Notes under the pieces: generated by a model | Databases searched by the model: none | What the model saw: only the letters and a program-made list of their open reading frames with translations | What the model was told of the DNA's origin: nothing | Position numbers and translations under genes: made by a program | Part shown: in pieces, positions 1 through 64,000 of the stretch | Layout of the letters: each line of letters opens with the position of its first letter | Position numbering within the stretch: the stretch's first letter is position 1 | Origin: Microbacterium sp. SORGH_AS_0862 | GTDB lineage: Bacteria; Actinomycetota; Actinomycetes; Actinomycetales; Microbacteriaceae | Length of the DNA: 64,000 nt | Assembly (NCBI RefSeq): GCF_030818795.1 | Contig: NZ_JAUTAY010000001.1 | Span: 372,001-436,000, forward strand | Direction of reading: 5' to 3'

Positions 1-1218
1 CTTGTTGAACACGACGATCTCACGCGTGTCACGCGCCCCCACATCGCCGATCACGTCGTGGACGGTCGCGAGTTGAGCCGCGGGATCGGGGTGCGAGCCG
101 TCGACGACATGCACGATGACATCGGCGTCCCCGACCTCTTCCAGCGTGGAACGGAACGCCTCGACCAGCTGGTGCGGGAGGTTGCGGACGAAGCCGACGG
201 TGTCGGTCAGCGTGTAGATCCGCCCGTCTTCGGTCACCGAGCGGCGGACGGTCGCATCCAGCGTGGCGAACAACGCGTTCTCGACGAGGACGCCGGCGCG
301 TGTGAGGCGGTTCAAGAGGCTCGACTTGCCGGCGTTCGTGTATCCGGCGATCGCGACAGCGGGAATCGTATTGCGCTTGCGCTCTGCGCGCTTGGCGTCG
401 CGGGCCGGAGCGAAGTCGCGGATCTGACGACGCAGCTGCGCCATCCGGGTGCGGATGCGGCGGCGATCGAGCTCGATCTTCGTCTCACCGGGGCCGCGGG
501 AACCCATGCCTGCGCCGCCGGCGCCGACCTGGCCACCGGCCTGCCGGCTCATCGACTCTCCCCAACCGCGCAGACGCGGAAGGAGGTACTCGAGCTGCGC
601 GAGCTCGACCTGGGCCTTGCCCTCACGGCTCTTCGCGTGCTGGCTGAAGATGTCGAGGATCACCGTCGTGCGATCGATCACCTTGACCTTGACGACGTCT
701 TCGAGCGCACGCCGCTGGCTCGCGGCGAGCTCGGTGTCGGCGATGACGGTGTCGGCGCCGACGGCGGCGACGATGTCGCGCAGCTCCTCCGCCTTGCCGC
801 GGCCGATGTACGTCGCGGGGTCAGGATGCGGCCTGCGCTGAAGCACGCCGTCCAGCACGACGGCGCCTGCCGTCTCGGCGAGGGCCGCGAGCTCACGCAG
901 CGAGTTCTCGGCGTCCTCGGTCGCACCCTGCGGGTGGACACCCACGAGGACGACGTTCTCGAGCCGCAGCTGGCGGTACTCGACCTCCGTGACGTCCTCG
1001 AGCTCAGTGGACAGGCCGCCGACGCGGCGCAGCGCCTGACGCTCCTCGCGGTCGAACTGCTCACCGTCGCCGAAGCCGTCCGCGACGGTCGCCGCATCCT
1101 GCAGCGCCTGCGCTCCGGCCAGAGGGCCGCGCATCCGTGCGCGAGAATCCGCTCGCGAGAGCACCCGGTCGACGTCGTCGAGCCGCTGCTCGTCGGTGGA
1201 CGGGGGTGTTTCTGTCAT
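1..1218 (-). CDS. hflX: GTPase HflX (3' part cut by window edge)
   Basis: Ribosome-associated GTPase of the HflX family, which in other bacteria splits stalled or stress-inactivated 70S ribosomes. About 406 residues are visible. The N-terminal HflX domain holds TYIGRGKAEEL and a Gly-rich GPGETKIELD segment. The G domain starts near residue 285 with P-loop GYTNAGKSS (about 291), then G3 DTVGF. The window ends on the Asn-Lys of the G4 NKxD motif. The ATG at 1218 follows a good Shine-Dalgarno (GAAAGGA). The gene sits after miaB-miaA-dapF on the same strand, as in other actinobacteria. Identity is certain; only the C-terminus is missing. Confidence 0.96.
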   Translation of the reverse strand, partial: MTETPPSTDEQRLDDVDRVLSRADSRARMRGPLAGAQALQDAATVADGFGDGEQFDREERQALRRVGGLSTELEDVTEVEYRQLRLENVVLVGVHPQGATEDAENSLRELAALAETAGAVVLDGVLQRRPHPDPATYIGRGKAEELRDIVAAVGADTVIADTELAASQRRALEDVVKVKVIDRTTVILDIFSQHAKSREGKAQVELAQLEYLLPRLRGWGESMSRQAGGQVGAGGAGMGSRGPGETKIELDRRRIRTRMAQLRRQIRDFAPARDAKRAERKRNTIPAVAIAGYTNAGKSSLLNRLTRAGVLVENALFATLDATVRRSVTEDGRIYTLTDTVGFVRNLPHQLVEAFRSTLEEVGDADVIVHVVDGSHPDPAAQLATVHDVIGDVGARDTREIVVFNK

Positions 1219-1293
1219 CGTTTCCTTTCGGGGCGTCTCGCGCCCGCTCACTCTAGCCTCCCGCCTTCGGAGACTTACCGCTACGCTTCGTGT

Positions 1294-1935
1294 ATGGGGA
1301 GTGACCACTACTTCACCGCGTCACCCGCCAGTCCCGAGAACCTCCGCACCATTCGTGTCACCGTGGCCGGTCGCGACATCGACGTGACGACGGCCGGCGG
1401 AGTGTTCAGCCCGGATCGACTGGATGCGGGCACCGCGGTGCTGCTGGGCAACACGCCGCCGCCTCCCGCCGGCGGCCACTTCCTCGACCTCGGATGCGGC
1501 TGGGGACCGATATCGATCTCGCTGGCACTCTCGTCGCCACACGCCACGGTGTGGGCTGTCGATGTCAACCAGCGCGCCCTCGATCTCGTCCGCCGCAACG
1601 CGCAGAACCTCGGCCTCACGAATGTCAACGCTGTGACCCCCGATGATGTTCCCGAGGACATCGCCTTCCGGACCATCCGCTCGAACCCCCCGATCCGTGT
1701 CGGCAAGAACGAACTGCACGGCATGCTCGAACGGTGGATCCCCCGACTGGACGAGCGCTCGGACGCGTGGCTCGTCGTCGCCCGCAACCTCGGCGCCGAT
1801 TCGCTGCAGCGCTGGCTCGCCGCATCCTTTCCCGCCGGCTTCAGCGTGCACCGCACAGCGACGGCACGCGGTTTCCGCGTGCTCAAAATCCGTCGCCACG
1901 GAGCCGAGGCGACCGCTCCCATCACGTTGCCCTGA
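1294..1935 (+). CDS. Class I SAM-dependent methyltransferase (RsmC/RlmG-like)
   Basis: A 213-residue methyltransferase with the small-domain (MTS) fold of RsmC/RlmG, the enzymes that make m2G in rRNA. The SAM-binding motif I is FLDLGCGWGP (about residues 63-72), the acidic post-I residue is in AVDVN, and the substrate-site motif SNPPIR is near residue 130. The frame is open far upstream, but that part is antisense to hflX. I chose the ATG at 1294, which begins a compact domain and leaves a 75-bp divergent promoter region to hflX. The RNA target cannot be read from the sequence; 16S rRNA m2G is a family-based guess. Confidence 0.85.
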   Translation: MGSDHYFTASPASPENLRTIRVTVAGRDIDVTTAGGVFSPDRLDAGTAVLLGNTPPPPAGGHFLDLGCGWGPISISLALSSPHATVWAVDVNQRALDLVRRNAQNLGLTNVNAVTPDDVPEDIAFRTIRSNPPIRVGKNELHGMLERWIPRLDERSDAWLVVARNLGADSLQRWLAASFPAGFSVHRTATARGFRVLKIRRHGAEATAPITLP

Positions 1936-2014
1936 CGGTGATACGCTCGCCTCACAACGACTGACGGGCTGAGGGCGCAGTTCGGGCGGGGGATGCGCCG
2001 ATCGGAGTTCCCCC

Positions 2015-3229
2015 ATGCCCTCTTCCTCCTCCGTCGGCATCCGCTCGTACCGCGCCCTGCCGCGCATCGCGGGTTGGGACTATCTCGTCGCCACGAGCCT
2101 GGGCCGCCTTCCCCTGTCGATGGTCCCGCTCGCCGTCCTGACGCTCGTGACCTCTGCCACGGGGTCGATCGCCGTCGGCGGCTTCGCCGCCGCAGCAGCC
2201 GCGATCGGCGAGGCCGTGGGCGCTCCCTCCTCCGGGGCGATCGCCGACCGCATCGGGCAACGTCCGGTGCTCCTCGTCGGCGTCGTCGTGCACGTCGCAC
2301 TGCTCCTCGTCCTGACGTGGGGCGCAGGGCACGTCTCCGACGCCGGGACCGTCGCTCTTGCCGCCGGGATCGGGCTGAGCCTTCCGCAGGTCGGCGCGTT
2401 CTCCCGCACACGGTGGCTCTCGCTCGCGCCGGACGATCTGCCGACCGCGTTCGCCTTCGAGGGCGTCGTCGACGAGATCTCCTACATCTTCGGACCCGCC
2501 ATCGTGGGCCTCACCGCCGCGTTCGTGTCACCGCAGGCGGCCACGCTGCTCGCCGGCGCGCTCGTGGTCGCCTTCGCGACGCAGTTCGCCGTGCACCGCA
2601 CGCACCGAAGCGTGCCGCGGCGGCGACAGGCGCCGCCGCGGGCAGCAGCCCCCGCCCGGCGCCGGACCCTGCTGGTCACCGCGCTGGTCGGAATGCTGGC
2701 GATGGGCACGTTCTTCGGCGCGAGCCAGACGGGTCTCACCGCCTTCGCGGAACGCATCGGCATCCCGGATGCGGGTGCGCTCCTGTACGCCGTCATGGCG
2801 GTGGGCTCGGCGATCACGACGCTGTCGATGGTGCTGGTCCCCGAGCGGATCGGCACCTGGACACGATGGAGCGTGGCCGCCTGCGGCATGACCCTGGGCG
2901 CGTCGCTCATGCTCGTCGCCGACGACGTCGTCTGGATCATCGGCGCGGGACTCGTCGCCGGCGCGTTCCAGGGTCCCCTGCTGCTGACGATCTTCCGTGT
3001 CGTGGGCGACGCCGCCGACGAAGGGCGCGCCGGCATCCTGCTGACCCTCACCACCAGCGGCATCGTGCTCGGCATCGCCGCGGGCTCCGCACTGTCCGGG
3101 CTCCTCGCGCAGAACCTGGGAGCCGCCGCGGGGTTCGCGCCCGTGGTCACGGCGACGCTCGTCCTGCTCGTGATGGGTGTGGTGGGCGCCGCGTCCGCGA
3201 GGGGCGGAGCACGCCCCGCATCCCGCTAG
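2015..3229 (+). CDS. MFS transporter
   Basis: A 404-residue membrane protein made of about twelve hydrophobic helices, with the MFS loop 2-3 signature [11 protein letters not shown] after the second helix (about residues 74-84) and a basic linker (RRRQAPPR) between the two six-helix halves. It resembles drug/metabolite exporters of the major facilitator superfamily. The substrate is unknown. The ATG at 2015 has GGAG eight bases upstream. The gene is convergent with dapF: the two stop codons share the palindromic CTAG at 3226-3229. Confidence 0.88.
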
Positions 3230-4083
3230 GCGAGCGTCACCTCGCCGTGGAAGACCAGTGACGCGGGCCCCGACAGCAGCACGTGCCCGTCATGCATGCG
3301 AACGCCCAGCGTACCGCCGGGCACGTCCACGACCCACGCCTCGGGCGCGGCCGGGCCTGCCCAGTGGCGCACCGCGAGCGCTGCGGCGGCCACGCCGGTG
3401 CCGCAGCTGAGCGTCTCGCCGACGCCCCGCTCGAAGACCCGCATCCGGATGCCGCCCACGCCACCCACGACGAGGGGGTCGCTCGGAACGACGAACTCGA
3501 TGTTCGCACCGGCGGGCGGCTGAGGGTCGAGCAGGGGCTGCACCGTCAGGTCGAGCGCTTCCAGTTCGGCCTCGGAGGACAGCGCCACGACGACGTGGGG
3601 ATTGCCCACATCCACCGGCTGGCCCGGACGCGCCACATCCAGGCCGCGGGCACGCACGAGCACGTCGGACTCGTCGACGATCCACTCCCCCAGATCGACT
3701 TCGAAGCCGCGTTCGCTGCGCGTGAGCGTCTTGACACCGGCACGGGTGCCGATGCGCAGCGGCGCGTCGAGCGACGCGAGGTTCTGCTCCTCGAGGAAGC
3801 GCGCGAACACGCGCGTGCCGTTGCCGCACATCTCGGCCTTCGAGCCGTCCGCGTTGCGGTAGTCCATGAACCACTCGGCACCGACCCGCGCGGCATCGGC
3901 TCCCTCCGGGATCCGCGCTGAACGCACGACGCGCAGGAGTCCGTCCGCACCGATGCCGAACCGACGATCGCAGAGGACAGCGATCTGGTCGTCGCTGAGA
4001 TCGAGTTCTCCGTCCGGATCGGACAGGATCACGAAGTCGTTCCCGGTTCCGTGGCCCTTGGTGAACGAGAGCGTGCGCGACAT
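3226..4083 (-). CDS. dapF: Diaminopimelate epimerase
   Basis: Converts LL- to meso-diaminopimelate for lysine and peptidoglycan synthesis in the cytoplasm. At 285 residues it has normal length. It starts with the typical [11 protein letters not shown]. The two catalytic cysteines lie in the duplicated motifs EMCGNGTR (about residue 85) and [10 protein letters not shown] (about 226), which supply the acid/base pair of this cofactor-independent epimerase. It lies 10 bp after the GNAT gene in the miaB-miaA-GNAT-dapF-hflX strand run. dapA and dapB are elsewhere in this window, so the lysine genes are dispersed. Confidence 0.97.
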
Positions 4084-4092
4084 GCCGCCAGT

Positions 4093-4540
4093 CTACGGGC
4101 GGGGCGGGGCCGGTTCGTCGGCGATCAGCCGCTTGCCGGTGACCCAGGTGTCGACATCTTCGTACCCGAGGGCCGCGTAGAACCCGCGCGCGCGAGCATT
4201 CTCGGGCCGGACCATGAGCTGGACCTTCGGGCATCCCATGGCTGACAGCCGCTCTTCTGCCTCTCGCACGAGCCGACGGCCGATTCCCGTCCCCCTGTCG
4301 GCAGGATCGACAGCCAGGTAGTACAGCCAGCCGCGGTGACCGTCGTAGCCCGCCATGACCGAGCCGCGGACGCGCTCCTCGCGCACCGCGACGAGAAACA
4401 GCTCGGGTTGCACGGTGAGCTTGCGTTCGATGTCGCGGTAGGGGTCGTTCCACGGTCGGGTCAGCCCCGCCTCGCGCCAGAGCGCGACGACGGACTCCGT
4501 GTCGGCGGGTGGCGAAGGGGCGGATACGAAGCGTCGTCAC
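4093..4540 (-). pseudogene. GNAT acetyltransferase, YpeA-like, apparent frameshift
   Basis: A GNAT N-acetyltransferase similar to E. coli YpeA: NDPYRDIERK, the acetyl-CoA loop DRGTGIGRRL, and the closing GYEDVDTW...GKRLI. The reading frame is broken. The GTG at 4538-4540 overlaps the miaA stop (GTGA), the usual coupled arrangement, and opens with [10 protein letters not shown]. The rest (ADTESVVALW...) continues in another frame. Removing one G from the GGG at 4507-4509 joins the two. Only the downstream part, from a GTG at 4413, is open without repair, and it lacks about 40 N-terminal residues. Either an assembly error or a recent lesion. Confidence 0.72.
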
Positions 4541-5448
4541 GCTTCGACGATATCCGCGACCGCCGTACCCGCGGTGACACGGCGGGCGGCGGTGTAGCGG
4601 CGGAACCAGGACACCTGGCGCCTCGCGTATCGCCGGGTGAGCGCCTGTGTCTGCGCGATCGCCTCCTCCCGGCTCAGCCGGCCGTCGAGCTCCCCGAGAG
4701 CCTGCGCGTAGCCGATGGCCCGCCGCGCCGTGACGCCGCCGTCGAGTCCCCGTGCGCGCAGGGCTGCGACCTCGTCGAGGAGGCCGTCGCGCCACATCTG
4801 ATCGACGCGGGCGTCCAGCCTCGGCACGAGCACGTCGCGCTCCTCGTGCGCGATCAGCAGGTTCGTGCGCGGGTGCCAGAGGCGTGGATCTTCGGGCAGC
4901 GCGGCACCGTGCGTCGCGGCACCCTGCGCCAGGATCTCGAGCGCCCGCACGATCCGCCGCCCGTTGTGCGGATCGACGCGTTCGGCCGTGACCGGGTCCA
5001 CAGCGCGGAGGCGCTCATACAGCACTCCGGGGCCGAGCTCGTCCAACTCCGCCTCCAACGCCTGGCGCAGCGCTTCGTCCCGCGGCGGAAAGCGGAAATC
5101 GTAGGCGACCGCGGAGACGTACAGCCCCGAGCCTCCGACGAGGATCGCGTCGGCACCACGGGCGTTGATCGACTCGATCGCCTGCCGGGCGCGCAGCTGG
5201 TACTCCGCCACGGCGGCTTCCTCGGTCACCTCGAGCACGTCGAAGAGATGGTGCGGGATGCCTCGGCGCTCCGCGACGGGGAGCTTCGCCGTTCCGATGT
5301 CCATGCCGCGATACAGCTGCATGGCGTCCGCGTTGACGATCTCCGCCGCACGCCCCCGTGCGCCGAGCTCCTCGGCCAGCGCGAGCGAGATCCCGGTCTT
5401 TCCGGTGCCGGTGGCCCCGGCCACGATCCACAGCCGGGGCGCGGACAT
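4537..5448 (-). CDS. miaA: tRNA dimethylallyltransferase
   Basis: Transfers dimethylallyl from DMAPP to N6 of A37 in tRNAs reading UNN codons, making i6A, the substrate of MiaB next door. The protein is 303 residues. P-loop GATGTGKT (about residues 10-17), [17 protein letters not shown] for base recognition, and YDFRFPP. The ATG at 5448 overlaps the miaB TGA by one base (TGATG), so I prefer it over the longer upstream frame. Its own stop overlaps the GNAT start by four bases. This is a tight translationally coupled run. Confidence 0.96.
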
Positions 5449-7004
5449 CACTGCTCCCGACGAAGCGACGGCAGCCCCAGGGAGACCGCCTTCGGGCCGG
5501 AGCCCGCGGGTGCGGGCACACCGCAGGAGTCGGCCTCCGCGCGGTCCCACGCGTCACCCGAACGGGTGCGACGGATCACGAGCGGAGCACCGTCGGGCGA
5601 ATCCGCCAGGAGGTGGAAGGGAGCCGCGTGGGTCACGACGACCGAGACGACGTCACCGGGGCGCGGCACCGGCGAGGCCTCGGGCACCTCGAAGTGCACG
5701 AGCCTGTTGTCCTCGGCGCGTCCGGTGAGACGGCGCGTGGCCGCATCCTTCTTGCCCTCACCTGCCGAGACGAGCACGTCGAGACGGCGACCCACCTGCT
5801 TCTGGTTCTCCTCGAGGCTGATGCGCTCCTGAAGGGCGACGAGGCGCTCGTAACGCTCCTGCACGACCTCCTTCGGCACCTGGTCCGCCATCGTTGCGGC
5901 GGGGGTGCCCTCGCGGATCGAGTACTGGAAGGTGAAGGCGCTCGCGAACCGCGCCTGCTCGACGACCCGCAGGGTCTCCTGGAAGTCCTCCTCGGTCTCA
6001 CCGGGGAAGCCGACGATGATGTCGGTGGAGATGGCGGCGTTCGGGATCCGCGCGCGCACCCGATCGAGGATGCCGAGGAAGCGCTCCGAACGGTAGGAAC
6101 GGCGCATGGCCTTGAGGATGCGGTCGCTCCCGGACTGCAGCGGCATGTGCAGCTGCGGCATGACGGCGGGAGTCTCGGCCATCGCGTCGATGACGTCGTC
6201 CGTGAACGCGGCGGGGTGGGGGCTCGTGAAGCGGATCCGTTCGAGTCCCTCGATCTCTCCCGCGGCGCGCAGAAGCTTGCCGAACGCCTGGCGATCGCCG
6301 AACTCGACCCCGTACGAGTTCACGTTCTGTCCGAGCAGCGTCACCTCGATCGCGCCGTCGTCGACGAGCAGGCGGATCTCGCTCAGGATGTCGCCCGGGC
6401 GACGGTCCTTCTCCTTGCCGCGCAGGCTCGGCACGATGCAGAACGTGCAGGTGTTGTTGCACCCCACCGAGATGGAGACCCAACCGCTGTACACGCTGTC
6501 GCGCTTCGTGGGCAGCGTCGACGGGAAGACATCGAGGGACTCGAGGATCTCGAGCTCGGCCTCCTCGTTGTGCCGCGCCCGCTCGAGGAGCTTCGGCAGC
6601 GAGCCCATGTTGTGGGTTCCGAAGACGACGTCGACCCACGGCGCCTTCTCGACGACCGTCTGCTTGTCCATCTGCGCCAGGCAGCCCCCGACGGCGATCT
6701 GCATCCCCGCATGTGTGCTCTTGCGGGACTTCAGGTGCCCGAGGGTGCCGTAGAGCTTGCCTGCGGCGTTGTCGCGCACGGCGCACGTGTTGATCACGAC
6801 CACGTCTGCCTCGGTACCCGGCTCCGCGGGAACGTAGCCCGCCGACTCCAGCGATCCCGAGAGGCGCTCGGAGTCGTGCACGTTCATCTGGCAGCCGAAG
6901 GTGCGCACCTCGTAGGTCCGCGCGCGGCCGTCGGCGTCGAGCGCGGCGGGCGAGGCGGCGATGAGGGTCGGAGCGCTCGAGGGGATCGTCATGATGGGAG
7001 CCAT
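5448..7004 (-). CDS. miaB: tRNA-2-methylthio-N6-dimethylallyladenosine synthase
   Basis: Radical-SAM methylthiotransferase that turns i6A37 into ms2i6A37 in tRNA. 518 residues. UPF0004 domain with [10 protein letters not shown] and VINTCAVRD cysteines for the auxiliary cluster, the radical-SAM motif [13 protein letters not shown] (Cys-x3-Cys-x2-Cys), and a C-terminal TRAM domain. Start is ATG 7004 (MAPIM) or ATG 6992 (MTIPSS). The former has GGAG twelve bases upstream, so neither is decisive. Runs into miaA with one base of overlap. In M. tuberculosis miaB lies near recX, but here the SipW island intervenes. Confidence 0.96.
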
Positions 7005-7028
7005 TCTACGTTCGCGCTCCCGCCCGGA

Positions 7029-7064
7029 GGGATGCGGGACACGTGGCGCCGTCTCCCGCATCCC
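7029..7064. terminator. Inverted pair of the GGATGCGG octamer, likely terminator
   Basis: GGGATGCGGGA (7029-7039) and TCCCGCATCCC (7054-7064) form a perfect 11-bp stem with a 14-base loop. It lies 6 bp after the stop of the choice-of-anchor protein and just upstream of miaB, so it could end the SipW operon. There is no U tract, so factor-independent termination is only plausible. Confidence 0.6.
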
Positions 7065-7069
7065 CGCGC

Positions 7070-8848
7070 TCAGGGAGCGGCCACCGGTCCCGCCGATGCC
7101 GTGCCCAGAGTGACGGTCGCGATGCTCGCGGGGGTGGCGAACGGCGCGAGTCCGAGGCGCAGGGCCGAGACGCGGTACTGCGCGGTCGAATCGGGCCCCG
7201 CGGCGATGTAGCCGACGCCCGGAGGGGCGTTCGCCTGGTCGGGTTGCACGTTGACCATGATCGAAAGGACGGACGGCAGGGCGTTGACCACGCTCCCCAC
7301 CGCGGTGAGGACGGCGTTGACCGCGGTCGAGAGCGTGGTGCCCAGCGTCGTGATCGCGGCGAGCACCGTGGTCGTGATCGAATTGGCCGCCACTGTCACC
7401 AACGTCGGCCCGAGCGCCGTCACGGTGGAGATGAGCGAGGACACCGTCGGCAGCCCCAATGCGGCGAGAAGGGTGTTGATCGGCCCCGTCACGCCCGCCG
7501 CAGCGGCGGAGACCGTGAAGGCCGCCGTGCCGTCCAGCACGGCTCCGATCGTGCCTGTGAAGTCGATGCCCACGTTGAGCACGTTCAGGCCGGGCAGCAC
7601 CACGGGAGGCAGCGGCGGAACCGAGGGGACGGTGACGCCCGGCGCCGCGACGACGGCATCCAGATCGATGGTCAGAGTGGCGGCACGCACAGCGGCGGTC
7701 AAGGCGGCGACGACCTGCGAACTCCAGTTGTTCAGGAGAGTGCCGACTCTGGTCACGATGGGGTTGAGGACGGTGTTGTTCAGCACGACCTCGGTGTTGG
7801 GTGCCGCGTTGTTCAGCGAGGGCAGCAGCGCATCCAGATCGACATCGATCCGGCCGGACTGCAGGTCGACCGTCACGACACCATCGGTGAGGGGCGTCGT
7901 GAGCAATCCGCTCACCGAGTTCGCGAGATTCAGTCCTGTGACGGTGACCGTCCCGCCGACCGAGGTCGTGAGCACACCGGGAAGCGCCAGGTCGAGTCCT
8001 GCTCCGAGCGCGTTCGAGAGCACACCTGAGGAACCGGTCAGCGAGTCCACCGCCGCCTGTATCGAGCTGACCCCGGAATTGACGTTCGTCACGAGCGCGG
8101 AGACCGCCGGGGAGTCCAGCCTCAGCCCCAGTCCCGCGATGCCGTACGCGCGCGTCGCGACCGGCGTCACCGGCGCGATGCCCCACAGCTGCTCGCGCAG
8201 CGCCGCGCATCCGTCGAGGACAGAACTCGCAGCGACCGCTCCCACCTGCAGCTGGGCGTCGGCGATGCCGGCGATCGACGGGAGGAGCTGCCCGATGCGC
8301 ACTGTCGCGGGCGAAGGCAGATCCGCGGGAGGCGTCGTGCCCGACACCTGCACGGCCCCGGAGTTGTTGATGAGACCGGACGCCCCTGCGGCCGAGCCGA
8401 AGGTGTCGACGCGGGAGTACTGGTTCGCCGCACCCAGCGCGGCCCCGGGGAGCGGGACGGAGAATCCGGTCAGATTCACACCGACGATGCTCAGCAGCGA
8501 GAGGTCGAAGGGATTGGCATAGACATAGCTCGAGGGCGGCATGGAGCCGAGATCGACCGCATCCGCGGGCGAGATATCCGCCCCGTCCTCGTCGAGTGCC
8601 AGTGTCATCTGCTCGAGATCGGCCACCGGATCGAGGCTCGTTCCGAGAAGGCTTCCCGACAGGAAGCGTCCGTAGGAGGTCGCTTCGAACCCGCTGTCCT
8701 GGCCGCAGATCAGCGACGACGTGCCGACGTCGTCCGCGTGGACCCACTCGGCGTCCGTCCACGACGCCGACGTCGCGGTGATGCTCGACGGAATCAGAAG
8801 AGCGGTCGACGCAGCGACCGACAACGGCACCAGTCTCCGCGTGTTCAT
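7070..8848 (-). CDS. Exported choice-of-anchor G-like protein with SipW-type signal
   Basis: A 592-residue secreted protein. The N-terminus [18 protein letters not shown] is followed by SASWTDAEW, the WTDxEW pattern typical of actinobacterial SipW-dependent (alternate) signal peptides. The rest is rich in Ala, Val, Leu, Thr and Gly with many LxxLLxxLG-type periods and almost no charge, as in the choice-of-anchor G family. This suggests a beta-rich or amphipathic surface fibre or matrix protein. No C-terminal LPxTG or membrane anchor is visible. It overlaps the stop of the LATTG protein gene by four bases and ends the sipW operon. Family assignment is from memory of its composition, so moderate. 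Confidence 0.75.
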
Positions 8849-9609
8849 GCCCCCGCCTCCTGACGGCTCAGCCGCAGTGCCGCGCCGAAGCCCAAGAGCC
8901 CTGCCGCGATGGCGGCGACGGCCAGCAGCATTCCCGCATCCGCGCCGGTGGTCGCCAGCCCTCCCGCGCCCGGGGGGTCAGCGGGCCGGTCCACCGCCAC
9001 GGCGGTCAGACCGACGCCCATGCGCCCCGTGAGCCCCATGAGAGTCGTGTCCGCGCGCGCTGCCGCGTCGTCGTCGACCGACAACGTGACGAGCAGGTAC
9101 TCGGGAGAGGTGGGCGTGAGCGGGCGCAGCTCGAAGACAGGAGAGGAGGCGGTGAAGTCGTCCGCCGGGGTGGCGACGGCGACGGCTCGTTCGCCCGACG
9201 CGCAGACGGGCGCCGAATCGAGCGAACTCCATGGCACGTCGCAGACGGCGACCGACATCGTCAGCCCGCGCGGGTGCTCCACCAGCTCACCCTCCTTGCG
9301 CAGTTCCAGGGCGAGGGTCGCGCGCGAAGCATCCTCGAGACGTGCTCCCACCTGCCAGAACGCTGCTTCCCCGGGACTGATGTCGAGGAACTCCGCGGGA
9401 TAGGGCTCGCTCGACAGGACGAGGCGTCCCGGAGCGCCAGTGGGCGGAACATCGATCAGTGCGGCGTTGGCCCTGGCGGCCAGCAGCACCCCGCCGGCGA
9501 CCATGAGCGCAGCGGACAGAACGGCGACGAGCACGCCGACCGATCGTCGCCACGCGGGTGGGAAGACCTGTGACACGGACAACTCCTCAGTCTCGAACAA
9601 CGGCCGCAT
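8845..9609 (-). CDS. LATTG-anchored surface protein
   Basis: A 254-residue exported protein. A hydrophobic segment at about residues 25-47 ends in ARANA, a signal-peptide-like cleavage region. An extracellular domain of about 160 residues has two cysteines. The C-terminus has the full sorting signal: LATTG, then a hydrophobic stretch ([19 protein letters not shown]) and a basic tail RLSRQ. LAxTG is the motif used by class E sortases of high-GC actinobacteria. No sortase gene is in the window. ATG 9609 has GGAG six bases upstream and lies 23 bases inside the end of sipW, implying coupling. Its function within the island is unknown. Confidence 0.78.
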
Positions 9610-10207
9610 CCGGATCTCCGCGCGGCGGGCGGGATGCGGAGGGCCACAGCGCCCAGGCGATCGCCGCGGCGAGACCGATGGCCAGGGCGATGCTGACGAG
9701 AGGCGACTTGGCCCAGATGATGACCCACCCCGCGTACGGGGTGGAGACGAGGACGCGCGGCGCCTCCTCGACGATGTAGCGCGCGGAGTCCACGAACGAA
9801 TTCGCGTCTCCACGGAGGGTGAGCTCCCGCGCGGACGGCCGTCCCGCGACGTCGTCGATCTCGACGATGCGGTGGGTGACCGGCGTCACGCCGTCCTCCT
9901 TCAGGACCGTCACGACGTCTCCGACCTTCAGCTCGGCGGCGGCGACCCGCTGCACCACCGCAGCAGCGCCTGTAGGCATCGTCGGACTCATCGACCCCGT
10001 GACGAAGACGATGACCGACAGCGACAGGATCGAGGACACCGCGAGCCAGAGCAGCGTGAGAGCGCCGAGGACGCCCAGAGCGGCGAGCAGGGCATCACGG
10101 AAGCGGCGCGGCCGCTCCGGGGCGGAGCCCGCAGGCTCCGCCCCGGCCCCGTCGTCGCCGGCGGAGGCGATGAGCGTCGCGCGTGAGCGACGGGGTGCGG
10201 TCGTCAT
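9587..10207 (-). CDS. sipW: Signal peptidase I, SipW/ER type
   Basis: A 206-residue membrane peptidase of family S26B. After a basic N-terminus and one membrane helix (about residues 39-68) comes the nucleophile box VTGSMSPTM with Ser72. The general base is His112 in VTHRIVEID, not Lys, the hallmark of ER/SipW-type enzymes. RGDANSFVD supplies the conserved Asp box. A second helix is near the C-terminus (SPLVSIALAIGLAAAIAWAL). In Bacillus SipW matures TasA/TapA-like proteins. Here the two flanking proteins with WTDxEW signals are the likely substrates. It lies 20 bp after the 232-residue exported protein, in one operon. Confidence 0.92.
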   Translation of the reverse strand: MTTAPRRSRATLIASAGDDGAGAEPAGSAPERPRRFRDALLAALGVLGALTLLWLAVSSILSLSVIVFVTGSMSPTMPTGAAAVVQRVAAAELKVGDVVTVLKEDGVTPVTHRIVEIDDVAGRPSARELTLRGDANSFVDSARYIVEEAPRVLVSTPYAGWVIIWAKSPLVSIALAIGLAAAIAWALWPSASRPPRGDPDAAVVRD

Positions 10208-10227
10208 GGCGGTCGTGTCCTGCTCGC

Positions 10228-10926
10228 TCAGGACTCGGCCTGGAACTCCCAGGCGGGCGCGATCGACAGGCCCATGTAGTCGTCGATCGTCGCGCCACCG
10301 GCCAGCGGGACCGGGTCGGGCAGGGTGACCTCGAAGCAGTAGTACTGGACGGAGCCCGCGGCCGCCGCGAGAGCCTGCGCGGCAGAACCGCCGGTGGTGG
10401 CGAGCGGGCCGTCGGCGATGAGAGCGGGCGCACCGGGGGCGCCGCTGAAGGCGGAGGCATCACAGGTGAAGGCGGCGTCGTCGGTCACGACGCGGACGTC
10501 CAGCGCGGCGAACAGGAGGCCGGCGGGATCGTCTGCGGCGATGCCTGCGGCCGGAACGGCCGGCTGCAGGTCGACGTCGCCGGCGACGGATGTCGTGGAC
10601 GTGCGCAAGGCCACCTGCGCGTACACGCTGTCTCCGGGCGTGAGCGCTGTCGCGTCGATGCCGGTGTTCTCGAAGACGATCTCTCCGCCCGGGTTGTCCG
10701 CTTCATCCGTCCAGGTGCCCGCCCCGAACGGGGCGACGGTGTTCTGCTGGACGGAGAAGGTCGATGTCCCCACCCCCGGACCGCCCGCGCCATCGCCGCC
10801 GAACACCCACTCGGTGTCCGTCCAAGCCGCGACAGTCGCGGTGACGCCGAGCCCGAGGGCTGCCGCTCCCGCCGTGATCGCGAACACCTTGCGCCGCGTC
10901 TGGCTGCGCTTGTCTTGCGTCTGCAT
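10228..10926 (-). CDS. SipW-dependent exported protein
   Basis: A 232-residue secreted protein starting MQTQDKRSQTRRKVF, then a hydrophobic core and VAAWTDTEWVFG, again the WTDxEW signature of SipW-type alternate signal peptides. The mature part has a beta-sandwich look (ENTGIDATALTPGDSVYAQVAL) similar to the TasA/camelysin group, with two Cys (TCDAS, YYCFE). It is first in the minus operon, followed by sipW, the LATTG protein and the choice-of-anchor protein. ATG 10926 follows a G-rich ribosome site (GGTTGGGG). Likely the main structural subunit or matrix protein; that is inference from the operon. Confidence 0.8.
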   Translation of the reverse strand: MQTQDKRSQTRRKVFAITAGAAALGLGVTATVAAWTDTEWVFGGDGAGGPGVGTSTFSVQQNTVAPFGAGTWTDEADNPGGEIVFENTGIDATALTPGDSVYAQVALRTSTTSVAGDVDLQPAVPAAGIAADDPAGLLFAALDVRVVTDDAAFTCDASAFSGAPGAPALIADGPLATTGGSAAQALAAAAGSVQYYCFEVTLPDPVPLAGGATIDDYMGLSIAPAWEFQAES

Positions 10927-11253
10927 TTCGACCCCAACCTCTTCGTGTGTGCGCCGGAAGCGTCGTCGCGTCCGGGAGACCCGCAGATCCACTCCGGACG
11001 CTAAGACGCGACCTGCGGGGCTGTCGCCCGGAGCGGGTGGATGCCGGTACTGGGCTGCGCAGTCCGCCGGTATCGGAGAGGCCTCGGCTGCCGCCCCGCA
11101 GATCCGCTCTGCGTAGTGCCGGCACGACAATTGCGTAGTGGCCTCAGCGGCACCTCGGTTGCCGAGCCCGCCGGCCTCGGTATCGTGGAGGGCGAGCGTC
11201 GGAGTTGATGCATCCCCGGCGCCCGCCATATCCGGTGTCCTGGGGGGAGAGCC
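10927..11253. promoter_or_regulatory. Divergent control region with a TGCGTAGTG direct repeat
   Basis: A 327-bp intergenic region between the sipW operon (minus) and the LuxR-type regulator (plus). It holds two perfect copies of TGCGTAGTG, at 11110-11118 and 11132-11140, starting 22 bp apart (two helical turns). A related TGCGCAGTC sits at 11056. Direct repeats phased this way suit a dimeric HTH regulator, and the divergent LuxR protein is the obvious candidate. Between the repeats the minus strand reads TTGTCG, a possible -35 element. A small hairpin CTCGG-CCGAG lies at about 11155-11167. Confidence 0.5.
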
Positions 11254-13845
11254 GTGCGAGACGAGACAGCGGATGACGCCGCATCCGGAACGGAATCCGG
11301 GGATCGGCGGGAGCTGGACGAGGCGGCGGAATCGATCGAGGCCGGGGTCAGCGTCGTCGTCGCCGGCCCGCTCGGCACCGGGAAGACCGTGCTGACGCGT
11401 CGACTGGGGGAACGCCTGGTCGAGCGAGGATGCCAGCCGCTGCTCCTTCACCCCGCTCCTCTTCCCGCCGACGTTCCCTTTGAGGCGCTCGATGCGGCCA
11501 ACGACGAGCGGGCCGAACTCGTCCGCCGCGGTGCAACGCCCGCGGGCACCGTCGTGCTGGTCGATGATGCGCAGGATCTGGACGAGGCATCGGTGACGGC
11601 CCTGTCCCGCGCTGTCTACGCACGGCGAGCAGTCGTGCTGTTCGCGCTCTCGGTCCCGCGCGTCGCCGATGGGGCGGGTGCAGGTGCGGCGACGACGACC
11701 ATCCTCGATCTCTGGCTGCGCGGCTTCGCGCAGCGCATCGACCTCAAGCCCGTCTCGGAGCGGCGGGCGCGCATCATCGTGGACCGCCTGTCCCGCGGAC
11801 TGCTGGATCAGATCACGACGGAGGCGATCGTCTGGCAGGGAAACGGCTCCCGCACCCTCCTGCGCGAGCTGACCCGGACGGCCGTGGCCGCCGTCGAATC
11901 CGACGTAGACCCGCTGGAGGCGATCCGATCGGCCCCCGCGCAGGGTGGACTCTCCGCGGCGGCCGACGCGCACATACGCGAGCTGGACGTGGACCGAATG
12001 CGCACGCTCGTCCTCATCGATCGCGCGCCGGGTCTCCCTTACGGCGACGCTGTACGCTGCGTCGGACGAGCCTCGCTCGACGGTCTCCTCGCCAGCGGGT
12101 TCCTCACCGAGGACGGATCAGCCGTGCGTCGTCTGCACGCCGTGACGCCTCTCGCCCGCGCGGCAGCGCGTCGACTGGGCGGAGAATACGCGATCGCTCT
12201 GGCCGACCGCAGCGTCGCTGATCTCCTGCCCCGTGCGGGAGAGCCGGTGGACGAAGCACTCGCCAATGCCGTCGCGTCTCAGCTGTTCCTTCATCCGCAC
12301 GCGGCAGCCGCGCTCGCCTCGGAGACCAGGGAGGAGGTGCTCGTCGGCGCGGCGCGCAGCGCCAACGATCACGAGGACTACGGAATCGCCGCGGCGTACG
12401 CCGCACTGGGACTGGAAGGCGGCGACTCGGAACGCTTGCGGGTCGAGCACTTCTGTGCGCGGACGATGCTCGCCGACGCAGTGAACGCGCCGCGCTCGGT
12501 CGGCGCGGTGTCGGGCACGGCTCGCGTCCGCGCGGTGATGCTCCGGGCTCGCCTTGCGGCCCTCAGCCGGCACACGGCGGCGGATGAACTCCAGCGAGCT
12601 CTCGCGGATACGGCCACCGGCGCAGAGAACTCTGCAGCGGAGTACCTGGAGCACCGACTCCTCGAGGCGCAACGAGCGACCGCCGAGATGCGGTGGGAGG
12701 ACGGGGTCCGCGCAGCGGAGGCGGTCATCGTCGATGCTCCAGCAGAGGTCGGGGTCCGCGTCCGCGCCCTGATGACTCTCGTCCTGGCCACCGCCATGCG
12801 CGGCGACGGCGGCGCGACGCGGCGCGAGATGGAACGCGTCCGACTGGTCCTGGACACGGATCACGACGGGCCGGTCGACGGTATCGCCCGCGCCTCGCTT
12901 CTCTGCAGCGCTCTCATGGCCGCACAGATCGTGGGCGAGGACCCGACACCACTGGGCCCGCATATCGCCGAACTGAGACGACTGGCCGTGCGCACCGGTT
13001 GTCGGCGACTCGCCGCGCTCACCGGGCTCGCGACCGCGCTGGCCCTGGCGCTCGATGCCGACGCCGACGCGGCAGTGACGGAAGTACGGATGGCGCGACG
13101 TCGGCTCCACCCGGCTCCGCAGGATCCGCTGGTTCCCTTCCTGAAGCTGTGCATCGCGCATCTCCTGGCGTTGCACGGTCGCGTCGACATGGCGGAGGAG
13201 ATCCTCGCTCGGATAGGCGCGGTGTGGGGCACAGGCTCTCCGGTTCTCGAGCAATCCTTCGCGGCGACCGAGAGCGTGGTCTCCCTCGCCGCGGGGCGGA
13301 CCGATCTCGCGCGCGACGCTGCGCGACGCGCTCTCGACCTCTCCACTCGGTTCAACGCTCCACCCGTGCGGGTGAGAGACCTCTACCGCGCGATCGTGCT
13401 GGGAATCGAGCCCGACCGGATGCGACGCGAGATCACAGCTGCGGCGGCGGGGTCGGACGCCGCCATTGTCGCGAGTCTCGCCGTGCTCGCCCGCAGCTCC
13501 GGCGAAGGGGCCGCGACGGACACTCTCGACCTCCTGCGACGCACGGTCGCGTGGGCAGGCTCGACGCCGGGGGCCGGGGCGACGACGGCGCCGGTCACGT
13601 CGAGCATGAAGAGGACCCTCGTCGTCCTGACCCGACGTGAGCGCGAGATCGCCCATCTGATCGACGAGGGGATGAGCAATCGCGACATCGCGAACCGGTT
13701 GTTCCTGTCGGTGCGAACGGTCGAGTCCCATATCTTCCAGGCACGGAGGAAGGTCGGCGCGCGCACGCGTCGCGAGCTCGGCCGTTTCGTCACGCGCGGA
13801 CTGTCACCGCAGAACGATCCGTGGCGCGCGGCACCGACCGCCTGA
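11254..13845 (+). CDS. LuxR-family regulator with AAA/STAND ATPase domain
   Basis: An 863-residue regulator of the large ATP-binding LuxR type. Walker A AGPLGTGKT near residue 37, Walker B VVLVDDAQD near 105, a long helical repeat region (TPR-like) from about 250 to 770, and a C-terminal LuxR HTH at about 788-832 (LTRREREIAHLIDEGMSNRD, then RTVESHIFQARRKVG). GTG 11254 is preceded by GGGGGAGA. It is transcribed away from the sipW operon, so I infer it controls export of the surface proteins in response to an unknown ligand. The 10-bp gap to recX marks the end of the island. Confidence 0.85.
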   Translation: MRDETADDAASGTESGDRRELDEAAESIEAGVSVVVAGPLGTGKTVLTRRLGERLVERGCQPLLLHPAPLPADVPFEALDAANDERAELVRRGATPAGTVVLVDDAQDLDEASVTALSRAVYARRAVVLFALSVPRVADGAGAGAATTTILDLWLRGFAQRIDLKPVSERRARIIVDRLSRGLLDQITTEAIVWQGNGSRTLLRELTRTAVAAVESDVDPLEAIRSAPAQGGLSAAADAHIRELDVDRMRTLVLIDRAPGLPYGDAVRCVGRASLDGLLASGFLTEDGSAVRRLHAVTPLARAAARRLGGEYAIALADRSVADLLPRAGEPVDEALANAVASQLFLHPHAAAALASETREEVLVGAARSANDHEDYGIAAAYAALGLEGGDSERLRVEHFCARTMLADAVNAPRSVGAVSGTARVRAVMLRARLAALSRHTAADELQRALADTATGAENSAAEYLEHRLLEAQRATAEMRWEDGVRAAEAVIVDAPAEVGVRVRALMTLVLATAMRGDGGATRREMERVRLVLDTDHDGPVDGIARASLLCSALMAAQIVGEDPTPLGPHIAELRRLAVRTGCRRLAALTGLATALALALDADADAAVTEVRMARRRLHPAPQDPLVPFLKLCIAHLLALHGRVDMAEEILARIGAVWGTGSPVLEQSFAATESVVSLAAGRTDLARDAARRALDLSTRFNAPPVRVRDLYRAIVLGIEPDRMRREITAAAAGSDAAIVASLAVLARSSGEGAATDTLDLLRRTVAWAGSTPGAGATTAPVTSSMKRTLVVLTRREREIAHLIDEGMSNRDIANRLFLSVRTVESHIFQARRKVGARTRRELGRFVTRGLSPQNDPWRAAPTA

Positions 13846-13855
13846 CCTGAACCGT

Positions 13856-14556
13856 TCAGTCGAAGCGCGGGCCGCGGGCCGCCGGACGCCGCGCCTCCGC
13901 GAGCGCCTGTCGCGCCGCGGTCATCGCGACCGACGACGGGTAGCCGCGGCGAGCGAGCTGCCCGACGAGTCGGCGCAGTGCGGCGTCGTCGTCGCGACCG
14001 CCGATCGAGGCCGCTTTACGCCGTGCGAACTCCAGAGCGCGCTCGGCGTCATCGTCGCCCACCGCGCCCAGTGCGGCATCGGCGACGTCGCGCGGAACGC
14101 CGCGGCGCGCCATCGCCTGCGCGATCGCAACGCGCCCTTCGCCCTTCCGGGAGACGCCGACGTGCACCAGCTGTTCAGCCAGGGCCGCATCGTCGAGATA
14201 CGACAGGCGGAGGAAGTCCGCCACGATCTCTTCGACGGCGTCGCGCGACAGATCGCGCTGAGCGAGGAAGGTGCGAGCTTCTCGCTCGGAGAGCGAGCGC
14301 GACCGGAGCTTGCGCAGCAACGCGTCGGACGCTGCCTGCGCGAGCGCCGCATCATCCACCTCGGGATCGGTGTCGGCATCGTGCGAGACATCGGCCGCCG
14401 GGGCGTCCCCCGCGCTTTCCGGGTCGAGGGCGAAGAACGGGCCGCGCCCCCGCGAGACCGACTCCCCGCGAGTACTCGCGGCGTCAGCCGAGCGTGCCCC
14501 GAAGAGTGGGATCACCGGGGCGAGGGCGTCCGCCTCGCCCCGGTCGTCCTCGGGGG

Positions 14557-14560
<4 letters not shown>
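13856..14560 (-). CDS. recX: Recombination regulator RecX
   Basis: A 234-residue RecX that modulates RecA filaments. The N-terminal 75 residues are low-complexity and acidic. The RecX three-helix repeats follow: [19 protein letters not shown], then [20 protein letters not shown] and [17 protein letters not shown]. The ATG overlaps the recA stop by four bases (ATGA), so the pair is coupled and should share recA's SOS control. It is convergent with the LuxR-type regulator. Confidence 0.93.
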
Positions 14561-15603
<1,043 letters not shown>

Positions 15604-15800
15604 GAGGGTTCCTTCTGCTCGATGTCGGTCGCCTGTAGGCTGCCGCTCCACCCGGCACAGGGTCCGGTTGCGGCGGCAAGGCGTACGTGTCGTTGCGACA
15701 TCTCCCACGGTAGGCAGGCCCTCCGACATCGCGTCGAGATGCTCCGCATCCGTGGACAGACATCCCTCGGACTCCGTCTGTGCAGAACACTACGCGCGAA

Positions 15801-15816
15801 TCGAACAGATCTTCGA
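15801..15816. promoter_or_regulatory. LexA (SOS) box-like palindrome
   Basis: TCGAACAGATCTTCGA fits the actinobacterial LexA consensus TCGAAC-N4-GTTCGA with one mismatch. It lies just past the DUF3046 stop (15830) and about 200 bp upstream of the recA start. That places the recA promoter here and implies a long leader. Known family biology, not proof of binding. Confidence 0.6.
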
Positions 15817-15829
15817 CGACACGCCGTCG

Positions 15830-16051
15830 TCATCGACGCGGTTCGAGCCGTCCCACTCCGTACCGCCGGTTCGGCGGGACATCCATCTCCGCGCAGAGGG
15901 CGAGCCACACGTCACGCGTCGGCTCTCCCGCGGCCAACGCCTGCGCAGCGGTGCGATCGCCCGCACCGCCGAGCACAAGGTCATCGACCAGATACGCCCC
16001 GCGTGGGCCGAACTCGTCTCGGACGGCGCGATCGAACTCGCTGCGGCGCAT
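15830..16051 (-). CDS. DUF3046 protein
   Basis: A 73-residue protein that begins MRRSEFDRAVRDEFGPR and has AAQALAAGEPTRDVWLALC followed by a basic tail, the pattern of DUF3046. This small family sits next to recA across actinobacteria (for example Rv2738c in M. tuberculosis). Function unknown. It directly follows clgR: the clgR stop is adjacent at 16052, so the two are probably cotranscribed. Confidence 0.87.
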   Translation of the reverse strand: MRRSEFDRAVRDEFGPRGAYLVDDLVLGGAGDRTAAQALAAGEPTRDVWLALCAEMDVPPNRRYGVGRLEPRR

Positions 16052-16360
16052 TCAGCGCAGCGAGAGTTCGGGAGAGGCCATCGCGACCAACTCGTCCGGA
16101 ACGACGTCCGGGAAGGAGTTGATGCCCTCCAGCACCGAGAGCCGGTCAGAGACCTCGCGCATGATCGTGGAGATGGGAACATCCAGCGCCTCGGCGACGG
16201 CGCCGAGGATCTCGCTCGAGGCTTCCTTCTGCCCGCGCTCGACCTCGCTCAGATACCCCAGGGCGACACTCGCGCGGCTGGCGACCTGTCGAAGGGTGCG
16301 GCCCTTCTGCTGGCGGAGCTCACGAAGGACTTCGCCGATCTCATGACGTACCAGGATCAT
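16052..16360 (-). CDS. clgR: XRE-family regulator ClgR
   Basis: A 102-residue HTH activator of the ClgR group, which controls clp protease and chaperone genes and is itself Clp-degraded in corynebacteria, streptomycetes and mycobacteria. The HTH is GRTLRQVASRASVALGYLSE, then VERGQKEASSEILGAVAEAL, very close to known ClgR. ATG 16360 is preceded by AAGGAGGG, an excellent Shine-Dalgarno. The C-terminus SPELSLR is short and exposed. Position between pgsA-cinA and recA matches the mycobacterial order. A promoter candidate is at 16401-16429. Confidence 0.9.
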   Translation of the reverse strand: MILVRHEIGEVLRELRQQKGRTLRQVASRASVALGYLSEVERGQKEASSEILGAVAEALDVPISTIMREVSDRLSVLEGINSFPDVVPDELVAMASPELSLR

Positions 16361-16400
16361 TTCGAGCCCTCCTTTTACCGAATCCGTCGTGCACCGGGTG

Positions 16401-16429
16401 CATAACGCTACAACAGTGCGTGCGGCCAA
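16401..16429 (-). promoter_or_regulatory. Candidate clgR promoter
   Basis: On the minus strand TTGGCC (-35) and GTTATG (-10) are separated by 17 bp, about 40 bp before the clgR start. This is an A/T-richer patch than its surroundings. A CGCTACAACAGTGCG segment overlaps it but does not match the CGC-N5-GCG ClgR operator, so autoregulation is not shown. Confidence 0.45.
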
Positions 16430-16500
16430 TCTAATCCCGCGCCGCTGGGTGACGGATGAGAATCGCACAACGTAACCCAGTGGTAACCCGTTCTGTTCCC

Positions 16501-17043
16501 TCAGAGCGCCTCGAGCACCATGCGCAGCGCGCGCCGCGCAGTACGCTGACGGATCTGTTCCCTGTCACCGTCGAGCTGCAGCAGCTCGACTCTCGTGCCC
16601 AGTGGCGTCGACACCGCCACGAACACGGTACCGACCGGCTGACCGTCGGACGACGTGGGTCCGGCGATCCCGGTCGTCGCGACGCCGACATCCGCGCCGA
16701 CGCCGTCCACGGCGACCGCCTCCCGCACCCCCTCGGCCATCTGACGCGCCACCTTCGCCTGCACCGGTCCCCCGAGCTCCAGCACGAGCTGGTCGACGCC
16801 GAGCAGGCTCTGCTTGAGCCCGGTGGCGTAGGCGACGATGCCGCCGCGCACGACCTTCGATGCGCCGGCGATCGCGACCAGCTGGCTGCACACCTCGCCG
16901 CCGGTCAGCGATTCGGCGATGCCGATGGTCCACCCGAGTTCGCCGAGCCGCTGGACGATGTGCTCCGCGTCCGTGCGTCGCCCCCCGACGATCGAGGTCT
17001 GCTCATCGAGCGTGCTGTCGTCCATGAAGCGCTCATCCGACAT
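16501..17043 (-). CDS. cinA: CinA-type nicotinamide-nucleotide amidase (PncC)
   Basis: A 180-residue stand-alone CinA C-terminal domain, which deamidates nicotinamide mononucleotide in NAD recycling. Signatures: IGIAESLTGGEVCSQL, GGIVAYATGLKQSLLGV and VGVATTGIAGPTSSDG, with the catalytic Ser in ESLTGG. The N-terminal CinA domain is absent, as in other actinobacteria. Its start overlaps the pgsA stop by 11 bases, so it is translated with pgsA. Confidence 0.93.
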   Translation of the reverse strand: MSDERFMDDSTLDEQTSIVGGRRTDAEHIVQRLGELGWTIGIAESLTGGEVCSQLVAIAGASKVVRGGIVAYATGLKQSLLGVDQLVLELGGPVQAKVARQMAEGVREAVAVDGVGADVGVATTGIAGPTSSDGQPVGTVFVAVSTPLGTRVELLQLDGDREQIRQRTARRALRMVLEAL

Positions 17044-17617
17044 GTTCGCCTCCCGGACGGCGCGCCCGGCGTCCCCTCACCTCGCTGATGACGTAGTCGA
17101 TTCCGCTGGCGATCGTGAGGATGACGGCGATCCACATCGTGACGGTGTTCACGACGTGGATCCACTCCCCGACCAGCGGGGCCAACGGCGCGAGCGCGAG
17201 AGAGAGCGCGACGGCCTGAGCGACCGTCTTCAGCTTCCCCATCCAGGCCGCGGCGAGTACGTGGTCGCTGACGACCGCGAACCGGTACACGGTGATGCCG
17301 ACCTCGCGAACCAGCACCACGATGGTCACCCACCATGGCAGCTCACCGAGAATCGACAGACCCACGAAGGCGCACCCCGTGAGCGCCTTGTCCGCGATCG
17401 GATCCAGGAGCTTGCCGAGGTCCGTGACGATCTCGTAGCGCCGGGCGAGGTAGCCGTCGATGCCGTCCGTGGCGATGGCCACGACGAACAGCACGGTCGC
17501 CGCCCATCGCATCGCACCGCCCTCGCCGGCGTCGGCCAGCAGCAGCCAGAGGAAGACCGGCGCACACAGGATGCGCACGATCGTGATCGCGTTGGGAAGC
17601 TGTCGGGGTACCGCCAC
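17033..17617 (-). CDS. pgsA: CDP-diacylglycerol-glycerol-3-phosphate 3-phosphatidyltransferase
   Basis: Integral membrane enzyme for phosphatidylglycerol phosphate, the committed step to PG and cardiolipin. 194 residues with several membrane helices. The CDP-alcohol phosphatidyltransferase motif D-G-x2-A-R-x8-G-x3-D-x3-D is complete (DGYLARRY, then GKLLDPIAD). Preceded by PNAITIVRI, typical of PgsA. It lies 27 bp after ftsK and overlaps cinA. Confidence 0.94.
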   Translation of the reverse strand: MAVPRQLPNAITIVRILCAPVFLWLLLADAGEGGAMRWAATVLFVVAIATDGIDGYLARRYEIVTDLGKLLDPIADKALTGCAFVGLSILGELPWWVTIVVLVREVGITVYRFAVVSDHVLAAAWMGKLKTVAQAVALSLALAPLAPLVGEWIHVVNTVTMWIAVILTIASGIDYVISEVRGRRARRPGGEHVG

Positions 17618-17644
17618 GATGCGAGCCTAGCGAGCGGGAGGCGT

Positions 17645-20335
17645 TCAGTCGCGCCCGGTGAGGCTCCAGGCGTCCTCGGAGCCCTCGTCGCCGTCGACCA
17701 CCTCGAGTCCGTCGAACTGCGAGTCCACCGCATCCGGCCCGTAGCGGTCGTCGACGGCCCCGCCTGCGGGCGGGTCCTCGCCGCGGAGACGGGCGAGGAC
17801 ACCGGGCAGCTGCTCGGGCGTCACCAGCACGTCGCGAGCCTTCGAACCCTCGGACGGCCCCACGATCTCGCGCGACTCCATGAGGTCCATGAGGCGTCCC
17901 GCCTTGGCGAAGCCGACGCGCAGCTTGCGCTGCAGCATCGAGGTCGATCCGAACTGCGTTCCCACGACGAGCTCCGCCGCCGCGAGCAAGAGCTCGAGGT
18001 CGTCGCCGATGTCGGCGTCGATCTCCTTCTTCTCGGTGACGGCCGCCACATCCGCCCGGTACTCGGGACGGGCCTGGCCGGTGACGTGCTGCACGACCTT
18101 CTCGATCTCGGGTTCGCTGACCCAGGCGCCCTGCACACGGATCGCCTTCGACGCGCCCATCGGCAGGAAGAGTCCGTCTCCCTGCCCGATGAGCCGGTCG
18201 GCGCCGGGCTGGTCGAGGATGACGCGGGAGTCGGTGACGCTCGTGACGGCGAAGGCGAGGCGCGAGGGCACGTTGGCCTTGATGAGGCCCGTGACGACGT
18301 CGACGCTCGGGCGCTGCGTCGCCAGCACCAGGTGGATGCCGCTCGCACGCGCCAACTGGGTGATGCGCACGATGGAGTCCTCGACGTCGCGCGGGGCGAC
18401 CATCATGAGGTCGGCGAGCTCGTCCACGACGACGAGGAGGTAGGGATACGGCTTCAGCACGCGCTCGCTGCCGGGGGGCAACTGGATCTGCCCCGCCACG
18501 ACCGCCTTGTTGAAATCGTCGATGTGGCGGAACCCGAACGACGCGAGGTCGTCGTAGCGCATGTCCATTTCCTTCACGACCCACTGCAGCGCCTCTGCGG
18601 CCTTCTTGGGGTTCGTGATGATCGGCGTGATGAGGTGCGGGACGCCGGCGTAGGAGGTGAGCTCGACGCGCTTCGGGTCGATGAGCACCATCCGCACCTC
18701 GGACGGCTTCGAGCGCATGAGCAGGCTCGTGATCATCGAGTTGACGAAGCTCGACTTTCCGGAGCCGGTGGAGCCGGCGACCAGGAGGTGAGGCATCTTC
18801 GCGAGATTGGCGACGACGAAGCCTCCGCCGACGTCCTTGCCCACACCGATCGTCATGGGATGCGTGGACTGCAGCGCGTTCTGCGATCGCAGCACATCAC
18901 CCAGCGTCACGATCTCGCGGTCGGTGTTGGGGATCTCGACACCGATGGCGCTCTTACCGGGGATCGGCGCGAGGATGCGCACCTCGTTGGAGGCGACGGC
19001 GTACGCGATGTTGTTGGTCAGCGCGGTAATGCGCTCCACCTTCACCCCGGGCCCGACCTCGACCTCGTACTGCGTGACGGTCGGCCCGCGCGAGAAGCCG
19101 GTGACCTTCGCGTCCACCTTGAACTGCTCGAACACGCCCATGATGGCGCGCACGACCGCGTCGTTGGCCTCGGAGCGGGTCTTCGGCGCCGATCCCGCGG
19201 CGAGGGACGCGACCGAGGGCAGAGAGTATGAGGCGGCCGGCGGAACGCGATCGCCGCTGCCGCCGAAGCCCTCGATGCCGTCGAGGGTGGGCTGCGGGCC
19301 GGAGTCCCCGTCGTCCTGCAGACCCGCAGCGGCGCGGCTGTCCGCGACCGCGCGTTCCGCAGCGGCGATCACGGAGGGATCGATGACCTCGGTGAGCGCA
19401 TCCGGTGCGCCCGGCAGAGGCGGCGCGGGGCGCGCGGGCTCGAGCGCGTTCTCGAAACCGCCGGCGACCGGCGCGTCGGTGAACAGCAGCTCGGTCAGAT
19501 CCTGCGAGCCGGCGCCGTCGTCGGGGTCCTGCTCACGGCCGGTCTTGTTGCGACGCCACCACGGCATCGCCTCCGTCGCATCGTCGTCGCCGGCGACAGA
19601 GCCCGCTGCGTCCTTCGCGCGCTCGGCCGGCTCCTGCCGCTCGGCGCCGAACATCCACGCGTACAGGTCGCCGAGGCGGCGACCGATGCGGTTCGGGGGT
19701 GTGCGGGTGAGGATGAGCACGCTGAGCACTGCCAGCAGGGTCAGCACGATCCCCGCGCCGACCGGCTGGAGCAGCAGCGCGAGGGGCTCCCCCGCCATCC
19801 AGCCGAAGAGACCGCCCGCGGTGCTGAGCGCCGGAAGGCCTGACGACGGCTGCGGGCGACCCCCGAGAACGTGGCAGAAGCCGGCGATGGTCAGAATGAA
19901 GAGCGCGAAGCCGATTCCGATGCGGCCGTTGTCATGCACGGACGCGGGGTGGCGGAACAGCCAACCGGCCAGGAGCACGAGAAAGACCGGGAGGATGAAG
20001 GAGACCCGGCCGACGAGTCCGCCGATCGAGTACGCGCTGATGGCCGCCGAGACCTCGGTGCCGATGAAGAACCACTCGATCACGGCCCCGGCGACGGCGA
20101 GAAGGACGAGCAGGAACGGGAACCCGTCGCGGCGCTGGTCCTTCTCCAGCGTCTCGGGACCGAACGTGCGGAACAGACCGCCCGTGAGGTGCGCGAGCCC
20201 CATCCACGCGCGGACGGCGACAGAGGGGCGATCGTCCTCGCCCACGTAGCGCTTGGGGGCGGGTTCGGGTTTCCGCGCGCGCGAGGAACCGCCCTTCGCG
20301 GGGGCGCGACGCGTCGAGGCGGTACTGCGTGCCAT
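17645..20335 (-). CDS. ftsK: DNA translocase FtsK
   Basis: Septal DNA pump that clears chromosome dimers at division. 896 residues: basic start, four to five N-terminal membrane helices (to about residue 190), a Pro/Ala/Asp-rich linker, the motor with Walker [11 protein letters not shown] near residue 517 and Walker [13 protein letters not shown] near 635, and a C-terminal winged-helix gamma domain ([18 protein letters not shown]) that reads KOPS sequences. Full length and intact. Confidence 0.97.
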
Positions 20336-20391
20336 ACTCCCACGCTAGATCCGACCCGCGACAGCGGCCGGTAGCCACGCGGCGAAGGGCC

Positions 20392-20888
20392 TCAGCGCAG
20401 GCGTCGCACCATGGTGTCGCGCCCGTGGGCGGGCGACGTGACGGCGAAGCCCTCGGAGCGGTAGAGGGTCGCGGCGAAGTTGTCGCGCTCCACGCTGAGA
20501 CTGAGACGCGCGCGTAGCCCTCGGCGCGCGCCGCCCCCACCAACTGCTGCAGCAGGGCGCGTCCCACGCCGTGGGCGCGCCAGAGCGGACGCACGCCGAT
20601 CACGAGTTCCGGCACCCCCGTGCCGATGTAGCCGAACCCCGGCTCGGTGCGCGGCAGCATCCGGTACCAGGCGGCACCGATCGCGTCGCCCTCCGCACTC
20701 ACGGCGACGAAGCCCGTGTCACCCGGGCGCTTCCACCCCGAGATGTAACGGGCGTGCTCCGGGGTCGCGAGGATCTCATGCCGCGGACGTGCCGCACCGG
20801 GACGCCAGTTCGCGGCCTCGACCACCATGTCCGCCAGGAACACGCCGTCCGCCTGCTCGGCGGGGCGGATCCGGAAGCTCGCGGGCAT
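20392..20888 (-). pseudogene. GNAT acetyltransferase, apparent frameshift
   Basis: A GNAT acetyltransferase: MPASFRIRPAEQADGVFLAD at the start, VIGVRPLWRAHGVGRALLQQ as acetyl-CoA loop. After GYARVS the frame slips. The expected end (LSVERDNFAATLYRSEGF, then the stop at 20392-20394) is in another frame. The break lies in a perfect tandem hexamer CTGAGA-CTGAGA at 20495-20506. Removing one GA restores the family pattern. Without repair the frame runs on into ftsK with unrelated residues. ATG 20888 begins the domain exactly where GNAT proteins do. Substrate unknown. Confidence 0.72.
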
Positions 20889-20912
20889 GCCCGGATCATA
20901 GCGATGAAGCGG

Positions 20913-22589
20913 TCAGGCCTCGATCACCAGCGGCACGATCATCGGACGCCGCCGCAGGCGCTGGTTCACCCATCGGCCGATCGTGCGGCGGACGACCTGC
21001 GACAGCGCGTGCGTGTCGCGCACGCCCGAGCCCGCGGCCTCCGCGAGCGCCGCGGCGATCTTCGGCTTGACGTCCTCGAACACCGAGTCGTCCTCGGCGA
21101 AACCGCGCGCGTGGATCTCCGGGCCGGTGATGATCCGGCCCGTGGAGGCGTCCACCACGACGATCACCGAGATGAAGCCCTCTTCGCCGAGGATGCGGCG
21201 GTCCTTGAGGTCTGCGTCCGTGATCTCGCCCACAGTGGAACCGTCGACGTAGACGAACCCGATGTCGCGCTGACCGACGACGCGAGCCTCGCCGTCCTTG
21301 AGGTCGATGACGGTGCCGTTCTCGGCGAGGATCGTCCGTTCGGCGGGGATGCCGGTGTCCTGTGCGAGCTTCGCGTTGGCCATCAGATGGCGGTACTCGC
21401 CGTGCACGGGCAGGACGTTGCGCGGCTGCAGGATGTTGTAGCAGTACAGCAGCTCGCCCGCGGCGGCGTGACCGGAGACGTGCACCTTCGCGTTGCCCTT
21501 GTGGACGACGTTGGCGCCGAGCTTGGTCAGCCCGTCGATCACGCGGTAGATCGCGTTCTCGTTGCCGGGGATCTGGCTGGAGGCGAGGATCACGGTGTCG
21601 CCGGGGCCGGGCTCGATCTCGTGGTCGAGGTTGGCCATCCGCGAGAGCACCGCCATCGGCTCGCCCTGAGAACCGGTCGACATGTAGACGATGCGGTCGT
21701 CGGGCAGATCGCGCGCCTTCTTGTAGTCGATGAGGACGCCGTCCGGCACCTTGAGGTAGCCGAGGTCCTGCGCGATCGTCATGTTGCGCACCATGCTGCG
21801 GCCGAGGAAGGCGACGCGGCGTCCGTGGGCGGCCGCCGCGTCGATGACCTGCTGCACGCGGTGCACGTGACTCGAGAAGCTCGCCACGATCACCCGGCGC
21901 GGTGCACGACCGATGACCTGGTCGAGCACGGGACCGATGGAGCGCTCCAGGGGGGTGAACCCGGGGACGTCCGCGTTGGTGGAGTCGACGAGGAAGAGGT
22001 CGATTCCCTCCTCGCCCAGGCGGGCGAAGGCGCGGAGGTCGGTGAGGCGGCCGTCGAGCGGCAGCTGGTCCATCTTGAAGTCACCCGTGGCCAGCGCCAT
22101 GCCGGCGGGCGTGCGGATGGCGACGGCCAGGGCATCGGGGATGGAGTGGTTCACCGCCACGAACTCGAGATCGAAGGGTCCGACCTGCTCGCGCTGGCCT
22201 TCCGCGACCGTCAGCGTGTACGACTTGACCCGGTGCTCCTTGAGCTTGGCCTCCACGAGGGCGAGCGTCAGCCCCGATCCGATGAGGGGGATGTCGTTCT
22301 TGAGCTTCAACAGGTACGGCACGGCGCCGATGTGGTCCTCGTGGCCGTGCGTCAGCACGATGCCCACGATGTCGTCCAGCCGGTCCCGCAGGGGCGCGAA
22401 GTCGGGGAGGATCAGGTCTACGCCCGGCTGGTGCTCCTCGGGGAAGAGCACGCCGCAGTCGACGACGAGGATCTTCCCGTCGTACTCGAAGATCGTCATG
22501 TTGCGACCGACCTCGCCCAGTCCTCCCAGGGGTGTGACGCGCAGCGTCCCCTGAGCGAGTGCGGGCGGATCGTAGACGGTGTTGGCCAT
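20913..22589 (-). CDS. rnj: Ribonuclease J
   Basis: Metallo-beta-lactamase/beta-CASP exo- and endoribonuclease for 5'-end mRNA decay and rRNA maturation. 558 residues. Zinc site LTHGHEDHIGA near residue 85, GDFKMD, STGSQGEP of the beta-CASP domain, HVSGHAAAGEL, and a C-terminal dimerisation domain. ATG 22589 has GGAGAGG six bases upstream. A 9-bp hairpin made of an inverted GGATGCGG pair sits in the leader at 22602-22623, a possible control element. Placed after dapA, as in many actinobacteria. Confidence 0.97.
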   Translation of the reverse strand: MANTVYDPPALAQGTLRVTPLGGLGEVGRNMTIFEYDGKILVVDCGVLFPEEHQPGVDLILPDFAPLRDRLDDIVGIVLTHGHEDHIGAVPYLLKLKNDIPLIGSGLTLALVEAKLKEHRVKSYTLTVAEGQREQVGPFDLEFVAVNHSIPDALAVAIRTPAGMALATGDFKMDQLPLDGRLTDLRAFARLGEEGIDLFLVDSTNADVPGFTPLERSIGPVLDQVIGRAPRRVIVASFSSHVHRVQQVIDAAAAHGRRVAFLGRSMVRNMTIAQDLGYLKVPDGVLIDYKKARDLPDDRIVYMSTGSQGEPMAVLSRMANLDHEIEPGPGDTVILASSQIPGNENAIYRVIDGLTKLGANVVHKGNAKVHVSGHAAAGELLYCYNILQPRNVLPVHGEYRHLMANAKLAQDTGIPAERTILAENGTVIDLKDGEARVVGQRDIGFVYVDGSTVGEITDADLKDRRILGEEGFISVIVVVDASTGRIITGPEIHARGFAEDDSVFEDVKPKIAAALAEAAGSGVRDTHALSQVVRRTIGRWVNQRLRRRPMIVPLVIEA

Positions 22590-22601
22590 ACGTACCTCTC
22601 C

Positions 22602-22623
22602 GGATGCGGCCTGCGCCGCATCC
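22602..22623 (-). promoter_or_regulatory. Leader hairpin before rnj
   Basis: GGATGCGGC and GCCGCATCC form a 9-bp perfect stem with a four-base loop (CTGC), ending a few bases before the rnj ribosome site. Both arms contain the recurring octamer. It could protect or regulate the rnj 5' end, or be the terminal hairpin of dapA. Inference only. Confidence 0.45.
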
Positions 22624-22660
22624 GTGTTCTGCCCGCCGATGTGAAGGAGCGGGCTATGGG

Positions 22661-22678
22661 GCTCGCCTCGTGGCGAGC
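22661..22678 (-). terminator. Short hairpin after dapA
   Basis: GCTCGCC-TCGT-GGCGAGC, 7-bp perfect stem starting six bases after the dapA stop. No T tract follows on the minus strand, so the terminator call is weak. Confidence 0.4.
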
Positions 22679-22683
22679 GGTTG

Positions 22684-23661
22684 TCAGCGTGTGGTTCCGT
22701 GCACCTTGGGCAGCGCGCCGCCGGCGGCGGCGTTGCGGTCGGGACGGAAGTTGGAGAAATCGGCACCGGGGACGTCGCGCACCAGGGCGAGCTCGTCTTC
22801 GATGAGGGCGGCTTCCCACTCCTCCGGCCCCACGAGGGGCAGGCGGACGCGGGGGCTGGAGATGCGGCCGAGGCCGTGCAGGATGTACTTCGCGCTCACG
22901 GTGCCCGGCACGTGCGTCATGACGGCCCGGACGAGCGGCTCGAGCCGCTTGTGCTCGGCGGTCGCCGTGGCGAGGTCGCCGCGGTTCACCGCATCCACGA
23001 TCGTGCGGTAGGGGGCGGCGGCGATGTTGGCGGTCACGCCGATGAGCCCGGAGGCTCCGATCGCGAGGTGCGGCAGCACGTTCGCGTCGTCGCCCGAGAA
23101 GTACATCAGGTCGGTCTGGTTGAGCACGCGGCTCACCTCGCTGAAGTCGCCCTTCGCATCCTTGATCGCCAGGATGTTGGGGTGCTTGGCGAGGCGCAGG
23201 ATCGTCTCGTACTTGATCGGCACCCCGGTACGGCCCGGGATGTCATAGAGGATGACGGGCAGATCCGTCGCGTCTGCCACGAGGCGGAAGTGCGTGAGGA
23301 TGCCGGCCTGGGTCGGCTTGTTGTAGTACGGCGTGACGATCATGATGCCGTCCGCGCCGGCCTTCTCACTCGCCCGGTACAGCTCGATCGCGTGAGCGGT
23401 CTCGTTCGAGCCGCCGCCCGTGATGATCTTCGCCCGACCGGACGCGACACTCTTTCCGACCTCGACGAGACGGAGCTTCTCCGGGTCGGTCAGCGTCGAG
23501 GTCTCCCCCGTCGTCCCGGTGACCACGATGCCGTCCGCACCGGCGGTGATGACGTCGTCGATGTGCTTCTCGACGGCGGGCCAGTCCACCTCGCCGTCGG
23601 CGGTCATGGGAGTGACCAGCGCGACGAGCACCTGTCCGAAGGGGTTGCCCGTGTGCGTCAT
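22684..23661 (-). CDS. dapA: 4-Hydroxy-tetrahydrodipicolinate synthase
   Basis: Condenses pyruvate with aspartate semialdehyde, the first step committed to lysine/DAP. 325 residues, TIM barrel. GTTGETSTL near residue 50, YYNKPTQ, YDIPGRTG (catalytic Tyr near 140), and the Schiff-base Lys in AIKDAKGD (about 165). Upstream of rnj on the same strand with a 94-bp gap. The first of the four 85-bp repeats begins 80 bp upstream of its start. Confidence 0.97.
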   Translation of the reverse strand: MTHTGNPFGQVLVALVTPMTADGEVDWPAVEKHIDDVITAGADGIVVTGTTGETSTLTDPEKLRLVEVGKSVASGRAKIITGGGSNETAHAIELYRASEKAGADGIMIVTPYYNKPTQAGILTHFRLVADATDLPVILYDIPGRTGVPIKYETILRLAKHPNILAIKDAKGDFSEVSRVLNQTDLMYFSGDDANVLPHLAIGASGLIGVTANIAAAPYRTIVDAVNRGDLATATAEHKRLEPLVRAVMTHVPGTVSAKYILHGLGRISSPRVRLPLVGPEEWEAALIEDELALVRDVPGADFSNFRPDRNAAAGGALPKVHGTTR

Positions 23662-23741
23662 GTCCCCAGGCTATCGGTTCCGGCCGCCGCGGCCCCACCG
23701 CATGAGCGCCGATCGTCCTCCGCGCGCGGCGCACGGATGCT

Positions 23742-23826
23742 GCGACATCTGCACGACCGCTGGGGCTGGTGTGACCTGGCGGGACGCGTGGGGCTCCGGA
23801 AGAGTCAGCCGTCGTGCAGATGTCCG
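23742..23826. repeat. 85-bp inverted-repeat element, copy 1
   Basis: Begins GCGACATCTGCACGAC and ends CGTGCAGATGTCCG, so the ends are inverted repeats of about 12-14 bp. The stem extends inward (ACCGCTG against CAGCCGT). The right end stops one base before the DUF559 stop codon (23828). It matches copies 2-4 in length (85 bp), in the left 15 bp, and in the GCTGG and GTGCA blocks. Probably a mobile or structural RNA-like hairpin unit. Confidence 0.75.
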
Positions 23827-23827
23827 G

Positions 23828-24665
23828 TCACTGAAGCGAGACGATCCGCATCCGGGACAACGTCGCCGTGATCGCGCGCTGCACGCGCGGCCAGTCGTGC
23901 ACGACGAGTGCATAGTCGAAGCGCAGGGTCTCGTACCCCTGCGCCGCGGCCTCCGCGTCGCGTACCAGATCCTTGTGGCGCAGGCTGACCCCATCGTGAT
24001 TGAGTCGGCCGTCGACCTCGATGATGAGCCGCCCGTCGACCAGGAAGTCCACGACTCCGATCCCGCGGATGAGGACCTGACACTCGAGGGAGATGCCGAG
24101 CAGACGCAACCGCAACCTGAGCAGGGACTCGAGACCGCTGTCGGCGTCGGGACGCGCGAGGTCGACGAGCCAGCGGAACCTTGCCGGGAGGCGCCTTCGC
24201 ACGTGTGCCCGATCGGCCTGGTCGATCAGGCCCAGGCGCCAGGCCGATTCGAACGCCGCGAAGAAGCTCTCCGCGCCGAGACAGGCCGGCAACTGCACGA
24301 GCGCCTGCACGATCGAGACGACGCCGAACGCGGAGGCACCCGCATCCCGATGCACGATGCACGCGCACGACCGGTGGGGATGCGATCGACCGTCGGGTCC
24401 GAGCCAGACGTGCAGGGTGGGGAGCGCCTCCAGCACCCACACGCCATGGACCCGAAGCGCCGCCGCGCAGGCGAGCTCACCGCCGTGGGCCGCAGCGTCC
24501 CGGACATCGGGGGTGCGCACCGAGCGCGTACACGCCCTTCCGCACGCGCTCGATGGCTCCGCGATCGGCGGCGCGCGCGAGGGCGCTGCGGGATGCGCCG
24601 AGCTGGCCGGCACGCGCGACACCGCCCAGTGCGCGGAGGCGGTCGGCGATCTTCACGGAGTCCAT
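23828..24665 (-). pseudogene. DUF559 (Vsr-like nuclease fold) protein, apparent frameshift
   Basis: An N-terminal winged-helix segment (MDSVKIADRLRALGGVARAG, then RKGVYAL), like the AbiEi-type domain, joined to a C-terminal DUF559 nuclease-like domain: GIGVVDFLVDGRLIIEVDGR, then HKDLVRDAEAAAQGYETLRF. The Asp and Glu of VDFLVDG and IIEVDG fit the metal site of Vsr/PD-(D/E)XK enzymes. The two halves are in different frames. Removing one G from the G5 at 24510-24514 joins GAHP to DVRDAAAHGGEL. ATG 24665 follows GGGAGGG. Family role unknown. The 85-bp elements flank it on both sides. Confidence 0.75.
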
Positions 24666-24794
24666 GCGCCCACCCTCCCGCGGTACGTGGCGCGAGTCGG
24701 GCCCCGTCCCACCGACGCGGGATGACTCACGGGACGCGAGCGCGTGGGGAGGTGCGGTCGCGCGCACACCGCGAGCTCGCCTCCGTCCGTTCCT

Positions 24795-24879
24795 GCGACA
24801 TCTGCACGATCCGTGGTGCTGGCGTCGGGCCATAGGGCGCGTGGTGCGACCGTCCACCGATCCGCCGTGCACATGTCGC
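24795..24879. repeat. 85-bp inverted-repeat element, copy 2
   Basis: GCGACATCTGCACG at the left and CGTGCACATGTCGC at the right pair over 14 bp with one mismatch. Inside, GATCCGTGG opposes CCACCGATC to lengthen the stem. Almost identical to copy 4 (about five differences). Confidence 0.8.
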
Positions 24880-24966
24880 GCCTCGCGGTGGCCGGCCCCG
24901 GCCCCGGCAGCGGACGAGGACGGCTCCGCTCGGCGGGCGCGGGTCCGACTTCTCGAGCGCCGCGGC

Positions 24967-25051
24967 GCGACGTCTGCACGATCGGTGGTGCTGGTTTGCG
25001 CTGGTGCGACCCGTGTGGCGCCCAAGCGGCGATCCACCGTGCACATGTCGC
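24967..25051. repeat. 85-bp inverted-repeat element, copy 3
   Basis: Starts GCGACGTCTGCACGATCGG and ends CACCGTGCACATGTCGC. Same length and same left GGTGGTGCTGG block as the other copies, but a diverged middle, so it is an older or separately derived copy. Confidence 0.78.
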
Positions 25052-25152
25052 GCCGAGACGCTGCGCGACAGCTCGCGGGCGCACGAGAACCTGAGCGCCG
25101 ACGTACGCGATGGCACGGCGGAGCCGGCTGGTCACGCACCCTGGCCGATCCT

Positions 25153-25237
25153 GCGACATCTGCACGATCCGTGGTGCTGGCGTCGGGCCATGGGGCGCGT
25201 GGTGCGACCGTTCACCGATCCGCCGTGCAGACGTCGC
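25153..25237. repeat. 85-bp inverted-repeat element, copy 4
   Basis: Same length and nearly the same sequence as copy 2, ending CGTGCAGACGTCGC. Where copy 2 has CACATGTCGC this has CAGACGTCGC, which pairs with its own left arm (GCGACATCTG) about equally well, hinting at compensatory change. Confidence 0.8.
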
Positions 25238-25287
25238 GGCCCTGCGGCGACGGGGAGCCGCCGTGGGACCCGCCGTAAGGTGGGCGC

Positions 25288-25827
25288 ATGGTCTGGCACA
25301 CGTCCGCAAGCCGCGTCGTCTACGAGAACCGCTGGATCCGGGTGAGAGAGGACGACGTCACCGGCCCCGACGGCGAGGGGATCTACGGCGTCGTCGAGAT
25401 GCAGCATCCCGCGGTGTTCATCGTGGCGCTGGACGACGAAGACCACGTCTGTCTCGTTTCCATGCAGCGTTACACCACCGGCCCCTCGTGGGAGGTGCCG
25501 GCGGGAGGCAGTGACGGCGAGGATCCGCTCCTCGCCGCCCAGCGTGAACTCGCCGAGGAGACGGGCCTGGTCGCGGCGGACTGGGAACACCTCGGCACCA
25601 TGAACGCGCTGAACGGCGTCGCCGTCGCGCCCGAGCACGTGTTCCTCGCGCGCGGCCTCTCCCCCGCACCCGACAGCGCCCTCGCGCAGGATGAGGAGGG
25701 CATCGACGAGGTGGTGCGCGTCTCCTTCGCCGAGGCCCTCGCGATGGTCGCGGACGGACGCATCAGCGATGGCGAGACCGTCGCAGCGATCGCGTACGCC
25801 GGCATCCGGCTCGGCCGTTTCGTCTGA
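25288..25827 (+). CDS. Nudix hydrolase (ADP-ribose pyrophosphatase-like)
   Basis: A 179-residue Nudix protein. The box is near-canonical: a Gly-rich turn (AGGSDG), then EDPLLAAQRELAEETGL around residues 73-92, with the metal-binding REUxEExGU intact. The N-terminal strand pair and VPAGG before the box resemble ADP-ribose/nucleoside-diphosphate-sugar hydrolases. Substrate not defined. ATG 25288 follows AAGGTGGGCGC. Convergent with the SDR gene, 1 bp apart. Confidence 0.88.
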   Translation: MVWHTSASRVVYENRWIRVREDDVTGPDGEGIYGVVEMQHPAVFIVALDDEDHVCLVSMQRYTTGPSWEVPAGGSDGEDPLLAAQRELAEETGLVAADWEHLGTMNALNGVAVAPEHVFLARGLSPAPDSALAQDEEGIDEVVRVSFAEALAMVADGRISDGETVAAIAYAGIRLGRFV

Positions 25828-25828
25828 C

Positions 25829-26593
25829 TCAGCGGCCCCGGCGACCGAGTTTCGACGCGAGTCGATCGGGGGCGATGCTCGCCAGCGCGGCGAGCGCGCG
25901 GTAGCGAAGGGTGGGCACCGAGACGGCCTTGCCGCGTGCGGCATCGCGCAGCGACGGCGTGACCACGTCGGCGGGGTTCAACCACATCCAGCCGGCGATG
26001 CCCTCCTGACCGGGCGCAAGACCGAGCCGCTCGTGGAAGTTCGTGTGCGTGTAGCCCGGGCACACCGCCGTGACCGTCACACCCCGCGTCGCATAGGACG
26101 CATCGGCCCAGCGGCTGAACGACACGAGCCACAGCTTCGATGCTCCGTACGTGGAGCGCGGGATGAAAGCGGCGATGGACGCGATGTTCAGGATGCGGCC
26201 GCTGCCACGCGCGAGCATCGGGCCGAGCGCTGCGTGCATGAGCCGCATCGGCACCTCGACGTGCACGGCGAGATGACGTACCTCGTCCTCGACGTCGTTG
26301 CGCTCGAAGTCGAGCGGGAGACCGAATCCGGCGTTGTTGACGAGGATCTCGATCGACCGCTGCGGATCCGTCAGCCGGTCGACGACCGCTTGCCTCTCCC
26401 CCGCATCCAGCAGGTCCGCGGGCAGCACCTCCGCCGCGCCACCGGATGCAGCACGCACCCCGCGGGCGACTGACTCCAGCGCCTCGGAGTCGCGCCCGAC
26501 CAGCACGACATCGGCACCACGCGCGGCCAGCTGTCGTGCATACTCCGCGCCGAGTCCGGAGCTGGCACCGGTGATGAGGGCCGTCTTCGCCAT
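25829..26593 (-). CDS. SDR-family oxidoreductase
   Basis: A 254-residue short-chain dehydrogenase. NADP-binding TGASSGLGAEY (about residues 8-18), NNAGFG, catalytic Ser in NIASIAAF, and YxxxK as YGASK. GRDSEAL after beta2 suggests NADP(H). The C-terminal RASDRLASK-type region resembles the DltE/YqjQ-like group of membrane-associated SDRs. Substrate unknown. Divergent from the next gene by 36 bp. Confidence 0.87.
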   Translation of the reverse strand: MAKTALITGASSGLGAEYARQLAARGADVVLVGRDSEALESVARGVRAASGGAAEVLPADLLDAGERQAVVDRLTDPQRSIEILVNNAGFGLPLDFERNDVEDEVRHLAVHVEVPMRLMHAALGPMLARGSGRILNIASIAAFIPRSTYGASKLWLVSFSRWADASYATRGVTVTAVCPGYTHTNFHERLGLAPGQEGIAGWMWLNPADVVTPSLRDAARGKAVSVPTLRYRALAALASIAPDRLASKLGRRGR

Positions 26594-26629
26594 GCGCGAA
26601 GCCTACGCGCCGACGCCTATCGTGAACCC

Positions 26630-27121
26630 ATGGTGGACGTTCTGCTCTGGGAATGGGAATGGGCCTGCTGCGGCGAGCCGTTCGCCGTGGGCGACCGCGT
26701 CGAGTTCGGGGTCGTGGACGCGGAGAAAGGGGTGCGCGAGCTGTGTGCGCCTGCGGCGGATCCCGTGTTCGTCGAAACGCACCACGAGCGGGAACCTGAG
26801 CTCCGCATCTCGGGCGTCGTGCGCTCTGTGGCGGCGCTCACCGTGGCTCATCGGATGATGCGCCTTCCCCGGCGGCAACCCGCGCCGGGCATCACGCGCT
26901 TCTCGTCGCCGGGCGCGGAATGGGCGATCGAGGTGCGGCCTACTCCGTATGTGCTGACCTCGGAGCAACTCATCGGCACCGCGCAGTCGGAGCCGCTCGA
27001 AGGTGTCAGCCGCGCCGTCGAGGACGACGACGCCGAGCCGGCGCCCCGCGAGGCGGATCCCGCCGATGGCGACATCCGGCGCCATCTCGTCGGGTACCTC
27101 GTCACCATCGACGAGGACTGA
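26630..27121 (+). CDS. Hypothetical protein (DUF6578-like)
   Basis: A 163-residue soluble protein beginning MVDVLLWEWEWACCGEPFAV. The pattern W-x-W-x-CCGxPFxVGDxVxF resembles DUF6578 proteins, an actinobacterial family without known role; I am recalling this rather than matching it. A Cys-Cys pair near residue 14 is the only likely functional feature. The C-terminus is acidic. Its stop abuts the thyX stop, so the genes are convergent. Confidence 0.7.
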   Translation: MVDVLLWEWEWACCGEPFAVGDRVEFGVVDAEKGVRELCAPAADPVFVETHHEREPELRISGVVRSVAALTVAHRMMRLPRRQPAPGITRFSSPGAEWAIEVRPTPYVLTSEQLIGTAQSEPLEGVSRAVEDDDAEPAPREADPADGDIRRHLVGYLVTIDED

Positions 27122-27862
27122 TCACGGCGCGACGCGGCCGTTCGCGTTGAAGGCGGCGTGGGTGAGCGGCATGAGCTCGGTCCAGAACGCCTCCATCTTC
27201 TCGGCGCACATCTCGATCTCGCGCTGGGGGAACGACGGGAAGTGTGTGCCCTCCACCTTGGTGCGCAGCGACAGGAAGTTCATGAGCGCGCGGGCGTTCA
27301 TGGTGACGTACATCGAGGAGTAGATGTTCAGCGGCAGCACGATCCGAGCGACCTCGCGGGCGACACCGGCATCCAGCATCCGCTGGTACGCCTCGAAGGC
27401 CTGGATGCTGGCGGCGCGGGTTGCCTCATCGACGAGGTCGAACTGCTCGTCGGTGCCGGCGAGGAACTCGTACGCGCCGGGCTTGCCCACCTGGATGAGA
27501 TTGCGCTCGCGGGCCGGCACATAGAACACCGGACGCAACTCGCGGTAGCGGCCCGATTCCTCGTTGTACGAGGCCATCCGGTGGCGCATGAACTCGCGGA
27601 AGACGAAGATCGGCGCCTGCACGTAGAACGTCATCGAGTTGTGCTCGAACGGCGAGCCGTGACGGTCGCGCATGAGGTAGTTGATGAGTCCGCGATCGCG
27701 CGCGGTCGCCTGGTCACCGGATGCGGCGGACTCGAGCGTCTGCTCCCCCTGCGTCGACACACGTGCGGCGAAGAGCACGTCGGAGTCGGAGGCACTGGAA
27801 CGGACGAGCTCGACCGTCACGTCGCTGCGGAACTGGATCTCGGCACTGGACGCGTCACTCAC
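27122..27862 (-). CDS. thyX: Flavin-dependent thymidylate synthase
   Basis: Makes dTMP from dUMP with FAD, NADPH and methylene-THF. About 246 residues. The ThyX motif RHR-x7-S is exact (RHRMASYNEES) followed by GRY, with FYVQAPIFVFREF before it. Start uncertain: I chose GTG 27862, which gives the usual N-terminus before FRSDVTVELV. ATG 27904 or 27934 would extend it into the divergent thioredoxin leader. No ThyA is in the window. Confidence 0.93.
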   Translation of the reverse strand: MSDASSAEIQFRSDVTVELVRSSASDSDVLFAARVSTQGEQTLESAASGDQATARDRGLINYLMRDRHGSPFEHNSMTFYVQAPIFVFREFMRHRMASYNEESGRYRELRPVFYVPARERNLIQVGKPGAYEFLAGTDEQFDLVDEATRAASIQAFEAYQRMLDAGVAREVARIVLPLNIYSSMYVTMNARALMNFLSLRTKVEGTHFPSFPQREIEMCAEKMEAFWTELMPLTHAAFNANGRVAP

Positions 27863-27955
27863 CCCCTCAGCGTATCCCGGCGCTGTGTTACGTACATGCG
27901 TCATCTTCGGCAGAATCGATGCCCGCGCATGCACGCAGGTCTAGCCTGGGATGTC

Positions 27956-28393
27956 GTGGACCCCCTGATCGCCGTCGCCGTGCTGGCCGCGCTGCTCGCG
28001 GCGACCGTCGGCCTCGGCCTCGCCCTTCGCTGGCGGCAGAACCGTCCGCGACGAGTGGATCCCGACGAGGTCGTGGATCCGGCGCGTCTCGGCGCTCCCG
28101 CGCTCGGCGAGGTGGCGACGCTGCTGCAGTTCAGCACCGAGTTCTGCGCGCGCTGCCCCGGCGTGCACCGCACGCTCTCCGAGATCGCCGCCGACCGCGA
28201 AGGGGTCGTGCACCTCGACGTCGATCTCACGCACCGCACCGACATCGCCCAGCACTTCCGTGTGCTGCAGACGCCCACGACGCTGATCCTCGACCATCGG
28301 GGCACCGTGCGCACGCGGTTCGGCGGAACACCTCGCCGCGACGTGGTGGAACTGGAACTCGCCCGAGTGACCGAGGAGTCGACCCGTGTCTGA
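27956..28393 (+). CDS. Membrane-anchored thioredoxin-like protein
   Basis: About 145 residues. One N-terminal membrane helix (LIAVAVLAALLAATVGLGLAL), then a thioredoxin fold with EFCARCPGVHRTL as the CxxC active site and TPTTLILDHRG holding the cis-Pro. The GTG at 27956 begins just before the helix; ATG 27929 is a possible longer start. It overlaps the DUF4395 gene by eight bases. Trx-like/DUF4395 pairs are common in actinobacteria and suggest a membrane thiol-redox unit. Confidence 0.83.
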   Translation: MDPLIAVAVLAALLAATVGLGLALRWRQNRPRRVDPDEVVDPARLGAPALGEVATLLQFSTEFCARCPGVHRTLSEIAADREGVVHLDVDLTHRTDIAQHFRVLQTPTTLILDHRGTVRTRFGGTPRRDVVELELARVTEESTRV

Positions 28394-28956
28394 TCGCTCA
28401 CCTGCCCGTATCGATGTGCGCGGCCCCCGCTTCGCCGCGTCCATCACCGCTGTGCTCCTGCTGATCGCGGTGCTGCTGGGGCTCACGGGTGCCTCGGCGG
28501 ACCCCTCCGGGGGGCGCGTACGGCTGGTTCGCCTACCAACCGCTCGCCCCCCAGGAGGCTTTCTCGCCGGGACCCTGGGCGATCCTCGCATACCGGGCGG
28601 CCGATCCCGGCTTCATCCTGCTGGCTGTGATCGCGGCGCTCTTCCTGTGGGGCGTGGTGTCGCCACGAACCGCCCCCTGGGGTGTGCTCTACCGAAAGCT
28701 TGTGCAGCCGCGCCTGCAGCCGGCGAGGGAGTTCGAGGACCCGCGCCCGCCGCGGTTCGCCCAGGGCGTGGGCCTGTTCGTCACGGTCGTCGGCGTGGCG
28801 CTGCACCTGATCGGCGTGCCGTGGGCGCTGCCGATCGCTGCAGCGGCCGCGTTCATCGCCGCCTTTCTGAACACGGTGTTCGGCCTGTGCCTCGGCTGCC
28901 AGCTGTACCTGCTGCTCGCCCGCGCGGGCATCATCCGAACCGCCAGCCCGGTCTGA
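28386..28956 (+). pseudogene. DUF4395 membrane protein, apparent frameshift
   Basis: DUF4395 proteins have four membrane helices and conserved Cys in CLGC. Here the N-terminus (IDVRGPRFAASITAVLLLIA) starts at GTG 28386 after GAGGAG. The body (AYGWFAYQPL, FAQGVGLFVTVVG, FLNTVFGLCLGCQLYLLL) is in another frame. Removing one G from the G6 run at 28509-28514 gives a continuous protein of about 189 residues. Partner of the thioredoxin-like protein. Confidence 0.78.
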
Positions 28957-29047
28957 GCCCGCACGGCTGTCAAGGCCAGAGCCCGCACAAAGATCCGCTG
29001 GATACGCTGTGCGACGAGGGCCGAAACGCGGCCGGAGGGAGACGACC

Positions 29048-29473
29048 ATGAGTGTCACCAGCGAAGCCAGCACCAGCTGGAAGGGAAGCCTCGCAGAGGG
29101 ATCGGGCGAGGTCGCCCTCGAGTCCTCCAACCAGGGCCCCCTGGCCGTCAACTGGAAGGCTCGCAGCGAGGGCTCGACGTCGGTCACGACGCCCGAGGAA
29201 CTGCTGGCCGCGGCGCACTCGTCGTGCTTCAGCATGGCGCTCTCGCACGCACTGACCGAGAACGGCACCCCTCCCGAGAGCATCGAGACGACCGCATCCG
29301 TCACGTTCGTTCCGGGCACCGGGATCAGCGGCAGCCATCTGAACGTCAACGCGAGCGTGCCCGGCCTGTCGTCCGAGGACTTCGCCCGTATCGCCGCCGA
29401 GGCGAAGACGGGATGCCCGGTCTCGCAGGCGCTGGCGGGCATCGAGATCACGCTCGAGGCGACGCTTGCCTGA
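29048..29473 (+). CDS. OsmC-family peroxidase
   Basis: A 141-residue OsmC/Ohr-type protein that reduces organic hydroperoxides. The two redox Cys are in AAHSSCFSMAL (about residue 61) and AKTGCPVSQAL (about 125). TTPEELLAAA is the usual helix. Most like OsmC rather than Ohr. ATG 29048 follows GGAGGGAGACGACC. Overlaps the next gene by eight bases. Confidence 0.92.
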   Translation: MSVTSEASTSWKGSLAEGSGEVALESSNQGPLAVNWKARSEGSTSVTTPEELLAAAHSSCFSMALSHALTENGTPPESIETTASVTFVPGTGISGSHLNVNASVPGLSSEDFARIAAEAKTGCPVSQALAGIEITLEATLA

Positions 29474-30371
29474 GCCCCGCCACGTCGTCGTCAGCGGCGC
29501 GTCCGGGCTCATCGGCAGCGCCCTCGTGACGTCGCTGCGCGCGGACGGCGTGCGGGTGACCACACTCGTGCGCCGTCCGGCGCAGAGCGCCGACGAGGTG
29601 CCGTGGCTGCAGGATGCAGGACCGCTCGATCCGGCCGTCCTCGCGGGGGCGGACGCCGTCGTGTCCCTGAGCGGCGCGAGCGTCGGACGCTTCCCCTGGA
29701 CACGGTCGTACAAGAGCACGCTGCTGTGGTCCCGCCTCACGCCGACACGGACGCTCACTCGGGCGCTGCGCGCGCTCGGACCGGATGCTCCCGCGTTCGT
29801 CTCCGCCTCCGCCGTGGGCTACTACGGATCGGCTCCGGGCGTGCGCCAGGACGAGAGCTCCGGTCCGGGCGACGGCTTCCTGTCGCGGCTCACCGTCGAC
29901 TGGGAGCAGGCCGCGCGCGAAGCCGGCGACGAGACCCGCGTGACGCTCCTGCGCACGGCCCCGGTGGTGCACGAGCAGGGCGTGCTCAAGCCTCTCCTGC
30001 TGCTCACCAAGCTCGGACTGTCCGGCCCGATCGGTCACGGCACCCAGGCGTGGCCGTGGATCTCGCTGGACGACGAGGTGGGGGCCATCCGCCACATCCT
30101 CGCCGAGCAGATCACCGGGCCGGTCAACCTGACGGGACCGACTCGCGCGACCGCCAACGATCTCGGCTTCGCGCTCGCGCGACGCATGAACCGGCCCTAC
30201 GTTCTCCGCGCCCCGGAGTGGGCGGTTCGCGCGGCGCTCGGCGCGGACGCCACCGAGGCGCTGCTCACCAACGATGTCGACCTCGTGCCGGGGGTTCTGA
30301 CCTCCACCGGCTACCGCTTCACGCATCCCACGGTGGAGGATGCGGTCGCCGCGGCGGTTCCCGCCGCCTGA
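29466..30371 (+). CDS. TIGR01777-family epimerase/dehydrogenase
   Basis: A 301-residue extended-SDR protein with VVSGASGLIGSAL at the N-terminus, SASAVGYYG (the YYG typical of YfcH/TIGR01777) and C-terminal DUF1731 segment APEWAVRAALGADATEALL. Start is TTG 29466 inside the end of osmC, with no better in-frame start. Cytoplasmic NAD(P)-binding; true substrate unknown. Its homologue SulA/YfcH is often next to stress genes. Confidence 0.88.
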   Translation: MPEPRHVVVSGASGLIGSALVTSLRADGVRVTTLVRRPAQSADEVPWLQDAGPLDPAVLAGADAVVSLSGASVGRFPWTRSYKSTLLWSRLTPTRTLTRALRALGPDAPAFVSASAVGYYGSAPGVRQDESSGPGDGFLSRLTVDWEQAAREAGDETRVTLLRTAPVVHEQGVLKPLLLLTKLGLSGPIGHGTQAWPWISLDDEVGAIRHILAEQITGPVNLTGPTRATANDLGFALARRMNRPYVLRAPEWAVRAALGADATEALLTNDVDLVPGVLTSTGYRFTHPTVEDAVAAAVPAA

Positions 30372-30374
30372 CGC

Positions 30375-30821
30375 TCAGCCGCGGTCGCGCCGCTCCAACC
30401 GGATCGCGGTGCGCACCGCGGCGCGAGCGCGACGCCGGTCGCCCGATCCGTCGTAGGCGAGCCCGAGTCGGTACCAGGCGCGCCAGTCGTCCGGCGCCTC
30501 CTCGACGTCGTGGCGGTAGGCGGGGAACACCGCATCCGCCTCATCGCGCAGCACGCGCCCGCTCGGCCGGGTCTCCAGCGCCTCGGTGGGCAGTGCGTCT
30601 TCGGCCTCCAGCCGGCGGCCGAGCGCCTGCGCCCGCACGCCGAACCACAGCTCCCGCCCGACAGCCCACACGGCGATGACCGGCAGGACCAGCAGTGCGA
30701 CACCCGCGGCGACGCCCAGCGGCATCCCGCTGGTCAGGAGCAGCCAGGCGCGCTGGCCCACGAACACGGCGTAGAGCGCGAAGGCCGCCACCATGACGGC
30801 GACGCCGATGCGCGCGCTCAC
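30375..30821 (-). CDS. TPR-containing membrane protein
   Basis: A 148-residue protein with two N-terminal membrane helices (IGVAVMVAAFALYAVFVG and GVALLVLPVIAVWAVG), then a cytoplasmic part with one tetratricopeptide unit near the end (DWRAWYRLGLAYDGSGDRRR). GTG 30821 overlaps the dapB stop by four bases. Role unknown; dapB cotranscription is the only lead. Confidence 0.78.
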   Translation of the reverse strand: MSARIGVAVMVAAFALYAVFVGQRAWLLLTSGMPLGVAAGVALLVLPVIAVWAVGRELWFGVRAQALGRRLEAEDALPTEALETRPSGRVLRDEADAVFPAYRHDVEEAPDDWRAWYRLGLAYDGSGDRRRARAAVRTAIRLERRDRG

Positions 30822-31630
30822 GGAGTGGTCGCAGCGATCTGGCCGGAAGCGGCGCCGTCGGTCACCCCGGCGCCTGTGCTGCGTGTTCCGGGCAGGCGGA
30901 TTCCGATGTCGAGGAAGCTGTCGAGTCCCACGTGCACGCCACGGGCGTCGCGGGCGGCGGCGAGCGCGATGCGGATGCCGGGGGCGTATGCCAACGCCGG
31001 CTCGATCGTGTCGTGGACGATCGAGAGGGACTCCCCCGCCCCCGAGAGGATGACTTCCTGACGCGCGACGACGCCGGGGCGACGCAGCGAGTGGATCGGG
31101 ACGCTGGCCACCTGCTGTCCGCGCGCCCGCTGGTCGACGTGCGGCGCCTCGACCGGGCCTGTGCCCTGGCGGGCGGCCGCGATCATCTCGGCCGTGCGCA
31201 CCGCGGTTCCGCTGGGCGAGTCGATCTTGGTCTCCCGGTGGGCCTCGACGATCTCGATGGAATCGAAGAAGGGAGCCGCGGCAGCGGACAGCGCCGAGCC
31301 CATCACGGAGCCGAGCGAGAAGTTCGGGACGAACACGACGCCCACGTCGGCCGCATCCGCCAGGGGGCGCACGAGCGCGATGCGCTCCGCCGACCACCCG
31401 CTCGTGCCGATCAGCACGTTCTTGCCGCGTTCGATGGCCGCGCGGACGACGTCGATGGAGATGGCGGGGATCGAGGCGTCGATCACGAGGTCCGCATCGT
31501 CGATGGCCTGGATGTCGTCTCGCGACGAGAGAGCGGCGACGAGCTCGAAGCCCTCTTCGCCCTCGACCACGCCGCGGATGATGCTTCCCAGCTTGCCGGT
31601 TGCTCCCACGATGGCCACACGCGTCGTCAT
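30818..31630 (-). CDS. dapB: 4-Hydroxy-tetrahydrodipicolinate reductase
   Basis: NAD(P)H-dependent step after DapA. 270 residues. VAIVGATGKLGS at the start, EAHRETKIDSPSGTA with the substrate-binding Lys and the SGT loop, and SGAGESLSIVHD. The last 30 residues (Ser/Thr/Gly-rich) extend beyond the usual VGLDSFLDIG ending, an unusual tail. Start overlaps nothing; the divergent GNAT gene lies 37 bp away. Confidence 0.95.
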   Translation of the reverse strand: MTTRVAIVGATGKLGSIIRGVVEGEEGFELVAALSSRDDIQAIDDADLVIDASIPAISIDVVRAAIERGKNVLIGTSGWSAERIALVRPLADAADVGVVFVPNFSLGSVMGSALSAAAAPFFDSIEIVEAHRETKIDSPSGTAVRTAEMIAAARQGTGPVEAPHVDQRARGQQVASVPIHSLRRPGVVARQEVILSGAGESLSIVHDTIEPALAYAPGIRIALAAARDARGVHVGLDSFLDIGIRLPGTRSTGAGVTDGAASGQIAATTP

Positions 31631-31667
31631 GTCTCCACCCTAGGCGTACCCCGGCTACGCTCGCGGT

Positions 31668-32135
31668 ATGCCCACCCTGCGTGCCCTTCCCGCAGACGAC
31701 CCCGTCAGTCACGAGCTGCTCACCCTGTACTTCGCCCGCCGCGCGGAGGGGTTCCCCGGCGGCGGATACCGCACGGTGTTCCCCGACCCTGCAGCCTTCG
31801 AGGAGCCGAACGGCGTGTTCCTCGTTCTCTTCGACGACGCCGGCGAGGCGATCGGTTGCGGCGGCATCCGTCGCATCGCCGACGGGCCCACGGGCGTCCG
31901 CTACGAGCTCAAGCATCTGTTCGTCCGGCCCGAGGCGCGCGGCAGCGGCGGCGGACGGCTGCTCGTGACCGAGCTCGAGGAGCGCGCCCGGGGCTTCGGG
32001 GCGGCAGAGCTTGTGCTCGACACCCATCACTCGCTCGAGGCAGCCGGCTCTCTCTATGCGCGCAGCGGTTTCACCGCCATCGAGCCGTACAACGACAACC
32101 AGAACGCCACGCGCTGGTACGGCAAGGCGCTGTGA
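31668..32135 (+). CDS. GNAT N-acetyltransferase
   Basis: A 155-residue GNAT protein. YELKHLFVRPEARGSGGGRLL is motif A with acetyl-CoA loop R-G-S-G-G-G. LVLDTHHSLEAAGSLYARSG is motif B. Intact, unlike the two other GNATs in the window. Substrate unknown. Followed 1 bp later by the hypothetical gene. Confidence 0.88.
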   Translation: MPTLRALPADDPVSHELLTLYFARRAEGFPGGGYRTVFPDPAAFEEPNGVFLVLFDDAGEAIGCGGIRRIADGPTGVRYELKHLFVRPEARGSGGGRLLVTELEERARGFGAAELVLDTHHSLEAAGSLYARSGFTAIEPYNDNQNATRWYGKAL

Positions 32136-32136
32136 C

Positions 32137-32691
32137 GTGGCGCGACCCTCGGAGTTCCCGTTCGTTCCGAAGACGACCGTGTCCCTCGAGGTGGGCGACG
32201 TCATCGCGATCCCCCGGACAGACGGCCTCTGGGGTGCGCTGCACGTGGTGGACCTGCGCCGATCGGGCGTGACCAGCCGGGTGTCGTTCATCGCGGGCGT
32301 CCTGCCGTGGCGCGGCGCCCACACCCCGAAGGCCCCGGATGTCGCGGGCTTGGCCGTCGTGGAGCAGGCATTGGTGGGCACGGCGCTCTTCCGTGAGGGC
32401 GGACTTCAGGTCACCGCCAACGCACCGTTCACGCCCACATCCCTGCCCAACAACTTCCGGGATACCGGGATCGGTTCACGTGTCCAGGTCTGGGGATGGC
32501 GGGCAGCCGTGGGCCGTGTCGACGCCTGGCGACCCGAGGATCCGGCCTGGACCCGGACGCGTCAGACGGGTGGGACCTCGGGGAGGCCCGTGCGCAGCTC
32601 GAACGGCAGGTGGGCGAGGTCGTTGTGCGAGACGAGCGTCCACGGACGCCCGTGGCGCTGTGCGATGACCGTGAGTCCCGCGTTGGCCTGA
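32137..32691 (+). CDS. Hypothetical protein, 3' end overlaps gpm-like gene
   Basis: A 184-residue frame from GTG 32137. The first about 130 residues look real (VSLEVGDVIAIPRTDGLWGA, LTGTALFREGGLQV-like, PNNFRDTGIGSRVQVWGW) and recall small Imm26-like/DUF proteins with a GDVxAIP core, which I cannot name. The last 45 residues lie antisense inside the histidine phosphatase gene. Either the convergent genes truly overlap or the stop was lost. No frame gives an earlier stop near 32562. Confidence 0.55.
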   Translation: MARPSEFPFVPKTTVSLEVGDVIAIPRTDGLWGALHVVDLRRSGVTSRVSFIAGVLPWRGAHTPKAPDVAGLAVVEQALVGTALFREGGLQVTANAPFTPTSLPNNFRDTGIGSRVQVWGWRAAVGRVDAWRPEDPAWTRTRQTGGTSGRPVRSSNGRWARSLCETSVHGRPWRCAMTVSPALA

Positions 32692-33164
32692 TTGAGCGTC
32701 ATCCAGCGCCAGTCGGGCGCGCCCAGCACCTCGCGCACGAACCACCCGATCACCGCGTTATGCGTGATGATCAGCTCGTGCACGTCGCCCTGCTTGCGCA
32801 CGAGGAAGGCGGCGAGGGCGTCGGCCATCTGCGCACGCCCCGCATCCACCGCGGCCTCCGTGATACCGCCGAAGAACGGCTCGAAGACCGCGGGGGTCTC
32901 TTCCGTCATCCCGGTCGGAACGCAGTCGAACAGCAGTGACGAGGCCTCCGGCGTGATCGACGGCATACGCTCGGCCACCGCGCGGGCCGTCTCTGCGGCG
33001 CGCACGAGCGGCGAGTGCCAGACGGCATCGAACGGAACGCCCGAGAGTCGGTCGGCCAGCAGCTCAGCCTGGCGGCGGCCACGCGGCGACAACGGTCCGT
33101 CGTCGATGCCGTGCTCCGCATCCTGATGCTCGCCGTGGCGGACGAGATAGATATAGTGAGTCAC
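32562..33164 (-). CDS. Histidine phosphatase family protein
   Basis: A 200-residue phosphoglycerate-mutase-like phosphatase. Catalytic LVRHGEHQD (His near residue 10), SPLVRAAETA, and the second His in ITHNAVIGW. Short form, more like general acid phosphatases/SixA-type enzymes than glycolytic mutase. Downstream of the aldo/keto reductase on the same strand, 59 bp apart. Confidence 0.9.
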   Translation of the reverse strand: MTHYIYLVRHGEHQDAEHGIDDGPLSPRGRRQAELLADRLSGVPFDAVWHSPLVRAAETARAVAERMPSITPEASSLLFDCVPTGMTEETPAVFEPFFGGITEAAVDAGRAQMADALAAFLVRKQGDVHELIITHNAVIGWFVREVLGAPDWRWMTLNQANAGLTVIAQRHGRPWTLVSHNDLAHLPFELRTGLPEVPPV

Positions 33165-33223
33165 GCCTGTCGCTCCGTCGAGTAGGTCGAACGCCTCATC
33201 GGCGTCTCATCCACCCTAACCCG

Positions 33224-34250
33224 CTACTCCGACGCGCGCGCGATCTCCGACAGCTGGCTGCGGGTGAGACGGAGCCCCACTCCCTGCAGCACCTCCTCGA
33301 CGTGATCGGGCGCGTAGGCGTTCGCGATCGGTGCGGCGACGATCCGCTGGGCGAGCAGCCACGCCACCGCGACCGCCGACACCGGCACACCGAACTCCGC
33401 CGCCACCGCGTCCAGGGCCTTCAGCGTGCGGCTGCCGCGCTTGGTGAGGCTGCCAGCCAGCTGGGCCGCTCGGACCGAGGTGACGGCCTTGTCGCGTGTG
33501 CGCCGGGCGCCGGCGAGGAACCCGTGCTCCAGCGGATGCGAGGGTGTCACCGCGACCCCCTGCGCACCGGCGACGAGTCGCAGGTCGCCGTCGAAGTCCT
33601 TCCGACGCAACACGTTGTAGGGTACGTCGAGCACCGTGAACCGCGGGAGTCCGGCCGACGAGAGGATGCGAGCCTCCACCAGCTGCTCCGCGCGCAGGCC
33701 GTACGCGCCGATGGCCCGTACCTTGCCGGCCTCGATCAGCCACTCCAGCGTGGCGAGCGTGTTCTCGAGCGATCCCACTCCTGCGGTGCCGTCGATGTAG
33801 AGCACATCGATGCGATCGGTGCCGAGACGGACGAGCGAGGCCTCGACCGAGCGGATCAGGTTGACGGGGCCGAGGCCCGGGTGGTCGGGATGAGCGCCGA
33901 CGCGGGTCATGAGCACGAGGTCGTCGCGCACGCGGCGCTTGCGCAGCCACTCGCCGATGATGTGCTCGCTGCGTCCGCCCGCAAAGCTGTCCGCGGTGTG
34001 CACGGCGTTGCCCCCCGCGCTCCACGTACGCGTCGAGGATCGTGTGGCTCGTGTCGATGTCGACGTTCCAGCCGAACTCCGCGCCGCCCAGGATCAGGGG
34101 GAAGATGCGCTGGCCGCTCTCACCGAGATCGATGCGGATACCGGAGCCGACGCCGGGGCCCTGCACGGGGATGGGGGCAGACGGGTGCATCTCTGCCACG
34201 TCGGTGGGCGCAACCGGGTGCGTCGCCGTGCCGATTCCGAAGATTCTCAC
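33224..34250 (-). pseudogene. Aldo/keto reductase, apparent frameshift
   Basis: An AKR of the TIM-barrel superfamily. From GTG 34250 (preceded by GGAAGGGG): ESGQRIFPLILGGAEFGWN, then a break, then HTADSFAGGRSEHIIGEWL, DRIDVLYIDG, and AIGAYGLRAEQL. The break is at C6 (34011-34016 on plus). Dropping one base gives YVERGGNAVHTADSF, the AKR pattern, and a protein of about 341 residues. The catalytic Tyr position appears to be Phe (GWN...DSFAGG; the usual Y is A/D-x-Y), so activity is uncertain. Downstream part alone is 259 residues. Confidence 0.74.
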
Positions 34251-34416
34251 GCGCACCCCTTCCGCATTCTCGTGTCGCGGAACGCGGAAACCGTGGATCT
34301 CCCGCGTGGCTCGACGCGTACTTAGACAGTAAGTGAGCGCGCGGTCACCGGATTCCGCCACGGCGATAGATCGATAAACATTGCATAACTCTTTTGTCAC
34401 GGCCTGCCCGCGAACG

Positions 34417-34456
34417 GCAGAGGCCCCCGTCGCGATATCGCGACGGGGGCCTCTGC
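34417..34456. terminator. 20-bp perfect palindrome after pnp
   Basis: GCAGAGGCCCCCGTCGCGAT pairs with the following 20 bases exactly. It starts 13 bp after the pnp stop, so it is the likely pnp terminator. The minus strand then reads CGTTCG, no T tract. Confidence 0.8.
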
Positions 34457-34468
34457 AGCGTCGGGGGA

Positions 34469-36748
34469 TCAGCCCTCTGCGGGAGCCTCCGGACCGGGGT
34501 TGGCCGCGTCGCGACCCTCCTGGTCCGCAGCCTCTTCGAGCACGGGCTCGAGCGACAGCTTGCCGCGGTCGTCGATCTTCGTGATCTTGACCAGCAGCTT
34601 CTGACCCACGCTGAGCACGTCGTCGACGTTCTCGACGCGCTTGCCGCCGGCGAGCTTGCGGACCTCGCTGACGTGCAGCAGGCCGTCCTTGCCGGGCAGC
34701 AGCGAGATGAAGGCGCCGAACGTGGCGATCTTCACGACGGTGCCGAGGAACTGCTCGCCCACCTCGGGGTTGGTCGGGTTGGCGATCGCGTTCACCTGGG
34801 CACGGGCCGCCTCAGCCGAAGGGCCGTCGGTCGCGCCGATGTAGACGGTGCCGTCCTCCTCGATGGAGATCTGCGCACCGGTCTCGTCCTGGATCGCGTT
34901 GATCGTCTTGCCCTTCGGGCCGATCAGCTCACCGATCTTGTCGACGGGGATCTGGACGCTGATGACGCGGGGCGCGGTGGGCGCCATCTCGTCGGGAGCA
35001 TCGATCGCGGCGTTGAGCACGTTGAGGATCGTCAGACGCGCGTCCTTGGCCTGCGTCAGCGCGGCGGCGAGCACCGACGACGGGATGCCGTCGAGCTTCG
35101 TGTCGAGCTGGATCGCCGTGACGAACTCGCTCGTACCGGCGACCTTGAAGTCCATGTCGCCCAGCGCGTCCTCGGCACCGAGGATGTCGGTCAGCGCGGC
35201 GTAGCGCGTCTGGCCATCGACCTCATCCGACACGAGACCCATCGCGATACCCGCGACAGGCGCGCGCAGCGGCACACCGGCGTTGAGCAGCGACAGGGTC
35301 GAGGCGCACACGGAGCCCATGGACGTCGAACCGTTGGAGCCGAGAGCCTCGGAGACCTGGCGGATCGCGTAGGGGAACTCCTCGCGGCTGGGCAGCACCG
35401 GAACGAGGGCGCGCTCGGCCAGGAAGCCGTGACCGATCTCGCGACGCTTCGGGCTACCCACGCGGCCGGTCTCACCGGTCGAGTAGGGCGGGAAGTTGTA
35501 GTGGTGCATGTAGCGCTTGCTCGTGGTGGGGCTCAGCGAGTCGATCTGCTGCTCCATCTTGAGCATGTTCAGCGTGGTGACGCCCAGGATCTGGGTCTCA
35601 CCGCGCTGGAAGATCGCCGAACCGTGCACGCGCGGGATGACCTGCACCTCGGCGTCGAGCGCACGGATGTCGGCCAGGCCGCGTCCGTCGATACGGACAC
35701 CCTCGGCGAGGATGCGACCGCGCACGATCTTCTTCGTGACCGACTTGTACGCTGCGGAGAACTCGAGCGTCGCCGCGGCAGGCAGCTGCTCGGCCTCGAC
35801 GGCTGCGACGAGCTCTGCCTTGACGGCATCCTTCACCGCGTCGTCCGCGTTCTGACGCTCCTGCTTGTCGGCGATCTGGTAGATCGGGACGAGCTTGTCG
35901 TAGGCGCGCTCGGCGACGAAGTCGTACGTCTCCTGGCTGTAGGGCGGGAAGACCGGGTAGGGCTGGATCTCCTTCGCCGCGGTGTTCGCCACGACGTTCT
36001 GCGCCGCGACGAGCTCCTTGATGAAGGGCTTGGCGGCCTCGAGACCCTGCGCGACGATCTCCTCGCTGGGCTTGGTGGCACCGGCCTTGATGAGGTCCCA
36101 GCTGTGCTCGGTGGCCTCGGCCTCGACCATCATGATCGCGACTTCGCCGTCCTCCAGGACGCGACCGGCGACGATCAGGTCGAAGACGGCCTCCTGCAGC
36201 TGCTCGGCCTTCGGGAAGGCGATCCACTGGTCGGCGTGCTCGCCGTGACCGGGGATGAGCGCGAGGCGCACACCGGCGATGGGACCGGAGAACGGCAGAC
36301 CCGAGATCTGCGTCGACAGGGACGCCGCGTTGATGGCGAGAGCGTCGTAGAACTCGCCCGGCGCGATCGAGAGCACCGTGACGACGATCTGGACCTCGTT
36401 GCGGAGGCCGTCGACGAACGACGGGCGCAGCGGACGGTCGATCAGACGGCAGACCAGGATCGCCTCGGTCGAGGGGCGACCCTCCCGGCGGAAGAACGAA
36501 CCGGGGATCTTGCCGGCGGCGTACGAGCGCTCCTCGACGTCGACGGTCAGCGGGAAGAAGTCGAAACCCTCACGAGGGTGCTTCCCGGCGCTCGTGGCCG
36601 AGAGGAGCATCGTCTCCTCGTCGAGGTAGGCGGCAACGGCACCCTGTGCCTGCTGCGCCAGTCGCCCGGTCTCGAACCGGACAGTGCGGGTGCCGAATCG
36701 GCCGTTGTCGAGAACGGCTTCGGCGGCGGTGATTTCCGGACCTTCCAA
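34469..36748 (-). CDS. pnp: Polyribonucleotide nucleotidyltransferase
   Basis: 3'-5' phosphorolytic exoribonuclease of the degradosome. 759 residues: two RNase PH domains, an all-helical linker, KH ([14 protein letters not shown]) and S1 ([13 protein letters not shown]) at the C-terminus. The start is TTG 36748 with a strong AAGGAGGG six bases upstream; ATGs upstream are in non-coding sequence. rpsO, its usual partner, lies 17 kb away (53656). A long 5' region (36749-37079) may serve as leader for auto-control. Confidence 0.97.
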
Positions 36749-37079
36749 GAGGTCCCTCCTTCTTTGTTTAGGCTCGCCACCCCGTGTGGGCGACGAGCGG
36801 ACATGCGAAGGAGCAGGGCTGCGGTTATGGGCGCGCGGCATGACTGCAGAGAGCCTGCGCTGGCCACCAGTAGAAGACCACCCGGCGTGCGACGCACGAC
36901 GAGGAACCCACCACAGGGGACCAGCTTCCCGCCGGCCTGCTCCGTGAACTCGTATGGAGTTGGGCGATCGCAGAGAGCGATCCGCCTCAGCCTACCAGTG
37001 CAACCCGTTCTCACGCCGGTCGGCGCCGCCTATCGTGGAACGCACACCCGCGACAGCGGAACCGACGAGAGGACAGGTC
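36749..37079. other. 331-bp intergenic region between pnp and a small acidic gene
   Basis: Divergent promoter region. The pnp ribosome site (AAGGAGGG) lies at the left end. The right end has GAGAGGACAGGTC, the ribosome site for the small gene. I see short inverted repeats but no defined promoter or conserved RNA. Known PNPase genes are autoregulated through the leader, which is possible here but unproven. Confidence 0.4.
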
Positions 37080-37283
37080 ATGACCTACGACACCACCCCC
37101 GGCTCCGACCGCGACGCCGAGCCGGGCACCGAGCCCGCAGCCTCCGGCGAGGAGCAGCTGGTCGAGGACGGTCTGCTCGACGGCACCCCGGAGACGCCGG
37201 ACCCGCGCGAAGAGGCGCAGTTGCAGGCGCAGCTCGAGCGCGAGATACGTTTCGACGGGTTCGAGCAGGGCATCGAGGGCTGA
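37080..37283 (+). CDS. Small acidic hypothetical protein
   Basis: A 67-residue protein, Glu/Asp/Pro-rich, ending LEREIRFDGFEQGIEG. ATG 37080 follows GAGAGGACAGGTC. No membrane segment, no known domain. It resembles small conserved actinobacterial proteins with a C-terminal amphipathic helix. Followed directly by a strong bidirectional terminator. Confidence 0.7.
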   Translation: MTYDTTPGSDRDAEPGTEPAASGEEQLVEDGLLDGTPETPDPREEAQLQAQLEREIRFDGFEQGIEG

Positions 37284-37289
37284 GACGGA

Positions 37290-37330
37290 AGAGAGGGCCC
37301 CGGCACGCATCGCGTGCCGGGGCCCTCTCT
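37290..37330. terminator. Bidirectional terminator, 19-bp stem
   Basis: AGAGAGGGCCCCGGCACGC and its exact complement (GCGTGCCGGGGCCCTCTCT) around a three-base loop. Lies between the small acidic gene and dctA, which converge. One of the strongest hairpins in the window. Confidence 0.88.
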
Positions 37331-37339
37331 CTGCGTGTC

Positions 37340-38752
37340 TCAGTGGGCAGTGGTCGCCATCGGCTTCGGGGCCGTATCCACCCCCTCTGCGGCGGGCGCC
37401 TTCTCCCCCGCATCCGCACCGTGTCCGCCGGTCAGCGTGGACTCGTCGAACGGGCGGGCGCCGGAGAGCACCTCGCGCACCCGCGCCTTGTCGATCTGCC
37501 GGGTCCAGGTGCCGATCAGCACGGTCGCCACCGCGTTGCCGGTGAAGTTGGTGACCGCACGCCCCTCCGACATGAAACGGTCGATGCCGACGATGACCCC
37601 CACACCGCCGACCAGGTCGGGGCGGTAGGTCTGGAGCCCCGCCGCGAGGGTCGCGAGACCCGCGCCCGTGACGCCCGCTGCGCCCTTCGAGGCGATGATC
37701 ATGAACACGAGGAGGCCGATCTGCTCCGGGATGGACATCGGAGCACCCATGCCCGTCGCGATGAACAGCGAGGCCATCGTGAGGTAGATCGCCGTGCCGT
37801 CGAGGTTGAAGGAGTAGCCGGTGGGAACCGTGATGCCCACGACGGGCTTCGAGACGCCGAGGTGCTCCATCTTCGCGATGAGCCGGGGCAGCGCGGACTC
37901 CGAGGACGACGTCCCCACGATCAGCAGGTACTCACGGCCGAGGTACTTCATGAGCGAGAAGATGTTCACCCGTGCGACCGCGTACAGCAGCGAGCCCAGC
38001 ACGCCGGCGATGAAGACGAAGCACGTGATGTAGAAGGCCACCATCAGAAGACCGAGCCCGAGGATCGCGGCGACGCCGGTCGAGCCGACGACGGCGGCGA
38101 TGGCACCGAATGCGCCGACGGGAGCGAGCCAGAGGATCATGCCCAGGATGCGGAACACGAGCGTCTGCAGGTGGGTGACCGCCGTCATGATCGGCTTGCC
38201 CTTCTCCCCCAGCCCCTGCAGCGCGAAGCCGACGAGGAGCGCGATGAAGAGCACCTGCAGCACGCTGCCGCCGGTGAACGCCGCGAAGAAGGACTCGGGC
38301 ACGATGTGCAGCAGGAAGTCGACCGTCGAGGTCGCCTCGCCCGTCGCCTGGTAGGTGGAGCCGGACATGTCCAGTCCCTCGCCCGGGTGGATGATGTTGC
38401 CGACCACGAGGCCGATCGCCAGTGCGAAGGTCGACATGCCGAGGAAGTAGACCAGGGCAAGCCCGCCGATCTTGCCGACGGTCGCCGCCTTGGCGATCGA
38501 GCCCACGCCCACCACGATCGTGCAGAAGATGATGGGGGCGATCATCATCGTGATCAGCGACACGAACGCGGTCCCCAGCGGCTTCAGGCCTACTGCGAAC
38601 TCGGGGAAGACCAGCCCGACCACGGCGCCGGCGACCACCGCGATGATCACCGAGACGTACAGCCAGGTGTGCTTGTCCCATTTCTTGCGACCGGGGCGGC
38701 CTGTCAGCCGCGGCAGGGTCACCGTCGTCGTGCGGGGAAGTCGCAGAGCCAT
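37340..38752 (-). CDS. dctA: C4-dicarboxylate/cation symporter (DctA)
   Basis: A 470-residue Na+(H+):dicarboxylate symporter of the DAACS/GltPh fold, with about eight helices and two hairpins. HP1 SSSESALPRL, HP2 region, TM7 NLDGTAIYL and MIIASKGAAGVTGAG are the substrate-binding segments. Likely imports succinate, fumarate or malate. ATG 38752 follows AAGGAGACGACG. Divergent from a CitAB-like two-component system, which probably controls it. Confidence 0.95.
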   Translation of the reverse strand: MALRLPRTTTVTLPRLTGRPGRKKWDKHTWLYVSVIIAVVAGAVVGLVFPEFAVGLKPLGTAFVSLITMMIAPIIFCTIVVGVGSIAKAATVGKIGGLALVYFLGMSTFALAIGLVVGNIIHPGEGLDMSGSTYQATGEATSTVDFLLHIVPESFFAAFTGGSVLQVLFIALLVGFALQGLGEKGKPIMTAVTHLQTLVFRILGMILWLAPVGAFGAIAAVVGSTGVAAILGLGLLMVAFYITCFVFIAGVLGSLLYAVARVNIFSLMKYLGREYLLIVGTSSSESALPRLIAKMEHLGVSKPVVGITVPTGYSFNLDGTAIYLTMASLFIATGMGAPMSIPEQIGLLVFMIIASKGAAGVTGAGLATLAAGLQTYRPDLVGGVGVIVGIDRFMSEGRAVTNFTGNAVATVLIGTWTRQIDKARVREVLSGARPFDESTLTGGHGADAGEKAPAAEGVDTAPKPMATTAH

Positions 38753-38858
38753 CGTCGTCTCCTTCTCGATCGGGCCGCCTCGTCGTGGCCACGCTCGTAC
38801 CTTCGTCCCCGCTGACGGACGGGGTCGAGTTGTGGTCGTATTGATCACGGAGGATGCG

Positions 38859-40115
38859 GTGAGACCGACGAAGTTCCCGACGAGCGCGGCCACGCGCCTG
38901 TTCCTGCTGATCGCCGCCGCTGCTGTCGCGGCGGCGGCGACGCTCAGCGCGGTGCTCGTGCTGGACGCGCAGCGCGCGGAGCGTGCGGAGGCGGAGCGCG
39001 TGACGCAGATCGTCGCGCGCACCCTCGCCGAGGATCCGTTCGTTCGAAGCGGCGTCACCTCCGAGGACCCCTCCGCCGTCCTCCAGCCGTTCGCGGAGTC
39101 GGTCATGGCCGCCAGCGACCTCGACTTCGTGACGATCATGTCGCCCGACGGCGTGCGGTTCACCCACCGGGATCCCGCCCGAATCGGCGAGCGCTACATC
39201 GGGACGATCCCCGCAGCCCCCGAATCTCTCACCGAGGAACGTGCGGGGACGCTGGGCCCATCCGTTCGTACGATCGCCCCGGTCACCGAAGGCGACGAGG
39301 TCGTGGGGTGGGTGTCGGCGGGGGTGACGCTGGGCAGCATCGGCGACGGGATCGCTGCCCGGCTGCCGTTCGCGCTGGCGGTCGCGCTCATCGTGCTGGC
39401 CGCGGGTCTGGTCGGCGCCGTGCTCGCGCGCGGCCAGGCGCGGCGCGTGACGGGCGATCTGGCCGCATCCGAGATCCGCGACACGCTCTCGAGCGCCGAG
39501 TCGATGCGCACCCTCGGCGAGGCGCTGCGAGCGCAGACGCACGAGCACGGCAACCGCATCCATACCGCCGTCGCCCTGCTCGAGATGGATCGGCGCGAAG
39601 AGGCGATCGCTCTGCTCACCGACTCCGCCCAGGCCTCGCAGGAGCTGGTCGATCAGGTCACGGCGCGCACCGACGGCGACGCCACCGTGGGCGCCCTGGT
39701 ACTCGGCAAGGTGTCGCAGGCGGCCGAACGCGGGGTGCTCCTGCGCACGCAGATCGCTCCCGACGCACCCCGCTCGGTGCTCTCCGCCGTCGACGCCGTC
39801 ACGGTCGTGGGTAACCTGCTCGACAACGCCGTGGATGCGGCGGCCGCCGGCCCCCCGCCGCGCACCGTCGATTTCACGATGACGCGGTCGGGGCGAGACC
39901 TGATGCTCACGGTGACCGACTCGGGCGCCGGAGTCCCCGCGGAGATGCGCGAGAGGGTGTTCGAGATGGGATTCAGCACGAAGCCCGCGGGGGCGGAGGG
40001 TCGCGGCGTGGGCCTGGCCCTCGTTCAGGACATCGTGACGGCGGCGGGCGGCAGCATCCGCATCGACGACGCCGATCCGAGCCGCTTCGAGGTGCTGCTG
40101 AAGGGGCGGGCATGA
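38859..40115 (+). CDS. Sensor histidine kinase, CitA/DcuS type
   Basis: A 418-residue membrane kinase. Two N-terminal membrane helices (about residues 14-35 and 160-180) enclose a PAS-like sensing domain of about 120 residues. The H-box is RAQTHEHGNRIHTAVALLEM (phospho-His in the THEHGN motif, as in CitA/DcuS), N-box NLLDNAVDA, G boxes DSGAGVP and GRGVGLALV. The GTG at 38859 has GGAGG at good spacing; earlier GTG/TTG are possible. Stop overlaps the response regulator start by four bases. Likely senses dicarboxylates for dctA. Confidence 0.9.
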   Translation: MRPTKFPTSAATRLFLLIAAAAVAAAATLSAVLVLDAQRAERAEAERVTQIVARTLAEDPFVRSGVTSEDPSAVLQPFAESVMAASDLDFVTIMSPDGVRFTHRDPARIGERYIGTIPAAPESLTEERAGTLGPSVRTIAPVTEGDEVVGWVSAGVTLGSIGDGIAARLPFALAVALIVLAAGLVGAVLARGQARRVTGDLAASEIRDTLSSAESMRTLGEALRAQTHEHGNRIHTAVALLEMDRREEAIALLTDSAQASQELVDQVTARTDGDATVGALVLGKVSQAAERGVLLRTQIAPDAPRSVLSAVDAVTVVGNLLDNAVDAAAAGPPPRTVDFTMTRSGRDLMLTVTDSGAGVPAEMRERVFEMGFSTKPAGAEGRGVGLALVQDIVTAAGGSIRIDDADPSRFEVLLKGRA

Positions 40116-40792
40116 TCCAGGTCCTGGTCGTCGACGACGACGCGTTGACCCTCGAGCTGCACGGACAGTACGTCGGGCGCCTGGACGGCTTCGAGGTGAG
40201 CGGACTGTGCGCGGGAGCGTCGGCCGCGCTGCGCGCGCTCATCGGGCCTGCGCCGAGGCCCGTCGTCGACCTCGTGCTGCTGGATATGACCATGCCGGAC
40301 GGGAGCGGGCTGGATGTGCTGCGCCGCATCCGCGCCGCGGGCAGCACGGTGGACGTGATCGCGGTGACCAGCGTGCGCGACGCCGAGACCGTGCGGGCCA
40401 CTGCCAGCCTCGGGGTCGTGCAATACCTCGTGAAACCCTTCACCTTCGGCGTGTTCCGGGAGCGGCTCGAGCAGTACGCACAGGCCCGCGAGCTGCGGGC
40501 TCCGCGCGGACCGGCGACGCAGGCCGAGATCGATGCGCTGCTCGGGGCCGGTCGCACGGCTCCCATCCCGGTCACGCCCAAGGGCATCTCGCCGGACACG
40601 CTGGACGCGGTGGGCCGGGCGCTGCGCAAGGGTGACGCGCTCTCGGCCGTCGAGACGGCACGTCTGCTGGGTCTGTCGCGCGTCTCGGCGCGCCGCTACC
40701 TGGAGCACCTCGTGGAGATCGGTGCCGCCGAGCGACGTGCGCGCCACGGTCGCCCGGGCCGCCCCGAGAGCGAGTACCGCTGGTCCGTGTGA
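40112..40792 (+). CDS. Response regulator, CitB/DcuR type
   Basis: A 226-residue two-domain regulator. Receiver: DDDALT acidic pocket, phospho-Asp in VLLDMTMPDG (about residue 54), Lys in LVKPFTFG. The C-terminal 70 residues hold an HTH (LLGLSRVSARRYLEHLVEIG). This matches the CitB group that partners CitA/DcuS. Placement next to dctA implies control of dicarboxylate uptake. Confidence 0.91.
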   Translation: MIQVLVVDDDALTLELHGQYVGRLDGFEVSGLCAGASAALRALIGPAPRPVVDLVLLDMTMPDGSGLDVLRRIRAAGSTVDVIAVTSVRDAETVRATASLGVVQYLVKPFTFGVFRERLEQYAQARELRAPRGPATQAEIDALLGAGRTAPIPVTPKGISPDTLDAVGRALRKGDALSAVETARLLGLSRVSARRYLEHLVEIGAAERRARHGRPGRPESEYRWSV

Positions 40793-40837
40793 CTCGTGGG
40801 GTTGGTGTGATGCCTGTGACGCAATAGCGTGTTCCGC

Positions 40838-42004
40838 ATGACCGTCGAGCGCACGCAACGCCCGCGGGCGTTGCGCCCGGCCGCGCTCGCTGTCGCCGTC
40901 ACGATCGTTGCGCTGTTCGCCGGGTCCGGCGCACCCGCCCAGGCTGCCGACACCCCTTCGTGGAACGACGTGCAGAACGCACGCGACAACCGGGCCGCCG
41001 CCGCCGAGCTCGTCGCCCGCATCGAGGCCGAGCTCGACGCCGCGCAGGACCGCAGTGCAGCCTCCGCCACCGCAGCGCTGGATGCGGCGCGCGTCGCAGA
41101 GGACGCCCGCCGACGCGCGGACGACGCCGCGCAGCGTTCCGCTGCACTCGATGCGCAGGTGGACGCCGCCCGGACGGAGGCCGAGGCGCAGCGCGCTCGC
41201 ACGGGCGCACTCGCGTCCTCCATGTACCGGCTGCAGTCCGACGGTCCCCTCGTCGCCCGACTGCTGACCGCCGCCGACCCGGACGACCTGCTCGATCGTC
41301 TCGGGCTTCTCGAGACGATGGGAACGGCCTGGGCCGGCCGTGCGGCGCAGGTGCAGGGCGCGGCGCAGGTCTTGGCGGCGCTCGACGACCAGGCCACCGC
41401 CGCACATGTCGCACGCGAGGACGCCGCCGCGGCGGCCGAGCGCGCCGCCGCCGACGCGCAGTCCGCCGCCGACGCGGAGGCCGCGGCGGTCACGGAGCTC
41501 ACCACGCAGGCCGACACTCTCTACGCGCAGTTGGCGACACTCAAAGGCACGACGGCCGATCTGGAGCGCCGGTACCGGTTGGCGAGTCAGGTGGCGGCAC
41601 AACCGGCGAATCCGGCACCCACATCCCCGTCACCCGGCTCTCCTGCGCCCCCCGCGCCGCCCGTACCCACCCCTCCCGCGGGCGGTGCCGTCGTCGTCGA
41701 CCCCGCGGGGGCCAGGGAGTACGCGCGCGGCGCGATCGGCTCCTACGGCTGGGGGCAGGACCAGTTCGAGTGTCTCGTGTCACTGTGGAACCGCGAGTCC
41801 GGCTGGCGCGCCGATGCACTCAACCCCTCGAGCGGTGCCTACGGCATTCCGCAGGCGCTGCCCGGCGGCAAGATGGCGACCGCAGGGGCCGACTGGCGCA
41901 CGAACGCCGCCACGCAGATCAATTGGGGCCTGTCGTACATCTCGGACCGCTACGGCTCCCCCTGCGGAGCGTGGGGCCATTCCCAGGCCACCGGCTGGTA
42001 CTGA
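40838..42004 (+). CDS. Secreted coiled-coil protein with APF/SLT-like C-terminus
   Basis: A 388-residue exported protein. Signal peptide (AALAVAVTIVALFAGSGAPAQ), then a long Ala/Glu/Arg coiled coil (about residues 40-235), a Pro linker (PSPGSPAPPAPPVP) and a C-terminal domain of about 100 residues: LWNRESGWRADALNPSSGAY, then QALPGGKMA. This last block matches aggregation-promoting-factor/transglycosylase-like domains, with Glu in NRESGW the likely catalytic acid. Probably a cell-wall lytic or remodelling protein. Start is ATG 40838 (GTG 40829 possible). Convergent with the next gene. Confidence 0.85.
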   Translation: MTVERTQRPRALRPAALAVAVTIVALFAGSGAPAQAADTPSWNDVQNARDNRAAAAELVARIEAELDAAQDRSAASATAALDAARVAEDARRRADDAAQRSAALDAQVDAARTEAEAQRARTGALASSMYRLQSDGPLVARLLTAADPDDLLDRLGLLETMGTAWAGRAAQVQGAAQVLAALDDQATAAHVAREDAAAAAERAAADAQSAADAEAAAVTELTTQADTLYAQLATLKGTTADLERRYRLASQVAAQPANPAPTSPSPGSPAPPAPPVPTPPAGGAVVVDPAGAREYARGAIGSYGWGQDQFECLVSLWNRESGWRADALNPSSGAYGIPQALPGGKMATAGADWRTNAATQINWGLSYISDRYGSPCGAWGHSQATGWY

Positions 42005-42027
42005 GCGCCTCGCTTCTGCGCGCTCAG
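42001..42027. terminator. Short hairpin carrying both stop codons
   Basis: CTGAGCGC and GCGCTCAG (8-bp stem, 11-base loop) contain the TGA of the plus gene and the TGA of the minus gene (42024-42026). A plausible shared terminator, but short. Confidence 0.4.
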
Positions 42028-43988
42028 GCAGACGAGGACGCGCGGCGGGAGCGCCCGGCGCCGGGCATCTCGACAAAGTCGTCGTGCTTGGCATCCAGGC
42101 CGTCACCGGCGGTGCGCCCCCGCATTCGACGCCACAGCCAGGGCAGCGCATCGCGACGCAGCCAGCCGCCCGCAGCGGGCTCGTCGTCGTGGAGGGCCGC
42201 GTCCAGGTCGCCCAGAGCCTCCGCATCCGGGATGCCCAACACCTCCGCGGCGCGATACGCGAGGAAGCGGTGACCCCGTGAACGCAGGTGGACCTTGTCG
42301 TCGGCCCACATCTCCAGCGCACCGATCTCGGGCAGCGCGTCCAGGTCGAGGAGCATGCAGCCGTGGACACGAGCGATGCGGCGAAGCTCCGAGGCGTACT
42401 GGGCGAACCGGCGCGCGAACAGTCCCGCGGCCCGACGGTGGGGCAGGAAAGGTGTGACCAGGAGAACGTCGCAGCCCGCCGCCCGCAGCGCCACGACGCC
42501 CTCCTCCAGTTCGGCGGCGAGCGCGCGCGGGGCCGCGCCGTGACCGACGAGGTCGTTCGCGCCCATGAGGATCGAGACGAGGTCGGGGCGCAGCTCGAGC
42601 GCCCGCGGGATCTGCGTCGTCGTGAGATCGCGCACGCGACGCGAGCGGACCGCGAGATTGGCGTAGCGGAAGGGCTCGCGACCGCGGTGCTGCTGCGCCA
42701 GCAGCGGCGCCAGACGATCGGCCCAGCCGCGATACTGACCGTGAGGGGCGCGTGAGGTGTCGCACAGGCCCTCGGTGAGCGAGTCGCCGAGCGCGACGAA
42801 CCTCGCCCACCGGCGCGGCGCGGGAAGCAGCGCAGGCATAGCGGGACGAGTCTCGCCGCGGGCCAGGAGCCGATCGTCGATCCGGCGCAGTTCCCGTGCT
42901 TCGTCGTAGTGCCCGAGGAGCTGACCGTACAGCGACGCCCAGGTGCGCTCGGCGACCGCGTCGCGTGCGGCGACCGAGAAGGCCTGACGCTTCGCGTCGT
43001 CACCCAGCAGGTCACCGACGCGAGCGCGGAGGTCGGCGAGGTCGCCGGGGCGGTAGAGCCATCCGTCGATGCTCGAGCGCACGAGGTCCACCGGTCCGCC
43101 CGTCCCCGTGGCGACGACCGGGACGCCGCTCGCGTGGGCCTCCTGGATCGTCTGGCCGAAGGTCTCGCTCTCGCCGGGGTGGACGAAGACGTCGAACGAC
43201 GCCATCGCCTCTGCGAGCTCGGCGCCCCCGAGATGCCCGAGGAACACCGCGCCGGGGAGCTGTCGCTCGAGCTGGGCCCGGGACGGACCGTCTCCGACGA
43301 TCACCAGCCGCGCACCTTCGACCCCCGCCAGCACCGCGAGATCCTCCACCTGCTTCTCCGGGGCGAGGCGCCCGACGTAGCCGATGATGTGCTCGCCCGG
43401 TGCGACGCGTCGGCGGAACTGCTCGCTCCGACGTTCCGGCCGGAATCGCTCGCCATCCACGCCACGCGCCCACATCCGCAGGCGATCCACTCCCATCCGC
43501 TCCAGCTGCGCGACCGACGGGGTCGAGGGCGCCAAAGTGAGGGTCGCCCGGCGGTGGAGCCGTGCGACGTGCCCGGCGGCGAGCGCCGCAGCCTGCGGCA
43601 TCCGGTAGCGCTCCGCGTAGGCGACGACATCGGTCTGGTAGATCGCGACGGATGCGGTGCGCAGCGACTCGGCGGCGTTCACGCCCTGCCACCCCAGCAC
43701 GAAGGGCGACGCGAGGTGGACCACGTCGGGGCGGAACTCGCGGAGGATCGCCGCGATGCGCGCGACCCGTGCGAAGACGACCCGCACCTGCGGGTACGAC
43801 GGCAGCGGGAGCGACGCGAGCAGCTCGGTGCGGGAGGCGGCGACCGCGTCGACGGACTCGGTGGAGCGAGGGGCGATCACGAGCGTCTCGTGACCGTCGG
43901 CGGCGAGGTGGCGGAGCACCTGCAGGACGGAGCCGGTCACCCCGTTCATGTGCGGAAGGTAGGACTCGGCGATCAGCGCGACTCTCAC
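42024..43988 (-). CDS. Fusion: GT4 glycosyltransferase + SGNH/GDSL hydrolase
   Basis: A 654-residue protein from GTG 43988. Residues 1-380: GT4 glycosyltransferase of the MgtA/PimB-like type (ALIAESYLPHMNGVTGSV at the start, IIGYVGRLAPEKQVEDL, and the EX7E region ESETFGQTIQEA), normally GDP-mannose-dependent. After a short linker (about 385), a complete SGNH hydrolase: GDSLTEG (about 400), GANDLVG, and late Asp/His block (DDKVHLRSRGH). The join is in frame and no stop was found in other frames at the junction. In relatives these are often separate genes. Predicted to make and deacylate or acylate a cell-envelope glycolipid. Confidence 0.85.
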   Translation of the reverse strand: MRVALIAESYLPHMNGVTGSVLQVLRHLAADGHETLVIAPRSTESVDAVAASRTELLASLPLPSYPQVRVVFARVARIAAILREFRPDVVHLASPFVLGWQGVNAAESLRTASVAIYQTDVVAYAERYRMPQAAALAAGHVARLHRRATLTLAPSTPSVAQLERMGVDRLRMWARGVDGERFRPERRSEQFRRRVAPGEHIIGYVGRLAPEKQVEDLAVLAGVEGARLVIVGDGPSRAQLERQLPGAVFLGHLGGAELAEAMASFDVFVHPGESETFGQTIQEAHASGVPVVATGTGGPVDLVRSSIDGWLYRPGDLADLRARVGDLLGDDAKRQAFSVAARDAVAERTWASLYGQLLGHYDEARELRRIDDRLLARGETRPAMPALLPAPRRWARFVALGDSLTEGLCDTSRAPHGQYRGWADRLAPLLAQQHRGREPFRYANLAVRSRRVRDLTTTQIPRALELRPDLVSILMGANDLVGHGAAPRALAAELEEGVVALRAAGCDVLLVTPFLPHRRAAGLFARRFAQYASELRRIARVHGCMLLDLDALPEIGALEMWADDKVHLRSRGHRFLAYRAAEVLGIPDAEALGDLDAALHDDEPAAGGWLRRDALPWLWRRMRGRTAGDGLDAKHDDFVEMPGAGRSRRASSSA

Positions 43989-44127
43989 GAGACCAGGGTG
44001 CTCCCGGAGCCGCGCCCGAATGCCGTGAACCCGGGTGGATCGTCGAGAGTTCACCCGATGCACCACGGCTCGTCACCGGACGTGCCCCGTTGGGTCGCCG
44101 TTCACCCGCCGCTGGGATGCTTCACCG

Positions 44128-44721
44128 GTGGCGGAGCCTTTCCTGACCGATCTCGCATCGAGTCCGTGGGCGTTGCCGCTCATGGCCCTGCTCGTGTTCG
44201 CCGACGCGCTCCTGGTGGTGATCCCGGGCGAGGTCGCGGTGACGGCCATGGGCGCGCTGGCGGTGTCGACCGGCCGGCCCCCGATCGTCGCGGTCGTCGC
44301 CGTCGCGGCCGCCGCAGCATTCGCGGGAGACGCCGCGGGATACCTGCTGGGGCGCACGGTCGGGATCGAGCGCTGGCGCTGGATGCGGCATCCCCGCGTC
44401 GCGGCGGCGTTCGCATGGGCGCGGGGGCGCCTGCAGCGCAGCGCCGCGACGGTCGTGTTCACCGCGCGCTTCATCCCGTTCGCGCGCGTCGCCGTCACAC
44501 TCACGGCGGGGGCCACACGCGTGCGGCCGGCGAGGTTCCTGGGCGCGTGCGGACTCGCGGCGCTGGGCTGGGCGGCCTACCAGAGCCTGATCGGCGCGGC
44601 GGTTGGCGCCATCGTGCCCGGCGGTCCCGTCGTCGCGGTGATCGTCTCCATCGTGCTCGCGTTGGGCCTGGGCTTCGCCGTGGATGCGGTCGCCGCGAGA
44701 CGAGTGAGGGCGCCGCGGTGA
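44128..44721 (+). CDS. DedA/VTT-family membrane protein
   Basis: A 197-residue integral membrane protein with five or six helices. DedA/SNARE-associated (VTT) features: GEVAVTAMGALA, GYLLGRTVGIERW and FTARFIPFARVAVTLTAG, the last with the conserved R and P of the family. Family members move phospholipids or undecaprenyl phosphate across the membrane. GTG 44128 is the first start giving a clean N-terminus. Ends in a hairpin loop (44701-44738). Confidence 0.85.
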   Translation: MAEPFLTDLASSPWALPLMALLVFADALLVVIPGEVAVTAMGALAVSTGRPPIVAVVAVAAAAAFAGDAAGYLLGRTVGIERWRWMRHPRVAAAFAWARGRLQRSAATVVFTARFIPFARVAVTLTAGATRVRPARFLGACGLAALGWAAYQSLIGAAVGAIVPGGPVVAVIVSIVLALGLGFAVDAVAARRVRAPR

Positions 44722-44738
44722 CGCGGCGCCCTCACTCG
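44701..44738. terminator. 17-bp perfect hairpin with the dedA stop in its loop
   Basis: CGAGTGAGGGCGCCGCG - GTGA - CGCGGCGCCCTCACTCG. The TGA stop at 44719-44721 lies in the loop. Serves the plus-strand DedA-like gene and the minus-strand flavin reductase gene, which converge here. Confidence 0.82.
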
Positions 44739-44749
44739 ATGAGGAGATG

Positions 44750-45394
44750 TCACTCCCCCGAGAGACCTCCGAGCAGGTGGCCGAACGAACGGCCCTCCCC
44801 GAGGTAGTTCGCCGGGTCGAACGGGTCGGCGTCGACGACGGGGCTGCGACGGGCGATGGCCTCGGCCAGCTCGCACGCCCCCTTGTCCACACGGCTGGAA
44901 AGCGTCGCGACCTGGTCTCCGCTGCCACCCCAGTCGGCCGAGGCCGCGAACACGCCGGTGGAGACCGCATCCGCGTGGAGGTAGGCGAACAGCGGGCGGA
45001 TCGCGTAGTCGATCGCCAGCGAGTGGCGGGCGGTGCCCGCGTTCGCTCCGATGAGTACCGGCTTGCCGCGCAGCGCATCGGGGTCGAGCACGTCGATGAA
45101 CGACTTGAAGAGTCCCGAGTAGCTGGTGGAGAAGATCGGCGTCACGACGATGAGCGCGTCAGCCGACACCACCGTGTTGATCATCGTCTCCAGTGCCGTG
45201 GGCGCGAATCCGGTGAGCAGGTTGTTCGTGATGTCGTGCGCGTAGTCGCGCAGCTCGAACACGTCGGCGGTGATCTCGATATCGCGCTCCGCCAGCTCGC
45301 GCGCCGTGGCGGCGAGCAGGCGGTCGGCCAGCATCCGCGTCGACGACGGGTTCGACAGGCCCGCCGAGACGACGGCGATACGACGGGTGCTCAT
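44750..45394 (-). CDS. NAD(P)H-dependent FMN reductase (CE1759-like)
   Basis: A 214-residue flavodoxin-fold reductase. IAVVSAGLSNPSSTRMLAD is the phosphate-binding start and VVTPIFSTSYSGLFKSFID the flavin loop, as in the CE1759 group. Supplies FMNH2 to the adjacent LLM oxygenase. The stop of that gene and the ATG here share one base (TGATG), so the two are translated together. Ends near the 44701-44738 terminator. Confidence 0.92.
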   Translation of the reverse strand: MSTRRIAVVSAGLSNPSSTRMLADRLLAATARELAERDIEITADVFELRDYAHDITNNLLTGFAPTALETMINTVVSADALIVVTPIFSTSYSGLFKSFIDVLDPDALRGKPVLIGANAGTARHSLAIDYAIRPLFAYLHADAVSTGVFAASADWGGSGDQVATLSSRVDKGACELAEAIARRSPVVDADPFDPANYLGEGRSFGHLLGGLSGE

Positions 45395-46623
45395 CAGGCG
45401 CTCCGCGTGGCGGCCGCACCGAAGGCGGCACCGACGGGCTGCGGGGTGTCCTGGTAGGGCGAACCCGAGGTCAGGTTGTCACCGCGGTTGGCGCGCGGGG
45501 TCGCCTGACGCGGCTCGGCGTCGCCGTACATCTTGCGCACCAGGTTCTCGTGGGTGGGCGCGTCCGGCACCTCGGCGGGACGGTTCTTCGCGAGCTCCTT
45601 GCGAAGCACGGGCACGACCTCGCCACCCAGGATGTCGAGCTGCTCGAGCACGATCTTCAGGGGCAGGCCGGCGTGGTCCATGAGGAACAGCTGGCGCTGG
45701 TAGTCGCCGAACAGGTCGCGCATACCGGCGTAGCGGTCGATGACCTGCTGGGGCGAGCCGACGGTGAGGGGTGTCATCTGCGTGAAGTCCTCCATCGACG
45801 GGCCGTGTCCGTAGACGGGGGCGTTGTCGAAGTACGGACGGAACTCGTTGACGGCGTCCTGCGAGTTCGCGCGCATGAACACCTGCCCGCCGAGGCCGAC
45901 GATCGCCTGCTCGGGGGTTCCGTGTCCGTAGTGTGCGTAACGCTGGCGGTACAGCGCGATCAGGCGCTGGTAGTGCTCAGCCGGCCAGAAGATGTTGTTC
46001 GCGAAGAAGCCGTCACCGTAGTACGCGGCTTGCTCGGCGACCTCCGGCGTGCGGATCGAGCCGTGCCACACGAAGGGGGGCACGCCGTCGAGGGGGCGCG
46101 GCGTGGCGGTGAAGCCCTGCAGCGGGGTGCGGAACTTGCCCTCCCAGTCCACGACGTCCTCGCGCCACAGCTTGTGCAGCAGGGCGTAGTTCTCCAGCGC
46201 GATGGGCAGACCCTGACGGATGTCCTTGCCGAACCAGGGGTACACGGGGCCGGTGTTGCCACGGCCGAGCATGATGTCGGTGCGGCCGTTCGAGACGTGC
46301 TGCAGCATCGCGAAGTCCTCGGCGATCTTCACCGGGTCGTTCGTGGTGATGAGCGTCGTGGCGGTCGACACGAGCAGTCGCTCGGTCTGCGCGGCGATCG
46401 CGGCGAGCGTCGTGGTGGGCGACGACGACCAGAAGGGCGGGTTGTGGTGCTCGCCGAGGGCGAAGACGTCCAGGCCCACCTCCTCGGCGTGCTTGGCGAT
46501 CGTGATGGTGTTGCGGATGCGCTCCGCTTCGCTCGGGGTGTGACCCGACACCGGGTCCTGGGTGATGTCCGAGACCGTGAAGATGCCGAACTGCATTCCC
46601 GGCCAGGTGGTGTTCTCGCTCAC
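45394..46623 (-). CDS. LLM-class flavin-dependent oxygenase (CE1758-like)
   Basis: A 409-residue bacterial-luciferase-like monooxygenase. FALGEHHNPPFWSSSP and NGRTDIMLGRGNTGP are typical of the CE1758 family. Uses FMNH2 from the coupled CE1759-like reductase (45394 overlap). Substrate unknown. The C-terminal 40 residues are Ala/Pro/Arg-rich and disordered. The leader has a small hairpin at 46642-46661 and an unusually A/T-rich promoter (46660-46700). Confidence 0.92.
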   Translation of the reverse strand: MSENTTWPGMQFGIFTVSDITQDPVSGHTPSEAERIRNTITIAKHAEEVGLDVFALGEHHNPPFWSSSPTTTLAAIAAQTERLLVSTATTLITTNDPVKIAEDFAMLQHVSNGRTDIMLGRGNTGPVYPWFGKDIRQGLPIALENYALLHKLWREDVVDWEGKFRTPLQGFTATPRPLDGVPPFVWHGSIRTPEVAEQAAYYGDGFFANNIFWPAEHYQRLIALYRQRYAHYGHGTPEQAIVGLGGQVFMRANSQDAVNEFRPYFDNAPVYGHGPSMEDFTQMTPLTVGSPQQVIDRYAGMRDLFGDYQRQLFLMDHAGLPLKIVLEQLDILGGEVVPVLRKELAKNRPAEVPDAPTHENLVRKMYGDAEPRQATPRANRGDNLTSGSPYQDTPQPVGAAFGAAATRSA

Positions 46624-46641
46624 GATTCCTCTTCCGCTTCC

Positions 46642-46661
46642 CGGATGCGTGCCCGCATCCG
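46642..46661 (-). promoter_or_regulatory. Leader hairpin before the CE1758-like gene
   Basis: CGGATGCG - TGCC - CGCATCCG, an 8-bp perfect stem about 20 bp before the start codon, built from an inverted pair of the recurring octamer. Upstream, the minus strand has an A/T-rich patch (TATAGGGGATATATTC), a likely promoter or operator. Confidence 0.45.
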
Positions 46662-46707
46662 TTTCTATGCGATTGAATATATCCCCTATAACGCGTCGGG
46701 GTCGAGG

Positions 46708-47607
46708 TTATTCCCGGCGACCGGACGCCGATTCGTACAGATGACGCAGATCCCTGCTCAGTTGGTGGGGCACCGTCTCGCTCGGAGAATGGCCGGTGTC
46801 GTAGACGACGGCCCGCGCGCCGATCCGCGACGCGTAGTCGCGGTACTCGGACTCGGGCCACAGGTCGTGCGTGCCGGTGGCGACGAGCTTGGGCAGATCG
46901 AGGCTTGCGACGGCGGCCGTGACATCCGGCATCGCCATCATGAGGCCCACGATGTCGGTCACGCTCGAGCGGCGGGTCAATGCGAACCGCTCGCGCACGA
47001 AACGGAGTCGTCCCGGCGGCACGCGGTTGAGGTTGTTGCGGATCCCCCACAGCATCAGGCCGGCGCCCGCGCGCGGCCCCGCCGCGTCCGAGAGGCGTCC
47101 GATGCGCTTGACGCCGCGGAAGACCTGTCCCGTGGCCGGCGGGCAGGTCACGAGCGCGAGGGTCGCGAACAGGTCGGGGCGCGCGACGAGCGCAAGCTGG
47201 GCGACGAGGCCGGCGAAGCTGTACCCCAGCACGTGCACGGGGGCGGATCCGGTCTCGAGCACCGCGATCATGTCGTCCACGAACAGCGGGTAGTCGTAGT
47301 GCCGCCGGGGCGGCACGAGATTCTCCGGCCCCGCCGCAGCGGATTCGTACTGACCCGCCAGATCGTAGGACTCGACGCGGTAGCCGGCTGCGGCGAGCAG
47401 CGGCATGACCAGCACGAAGTCCTCCTTCGACCCGGTCACCCCGGGAACGAGCAGCACCCTGGGGCCGTCCGCGGGGCCGAGCGAGACGCGGGCCAACGAC
47501 CCCGACGGCGCGGCGACGGCGTCGCGCACGGCATCCGGCGGGAACACCTGCCAGTCCACGTCGCCGAGAGATCGGTCCTGCCAGGCAGCATCCTCACGCA
47601 CGACCAT
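46708..47607 (-). CDS. Alpha/beta hydrolase
   Basis: A 299-residue alpha/beta hydrolase. Nucleophile elbow GYSFAG (Ser near residue 130), acid ATGTHDLWPE, and His in YDTGHSPSETVP. Oxyanion GVTGSKEDF near residue 60. ATG 47607 has GAGGGGGTGTCG just before it, better than the longer start at 47631. Esterase/lipase-like; substrate unknown. Divergent from the acyltransferase gene. Confidence 0.9.
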   Translation of the reverse strand: MVVREDAAWQDRSLGDVDWQVFPPDAVRDAVAAPSGSLARVSLGPADGPRVLLVPGVTGSKEDFVLVMPLLAAAGYRVESYDLAGQYESAAAGPENLVPPRRHYDYPLFVDDMIAVLETGSAPVHVLGYSFAGLVAQLALVARPDLFATLALVTCPPATGQVFRGVKRIGRLSDAAGPRAGAGLMLWGIRNNLNRVPPGRLRFVRERFALTRRSSVTDIVGLMMAMPDVTAAVASLDLPKLVATGTHDLWPESEYRDYASRIGARAVVYDTGHSPSETVPHQLSRDLRHLYESASGRRE

Positions 47608-47692
47608 CGACACCCCCTCACCGGTGGCCACACCCTACTGCCTCCGCGAACGGGCGACGGGCGCACCACGCGCACCGGTAGGGTCGCACGCG

Positions 47693-48809
47693 ATGAGCCT
47701 TCCGCCGACCCCCGCGCCCGCGCGCCCGAAGCGCCGGGTGCCGTTCTGGGACAATGCGCGCTTCGCGTCGATCGTCCTGGTCGTGCTCGGGCACGCCACG
47801 CAGCGACTCATCTACGACTCGGATGCGGCCCTCGCGCTCTACCTCGTCGTCTATGCGTTCCACATGCCGGCCTTCGCGGTCATCTCGGGTTACTTCTCGA
47901 AGGCGGGCGTTCCGGGCAAGCGTCAGATGGCCCGCGTCATCACCGACATCCTGCTGCCCTACCTCATCTTCGAGACCCTCTGGACGTTCACCAAGTTCCT
48001 CGTGGAGGGCGCCCGCCAATCCGAACCCGACGCAGCCCTCGTGGACGCTCTGGTTCCTGCTCGCGCTCGGGATGTTCCGCGTCGTCCTGCCCTACCTCGC
48101 CCTCCTGCGCTGGCCGCTGCTGTGGACGTTGCTGGTGTCGATCGGCGTGGGCTATCTGCCGAACATCGACTCCACGCTGTCACTGTCGCGCACGATGGGG
48201 CTGCTGTTCTTCTTCACCCTCGGCTGGTGGCTGCGCGAGCACGACATCGTCGAGCGCTTCTCGCTGCTGGCCCGGCCGTGGTGGAGCCGCGTCGCCGCCG
48301 CGGCGGTGCTGGTGATCGCCGGCGCGGTCGCGTGGATCTTCATCGACGTCTGGCGGGCGATCGATCTGCGCACGTGGCTCTTCTACGAGGACGCCTACTC
48401 CGACCTGGGCGGCGAGCAGTGGTGGGCCGGCGGCATCCGGCTCGCGCTCATGGCGATCGCCCTGGTGCTGACCGCCGCCTTCCTCACTCTCGTTCCGAGG
48501 CGGGCCGCCTGGTGGACGCCGTTCGGGCAGTACACGATGTACGTGTACCTGCTGCACTCCTTCGTGCTCTACCCGTTCCGGGAGTCGGGCGTGCTGCGCG
48601 GACTCGACCCGACCTGGTTCTGGCTGCCGGTGGTCTGCGCCGCATCCGTGCTCATCGCGTTGGGACTCGCGACGGCGCCGGTGCGCCGGGTGTTCCGCCC
48701 CCTCGTCGAGCCGCGGTGGTCGTGGCTGTTCGCCGACCGCACCCTCGCACGCCGCGAGGGGCACCGCAGCGACCCGACCGGCTCGCGCCGCGCTCCCGAG
48801 CGCCGCTGA
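47693..48809 (+). pseudogene. Acyltransferase 3 family membrane protein, apparent frameshift
   Basis: A multi-helix acyltransferase-3 protein (O-acylation of envelope glycans). The N-terminus VPFWDNARFASIVLVVLGHA, with the catalytic His, is the family start. After KFLVEGA the frame changes and resumes as PTQPSWTLWFLLALGMF. Dropping one C from CCC at 48012-48014 gives GAANPNPTQPSWTLWFLLA, the normal family sequence. The downstream frame has eight or more helices and ends at 48809. About 371 residues when repaired. Confidence 0.76.
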
Positions 48810-48815
48810 ACCCGC

Positions 48816-50120
48816 TCAGGCGAAGAGCTCGGCTCCTACGAACGATCCCTCTCGGACACCCCCGGGCACAGCCCAGATGCCCGAGCCGACGTGGCGCAGG
48901 TACTCCGTGAGGAGATCCCGCGCGAGCGCCTTCTGCAGCGTGATGAACTGCTCGGGCGAGCGCTGGTAGGAGAGGAAGAACAGACCCGCCTCCAGCGCGC
49001 CGCGCCCGTCGTTGCCGTCGACGAAGTTGTAGCCGCGACGCAGGATGCGCACGCCGCCGTTGTTGTCGGGGTGGGCCAGGCTGACATGCGAGGCACGGTC
49101 GATGCGGGCGGTGCCGGACGCATCCGTCGCGGAGAAGTCCGGCGCGGTGAACTCGTCCCCTCCCGACAGCGGGGCACCCTCGCGCTTGTCGCGCCCGATC
49201 GTGCGCTCCTGCTCCATGAGCCGAAGCCGGTCCCAGGTCTCGATCGTCTGCCGGATGCGGCGTGCGACCAGATAGCTGCCTCCGGCGAGCCAGGCGGGGC
49301 CCTCATCCCCGACCCACACGTGCTCCGCGAGCGCCGCGGTGTCGGTGGCGAGGATGTTGGCCGTGCCGTCCTTGAAGCCGAACAGGTTGCGAGGCGTGGT
49401 CTGCGCCGCGCTCGTCTTCGACGTGCGGCCGAAGCCGAGCTGCGCCCAGCGGATGCGGGCGCGACCGAACGCGATGCGGCTGAGGTTCCGGATGGCGTGG
49501 ACGGCCACTTGCGGATCGTCGGCACAGGCCTGGATGCACAGGTCGCCGTCGGAGTTCAGCGGGTCGAGGTCGTCGCCGACGAAGCGCGGCAGCACCGTCA
49601 GCAGATCGGGGCGACGATCGGCGATCCCGAAGCGATCGACGCCGTCGCGCTCGAACAGCCCGGGCCCGAATCCGAACGTGATGGTGAGCGAGCTCGCGGG
49701 CAGACCGAGCGCCTCTCCCGTGTCGTCCGGCGGCGCCTGAGGCGAACCGCCCACCGCCCCCGACGCGCTGACATCGAGCCCCTGCGTCATGCGCGAGGCG
49801 GCATACGACCAGTCCTGCAGGAGCGAGACGAGGTCGTCGCGTGTCAGATCGTCGTCGAGATCGAAGGCGGCGAAGTGCAGGTGATCCTGCACTTCAGTGG
49901 TGATCCCCGCCTGATGTTCGCCGAAGAACGCGTGGACGCCGTCGGCGTCAGCGGCGGATGCGGCGCCCGCGACCGTTGTGGCGACCGCGGTGCCGCCGGC
50001 CCCGCCGATGGCGAGGCCGGCGGCACCGGCGCCGAGCAGGCCGAGCAGACCCCGCCGACTGAGCCCGGACGGCACTTCGGCGGGCTCAGCCGGCTGGGCG
50101 GCGGACTGCTGCTCGCTCAC
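48816..50120 (-). CDS. efeB: Deferrochelatase/Dyp-type peroxidase EfeB
   Basis: Tat-exported haem peroxidase that extracts iron or oxidises Fe(II) at the cell surface. 434 residues. Twin-arginine signal SRRGLLGLLGAGAAG (about residues 21-35). Dyp motif GFKDGTANI (GxxDG) near residue 244, proximal His and LRRGYNF in the C-terminal half. Its start overlaps the efeO stop by four bases (GTGA/ATGA coupling), forming efeU-efeO-efeB. Confidence 0.95.
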   Translation of the reverse strand: MSEQQSAAQPAEPAEVPSGLSRRGLLGLLGAGAAGLAIGGAGGTAVATTVAGAASAADADGVHAFFGEHQAGITTEVQDHLHFAAFDLDDDLTRDDLVSLLQDWSYAASRMTQGLDVSASGAVGGSPQAPPDDTGEALGLPASSLTITFGFGPGLFERDGVDRFGIADRRPDLLTVLPRFVGDDLDPLNSDGDLCIQACADDPQVAVHAIRNLSRIAFGRARIRWAQLGFGRTSKTSAAQTTPRNLFGFKDGTANILATDTAALAEHVWVGDEGPAWLAGGSYLVARRIRQTIETWDRLRLMEQERTIGRDKREGAPLSGGDEFTAPDFSATDASGTARIDRASHVSLAHPDNNGGVRILRRGYNFVDGNDGRGALEAGLFFLSYQRSPEQFITLQKALARDLLTEYLRHVGSGIWAVPGGVREGSFVGAELFA

Positions 50121-51346
50121 GAGAGGACGGTCACCGTCAGACGCGACAGCGGCTCTGCGAGCGCGTTGATCAGATCGGTCAGGGTGCGCTTGTCGGCCTC
50201 GGTCAGCGTCGAGTACGCGACGAACGACGTGTCCGCGCTGCCGTACGTGGCCAGCTGAGCCTCGAGATCGGCGTATCCCTTGTCAATGGCGGTCACGAGC
50301 TTCTGCCCGTCCGCGCCCTTGCTCTCGGCGAAGTCGCGGACGAGCGAGTAGGCCATCTTGGAGCCCTCGACGTTGGCGGCGAAGTCGTAGAGGTCGGTGC
50401 CGCTCCACCAGTCCTCTTCGCCGGAGATCTTGCCGTTGGCGACCTCGTCGAGCAGCGCGATGGCACCGTTCGAGATGCCCGCGATGCCCTGCGCGTCCAG
50501 CGCGCTCACGAACTCGTCGGAGTGGACGTAGTCGTTGAGCTGCGCCACATCCGCGACGAGCTGGTCGGCGTGCTCCGTACGCTGCTCGGGCGTGGACGGC
50601 GTCCAGTCCTGCCAGGCAGGGGTCGCGCCATCGGCGTTGAGCGCGTCCTGAGCGGGGACCCAGAGGTCCTTCTCGATGCGGTGGAATCCCGTCCAGTCGA
50701 GACCCTCCGCGACCGCATCCACCTCGCGGTAGTCGATCTTGGGGTCGAGATCGCCCAGGGACTCGGCGACCGGCTCGATGCGCTCGTAATAGGAGCGCAC
50801 CTGCGGGAAGGAGGTGCGGGCGGTCTCGTCGTCGCCGGCGGCGTAGGCGGCGGTGAAGGCGGCGACCGCGGGGACGAGCTGCTCGACCTGGTCCTTCACG
50901 AACGCGGCGTACAGGGAGACCGCCTGCTGCTTCTGCTCCGCGTCGTCACCGGACGCGGCGATCGTCTCGCCGGTGACCGTGAAGCCCGCCCGCCCGACGC
51001 CGTCACCGACCATGCCGGGCTTGCAGAGCGTGAAGTAGTTGCCGGGCTGCGCGACCACCGTCAGGGTGCGCGAGGCGCCCGGAGCGATGTTCTCGACCTC
51101 GCCGACGATACGGAGGCCGTCCTCGGCGAGCAGGTAGAACTCGCTGACCTCCGAGCCCGTGTTCGTGACGTCGAAGGCCAGGGTGCCGCTCGTGGCGGTC
51201 GCCGTGGGCAGATCGCATGCGGAGTCGCTCGCCGTGACGGTGAGGGCGTCGGATGCGGCCACGTCGGCCTTGGCGACGCATCCGGCGAGCGCGAGCGAGG
51301 TGATGACGAGCGCTGCGGCGCCGCCGATCAGACGGGGAGCTGTCAT
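50117..51346 (-). CDS. efeO: Iron-uptake lipoprotein EfeO
   Basis: A 409-residue surface lipoprotein of the EfeUOB iron importer. Lipobox LALAGC (Cys near residue 22), an N-terminal cupredoxin domain (about residues 30-120) and a C-terminal peptidase-M75-like imelysin domain with FHRIEKDLW, an HxxE metal motif. ATG 51346 overlaps the efeU stop by four bases; AAGGAACCCC upstream. Works with EfeB to bind and deliver iron. Confidence 0.95.
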   Translation of the reverse strand: MTAPRLIGGAAALVITSLALAGCVAKADVAASDALTVTASDSACDLPTATATSGTLAFDVTNTGSEVSEFYLLAEDGLRIVGEVENIAPGASRTLTVVAQPGNYFTLCKPGMVGDGVGRAGFTVTGETIAASGDDAEQKQQAVSLYAAFVKDQVEQLVPAVAAFTAAYAAGDDETARTSFPQVRSYYERIEPVAESLGDLDPKIDYREVDAVAEGLDWTGFHRIEKDLWVPAQDALNADGATPAWQDWTPSTPEQRTEHADQLVADVAQLNDYVHSDEFVSALDAQGIAGISNGAIALLDEVANGKISGEEDWWSGTDLYDFAANVEGSKMAYSLVRDFAESKGADGQKLVTAIDKGYADLEAQLATYGSADTSFVAYSTLTEADKRTLTDLINALAEPLSRLTVTVLS

Positions 51347-52269
51347 GGGGTTCCTTGATGTGCGGGAGCGACGGCTTCTTGCGCTCGGTGGGACCGCGGG
51401 TGCGGACGCGCACCGCGGAAGAAGAGGATGCCGACCACGGCGATGTAGACGACCCATGCGATGATCTGCAGCCATGTCATCTGCGGCATGAACCCGACGG
51501 TGGCCTGCAGCAGCACGGCGACGGGTCCCCCGGGGGCGATGGCCGACGACACGTCGAAGGCCCACCCGAACGGGAAGCCGGCGAGCCCCACCCCCACGAC
51601 TCCGGTCACCGCATCGATCGTGGCGGCGTCGGAGAACGGCCCCGGCAGCACCCCCGCCTCCTGAAGGTCGTGCACGCCGTACGCGAGGACGCCGGCGGCC
51701 ACGACGATCAGGAGCGCGCCGGTCCAGGTGAAGAAGACCCGCAGGTCGAGACGGATCATGCCGCGCGAGATGAGCGCGCCGAGCACGACCGCCAGCGCGA
51801 GGCCCAGGACGGCGCCGCCGAGTGCGGCGGGCGCGTTGCCGAAGGACTGCACCATCGACCACAGGAGCAGGGTCGTCTCGAGTCCCTCGCGGGCGACGGA
51901 GATGAAGCCGATGACGACGATTCCCCACAGCGCGCCGGTCGCGAGGGCTCGGTCGATGTCGCCCTCGAGCGCCCGCTTGAGCCCACGGCCGGCCCGCTGC
52001 ATCCAGAAGATCATCCAGGTGACCAGCGCGACGGCGACGAGCGAGAGACCGCCGCCGAGGATCTCCTGGGCCTGGAAGGTCAGCTCGTAGGCGCCGAACG
52101 TGAGGACGGCTCCGACCACGAGCGAGAGGAGAACGGCAAGCCCGACGCCGATCCACAGCCGGGGCAGCACGTCGCGCCGGCCGAGTCGGGAGAGATAGGC
52201 GGCGAGGATGCCGACGACGATGGCGGCCTCGAGGCCTTCACGCAGGCCGATCAGCAGACTCGACAGCAC
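51343..52269 (-). CDS. efeU: Iron permease EfeU
   Basis: A 308-residue Ftr1-type permease with seven helices. Both REGLE motifs for iron passage are present: LREGLEAAI near residue 8 and AREGLETTL near 135. The start is GTG 52269, preceded by AAGGATGCCCG. First gene of the iron operon; a DtxR-like box lies at 52284-52302, just upstream. Confidence 0.95.
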   Translation of the reverse strand: MLSSLLIGLREGLEAAIVVGILAAYLSRLGRRDVLPRLWIGVGLAVLLSLVVGAVLTFGAYELTFQAQEILGGGLSLVAVALVTWMIFWMQRAGRGLKRALEGDIDRALATGALWGIVVIGFISVAREGLETTLLLWSMVQSFGNAPAALGGAVLGLALAVVLGALISRGMIRLDLRVFFTWTGALLIVVAAGVLAYGVHDLQEAGVLPGPFSDAATIDAVTGVVGVGLAGFPFGWAFDVSSAIAPGGPVAVLLQATVGFMPQMTWLQIIAWVVYIAVVGILFFRGARPHPRSHRAQEAVAPAHQGTP

Positions 52270-52283
52270 CGGGCATCCTTCTT

Positions 52284-52302
52284 TCTGGTAAGGCTTACCT
52301 AA
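52284..52302 (-). promoter_or_regulatory. DtxR/IdeR-type iron box before efeU
   Basis: On the minus strand TTAGGTAAGCCTTACCAGA matches the DtxR consensus TTAGGTTAGGCTAACCTAA at 14 of 19 positions and is nearly symmetric. It lies 15 bp from the efeU GTG, so iron-bound repressor would block the promoter or the ribosome site. Confidence 0.78.
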
Positions 52303-52409
52303 GCCCGGAGCGAGATTACTCCTGTTACGACCGGAGGCAAATTCCATGCCGTGCGGTAACGCTCAGCAATATTTCTCCGCCCGGCGACGCCGGGACGTAC
52401 CTTCGGTGC

Positions 52410-53417
52410 ATGAGCACGCCATCCCTTCCCGTCCTCGACTTCTCCCGCCTGTCCGGCGGCCCGGATGCGGCCGCCGCGTTCCGCGACGACTTGCGCCGCG
52501 CGACCCATGAGGTGGGCTTCTTCTACCTCACCGGCACCGGCGTCGACGACCTGGCGCTGCGCCTCGAGAAGGTCGCCCGCGCCTTCTTCGCGCTGCCCGA
52601 CGCCGACAAACTGGCGATCGAGAACGTCAACAGCCCGCACTTCCGCGGGTACACGCGCATCGGCGGCGAGCGCACGCAGGGCCAGGTCGACTGGCGCGAG
52701 CAGATCGACATCGGCCCCGAGCGCGAGGCCGTGACCGACCCCGACGCTCCCGACTTCGACCGCCTCACCGGCCCCAACCTCTGGCCCGAGGCTCTTCCTG
52801 AACTGCGAGAGGTCGTGCAGGAGTGGCACGACCGGCTGAGCGAGGTCGCGATCACGCTGCTGCGCCAGTGGGCGCTGGCGCTGGGCGCGGCGGAGGACTT
52901 CTTCGACCCGTACTTCGCGGACCCGGGCACGCTCATCAAGATCGTCCGCTACCCCGGCAGCCGTGAGCCCGAGCCGCAGCAGGGCGTCGGCGCGCACAAG
53001 GACTCCGGCGTCCTGACGCTCCTCTGGGTCGAGCCGGGCAAGGGCGGGCTGCAGGTCGAGCGCGACGGCGGCTGGGTGGACGCGCCGCCGGTCGACGGTG
53101 CGTTCGTCGTCAACATCGGCGAGCTGCTCGAGTACGCGACCCAGGGGTATCTCATCGCCACCAACCACCGCGTCGTCTCGCCCCGCTACCCCGAGGACCG
53201 CATCTCGGTGCCCTTCTTCTTCAACCCGGCGCTGGATGCCCAGCTGCCCCTCATCCAGCTTCCGCCGGAGCTCGCGGCACGTTCGCGGGGTGTGACCGAG
53301 GACCCCACGAACCCGATCTACGCCCGCTACGGCGAGAACGCGTTGAAGTCGCGGCTGCGCGCGCACCCGGATGTGGCGGCGATCCACCACGCGGACCTCC
53401 TGGCCGCCCGCGCCTGA
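52410..53417 (+). CDS. 2-Oxoglutarate/Fe(II) dioxygenase, isopenicillin-N-synthase-like
   Basis: A 335-residue non-haem Fe(II) oxygenase. Iron ligands HxD in GAHKDSG (His near residue 195) and the distal His in IATNHRVVSP (about 252); R-x-S for 2-oxoglutarate in DRISVPFFF. N-terminal DIOX_N domain with HEVGFFYLTG. Sits across a short spacer from the iron operon, which may or may not be functional. Substrate unknown. Confidence 0.9.
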   Translation: MSTPSLPVLDFSRLSGGPDAAAAFRDDLRRATHEVGFFYLTGTGVDDLALRLEKVARAFFALPDADKLAIENVNSPHFRGYTRIGGERTQGQVDWREQIDIGPEREAVTDPDAPDFDRLTGPNLWPEALPELREVVQEWHDRLSEVAITLLRQWALALGAAEDFFDPYFADPGTLIKIVRYPGSREPEPQQGVGAHKDSGVLTLLWVEPGKGGLQVERDGGWVDAPPVDGAFVVNIGELLEYATQGYLIATNHRVVSPRYPEDRISVPFFFNPALDAQLPLIQLPPELAARSRGVTEDPTNPIYARYGENALKSRLRAHPDVAAIHHADLLAARA

Positions 53418-53474
53418 TCCGCCGTTCGCGGGGTGCCCGCATGCGCCGCATCCGCCCCTCCCCTACCCCTTAGC

Positions 53475-53545
53475 CGCGAGACTGCATCTTTCGCACGAGA
53501 TCACTGTGTTTACCCGTGATCTCGTGCCGGAAGTGCGGTCTCGCG
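53475..53545. repeat. 71-bp imperfect inverted repeat (REP-like hairpin)
   Basis: A 30-base left arm (53475-53504) and right arm (53516-53545) flank an 11-base loop. The outer CGCGAGAC and inner GCACGAGATCAC pair fully; mismatches lie in the middle (six). It does not end a gene directly: the dioxygenase stop is 57 bp away and rpsO has its own terminator. Probably a repeated extragenic element. Unrelated to the 85-bp units. Confidence 0.65.
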
Positions 53546-53592
53546 GTCATCGGGGAGCGAGGTGGGTTCAGGATGCGGCCGGCACACAAAAG

Positions 53593-53625
53593 CGAAGGCC
53601 GCCCCACACCGTGGGGCGGCCTTCG
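53593..53625 (-). terminator. rpsO terminator
   Basis: CGAAGGCCGCCCCAC and its complement form a perfect 15-bp stem with a three-base loop, 30 bp after the rpsO stop. On the minus strand it is followed by CTTTTGTGT, a usable U tract. Confidence 0.9.
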
Positions 53626-53655
53626 AAGAAAGCGATATACGCGATCGCGCTGCGA

Positions 53656-53925
53656 TCAGCGGCGCAGACCGAGACGCTCGATGAGCGAACGGTAGCGGTT
53701 GATGTCGATGTCCTGCAGGTAGCCCAGCAGGCGACGACGCTGACCGACCATGAGGAACAGGCCACGACGCGAGTGGTGGTCGTGCTTGTGCTCCTTGAGG
53801 TGCTCGGTGAGGTCCTTGATGCGCTGCGTCAGCATCGCGACCTGCACCTCGGGGGATCCAGTGTCACCGGGGTGCGTCGCGTACTCTTCGATGATCGCCT
53901 TCTTGACGTCGTTCTCGAGTGCCAT
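53656..53925 (-). CDS. rpsO: 30S ribosomal protein S15
   Basis: Primary 16S-rRNA-binding protein of the small-subunit platform. 89 residues, full length. [20 protein letters not shown] and [18 protein letters not shown] are S15 hallmarks. ATG 53925 follows AAAGGGG. Often beside pnp; here pnp is 17 kb away on the same strand. Confidence 0.98.
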
Positions 53926-54073
53926 AGATGGGATCCCCTTTCTCCTCGTTGCGCGGCGCCCTCCGGCTGATCCGGGGGCTCTCTTTATCCGCGGCCGATC
54001 GAACGGCAACCTCAAAAGTCTACCAGCGTTCGGCGCCGACCCCAACCGCTCCCACCGCGGTACGCTCGCACCC

Positions 54074-54298
54074 GTGCAGTTCACCGTCCGCGTCAAGCCC
54101 GGCAGTCGACGCGGCCCCCTCGTCGAGTCGGATGCGGACGGCTCCCTGACTGTGCACGTGCGTGAGCGGGCGGCCGACGGCGCAGCGAACGCCGGGGTCA
54201 TCGCGGCGCTTGCGGCGCACCTCGGGGTCCGCCGCGCGGACATCACGATCCGCACCGGGCACGCCGCCCGCATCAAGCGCATCGAGGTCGCGGAGTGA
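54074..54298 (+). CDS. DUF167 protein (YggU-like)
   Basis: A 74-residue protein with [11 protein letters not shown] and [19 protein letters not shown], the conserved pattern of DUF167/YggU. Small soluble alpha/beta fold, function unknown. GTG 54074. Its stop overlaps the start of the MFS gene by four bases. Confidence 0.87.
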
Positions 54299-55590
54299 GT
54301 CGGATGCGGATCGCGCGCCACCTGATCGACGTGCGCCCCCTCACGACCAGCGCGCCGTACGCGCGGATGTGGATCGGGTCCACGCTCGCCGGCCTCGGGG
54401 GTCAGCTGACGATCGTCGCGGTGATGCTGCACGTCTACGCCCTCACCGGCTCCGACTTCGCCGTGGCGATGGTCGCCGTCGCAGGCCTGATCCCCATGGT
54501 GCTGGCGGGTCTGTACGGCGGGATGCTCGCCGACGCGTTCGACCGAAGGGTCGTTGCCCTCGTCGCCGCCTGCATCACCTTCGCCTCGACGGCTCTGCTG
54601 GCTGCTCTCGCGTGGTTCGGCGACGAGACGGTCTGGTGGCTCTACGCGCTCAGCATCGTCAACTCCGCCGCCAACTCCGTCGTGATGGCCACGAAGTCGG
54701 CCATCACGCCGCGCCTGCTGCCGCGGGAGCTGCTGCCCGCGGCAGCCGCCCTGAACGGCGTCACGATCGGGATCATGGTGATGGCCGGGCCCGCACTCGC
54801 CGGGGTGCTCGTGGCGACCGCGGGCTATGCCTGGACGTACTCGATCGACGTGGTGCTGATGACGTCGCTGTTCCTGGGCCTGTGGACCCTGCCGAGGCTT
54901 CGCCCGGAAGGCGAGATCGTGCGGCCGGGGCTCGCGTCGCTTCGTGACGGCTGGGCCTTCCTCCGGCGCGCGCGCAACATCCGGATGCAGTACGTCCTCG
55001 ACATCATCGCGATGACCTTCGGGCAGCCGCTCGCCCTGTTCCCCGGTATCGGCGCCGTGCTGCTGGGAGGAGGCCCGGTCACGACCGGCATCCTCACCGC
55101 CGCAGTGGCGGCGGGCGCCTTCCTGTCGAGCCTGTTCTCGGGCCCCATCGGACGCGTGCGTCGGCACGGCGTGGGGATCGAGCGCGCGATCCAGGTGTAC
55201 GGCGGCGCGATCGCGCTGTTCGGGCTCGTCCTGGTGGCCGCCGCCCTCGGCTGGTTCGATGACGGAGACGTCAACGTCGTCCTGATCGCCGCCGCCTGTG
55301 TCGTCCTGGCCGTCTCCGGGGCTGCCGACAACGTGAGCGCGATCTTCCGCGCGACGATGATGCAGTCCGCTGTGCCCGACACGATGCGCGGCCGATTGCA
55401 GGGGATCTTCATCGTGGTGGTCGCTGGCGGACCACGGGTCGGCGCGCTGTATGCCGGCGGACTCGCGACTCTCACGGCCCTGTGGTTCCCGCCCCTCATC
55501 GGCGGGATCGTGATCATCGCGCTCGTCGGAGTCCTCGTGCGCCTCAGCCCCGGCTTCCGCGCGTACGACGCGCTGAACCCCACTCCCTGA
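54295..55590 (+). CDS. MFS transporter
   Basis: A 431-residue carrier with about twelve helices. The loop 2-3 motif [11 protein letters not shown] (about residues 75-85) is MFS motif A, and the family resembles enterobactin-exporter/EntS-type proteins. GTG 54295 overlaps DUF167 by four bases. Substrate unknown. Confidence 0.88.
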
Positions 55591-55679
55591 GCGGCGGCTC
55601 GCTGCCGTTCTGCGACGGCTTTCGGACACCGCATCCGCAGCCGGGCCGCCACGTCCGCGGCCGTCACTAGAGTCGGTGC

Positions 55680-56603
55680 GTGCTCACCGTCGCCCGCCCG
55701 CTCGCTCCCCCTCGCCAGGCGGTCATCGCCGTGCAGTTCGTGCTCACCGGCATCATCTGGGGCTCGAGCTTCCTGTTCATGAAGGTCGCGCTCGGCGGCC
55801 TCTCCCCCGCCCAAGTCGCATGGTCACGGCTTGTGCTCGGAGCGGTGACGCTGGGGATCTTCGTGGCGGTGCGCCGCGAGACACTGCCCGAGCGACTCGT
55901 GGTGTGGGCGCACATGTTCGTGCTGGCACTCTCGTTCTGCGTCGTGCCGTTCCTGCTGTTCTCATGGGCCCAGCAGCACGTCACCTCGGGCCTTGCGAGC
56001 ATCTACAACGCGACGACCCCGATCATGACGGCTGTGATGGCCTGGGCCGTCTTCCGCGTCGAGAAGCTGCGCCTCATCCAGATCGCGGGGATCCTCATCG
56101 GCATCCTCGGGGTGATGGTCATCATCGCGCCCTGGCAGGGCCTCGCCCCCGATCAGAGCCTCATCGCCCAGTTCGCCATCCTCGGCGCCACGGCCTGCTA
56201 CGGCTTCAGCCTCGCCTACATGCGCCGGTTCACATCCGACAGCGGCATGAGCCCCCTGGTCTTCTCATTCCTGAACATCGGGATCGCGGCGGTGATCATG
56301 CTCGCTCTGACACCGCTGATCGCGCTGACGCCCGTACGGCTGGATGCGGCGATCGTCAGCTGCCTCGTGCTCCTCGGCTGCCTCGGAACCGGCGTCGCCT
56401 ACATCTGGAACCAGAACGTCCTCCGCGCCTGGGGGCCCACGCGCGCTTCGACCGTCACGTACATCACGCCCGTCGTGGGCGTCGTGCTCGGTGCCATCGT
56501 GCTCGGCGAGACGGTCTCGTGGAACGAGCCCGCCGGCGCCCTCGTCGTCTTCTTGGGGATTCTCCTCGCGCAGGACCGGCTGCGGCGCCGAGCCCGGACA
56601 TGA
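55680..56603 (+). CDS. EamA/DMT-family transporter
   Basis: A 307-residue DMT-superfamily carrier with ten helices in two EamA repeats: [20 protein letters not shown] at the start of the first, and a second half beginning near [16 protein letters not shown]. The WGSSF signature is typical. GTG 55680. Exporter of small metabolites by family; substrate unknown. Followed by a palindromic terminator. Confidence 0.9.
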
Positions 56604-56639
56604 CGAAGGGGACGGATGCGGCCGCATCCGTCCCCTTCG
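56604..56639. terminator. 18-bp palindromic terminator
   Basis: CGAAGGGGACGGATGCGG followed at once by its complement, a perfect palindrome containing an inverted GGATGCGG/CCGCATCC pair. Lies between the convergent EamA and yceI genes and overlaps the region just after the EamA stop. Confidence 0.82.
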
Positions 56640-56646
56640 CGTGCGA

Positions 56647-57207
56647 TCAGGCCGCGACCGTGCCCTGCAGGTCGAGCTCGATCGTGACGTCCTTGCCGAC
56701 GAGCACGCCGCCGGTCTCGAGCGCGGCGTTCCAGGTCAGACCGAACTCCTCGCGGTTGATGACCGTCTTGGCCGTGGCGCCGGCCTTGTAGTTGCCCCAC
56801 GGGTCGGTGCCGAAGCCGCCGAACTCGAGCTCGAACGTGACGGGCTTGGTGACGTCCTTGATGGTCAGGTCGCCGTCGACGAGGAAGTCGCCCTTCTCGT
56901 AACGCACACCCGTCGAGACGAAGGTCATCGTGGGGTAGTTCTCGACGTCGAAGAAGTCGGCCGAACGCAGGTGACCGTCACGGCCCTCGTCCTTGGTGTC
57001 GATGGAGGCGACGTCCACCGTGGCCTCGACCTTCGCCTCGAGCGGGTTCTCCGGCGCGATGATCGTGGCGCTCTTCACACCGAAGGTGCCGCGCACCTTC
57101 GAGATCATCATGTGGCGCACCGCGAAGGTGACCTCGCTGTGCGAGGCGTCCAGCGTCCAGGTGCCGGCCTTGTATCCGGGGATCTCGATTGCGTTCGTGT
57201 CGGTCAT
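56647..57207 (-). CDS. YceI-family protein
   Basis: A 186-residue YceI-like protein without signal peptide (starts MTDTNAIEIP). The lipocalin-like fold binds polyprenoids. WTLDASHSEVTFAVRHMMIS and HLRSADFFDVENYPTMTF are the conserved blocks. Cytoplasmic here. ATG 57207 follows TGGAGCG. Promoter region contains TTGACT at about 57245. Confidence 0.92.
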   Translation of the reverse strand: MTDTNAIEIPGYKAGTWTLDASHSEVTFAVRHMMISKVRGTFGVKSATIIAPENPLEAKVEATVDVASIDTKDEGRDGHLRSADFFDVENYPTMTFVSTGVRYEKGDFLVDGDLTIKDVTKPVTFELEFGGFGTDPWGNYKAGATAKTVINREEFGLTWNAALETGGVLVGKDVTIELDLQGTVAA

Positions 57208-57334
57208 GTTCGCTCCAAAACCAGGGCCGCGCGTTTCGCGGCATCGAGTCCAGTCAACCGCATCCCACGGAAACGTATTCCCTTGCATGCAAAATTCTGA
57301 CGAGAGTCTTAAGAACTTCCGGTGGACCGATGAG

Positions 57335-57362
57335 GAAGGGCCCCGGGTGTCCGGGGCCCTTC
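57335..57362 (-). terminator. FKBP-gene terminator
   Basis: GAAGGGCCCCGG - GTGT - CCGGGGCCCTTC, a 12-bp perfect stem just after the FKBP stop (57374). Confidence 0.75.
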
Positions 57363-57373
57363 GCGAGGTCGTG

Positions 57374-57742
57374 TCAGCCGACCTTCAGCAGGTCGATGAT
57401 GAAGATGAGGGTCTTGCCACCGAGGAAGTGACCGCCGGCGGGACCGTACGCCAGGTGGGGCGGGATCACGAGCTCGCGGCGACCGCCGACCTTCATGCCG
57501 GGGATGCCGTCCTGCCAGCCCTGGATGAGGCCGCGCAGCGGGAACTGGATGCTCTCGCCACGTCCCCAGGAGGAGTCGAACTCTTCGCCGGACTCGTACT
57601 CGACGCCGGCGTAGTGCACCGTGACGTTGTCGCCCGGCTTCGCCTCTTCGCCGTCTCCGACGATGAGGTCGCGGATGACGAGCTCGGTGGGAGCGGGTCC
57701 TGCGGGAGCGTCGAACTCAGGCTTCGTGCGGTTGTCAGTCAT
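57374..57742 (-). CDS. FKBP-type peptidyl-prolyl isomerase
   Basis: A 122-residue cytoplasmic FKBP. VTVHYAGVEYESGEEFDSSW, then FPLRGLIQGWQDGIPGMKVG and IPPHLAYG give the rotamase pocket. No insert-in-flap domain. ATG 57742. Between yceI and the LLM gene. Confidence 0.94.
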   Translation of the reverse strand: MTDNRTKPEFDAPAGPAPTELVIRDLIVGDGEEAKPGDNVTVHYAGVEYESGEEFDSSWGRGESIQFPLRGLIQGWQDGIPGMKVGGRRELVIPPHLAYGPAGGHFLGGKTLIFIIDLLKVG

Positions 57743-57832
57743 GTCTCCATCCAAGCACGTCACCGCCGCCTGCGAGGCGCGGCCGGCCCTCTTGACAGCG
57801 CCCGGCGAGGGGTGGATCCTGACAGCAGAACA

Positions 57833-57883
57833 ACTCAGCGCTCGGGAGTCACGCAGGCATCGCCGCGGCACCGGGCGCTGAGT
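57833..57883. terminator. Weak hairpin after the LLM gene
   Basis: ACTCAGCGCTCGG and CCGGGCGCTGAGT pair over 13 bp with one wobble mismatch and a long loop. Lies just past the LLM stop (57892) on the minus strand. Confidence 0.35.
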
Positions 57884-57891
57884 CTTTTCCG

Positions 57892-59244
57892 TCAGCCCAG
57901 ACGAGCGCCGGGGCGCTCCCGCATCCGCTCGCGCAGCGTCGGACCGGCAGGTGTGCCGAGTCGGCCTCGTTCGCGAAGGCGCGGGAGCACCAGCTCCCCG
58001 AACGCCTCGACATCGCGCGTTCCGAAGACCGGCTCGAACAGGAACCCGTCGAGGCCCGTCTGATCGGCGAGCTCCTCGACGCGGTCGGCGACGTGCTCGG
58101 CATCCCCCACGATCCGGAAGCCCCTCGTGCCCTTGCCACGCAGATCGTCGAGGATCTGGCGGACGGTCGGCGCCGGCGAGCCGTCGCGACCGAGGAAGCG
58201 CTCGATGTTGCTCGTGCCCATCTGACCGACGACGCCGCCGGCGGCCACCACCTCCGCGAGGGTCTTGTCGGGATCGAGCGTGAGCAGATCGATGCCGGTG
58301 TTCCCCGCGTACAGCGCCGCCACGACCTCGTCGGACTGCATGCCGTGGAACTCGCGCCAGAGCTGCTCGGCACCGGCCTGCGTCTCGTCCACGATAGCGG
58401 TGAGACCGGCCATGATGCGGATGTCTTCGGGATCGCGCCCCGCCTCGGCGGCACGGCGGCGGATGTCGGCGACCGCCGCCGCCGTGTGCTCGGGCGTCGT
58501 GGCCTGCACGAACACGCCCTCGGCGTGGGAGGCCGCGAGCGCGCGACCCTTCGGAGAGGTCCCGGCCTGGAAGATCACCGGGGTGCGCTGCGGCGACGGC
58601 GGGGCGCCGAAGTAACCGCGCGAGCGGTAGTGCGCACCCTCGAACTGGGTGCGATGGATGCGGGACGGGTCGATGTAGACGCCGAAGGCCGCATCCGCCA
58701 CGAGCGCGTCGTCGTCCCAGGACTGCTCCCAGTAGCTGCGCGCGAGGGACACGTACTCCTCCGCCATCTCGTATCGGGTGTCGTGCGCCACCATCTCCGG
58801 GTGCCCGAAGAGCTCCGCGACGGCGTTCTGCGAGGCACCGGTGACCACGTTCCAGCCGATGCGCCCTCGGGTGAGGTGGTCGAGGGTGCTGAACCGGCGC
58901 GCCAGAGGCAGGGGGTGGTCCATTCCTGTCGTCGCCGTCACGACGAATCCCAGCTGCTCCGTCTCTCGGGCGAGGATCGGGATGATGGTCGACGGATCGA
59001 GACCGGAGAAGTTGATGGCCGCGGACAGGCAGGCCGCACTGATGTCGCCGTTCTGCATCGGGTAGCCGAAGCCGTCGGCGAAGAAGAGGAAGTCGTAGCC
59101 GGTGCGGTCCATGATCTTCGCCATGCGCACCCAGCGCTCGGGGTCGAGGTAGTCCGCGGCGTCGCAGAGCGGGTGCGCCCAGCTGTAGGTACCCCCGACC
59201 TGCGGGGCGTAGACCTCGAAGACGCCGAAGTGGAGATCGGTCAC
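57892..59244 (-). CDS. NtaA/SnaA/DszA-type FMN-dependent monooxygenase
   Basis: A 450-residue luciferase-like oxygenase of the NtaA/DszA group, which cleaves N- or S-heterocycles, aminopolycarboxylates or sulfonates with FMNH2. FFADGFGYP, HLTRGRIGWNVVTGASQNA and FQAGTSPKGRALAASHAEGV are typical. Its GTG start overlaps the stop of the adenosine-deaminase-like gene by four bases. No flavin reductase neighbours it. Substrate unknown, but coupling to a deaminase hints at an N-heterocycle. Confidence 0.9.
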   Translation of the reverse strand: MTDLHFGVFEVYAPQVGGTYSWAHPLCDAADYLDPERWVRMAKIMDRTGYDFLFFADGFGYPMQNGDISAACLSAAINFSGLDPSTIIPILARETEQLGFVVTATTGMDHPLPLARRFSTLDHLTRGRIGWNVVTGASQNAVAELFGHPEMVAHDTRYEMAEEYVSLARSYWEQSWDDDALVADAAFGVYIDPSRIHRTQFEGAHYRSRGYFGAPPSPQRTPVIFQAGTSPKGRALAASHAEGVFVQATTPEHTAAAVADIRRRAAEAGRDPEDIRIMAGLTAIVDETQAGAEQLWREFHGMQSDEVVAALYAGNTGIDLLTLDPDKTLAEVVAAGGVVGQMGTSNIERFLGRDGSPAPTVRQILDDLRGKGTRGFRIVGDAEHVADRVEELADQTGLDGFLFEPVFGTRDVEAFGELVLPRLRERGRLGTPAGPTLRERMRERPGARLG

Positions 59245-60239
59245 AGCGACTCCCCCAGCCATGCCTCGATGTCCGCCTTCGCGCGCGCCTTGAGCGCGTC
59301 GCCCGCCAGCGTGGTCTCGATCGAGCTCCACGCGCACGCGGCGAGCTGCCGGTCCGTCAGGCCGATCTGCTCGCGCGCGACGACGTACTCGTCGAGGATG
59401 CCGGGACCGAACAGGATCGGATCGTCCGCGTTGATGGAGCACCGCACCCCGGCGTCCAGCAGCTGCGGGAGCGGATGGCGGGCGAGGTCGTCGACGACGT
59501 CCAGCAGCAGATTGGAGGTGGGGCAGGTGTCGAGGCAGATTCCCCTGCGGGCCAGCTCCGCCACGAGCGCCGGATCCTCGATCGCCCGCACGCCGTGCAG
59601 CACGCGCGCGGCGCCGAGGTCGTCGATGGCCTGCCACACCGATTCCGGGCCCACCAGCTCGCCCGCGTGAGGCGCGGACTGCAGGCCTGCGGCGCGGGCG
59701 ATGTCGAACGCGGGAGCGAAGTCGGCGGCGGGATAGCCCCGCTCCTCGTTCGCGAGCCCGAGGGAGACGACGCCACGACCCGCGCGCGCCGCTGCCGCGT
59801 TCGCGAGCGCGATCGCCTCGGCGAGGGGTTCGGTGCGATCGACCGTGACCATGAGGCCCACCTCGACGCCGTGACGCTCGCCGGCGATGCGAACGGCGTC
59901 GAGATGCGCGTCCAGCGCCGCTTCGACGGTTCCGAAGGCCGCGAGATAGAACTGGGGGCTCACGCCGAACTCGACGTACACCGCGCCGTCGGATGCCGCA
60001 TCCGCCACGGCCTCGTCGATCAACCGCACGAGGTTTTCGGGGCGCGCGAGGACCGCGAGCAGCCCCTGGTACATGTCGGCGAACGCCGTGAAGCCGGAGA
60101 AGCCGGTGACCGGCGGGATCTCGACCGACATCTCCTCGGCGAGCTCGGCGAGCGTCGCGGGCCTCATGGCCGCTTCGAGATGGACGTGGAGATGCCCCTT
60201 GGGGAGGGCGGCGAGATCGCGAAGGGCCGAGTCGGCCAT
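59241..60239 (-). CDS. add: Adenosine deaminase-like hydrolase
   Basis: A 332-residue metal-dependent deaminase. Zinc ligands HxH in KGHLHVHLEA (about residue 16), PHAGE near 205 with the catalytic Glu, and SINADDP near 280 with the metal Asp. AFADMYQGL marks the Add family. ATG 60239 with AGGAGCGTC just upstream. Could be adenosine deaminase or an aminodeoxyfutalosine/adenine-type relative; coupling to the LLM gene suggests a catabolic role. Confidence 0.88.
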   Translation of the reverse strand: MADSALRDLAALPKGHLHVHLEAAMRPATLAELAEEMSVEIPPVTGFSGFTAFADMYQGLLAVLARPENLVRLIDEAVADAASDGAVYVEFGVSPQFYLAAFGTVEAALDAHLDAVRIAGERHGVEVGLMVTVDRTEPLAEAIALANAAAARAGRGVVSLGLANEERGYPAADFAPAFDIARAAGLQSAPHAGELVGPESVWQAIDDLGAARVLHGVRAIEDPALVAELARRGICLDTCPTSNLLLDVVDDLARHPLPQLLDAGVRCSINADDPILFGPGILDEYVVAREQIGLTDRQLAACAWSSIETTLAGDALKARAKADIEAWLGESL

Positions 60240-60313
60240 GGACGCTCCTGACGTCGAGTGAACTGGTCGGTTCACGATAGCGACGCGGTGTTTCGCTCAG
60301 ATGACGCCGGAGG

Positions 60314-61519
60314 TCAGAGCGCGAACAGGGCGGCGCGGGCGGCGACCGTGCGTTGCAGCAGCGCGCTCTCCTCCGCGCTCGCTCGCGGGTCTCGCCCGCT
60401 GATCGCGCGCTGTCGCGCCATCGCCAATGCGGTCGCATCGGCGATGAAGGTGCGCATGATCGGCACACGGTTGCCGGTGAGCGTGCGCGCCCAGGCGAGA
60501 GCGGTGCGGCGCCCGGCAGCGGTCGCGAGCATGTCGACCTCCTGCGGGGTGAACCAGCCGACGGCGGCGTACTCGCCCAGACGCGCCCGCGTCAGGCGCG
60601 CCTCCTCGCGCCGCAGGAGGACAATCGCGACGACGAAGATCACGAAGAGGGGAATCTGGAGCGCGGCGTAGAGGGCGAAGAAGTCACCCAGGAGGGCGGA
60701 CCCGTTCCACAGCGCGTGCAGGGCGATGGCACCCGCGAGCCCCACGAGCCAGGGCCCGAGTGCGCCGCCGAGTCGGACGCCTCGGCGTGCGGCGAGACCC
60801 AGCGCGAACCCGGTGACCGCGGTGAACATGACGTGGGCGAAGGGCGAGAGGATCCCGCGGACGAAGAACGTGGCGGAGGCCTGCGTGAACCCGCCCTCGA
60901 TGAAGGCGCTCGCGAAGTACTGGATGTTCTCGGTGAAGGCGAATCCCGCGCCGATCAGCCCGCCGTACACGATGCCGTCCACCGGCCCGTCGAAGAACCG
61001 TCGCGCCGCCGCGAAGATCAGGAGCACACCGAGGCCCTTGCCGATCTCTTCGACGATCGGTGCCTGCACGACCGACTGCAGCAGGAGCGCGAGCTGCGAG
61101 TCACCGCGACCGAACGTCAGCAGCAGCACGAGATCGACACCGAGGGCCAGCGCCACCGCGGCGATGGCTCCCCAGCCGAGCGCGAGGATGACGAGACCCT
61201 TCGGCTCCGGCTCCCAGCGGTCCACGATGCGCAGAGCCCACAGCACGCCCGCCAGCGGCAGCAGTGCGAGAATCGCCCCCAGCAGCGAGGCGACCGGACC
61301 GATCGCCTCCAGGAAGTACCCGACCAGCACAACCAGGAGGACGACCAGCAGCGCGCCGACCCAGATGTAGAGCCCCCACGCGCGCCGGACCGGTGCGCCG
61401 ACGGGCGGCTGCGAGGTCGCGGGAGCCGCAATCGGGGCGGGAACCGCGTGCACCGGCTGCGCCAGCGCGGAGTCGAAGGCCGGCGGGGTGAGAGTCGGGC
61501 GGCCGTCGGGGGTCGTCAT
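60314..61519 (-). CDS. PrsW-family intramembrane metalloprotease
   Basis: A 401-residue membrane protein of the PrsW/CAAX-like type. Nine or so helices; APIVEEIGKG (EE) and SPFAHVMFT plus LHALWNGSALLGD (His) are the metal and catalytic sites. The first 45 residues are Pro/Ala-rich and cytosolic. In Bacillus, PrsW cleaves an anti-sigma factor; the target here is unknown. Confidence 0.92.
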   Translation of the reverse strand: MTTPDGRPTLTPPAFDSALAQPVHAVPAPIAAPATSQPPVGAPVRRAWGLYIWVGALLVVLLVVLVGYFLEAIGPVASLLGAILALLPLAGVLWALRIVDRWEPEPKGLVILALGWGAIAAVALALGVDLVLLLTFGRGDSQLALLLQSVVQAPIVEEIGKGLGVLLIFAAARRFFDGPVDGIVYGGLIGAGFAFTENIQYFASAFIEGGFTQASATFFVRGILSPFAHVMFTAVTGFALGLAARRGVRLGGALGPWLVGLAGAIALHALWNGSALLGDFFALYAALQIPLFVIFVVAIVLLRREEARLTRARLGEYAAVGWFTPQEVDMLATAAGRRTALAWARTLTGNRVPIMRTFIADATALAMARQRAISGRDPRASAEESALLQRTVAARAALFAL

Positions 61520-61557
61520 TCCCTCAGCCTACGGTCGCCGCCGGTAGCGTGGAGGGT

Positions 61558-62427
61558 ATGCGCTTCGCCCACCTCCGCACCGCTGCGAATCCGGAGCCGA
61601 GACTCGTCGTCGTCGACGAGGACTCCGCCGCCTTCGTCGACGCCCTCTTCCCCGACGCCCCGAGAACGCTCGAGCAGCTCATCCTCGGCGGAGACGACCT
61701 GCTGGCCCGCGTGCGGGATGCCGCGGCGTCGCCTGCGGTGGAGCGCTTCGGGTTCGCGGGAACGGAGTTCGCGTCGGCCGTCCTCGCCCCGCCGGTCATC
61801 CTCGCGGTCGGCCTCAACTACGCCGCACACTCGGGCGAGCTGGGTCTGAAGACCGACCAGACCCCGACGGTCTTCGTGCTGTGGCCGAACTCGCTCACGG
61901 GACACGAGCAGACCACGAGCTGGCCGCGCAGCCTCAGCGAATCCGTCGACTACGAGGCGGAGCTCGGTGTGATCATCGGCCGCCCCGCGAAGGACGTCCC
62001 CCCGGAGACCGCGCTGGAGCATGTGTGGGGCTACACGGTCGTCAACGACGTCACGGCGCGCGACATCCAGTTCTCCGAGGCGCAGTGGTCGCGCTGCAAG
62101 TCGTTCGACGGCTTCACCCCGACCGGTCCTTTCGTGGTCACGGCCGACGAGGTGCCCGACCCTCAGGACCTCCACATCTGGACGGTCGTCGACGGCCACA
62201 CCGTGCAGGATGCCTCGACCGGGCAGATGATCCGCCCCGTGTCGGCTCTCGTGTCCCACCTCTCCCAGTCGGTGACGCTGTTGCCGGGCACACTCATCTC
62301 GACGGGCAGCCCGGGCGGCGCCGGCTACTCCCGCGATCCGCAGATCTTCCTGCGCGACCGCTCGACGGTGACGGTCGGCATCGACGGCATCGGCGCACTC
62401 ACGACGCACTGCCGCATCCTCGACTGA
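61558..62427 (+). CDS. Fumarylacetoacetate hydrolase-family protein
   Basis: A 289-residue FAH-fold enzyme. VGLNYAAHSGELG, DYEAELGVIIGR (metal Glu pair), TVVNDVTARDIQF and KSFDGFTPTGP, ending STGSPGGAGY. Members act as acylpyruvases or 2-oxo-acid decarboxylases/hydratases. ATG 61558; GTG 61549 is possible. Divergent from prsW, 38 bp apart. Confidence 0.9.
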   Translation: MRFAHLRTAANPEPRLVVVDEDSAAFVDALFPDAPRTLEQLILGGDDLLARVRDAAASPAVERFGFAGTEFASAVLAPPVILAVGLNYAAHSGELGLKTDQTPTVFVLWPNSLTGHEQTTSWPRSLSESVDYEAELGVIIGRPAKDVPPETALEHVWGYTVVNDVTARDIQFSEAQWSRCKSFDGFTPTGPFVVTADEVPDPQDLHIWTVVDGHTVQDASTGQMIRPVSALVSHLSQSVTLLPGTLISTGSPGGAGYSRDPQIFLRDRSTVTVGIDGIGALTTHCRILD

Positions 62428-62467
62428 ACGACGATGGCCCCCACCGGCAGGTGGGGGCCATCGTCGT
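62428..62467. terminator. 18-bp hairpin terminator
   Basis: ACGACGATGGCCCCCACC and its complement around GGCA. Starts at the FAA hydrolase stop and sits between it and the convergent DUF4190 gene. Confidence 0.88.
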
Positions 62468-62478
62468 CGCACATCGAC

Positions 62479-62940
62479 TCAGCGGGAGGGGCAGGACTGC
62501 GTCACCCCGTTGATCTGGTACGAGCCGTTGGGATTCTCCAAGCAGTACCGCATCGCCTGGTCGAAGACGCTCACGAAGCTCACGATGAGGATGATCCCCA
62601 CGATGATCCCGATCACCATGAGCACGGAGCTGACGATGATGGCCCAGACCGCGGGAAGGTTGCGCACGCCGGCCTTGCGGCTCTGCACGAGCGCGACGAT
62701 GCCGAGGATGAGGCCGATCAGCTGCGCGAAGAACGCCACGATGAGCGCCACGATGCCGAGCGTCTTGCCCGGCACCGGTGCGCCGGGGGTCGGCTGGCCG
62801 GGAACCTGGCCGGGCACGGGACCGGCGGCGGGCGGCGCCGCCTCGTAGGCCGGGGGCGCCGTCGGATACGCCGGCGGCGCGGCGGGGTAGGCCGGCGGGA
62901 CCGGCGGGGTGTTCTCGGGCGATCCGGTCGGGTCGGTCAT
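62479..62940 (-). CDS. DUF4190 membrane protein with Pro-rich repeat tail
   Basis: A 153-residue protein. The N-terminal half is a low-complexity Pro/Ala/Tyr repeat (PPAYPAAPPAYPTAPPAYEA), likely cytosolic and disordered. Two membrane helices follow (GIVALIVAFFAQLIGLILGI and SSVLMVIGIIVGIILIVSF), the DUF4190 pattern, ending in a short Cys-containing tail. Function unknown. Confidence 0.8.
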   Translation of the reverse strand: MTDPTGSPENTPPVPPAYPAAPPAYPTAPPAYEAAPPAAGPVPGQVPGQPTPGAPVPGKTLGIVALIVAFFAQLIGLILGIVALVQSRKAGVRNLPAVWAIIVSSVLMVIGIIVGIILIVSFVSVFDQAMRYCLENPNGSYQINGVTQSCPSR

Positions 62941-63017
62941 GATTCCTCCTGATTCGGCGCGGGCACGGTGCGCGCTCCGACGTTATCGGCTGCGTCACGC
63001 GGCCGCACGGACGACAC

Positions 63018-64000
63018 TCAGTCCTGGGTCGGAGTGAGGCTCGTATCGATGATAGGGATGGCGGCCGTGATGGCCTCGAGCCCCGACAGTCGAGCGGGTG
63101 ACAGCTGCTTGAGCACCTCGTCGCGCGGCATGAGGCCGGCCTCGACCACGAGATCGGCGACGTTGCGGCCGGTGAGCAGCGCCGTCTTCGCGAGCGCCGC
63201 CGCGGCCGCGTATCCGATGAAGGGCGTCAGAGCGGTGATCGCACCCACCGAGGAGCCGACCATGGCGCCCAGGCGGTCGTGATTGGCGGTGATGCCCTCG
63301 ACGCAGTTCACCCGCAGCGTCCACATCGCCTGCCGCATCCAGGTGATCGACTGGAAGATCGAGTGCGCGATCACCGGCTCGAAGGCGTTCAGCTGCAGCT
63401 GGCCGCCCTCGACCGCCATCGTGACCGTCATGTCCGCTCCGACGACGGCGAACGCCACCTGGTTCACGACCTCGGGGATGACGGGGTTGACCTTGCCGGG
63501 CATGATGCTGGAGCCCGCCTGACGTGCGGGCAGGTTGATCTCACCCAGGCCCGCCTGCGGACCGCTGGAGAGCAGCCGCAGGTCGTTGCAGATCTTGGAG
63601 AGCTTGATCGCGTTGCGCTTGAGCGAGGACGAGAACGACATGAACGAGCCTGTGTCGCTCGTGGACTCGACGAGGTCGTCGGCCGTCGCAAGGTCCAGTC
63701 CGGTGATCTCGCGCAGGTGGCGGAGCACGGCGGGGGCGTAGTCCGGATGCGTCGTGATGCCCGTGCCGATGGCGGTGGCACCCATGTTGACCTCGTGCAG
63801 CAGCCAGGCGTTCTCCCGCAACCGGTGCAGGTCCTCCCCCAGCGTCGTGGCAAAGCCGTGGAACTCCTGCCCGAGTGTCATCGGCACCGCATCCTGCAAC
63901 TGCGTGCGGCCGACCTTGAGCACGTCGTGGAACTCACGCGCCTTGTCGAGGAACGCCTCGCGCAGCAGGTCGAGCTCGACGAGGAGGCTCTGCAGGGTGA
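63018..64000 (-). CDS. aspA: Aspartate ammonia-lyase (5' part cut by window edge)
   Basis: C-terminal about 327 residues of an aspartase/fumarase-superfamily enzyme. Signature GSSIMPGKVNP with the catalytic Ser, and NMGATAIGTGI. The VIPEVVNQVAFAVVGAD context favours aspartase over fumarase. Reads off the right edge; the N-terminus is outside. Deaminates aspartate to fumarate, which DctA-type transport and the TCA cycle can use. Confidence 0.9.
   Translation of the reverse strand, partial: TLQSLLVELDLLREAFLDKAREFHDVLKVGRTQLQDAVPMTLGQEFHGFATTLGEDLHRLRENAWLLHEVNMGATAIGTGITTHPDYAPAVLRHLREITGLDLATADDLVESTSDTGSFMSFSSSLKRNAIKLSKICNDLRLLSSGPQAGLGEINLPARQAGSSIMPGKVNPVIPEVVNQVAFAVVGADMTVTMAVEGGQLQLNAFEPVIAHSIFQSITWMRQAMWTLRVNCVEGITANHDRLGAMVGSSVGAITALTPFIGYAAAAALAKTALLTGRNVADLVVEAGLMPRDEVLKQLSPARLSGLEAITAAIPIIDTSLTPTQD

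What the first reader, a model, noticed from the sequence alone, without database searches (positions are those of the whole stretch)
23742..25237. A family of four 85-bp inverted-repeat elements
Copies at 23742-23826, 24795-24879, 24967-25051 and 25153-25237 all measure exactly 85 bp. They share the left end GCGACRTCTGCACGA, an internal G-TGG-GCTGG block, and a right end CGTGCASATGTC-type inverted to the left. Each can fold into a 14-bp terminal stem with extra inner pairing. Copies 2 and 4 differ at about five sites; 3 and 1 are more diverged. Constant length with changing sequence suggests a functional or self-propagating unit (REP/ERIC-like or a small RNA), not a random repeat.
Basis: seen in the sequence. 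Interest (0 to 1): 0.72.

Follow-up and report, generated by a model that had tools for sequence, protein, structure and literature searches.

The report
Nuclease-linked 85-bp palindromic DNA repeats
The four repeats belong to a large family of 85-base palindromes that flank, and are scattered around genomes with, a little-studied nuclease gene whose DNA-reading end changes together with the repeat sequence, which suggests an undescribed partnership between a repeat and a nuclease.

Summary
In detail: four 85-bp copies with inverted ends, and 22 places in the 3.5-Mb genome (21 of 85 bp, one of 84). The RNA reading fails: the stem shows no covariation.

Copy 1 and copies 2-4 flank a frameshifted gene for an AbiEi-type winged helix fused to a Vsr-like (DUF559) nuclease. 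Such genes in Microbacterium are often flanked this way: of 140 flanks at 70 genes, 59 carry a base-centred palindrome in an 85-bp frame, against 2 of 140 control segments; 30 of 70 genes have none. Box sequence differs between genes, but the two flanks of one gene match (15% versus 57% mismatch, 0 of 5000 permutations). Among 43 genes, element similarity follows the N-terminal winged helix (r 0.58; partial r 0.52 given the nuclease domain, 0 of 1000), not the nuclease (partial r -0.08). Scattered copies often fit a resident subtype; one gene has only its two flanking copies.

Best reading: sites read by this nuclease's winged helix and kept or spread by it, working like REPIN-RAYT with an unrelated enzyme. 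Mobility is inferred. My searches found no description in print.

The parts
23742..23826 (+). 85-bp element, copy 1 (3' flank of the AbiEi-DUF559 gene; ends 1 bp from its stop codon; right end degenerate)
   Evidence: counterpart at the same place in G060 and G321
24795..24879 (+). 85-bp element, copy 2 (5' side of the AbiEi-DUF559 gene)
   Evidence: no counterpart in G060, aligned with a diverged element of G321
24967..25051 (+). 85-bp element, copy 3
   Evidence: aligned with the single upstream element of G060, 3 differences in 85 by eye
25153..25237 (+). 85-bp element, copy 4 (4 of 85 positions differ from copy 2, by eye)
23828..24622 (-). Reading frame with the middle domain and the Vsr-like DUF559 nuclease domain of the partner gene (PF04480, residues 167-255 of this frame)
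   Evidence: E 3.7e-8; 88% identical to the intact M. binotii gene over query residues 51-277
24477..24665 (-). Reading frame with the N-terminal AbiEi_4 winged-helix part of the same gene (PF13338), out of frame with the nuclease part: the window's copy is frameshifted
   Evidence: E 2.6e-8; 94% identical over 48 residues to the intact G060 gene

Best explanation
The four repeats are members of a family of 85-bp palindromic DNA sites that belong to an AbiEi-type winged helix / Vsr-like nuclease (DUF559) gene. SHOWN by computation: such genes in Microbacterium are often flanked, on one or both sides, by base-centred palindromes in an 85-bp frame; where both flanks have one, the two match each other. 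In several subtypes each arm holds two direct copies of a ~15-bp box about 19-20 bp apart (four boxes). The box sequence differs between genes and follows the N-terminal winged-helix domain of the protein. Scattered copies occur elsewhere in the window's genome (its own subtype) and in genomes with the CCCGATCTGC subtype. INFERRED: the winged helix binds the boxes, so that an element loads several protomers (the constant 85 bp fixes their phasing); the nuclease domain then cuts at or beside the element, and repair or replication copies the element (sometimes the whole element-gene-element unit) to new intergenic places. In this genome the local gene is frameshifted, so the population is probably inherited rather than expanding. 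Sub-probabilities: gene-element association 0.9; reading by the winged helix 0.8; nuclease-driven spread 0.45.
Against: No target-site duplication or strong insertion motif was seen in 20 flank pairs. The two absences found in siblings, 178 to 17 bp and 142 to 12 bp, look like sloppy deletions, not clean empty sites. Units sit mostly at a few shared loci (80 genes in 16 flank-defined loci, two holding 29 and 23), so the gene itself moves rarely. 30 of 70 genes have no flank over the threshold. The window's own elements, and the flanks of its gene, do not reach that strict threshold, because their inner halves are not symmetric enough. The genome's second gene has no scattered copies. Some genomes with CCCGATCTGC palindromes (G186, G341, G109, G001) are ones whose examined gene carries another subtype; their other genes of the family were not examined. 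The permutation tests do not model shared ancestry, and a gene-conversion origin of the matched flanks was not excluded.
Confidence: 0.55

Rival explanations
1. Operator / regulon: the elements are only binding sites by which an AbiEi-like protein represses its own gene and other genes; nothing moves.
Against: The 3' flank has an element about as often as the 5' flank (32 versus 27), which a promoter operator does not need. Scattered copies lie beside functionally diverse genes. A nuclease domain with invariant acidic and histidine residues in 40 of 40 aligned proteins is not explained.
Confidence: 0.25
2. Homing-type selfish nuclease: the protein cuts alleles lacking the unit and is copied by recombination; the flanking palindromes are its recognition or protection sites, and solo elements are relics left by gene loss.
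Against: 22 places in one genome are many for relics of a gene that is usually at a few loci. No occupied/empty allele pair was found.
Confidence: 0.12
3. Ordinary MITE of some other transposase, whose resemblance to the flanks of the nuclease gene is incidental.
For: Terminal inverted repeats, dispersed short copies.
Against: Matched flanks, the 85-bp frame kept by unrelated box sequences and covariation with the winged helix are not expected. No Y1 transposase in the genome. Other transposase families were not searched for.
Confidence: 0.05
4. Structured RNA or bidirectional transcription terminator.
For: Each copy folds into a hairpin as RNA, and some copies lie between convergent genes.
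Against: No covariation in the stem, no Rfam match, three copies in a row between divergent genes, and a base-centred box design better suited to duplex recognition (inference).
Confidence: 0.03

Closest known systems
REPIN-RAYT (REP doublets and their Y1/HUH transposase)
   Same: Dispersed short inverted-repeat units with diverse centres, a resident enzyme gene kept largely at fixed loci and inherited vertically, local clusters of copies
   Different: No Y1_Tnp (PF01797) in the genome; the associated enzyme is an AbiEi winged helix + Vsr-like nuclease; 85-bp frame with four boxes in several subtypes; the gene itself often sits between two elements
AbiEi / Rv2827c autoregulatory inverted repeats
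   Same: AbiEi-type DNA-binding domain; multiple (two or four) repeats next to its gene
   Different: Boxes of ~15 bp with period 19-20 in an inverted 2+2 array instead of 23-bp repeats; element also downstream of the gene and dispersed; protein carries a nuclease domain
EDxHD homing endonuclease I-Bth0305I and Vsr endonuclease
   Different: Fused to an AbiEi-like module; flanked by palindromic sites
MITEs
   Same: Short non-coding elements with terminal inverted repeats
   Different: No target duplication seen in 20 flank pairs; transposases other than Y1 were not searched for

Membership tests
REPIN-RAYT | Two inverted REP sequences around a short diverse spacer | tested here: met
   Inverted ends, variable interior; definition from PMC8049555, passages
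REPIN-RAYT | A RAYT (Y1 tyrosine transposase) in the genome | tested here: not met
   PF01797: 0 matches in the own genome; the control search rings in 5 of 14 genomes
REPIN-RAYT | Enzyme gene vertically inherited, mostly not copying itself | tested here: met
   80 genes in 16 flank-defined loci, two loci with 29 and 23; orthologous elements in siblings
REPIN-RAYT | Elements replicated by the partner enzyme | not testable with these tools
   Needs an experiment; only association and covariation are shown
AbiEi operator | Multiple repeats next to the gene of an AbiEi-domain protein | tested here: met
   PF13338 in window and relatives
AbiEi operator | Repeats confined to the promoter | tested here: not met
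   3' flanks 32, 5' flanks 27 of 70 genes; dispersed copies
AbiE type IV toxin-antitoxin system | Adjacent AbiEii (DUF1814) toxin gene | not tested
   Neighbours of the window gene are dapA and a NUDIX gene (named by me); DUF1814 was not searched for
EDxHD / Vsr-like nucleases | Nuclease fold | tested here: met
EDxHD / Vsr-like nucleases | Conserved acidic and histidine catalytic residues | tested here: inconclusive
   E179, D206, E216, D218, H223, D232 invariant in 40 of 40, but not superposed residue by residue on the known active site
MITE / DNA transposon | Target-site duplication | tested here: inconclusive
   None seen by eye in 20 flank pairs; no clean empty site to define the target
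Structured RNA | Compensatory changes in the stem | tested here: not met
   no Rfam match

The most novel reading that the evidence does not exclude
AbiEi-DUF559 proteins of Actinomycetes are a new class of DNA-mobilising or gene-drive nuclease. Each co-evolves, through its winged helix, with a private palindromic site of fixed geometry (85 bp in Microbacterium) that bounds the gene and is copied around the genome, a REPIN-RAYT analogue built from a Vsr-like nuclease. Switches of box and winged helix at one locus would be specificity switches of a selfish or domesticated system.
Probability: 0.4. Interest if true: 0.9.

Novelty: new variant of a known kind. Interest (0 to 1): 0.76.

Why it matters
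A gene family for which I found no described function, matched in 303 of 366 same-genus genomes and named in the sources only as 'endonuclease domain', 'DUF559', 'very-short-patch-repair endonuclease' or 'AbiEi antitoxin domain' protein in the rows that bear a telling name, would gain a cognate DNA site that can often be read off the genome next to the gene, with many naturally occurring specificities. That makes binding and cleavage directly testable, and it would extend enzyme-partnered palindromic repeats, known from RAYTs, to an unrelated nuclease fold.

Tried and rejected
Small RNA: no Rfam hit and no covariation. RAYT: no Y1_Tnp. First version of the DUF559 idea, that every element has a DUF559 gene beside it, fails: 4 PF04480 places in the genome, one of them beside R1 elements; the link holds from the gene outward, not from each element. 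Viral contigs: no match to the exact end pattern. Phages and plasmids: no match with copy 4 as the only query. Precise empty sites and target duplications: not found. NCBIfam: no family for three of the proteins. PADLOC: only AbiEi models match. PDB by sequence: one irrelevant hit. Outside the genus: both flanks of one gene of another genus of the family (G494, L309) pass the 85-bp score; other long palindromes, some with even centres, flank some further genes; several loci have nothing over the cut-offs; not pursued.

Errors of mine: the protein-versus-element correlations (r 0.10) and the pair tables used some antisense translations; one search picks frames by tblastn and replaces them. For the same reason the 5'/3' tally (24 and 35) was wrong; with strands from tblastn (20 of 70 changed) it is 27 and 32. 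The tally by flank number (19/21/30) does not depend on strand. The gene tally merges one and two flanks; one search gives the right one. One search printed an unfiltered list and was cut. The 70 loci are the 30 best loci returned plus 40 picked by hand from the next rows of its list, some rows skipped, so not a random sample. The 43 genes are those of 72 with at least one flank over the threshold; the frameshifted window gene was left out.

Literature: searches (listings seen); passages seen in PMC7319586, PMC8049555, PMC3943268. No paper in that open library holds DUF559 with AbiEi or with 'inverted repeat'; most subscription papers are not covered.

Full report
OBSERVATION. The four repeats are present at the stated coordinates, each 85 bp. 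In the whole genome (one contig, 3,504,869 bases; the window is C1:372001-436000) the covariance model R1, built from 20 copies, finds 22 places at E of 1.1e-6 or better: 21 of 85 bp and one of 84. A scan of GTDB r220 contigs with the spacing left free (43-73) found one other organism, Microbacteriaceae bacterium PS02066, with three elements, all of 85 bp (the exact end pattern was required, so diverged relatives are missed). In 366 same-genus genomes (own included), 64 have an R1 match at E of 0.001 or better (at most 12 candidates per genome were scored, so counts per genome are minima). The genus is Microbacterium: the G060 protein is identical to P0001, named M. binotii by its source.

NOT AN RNA. 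No Rfam family matches. In the terminal stem 91.8% of cells pair, against 92.1% after shuffling. The two variable pairs (columns 6/80, 8/78) change independently, and none of the five measures stands out from the shuffles. The ends therefore behave like two copies of a degenerate DNA motif, GCGACRTSTGCACG, not like a stem.

STABLE POSITIONS, KEPT LENGTH. Many own elements have an element at the orthologous place in siblings G060, G290, G321 or G059. In 37 orthologous pairs at 14 places, 34 of the sibling elements are 85 bp long. The outer 15-bp ends are 90% identical on average, the interior 79%, and the adjoining 60 bp 79% and 78%. Ends of different elements within one genome are 87% identical, interiors 64%, unrelated flanks 61%. 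So ends and length are maintained while the rest drifts. Two absences look like deletions of 130-160 bp, not clean empty sites. Upstream of the NUDIX gene the window has three elements, G321 two and G060 one. No target duplication was seen.

THE PARTNER GENE. Copy 1 ends 1 bp from the stop codon of a minus-strand gene, and copies 2-4 lie on its 5' side. The gene has an AbiEi_4 winged helix (PF13338) and a DUF559 nuclease domain (PF04480). In the window these two parts lie in different reading frames, so this copy is frameshifted. The orthologue in G060 is intact (278 aa). In G281 and G040 the orthologous gene beside dapA also has an element on each side.

ASSOCIATION ACROSS THE GENUS. A search with the G040 protein gives matches in 303 of 366 genomes (E of 1e-30 or better). 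All of the 12 best genomes, and 22 of the 30 best, are among the 64 that bear R1 elements, against 42 of 336 others (relatedness is not controlled for, and the query comes from an element-bearing genome).

85-BP PALINDROMES OFTEN FLANK THESE GENES. Genes in genomes without R1 matches (for example G285, G316) are flanked too, by palindromes of other sequence. In several subtypes four copies of a ~15-bp box sit at fixed offsets (0, 19, 43, 62 for the TGCACGA core in G316 and G263). Over 70 genes (140 flanks), centres chosen only by the inner half predicted the outer half (at least 9 of 15 matches) in 45 of 140 flanks against 3 of 140 far segments. Matching drops to background beyond 42 bases from the centre, and centres between bases show only a weak excess (0.36 against 0.30). 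With the combined score, 59 of 140 flanks pass against 2 of 140; 19 genes have both flanks, 21 one, 30 none. With strands taken from tblastn the passing flanks are 32 on the 3' side and 27 on the 5' side. In the window itself 1 of 26 intergenic gaps and 3 of 239 segments pass; the window's own elements do not, since their inner halves are not symmetric enough. That the GGTGC-type inner blocks of the window subtype are degenerate boxes is my inference.

MATCHED PAIRS AND THE READER DOMAIN. The left and right elements of one gene differ at 15% of box positions, those of different genes at 57% (n 19; 0 of 5000 permutations). For 43 genes with correct reading frames, element distance correlates with protein distance: whole protein r 0.49, N-terminal residues 1-48 r 0.58, middle 0.50, nuclease 0.31 (each 0 of 1000 permutations). 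Given the nuclease domain, the N-terminus keeps r 0.52 (0 of 1000). Given the N-terminus, the nuclease has -0.08 (954 of 1000) and the middle 0.15 (2 of 1000). Pairs such as L227/L264 share the nuclease (distance 0.14) but not the N-terminus (0.56) or the element (0.65). The same genomic locus carries many box subtypes. The natural reading is that the winged helix binds the boxes. Shared ancestry is not modelled beyond the partial correlation.

SCATTERED COPIES. The palindrome CCCGATCTGCNGA-N17-TCNGCAGATCGGG (up to 2 mismatches) occurs in 27 of 366 genomes, not in the window's genome; the reversed control is 0 in every row shown. In G048, G086, G251, G225 and G014 two copies about 1.0 kb apart bracket the gene, and further copies lie elsewhere. 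Against a simple rule: G186, G341, G109 and G001 also have such palindromes although the gene I examined there carries another subtype; their other genes of the family were not examined. The window genome's second gene (752147-752947) has two TCTCGGA four-box elements, one on each side, and none elsewhere at up to 3 mismatches.

MECHANISM. Shown by computation: association, 85-bp geometry, matched flanks, covariation with the winged helix. Inferred: binding, cutting and copying. The family works like REPIN-RAYT, where a vertically inherited enzyme spreads short inverted-repeat units (PMC8049555, passages), but it is not a member, since the defining transposase is absent. AbiEi proteins are known to bind multiple repeats in their promoters (PMC7319586, passages), which makes an operator role the strongest rival; elements behind the gene and far from it argue against that being the whole story.

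NOVELTY. No paper in the searched open library joins DUF559 with AbiEi or with inverted repeats, none joins REPIN, RAYT and Actinobacteria, and none joins 'very-short-patch-repair endonuclease', Microbacterium and repeat.

Noticed in passing
window 23828-24665 (-): The AbiEi-DUF559 gene of this genome is split between two reading frames (frameshift), while siblings G060 and G321 have an open frame; a sequencing error was not excluded.
   Followed up: partly
G000:C1:751961-753051 (L310, L318, L319): A second AbiEi-DUF559 gene of the same genome is bracketed by two four-box TCTCGGA palindromes, 1022 bp apart, with no other copy in the genome at up to 3 mismatches.
   Followed up: yes
L041 (around G000:C1:449307): A third DUF559 gene has a long palindrome nearby with repeated TCCCACTTCCCGCA-like boxes, but with an even (between-bases) centre.
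   Followed up: no
L293, L295, L308 (G236, G494, G472): Some AbiEi-DUF559 genes have similar long palindromes with even centres on both sides, suggesting other fixed lengths in other lineages.
   Followed up: no
G000:C1:1305256-1305497 (L025, L153): Two elements 157 bp apart share their left flanking sequence, so they look like a local tandem duplication, and may overlap the 3' end of a reading frame.
   Followed up: no
L103, L104, L105 (G204, G272, G082): Clusters of three elements in direct orientation at 139-229 bp spacing, like the three upstream copies in the window.
   Followed up: no
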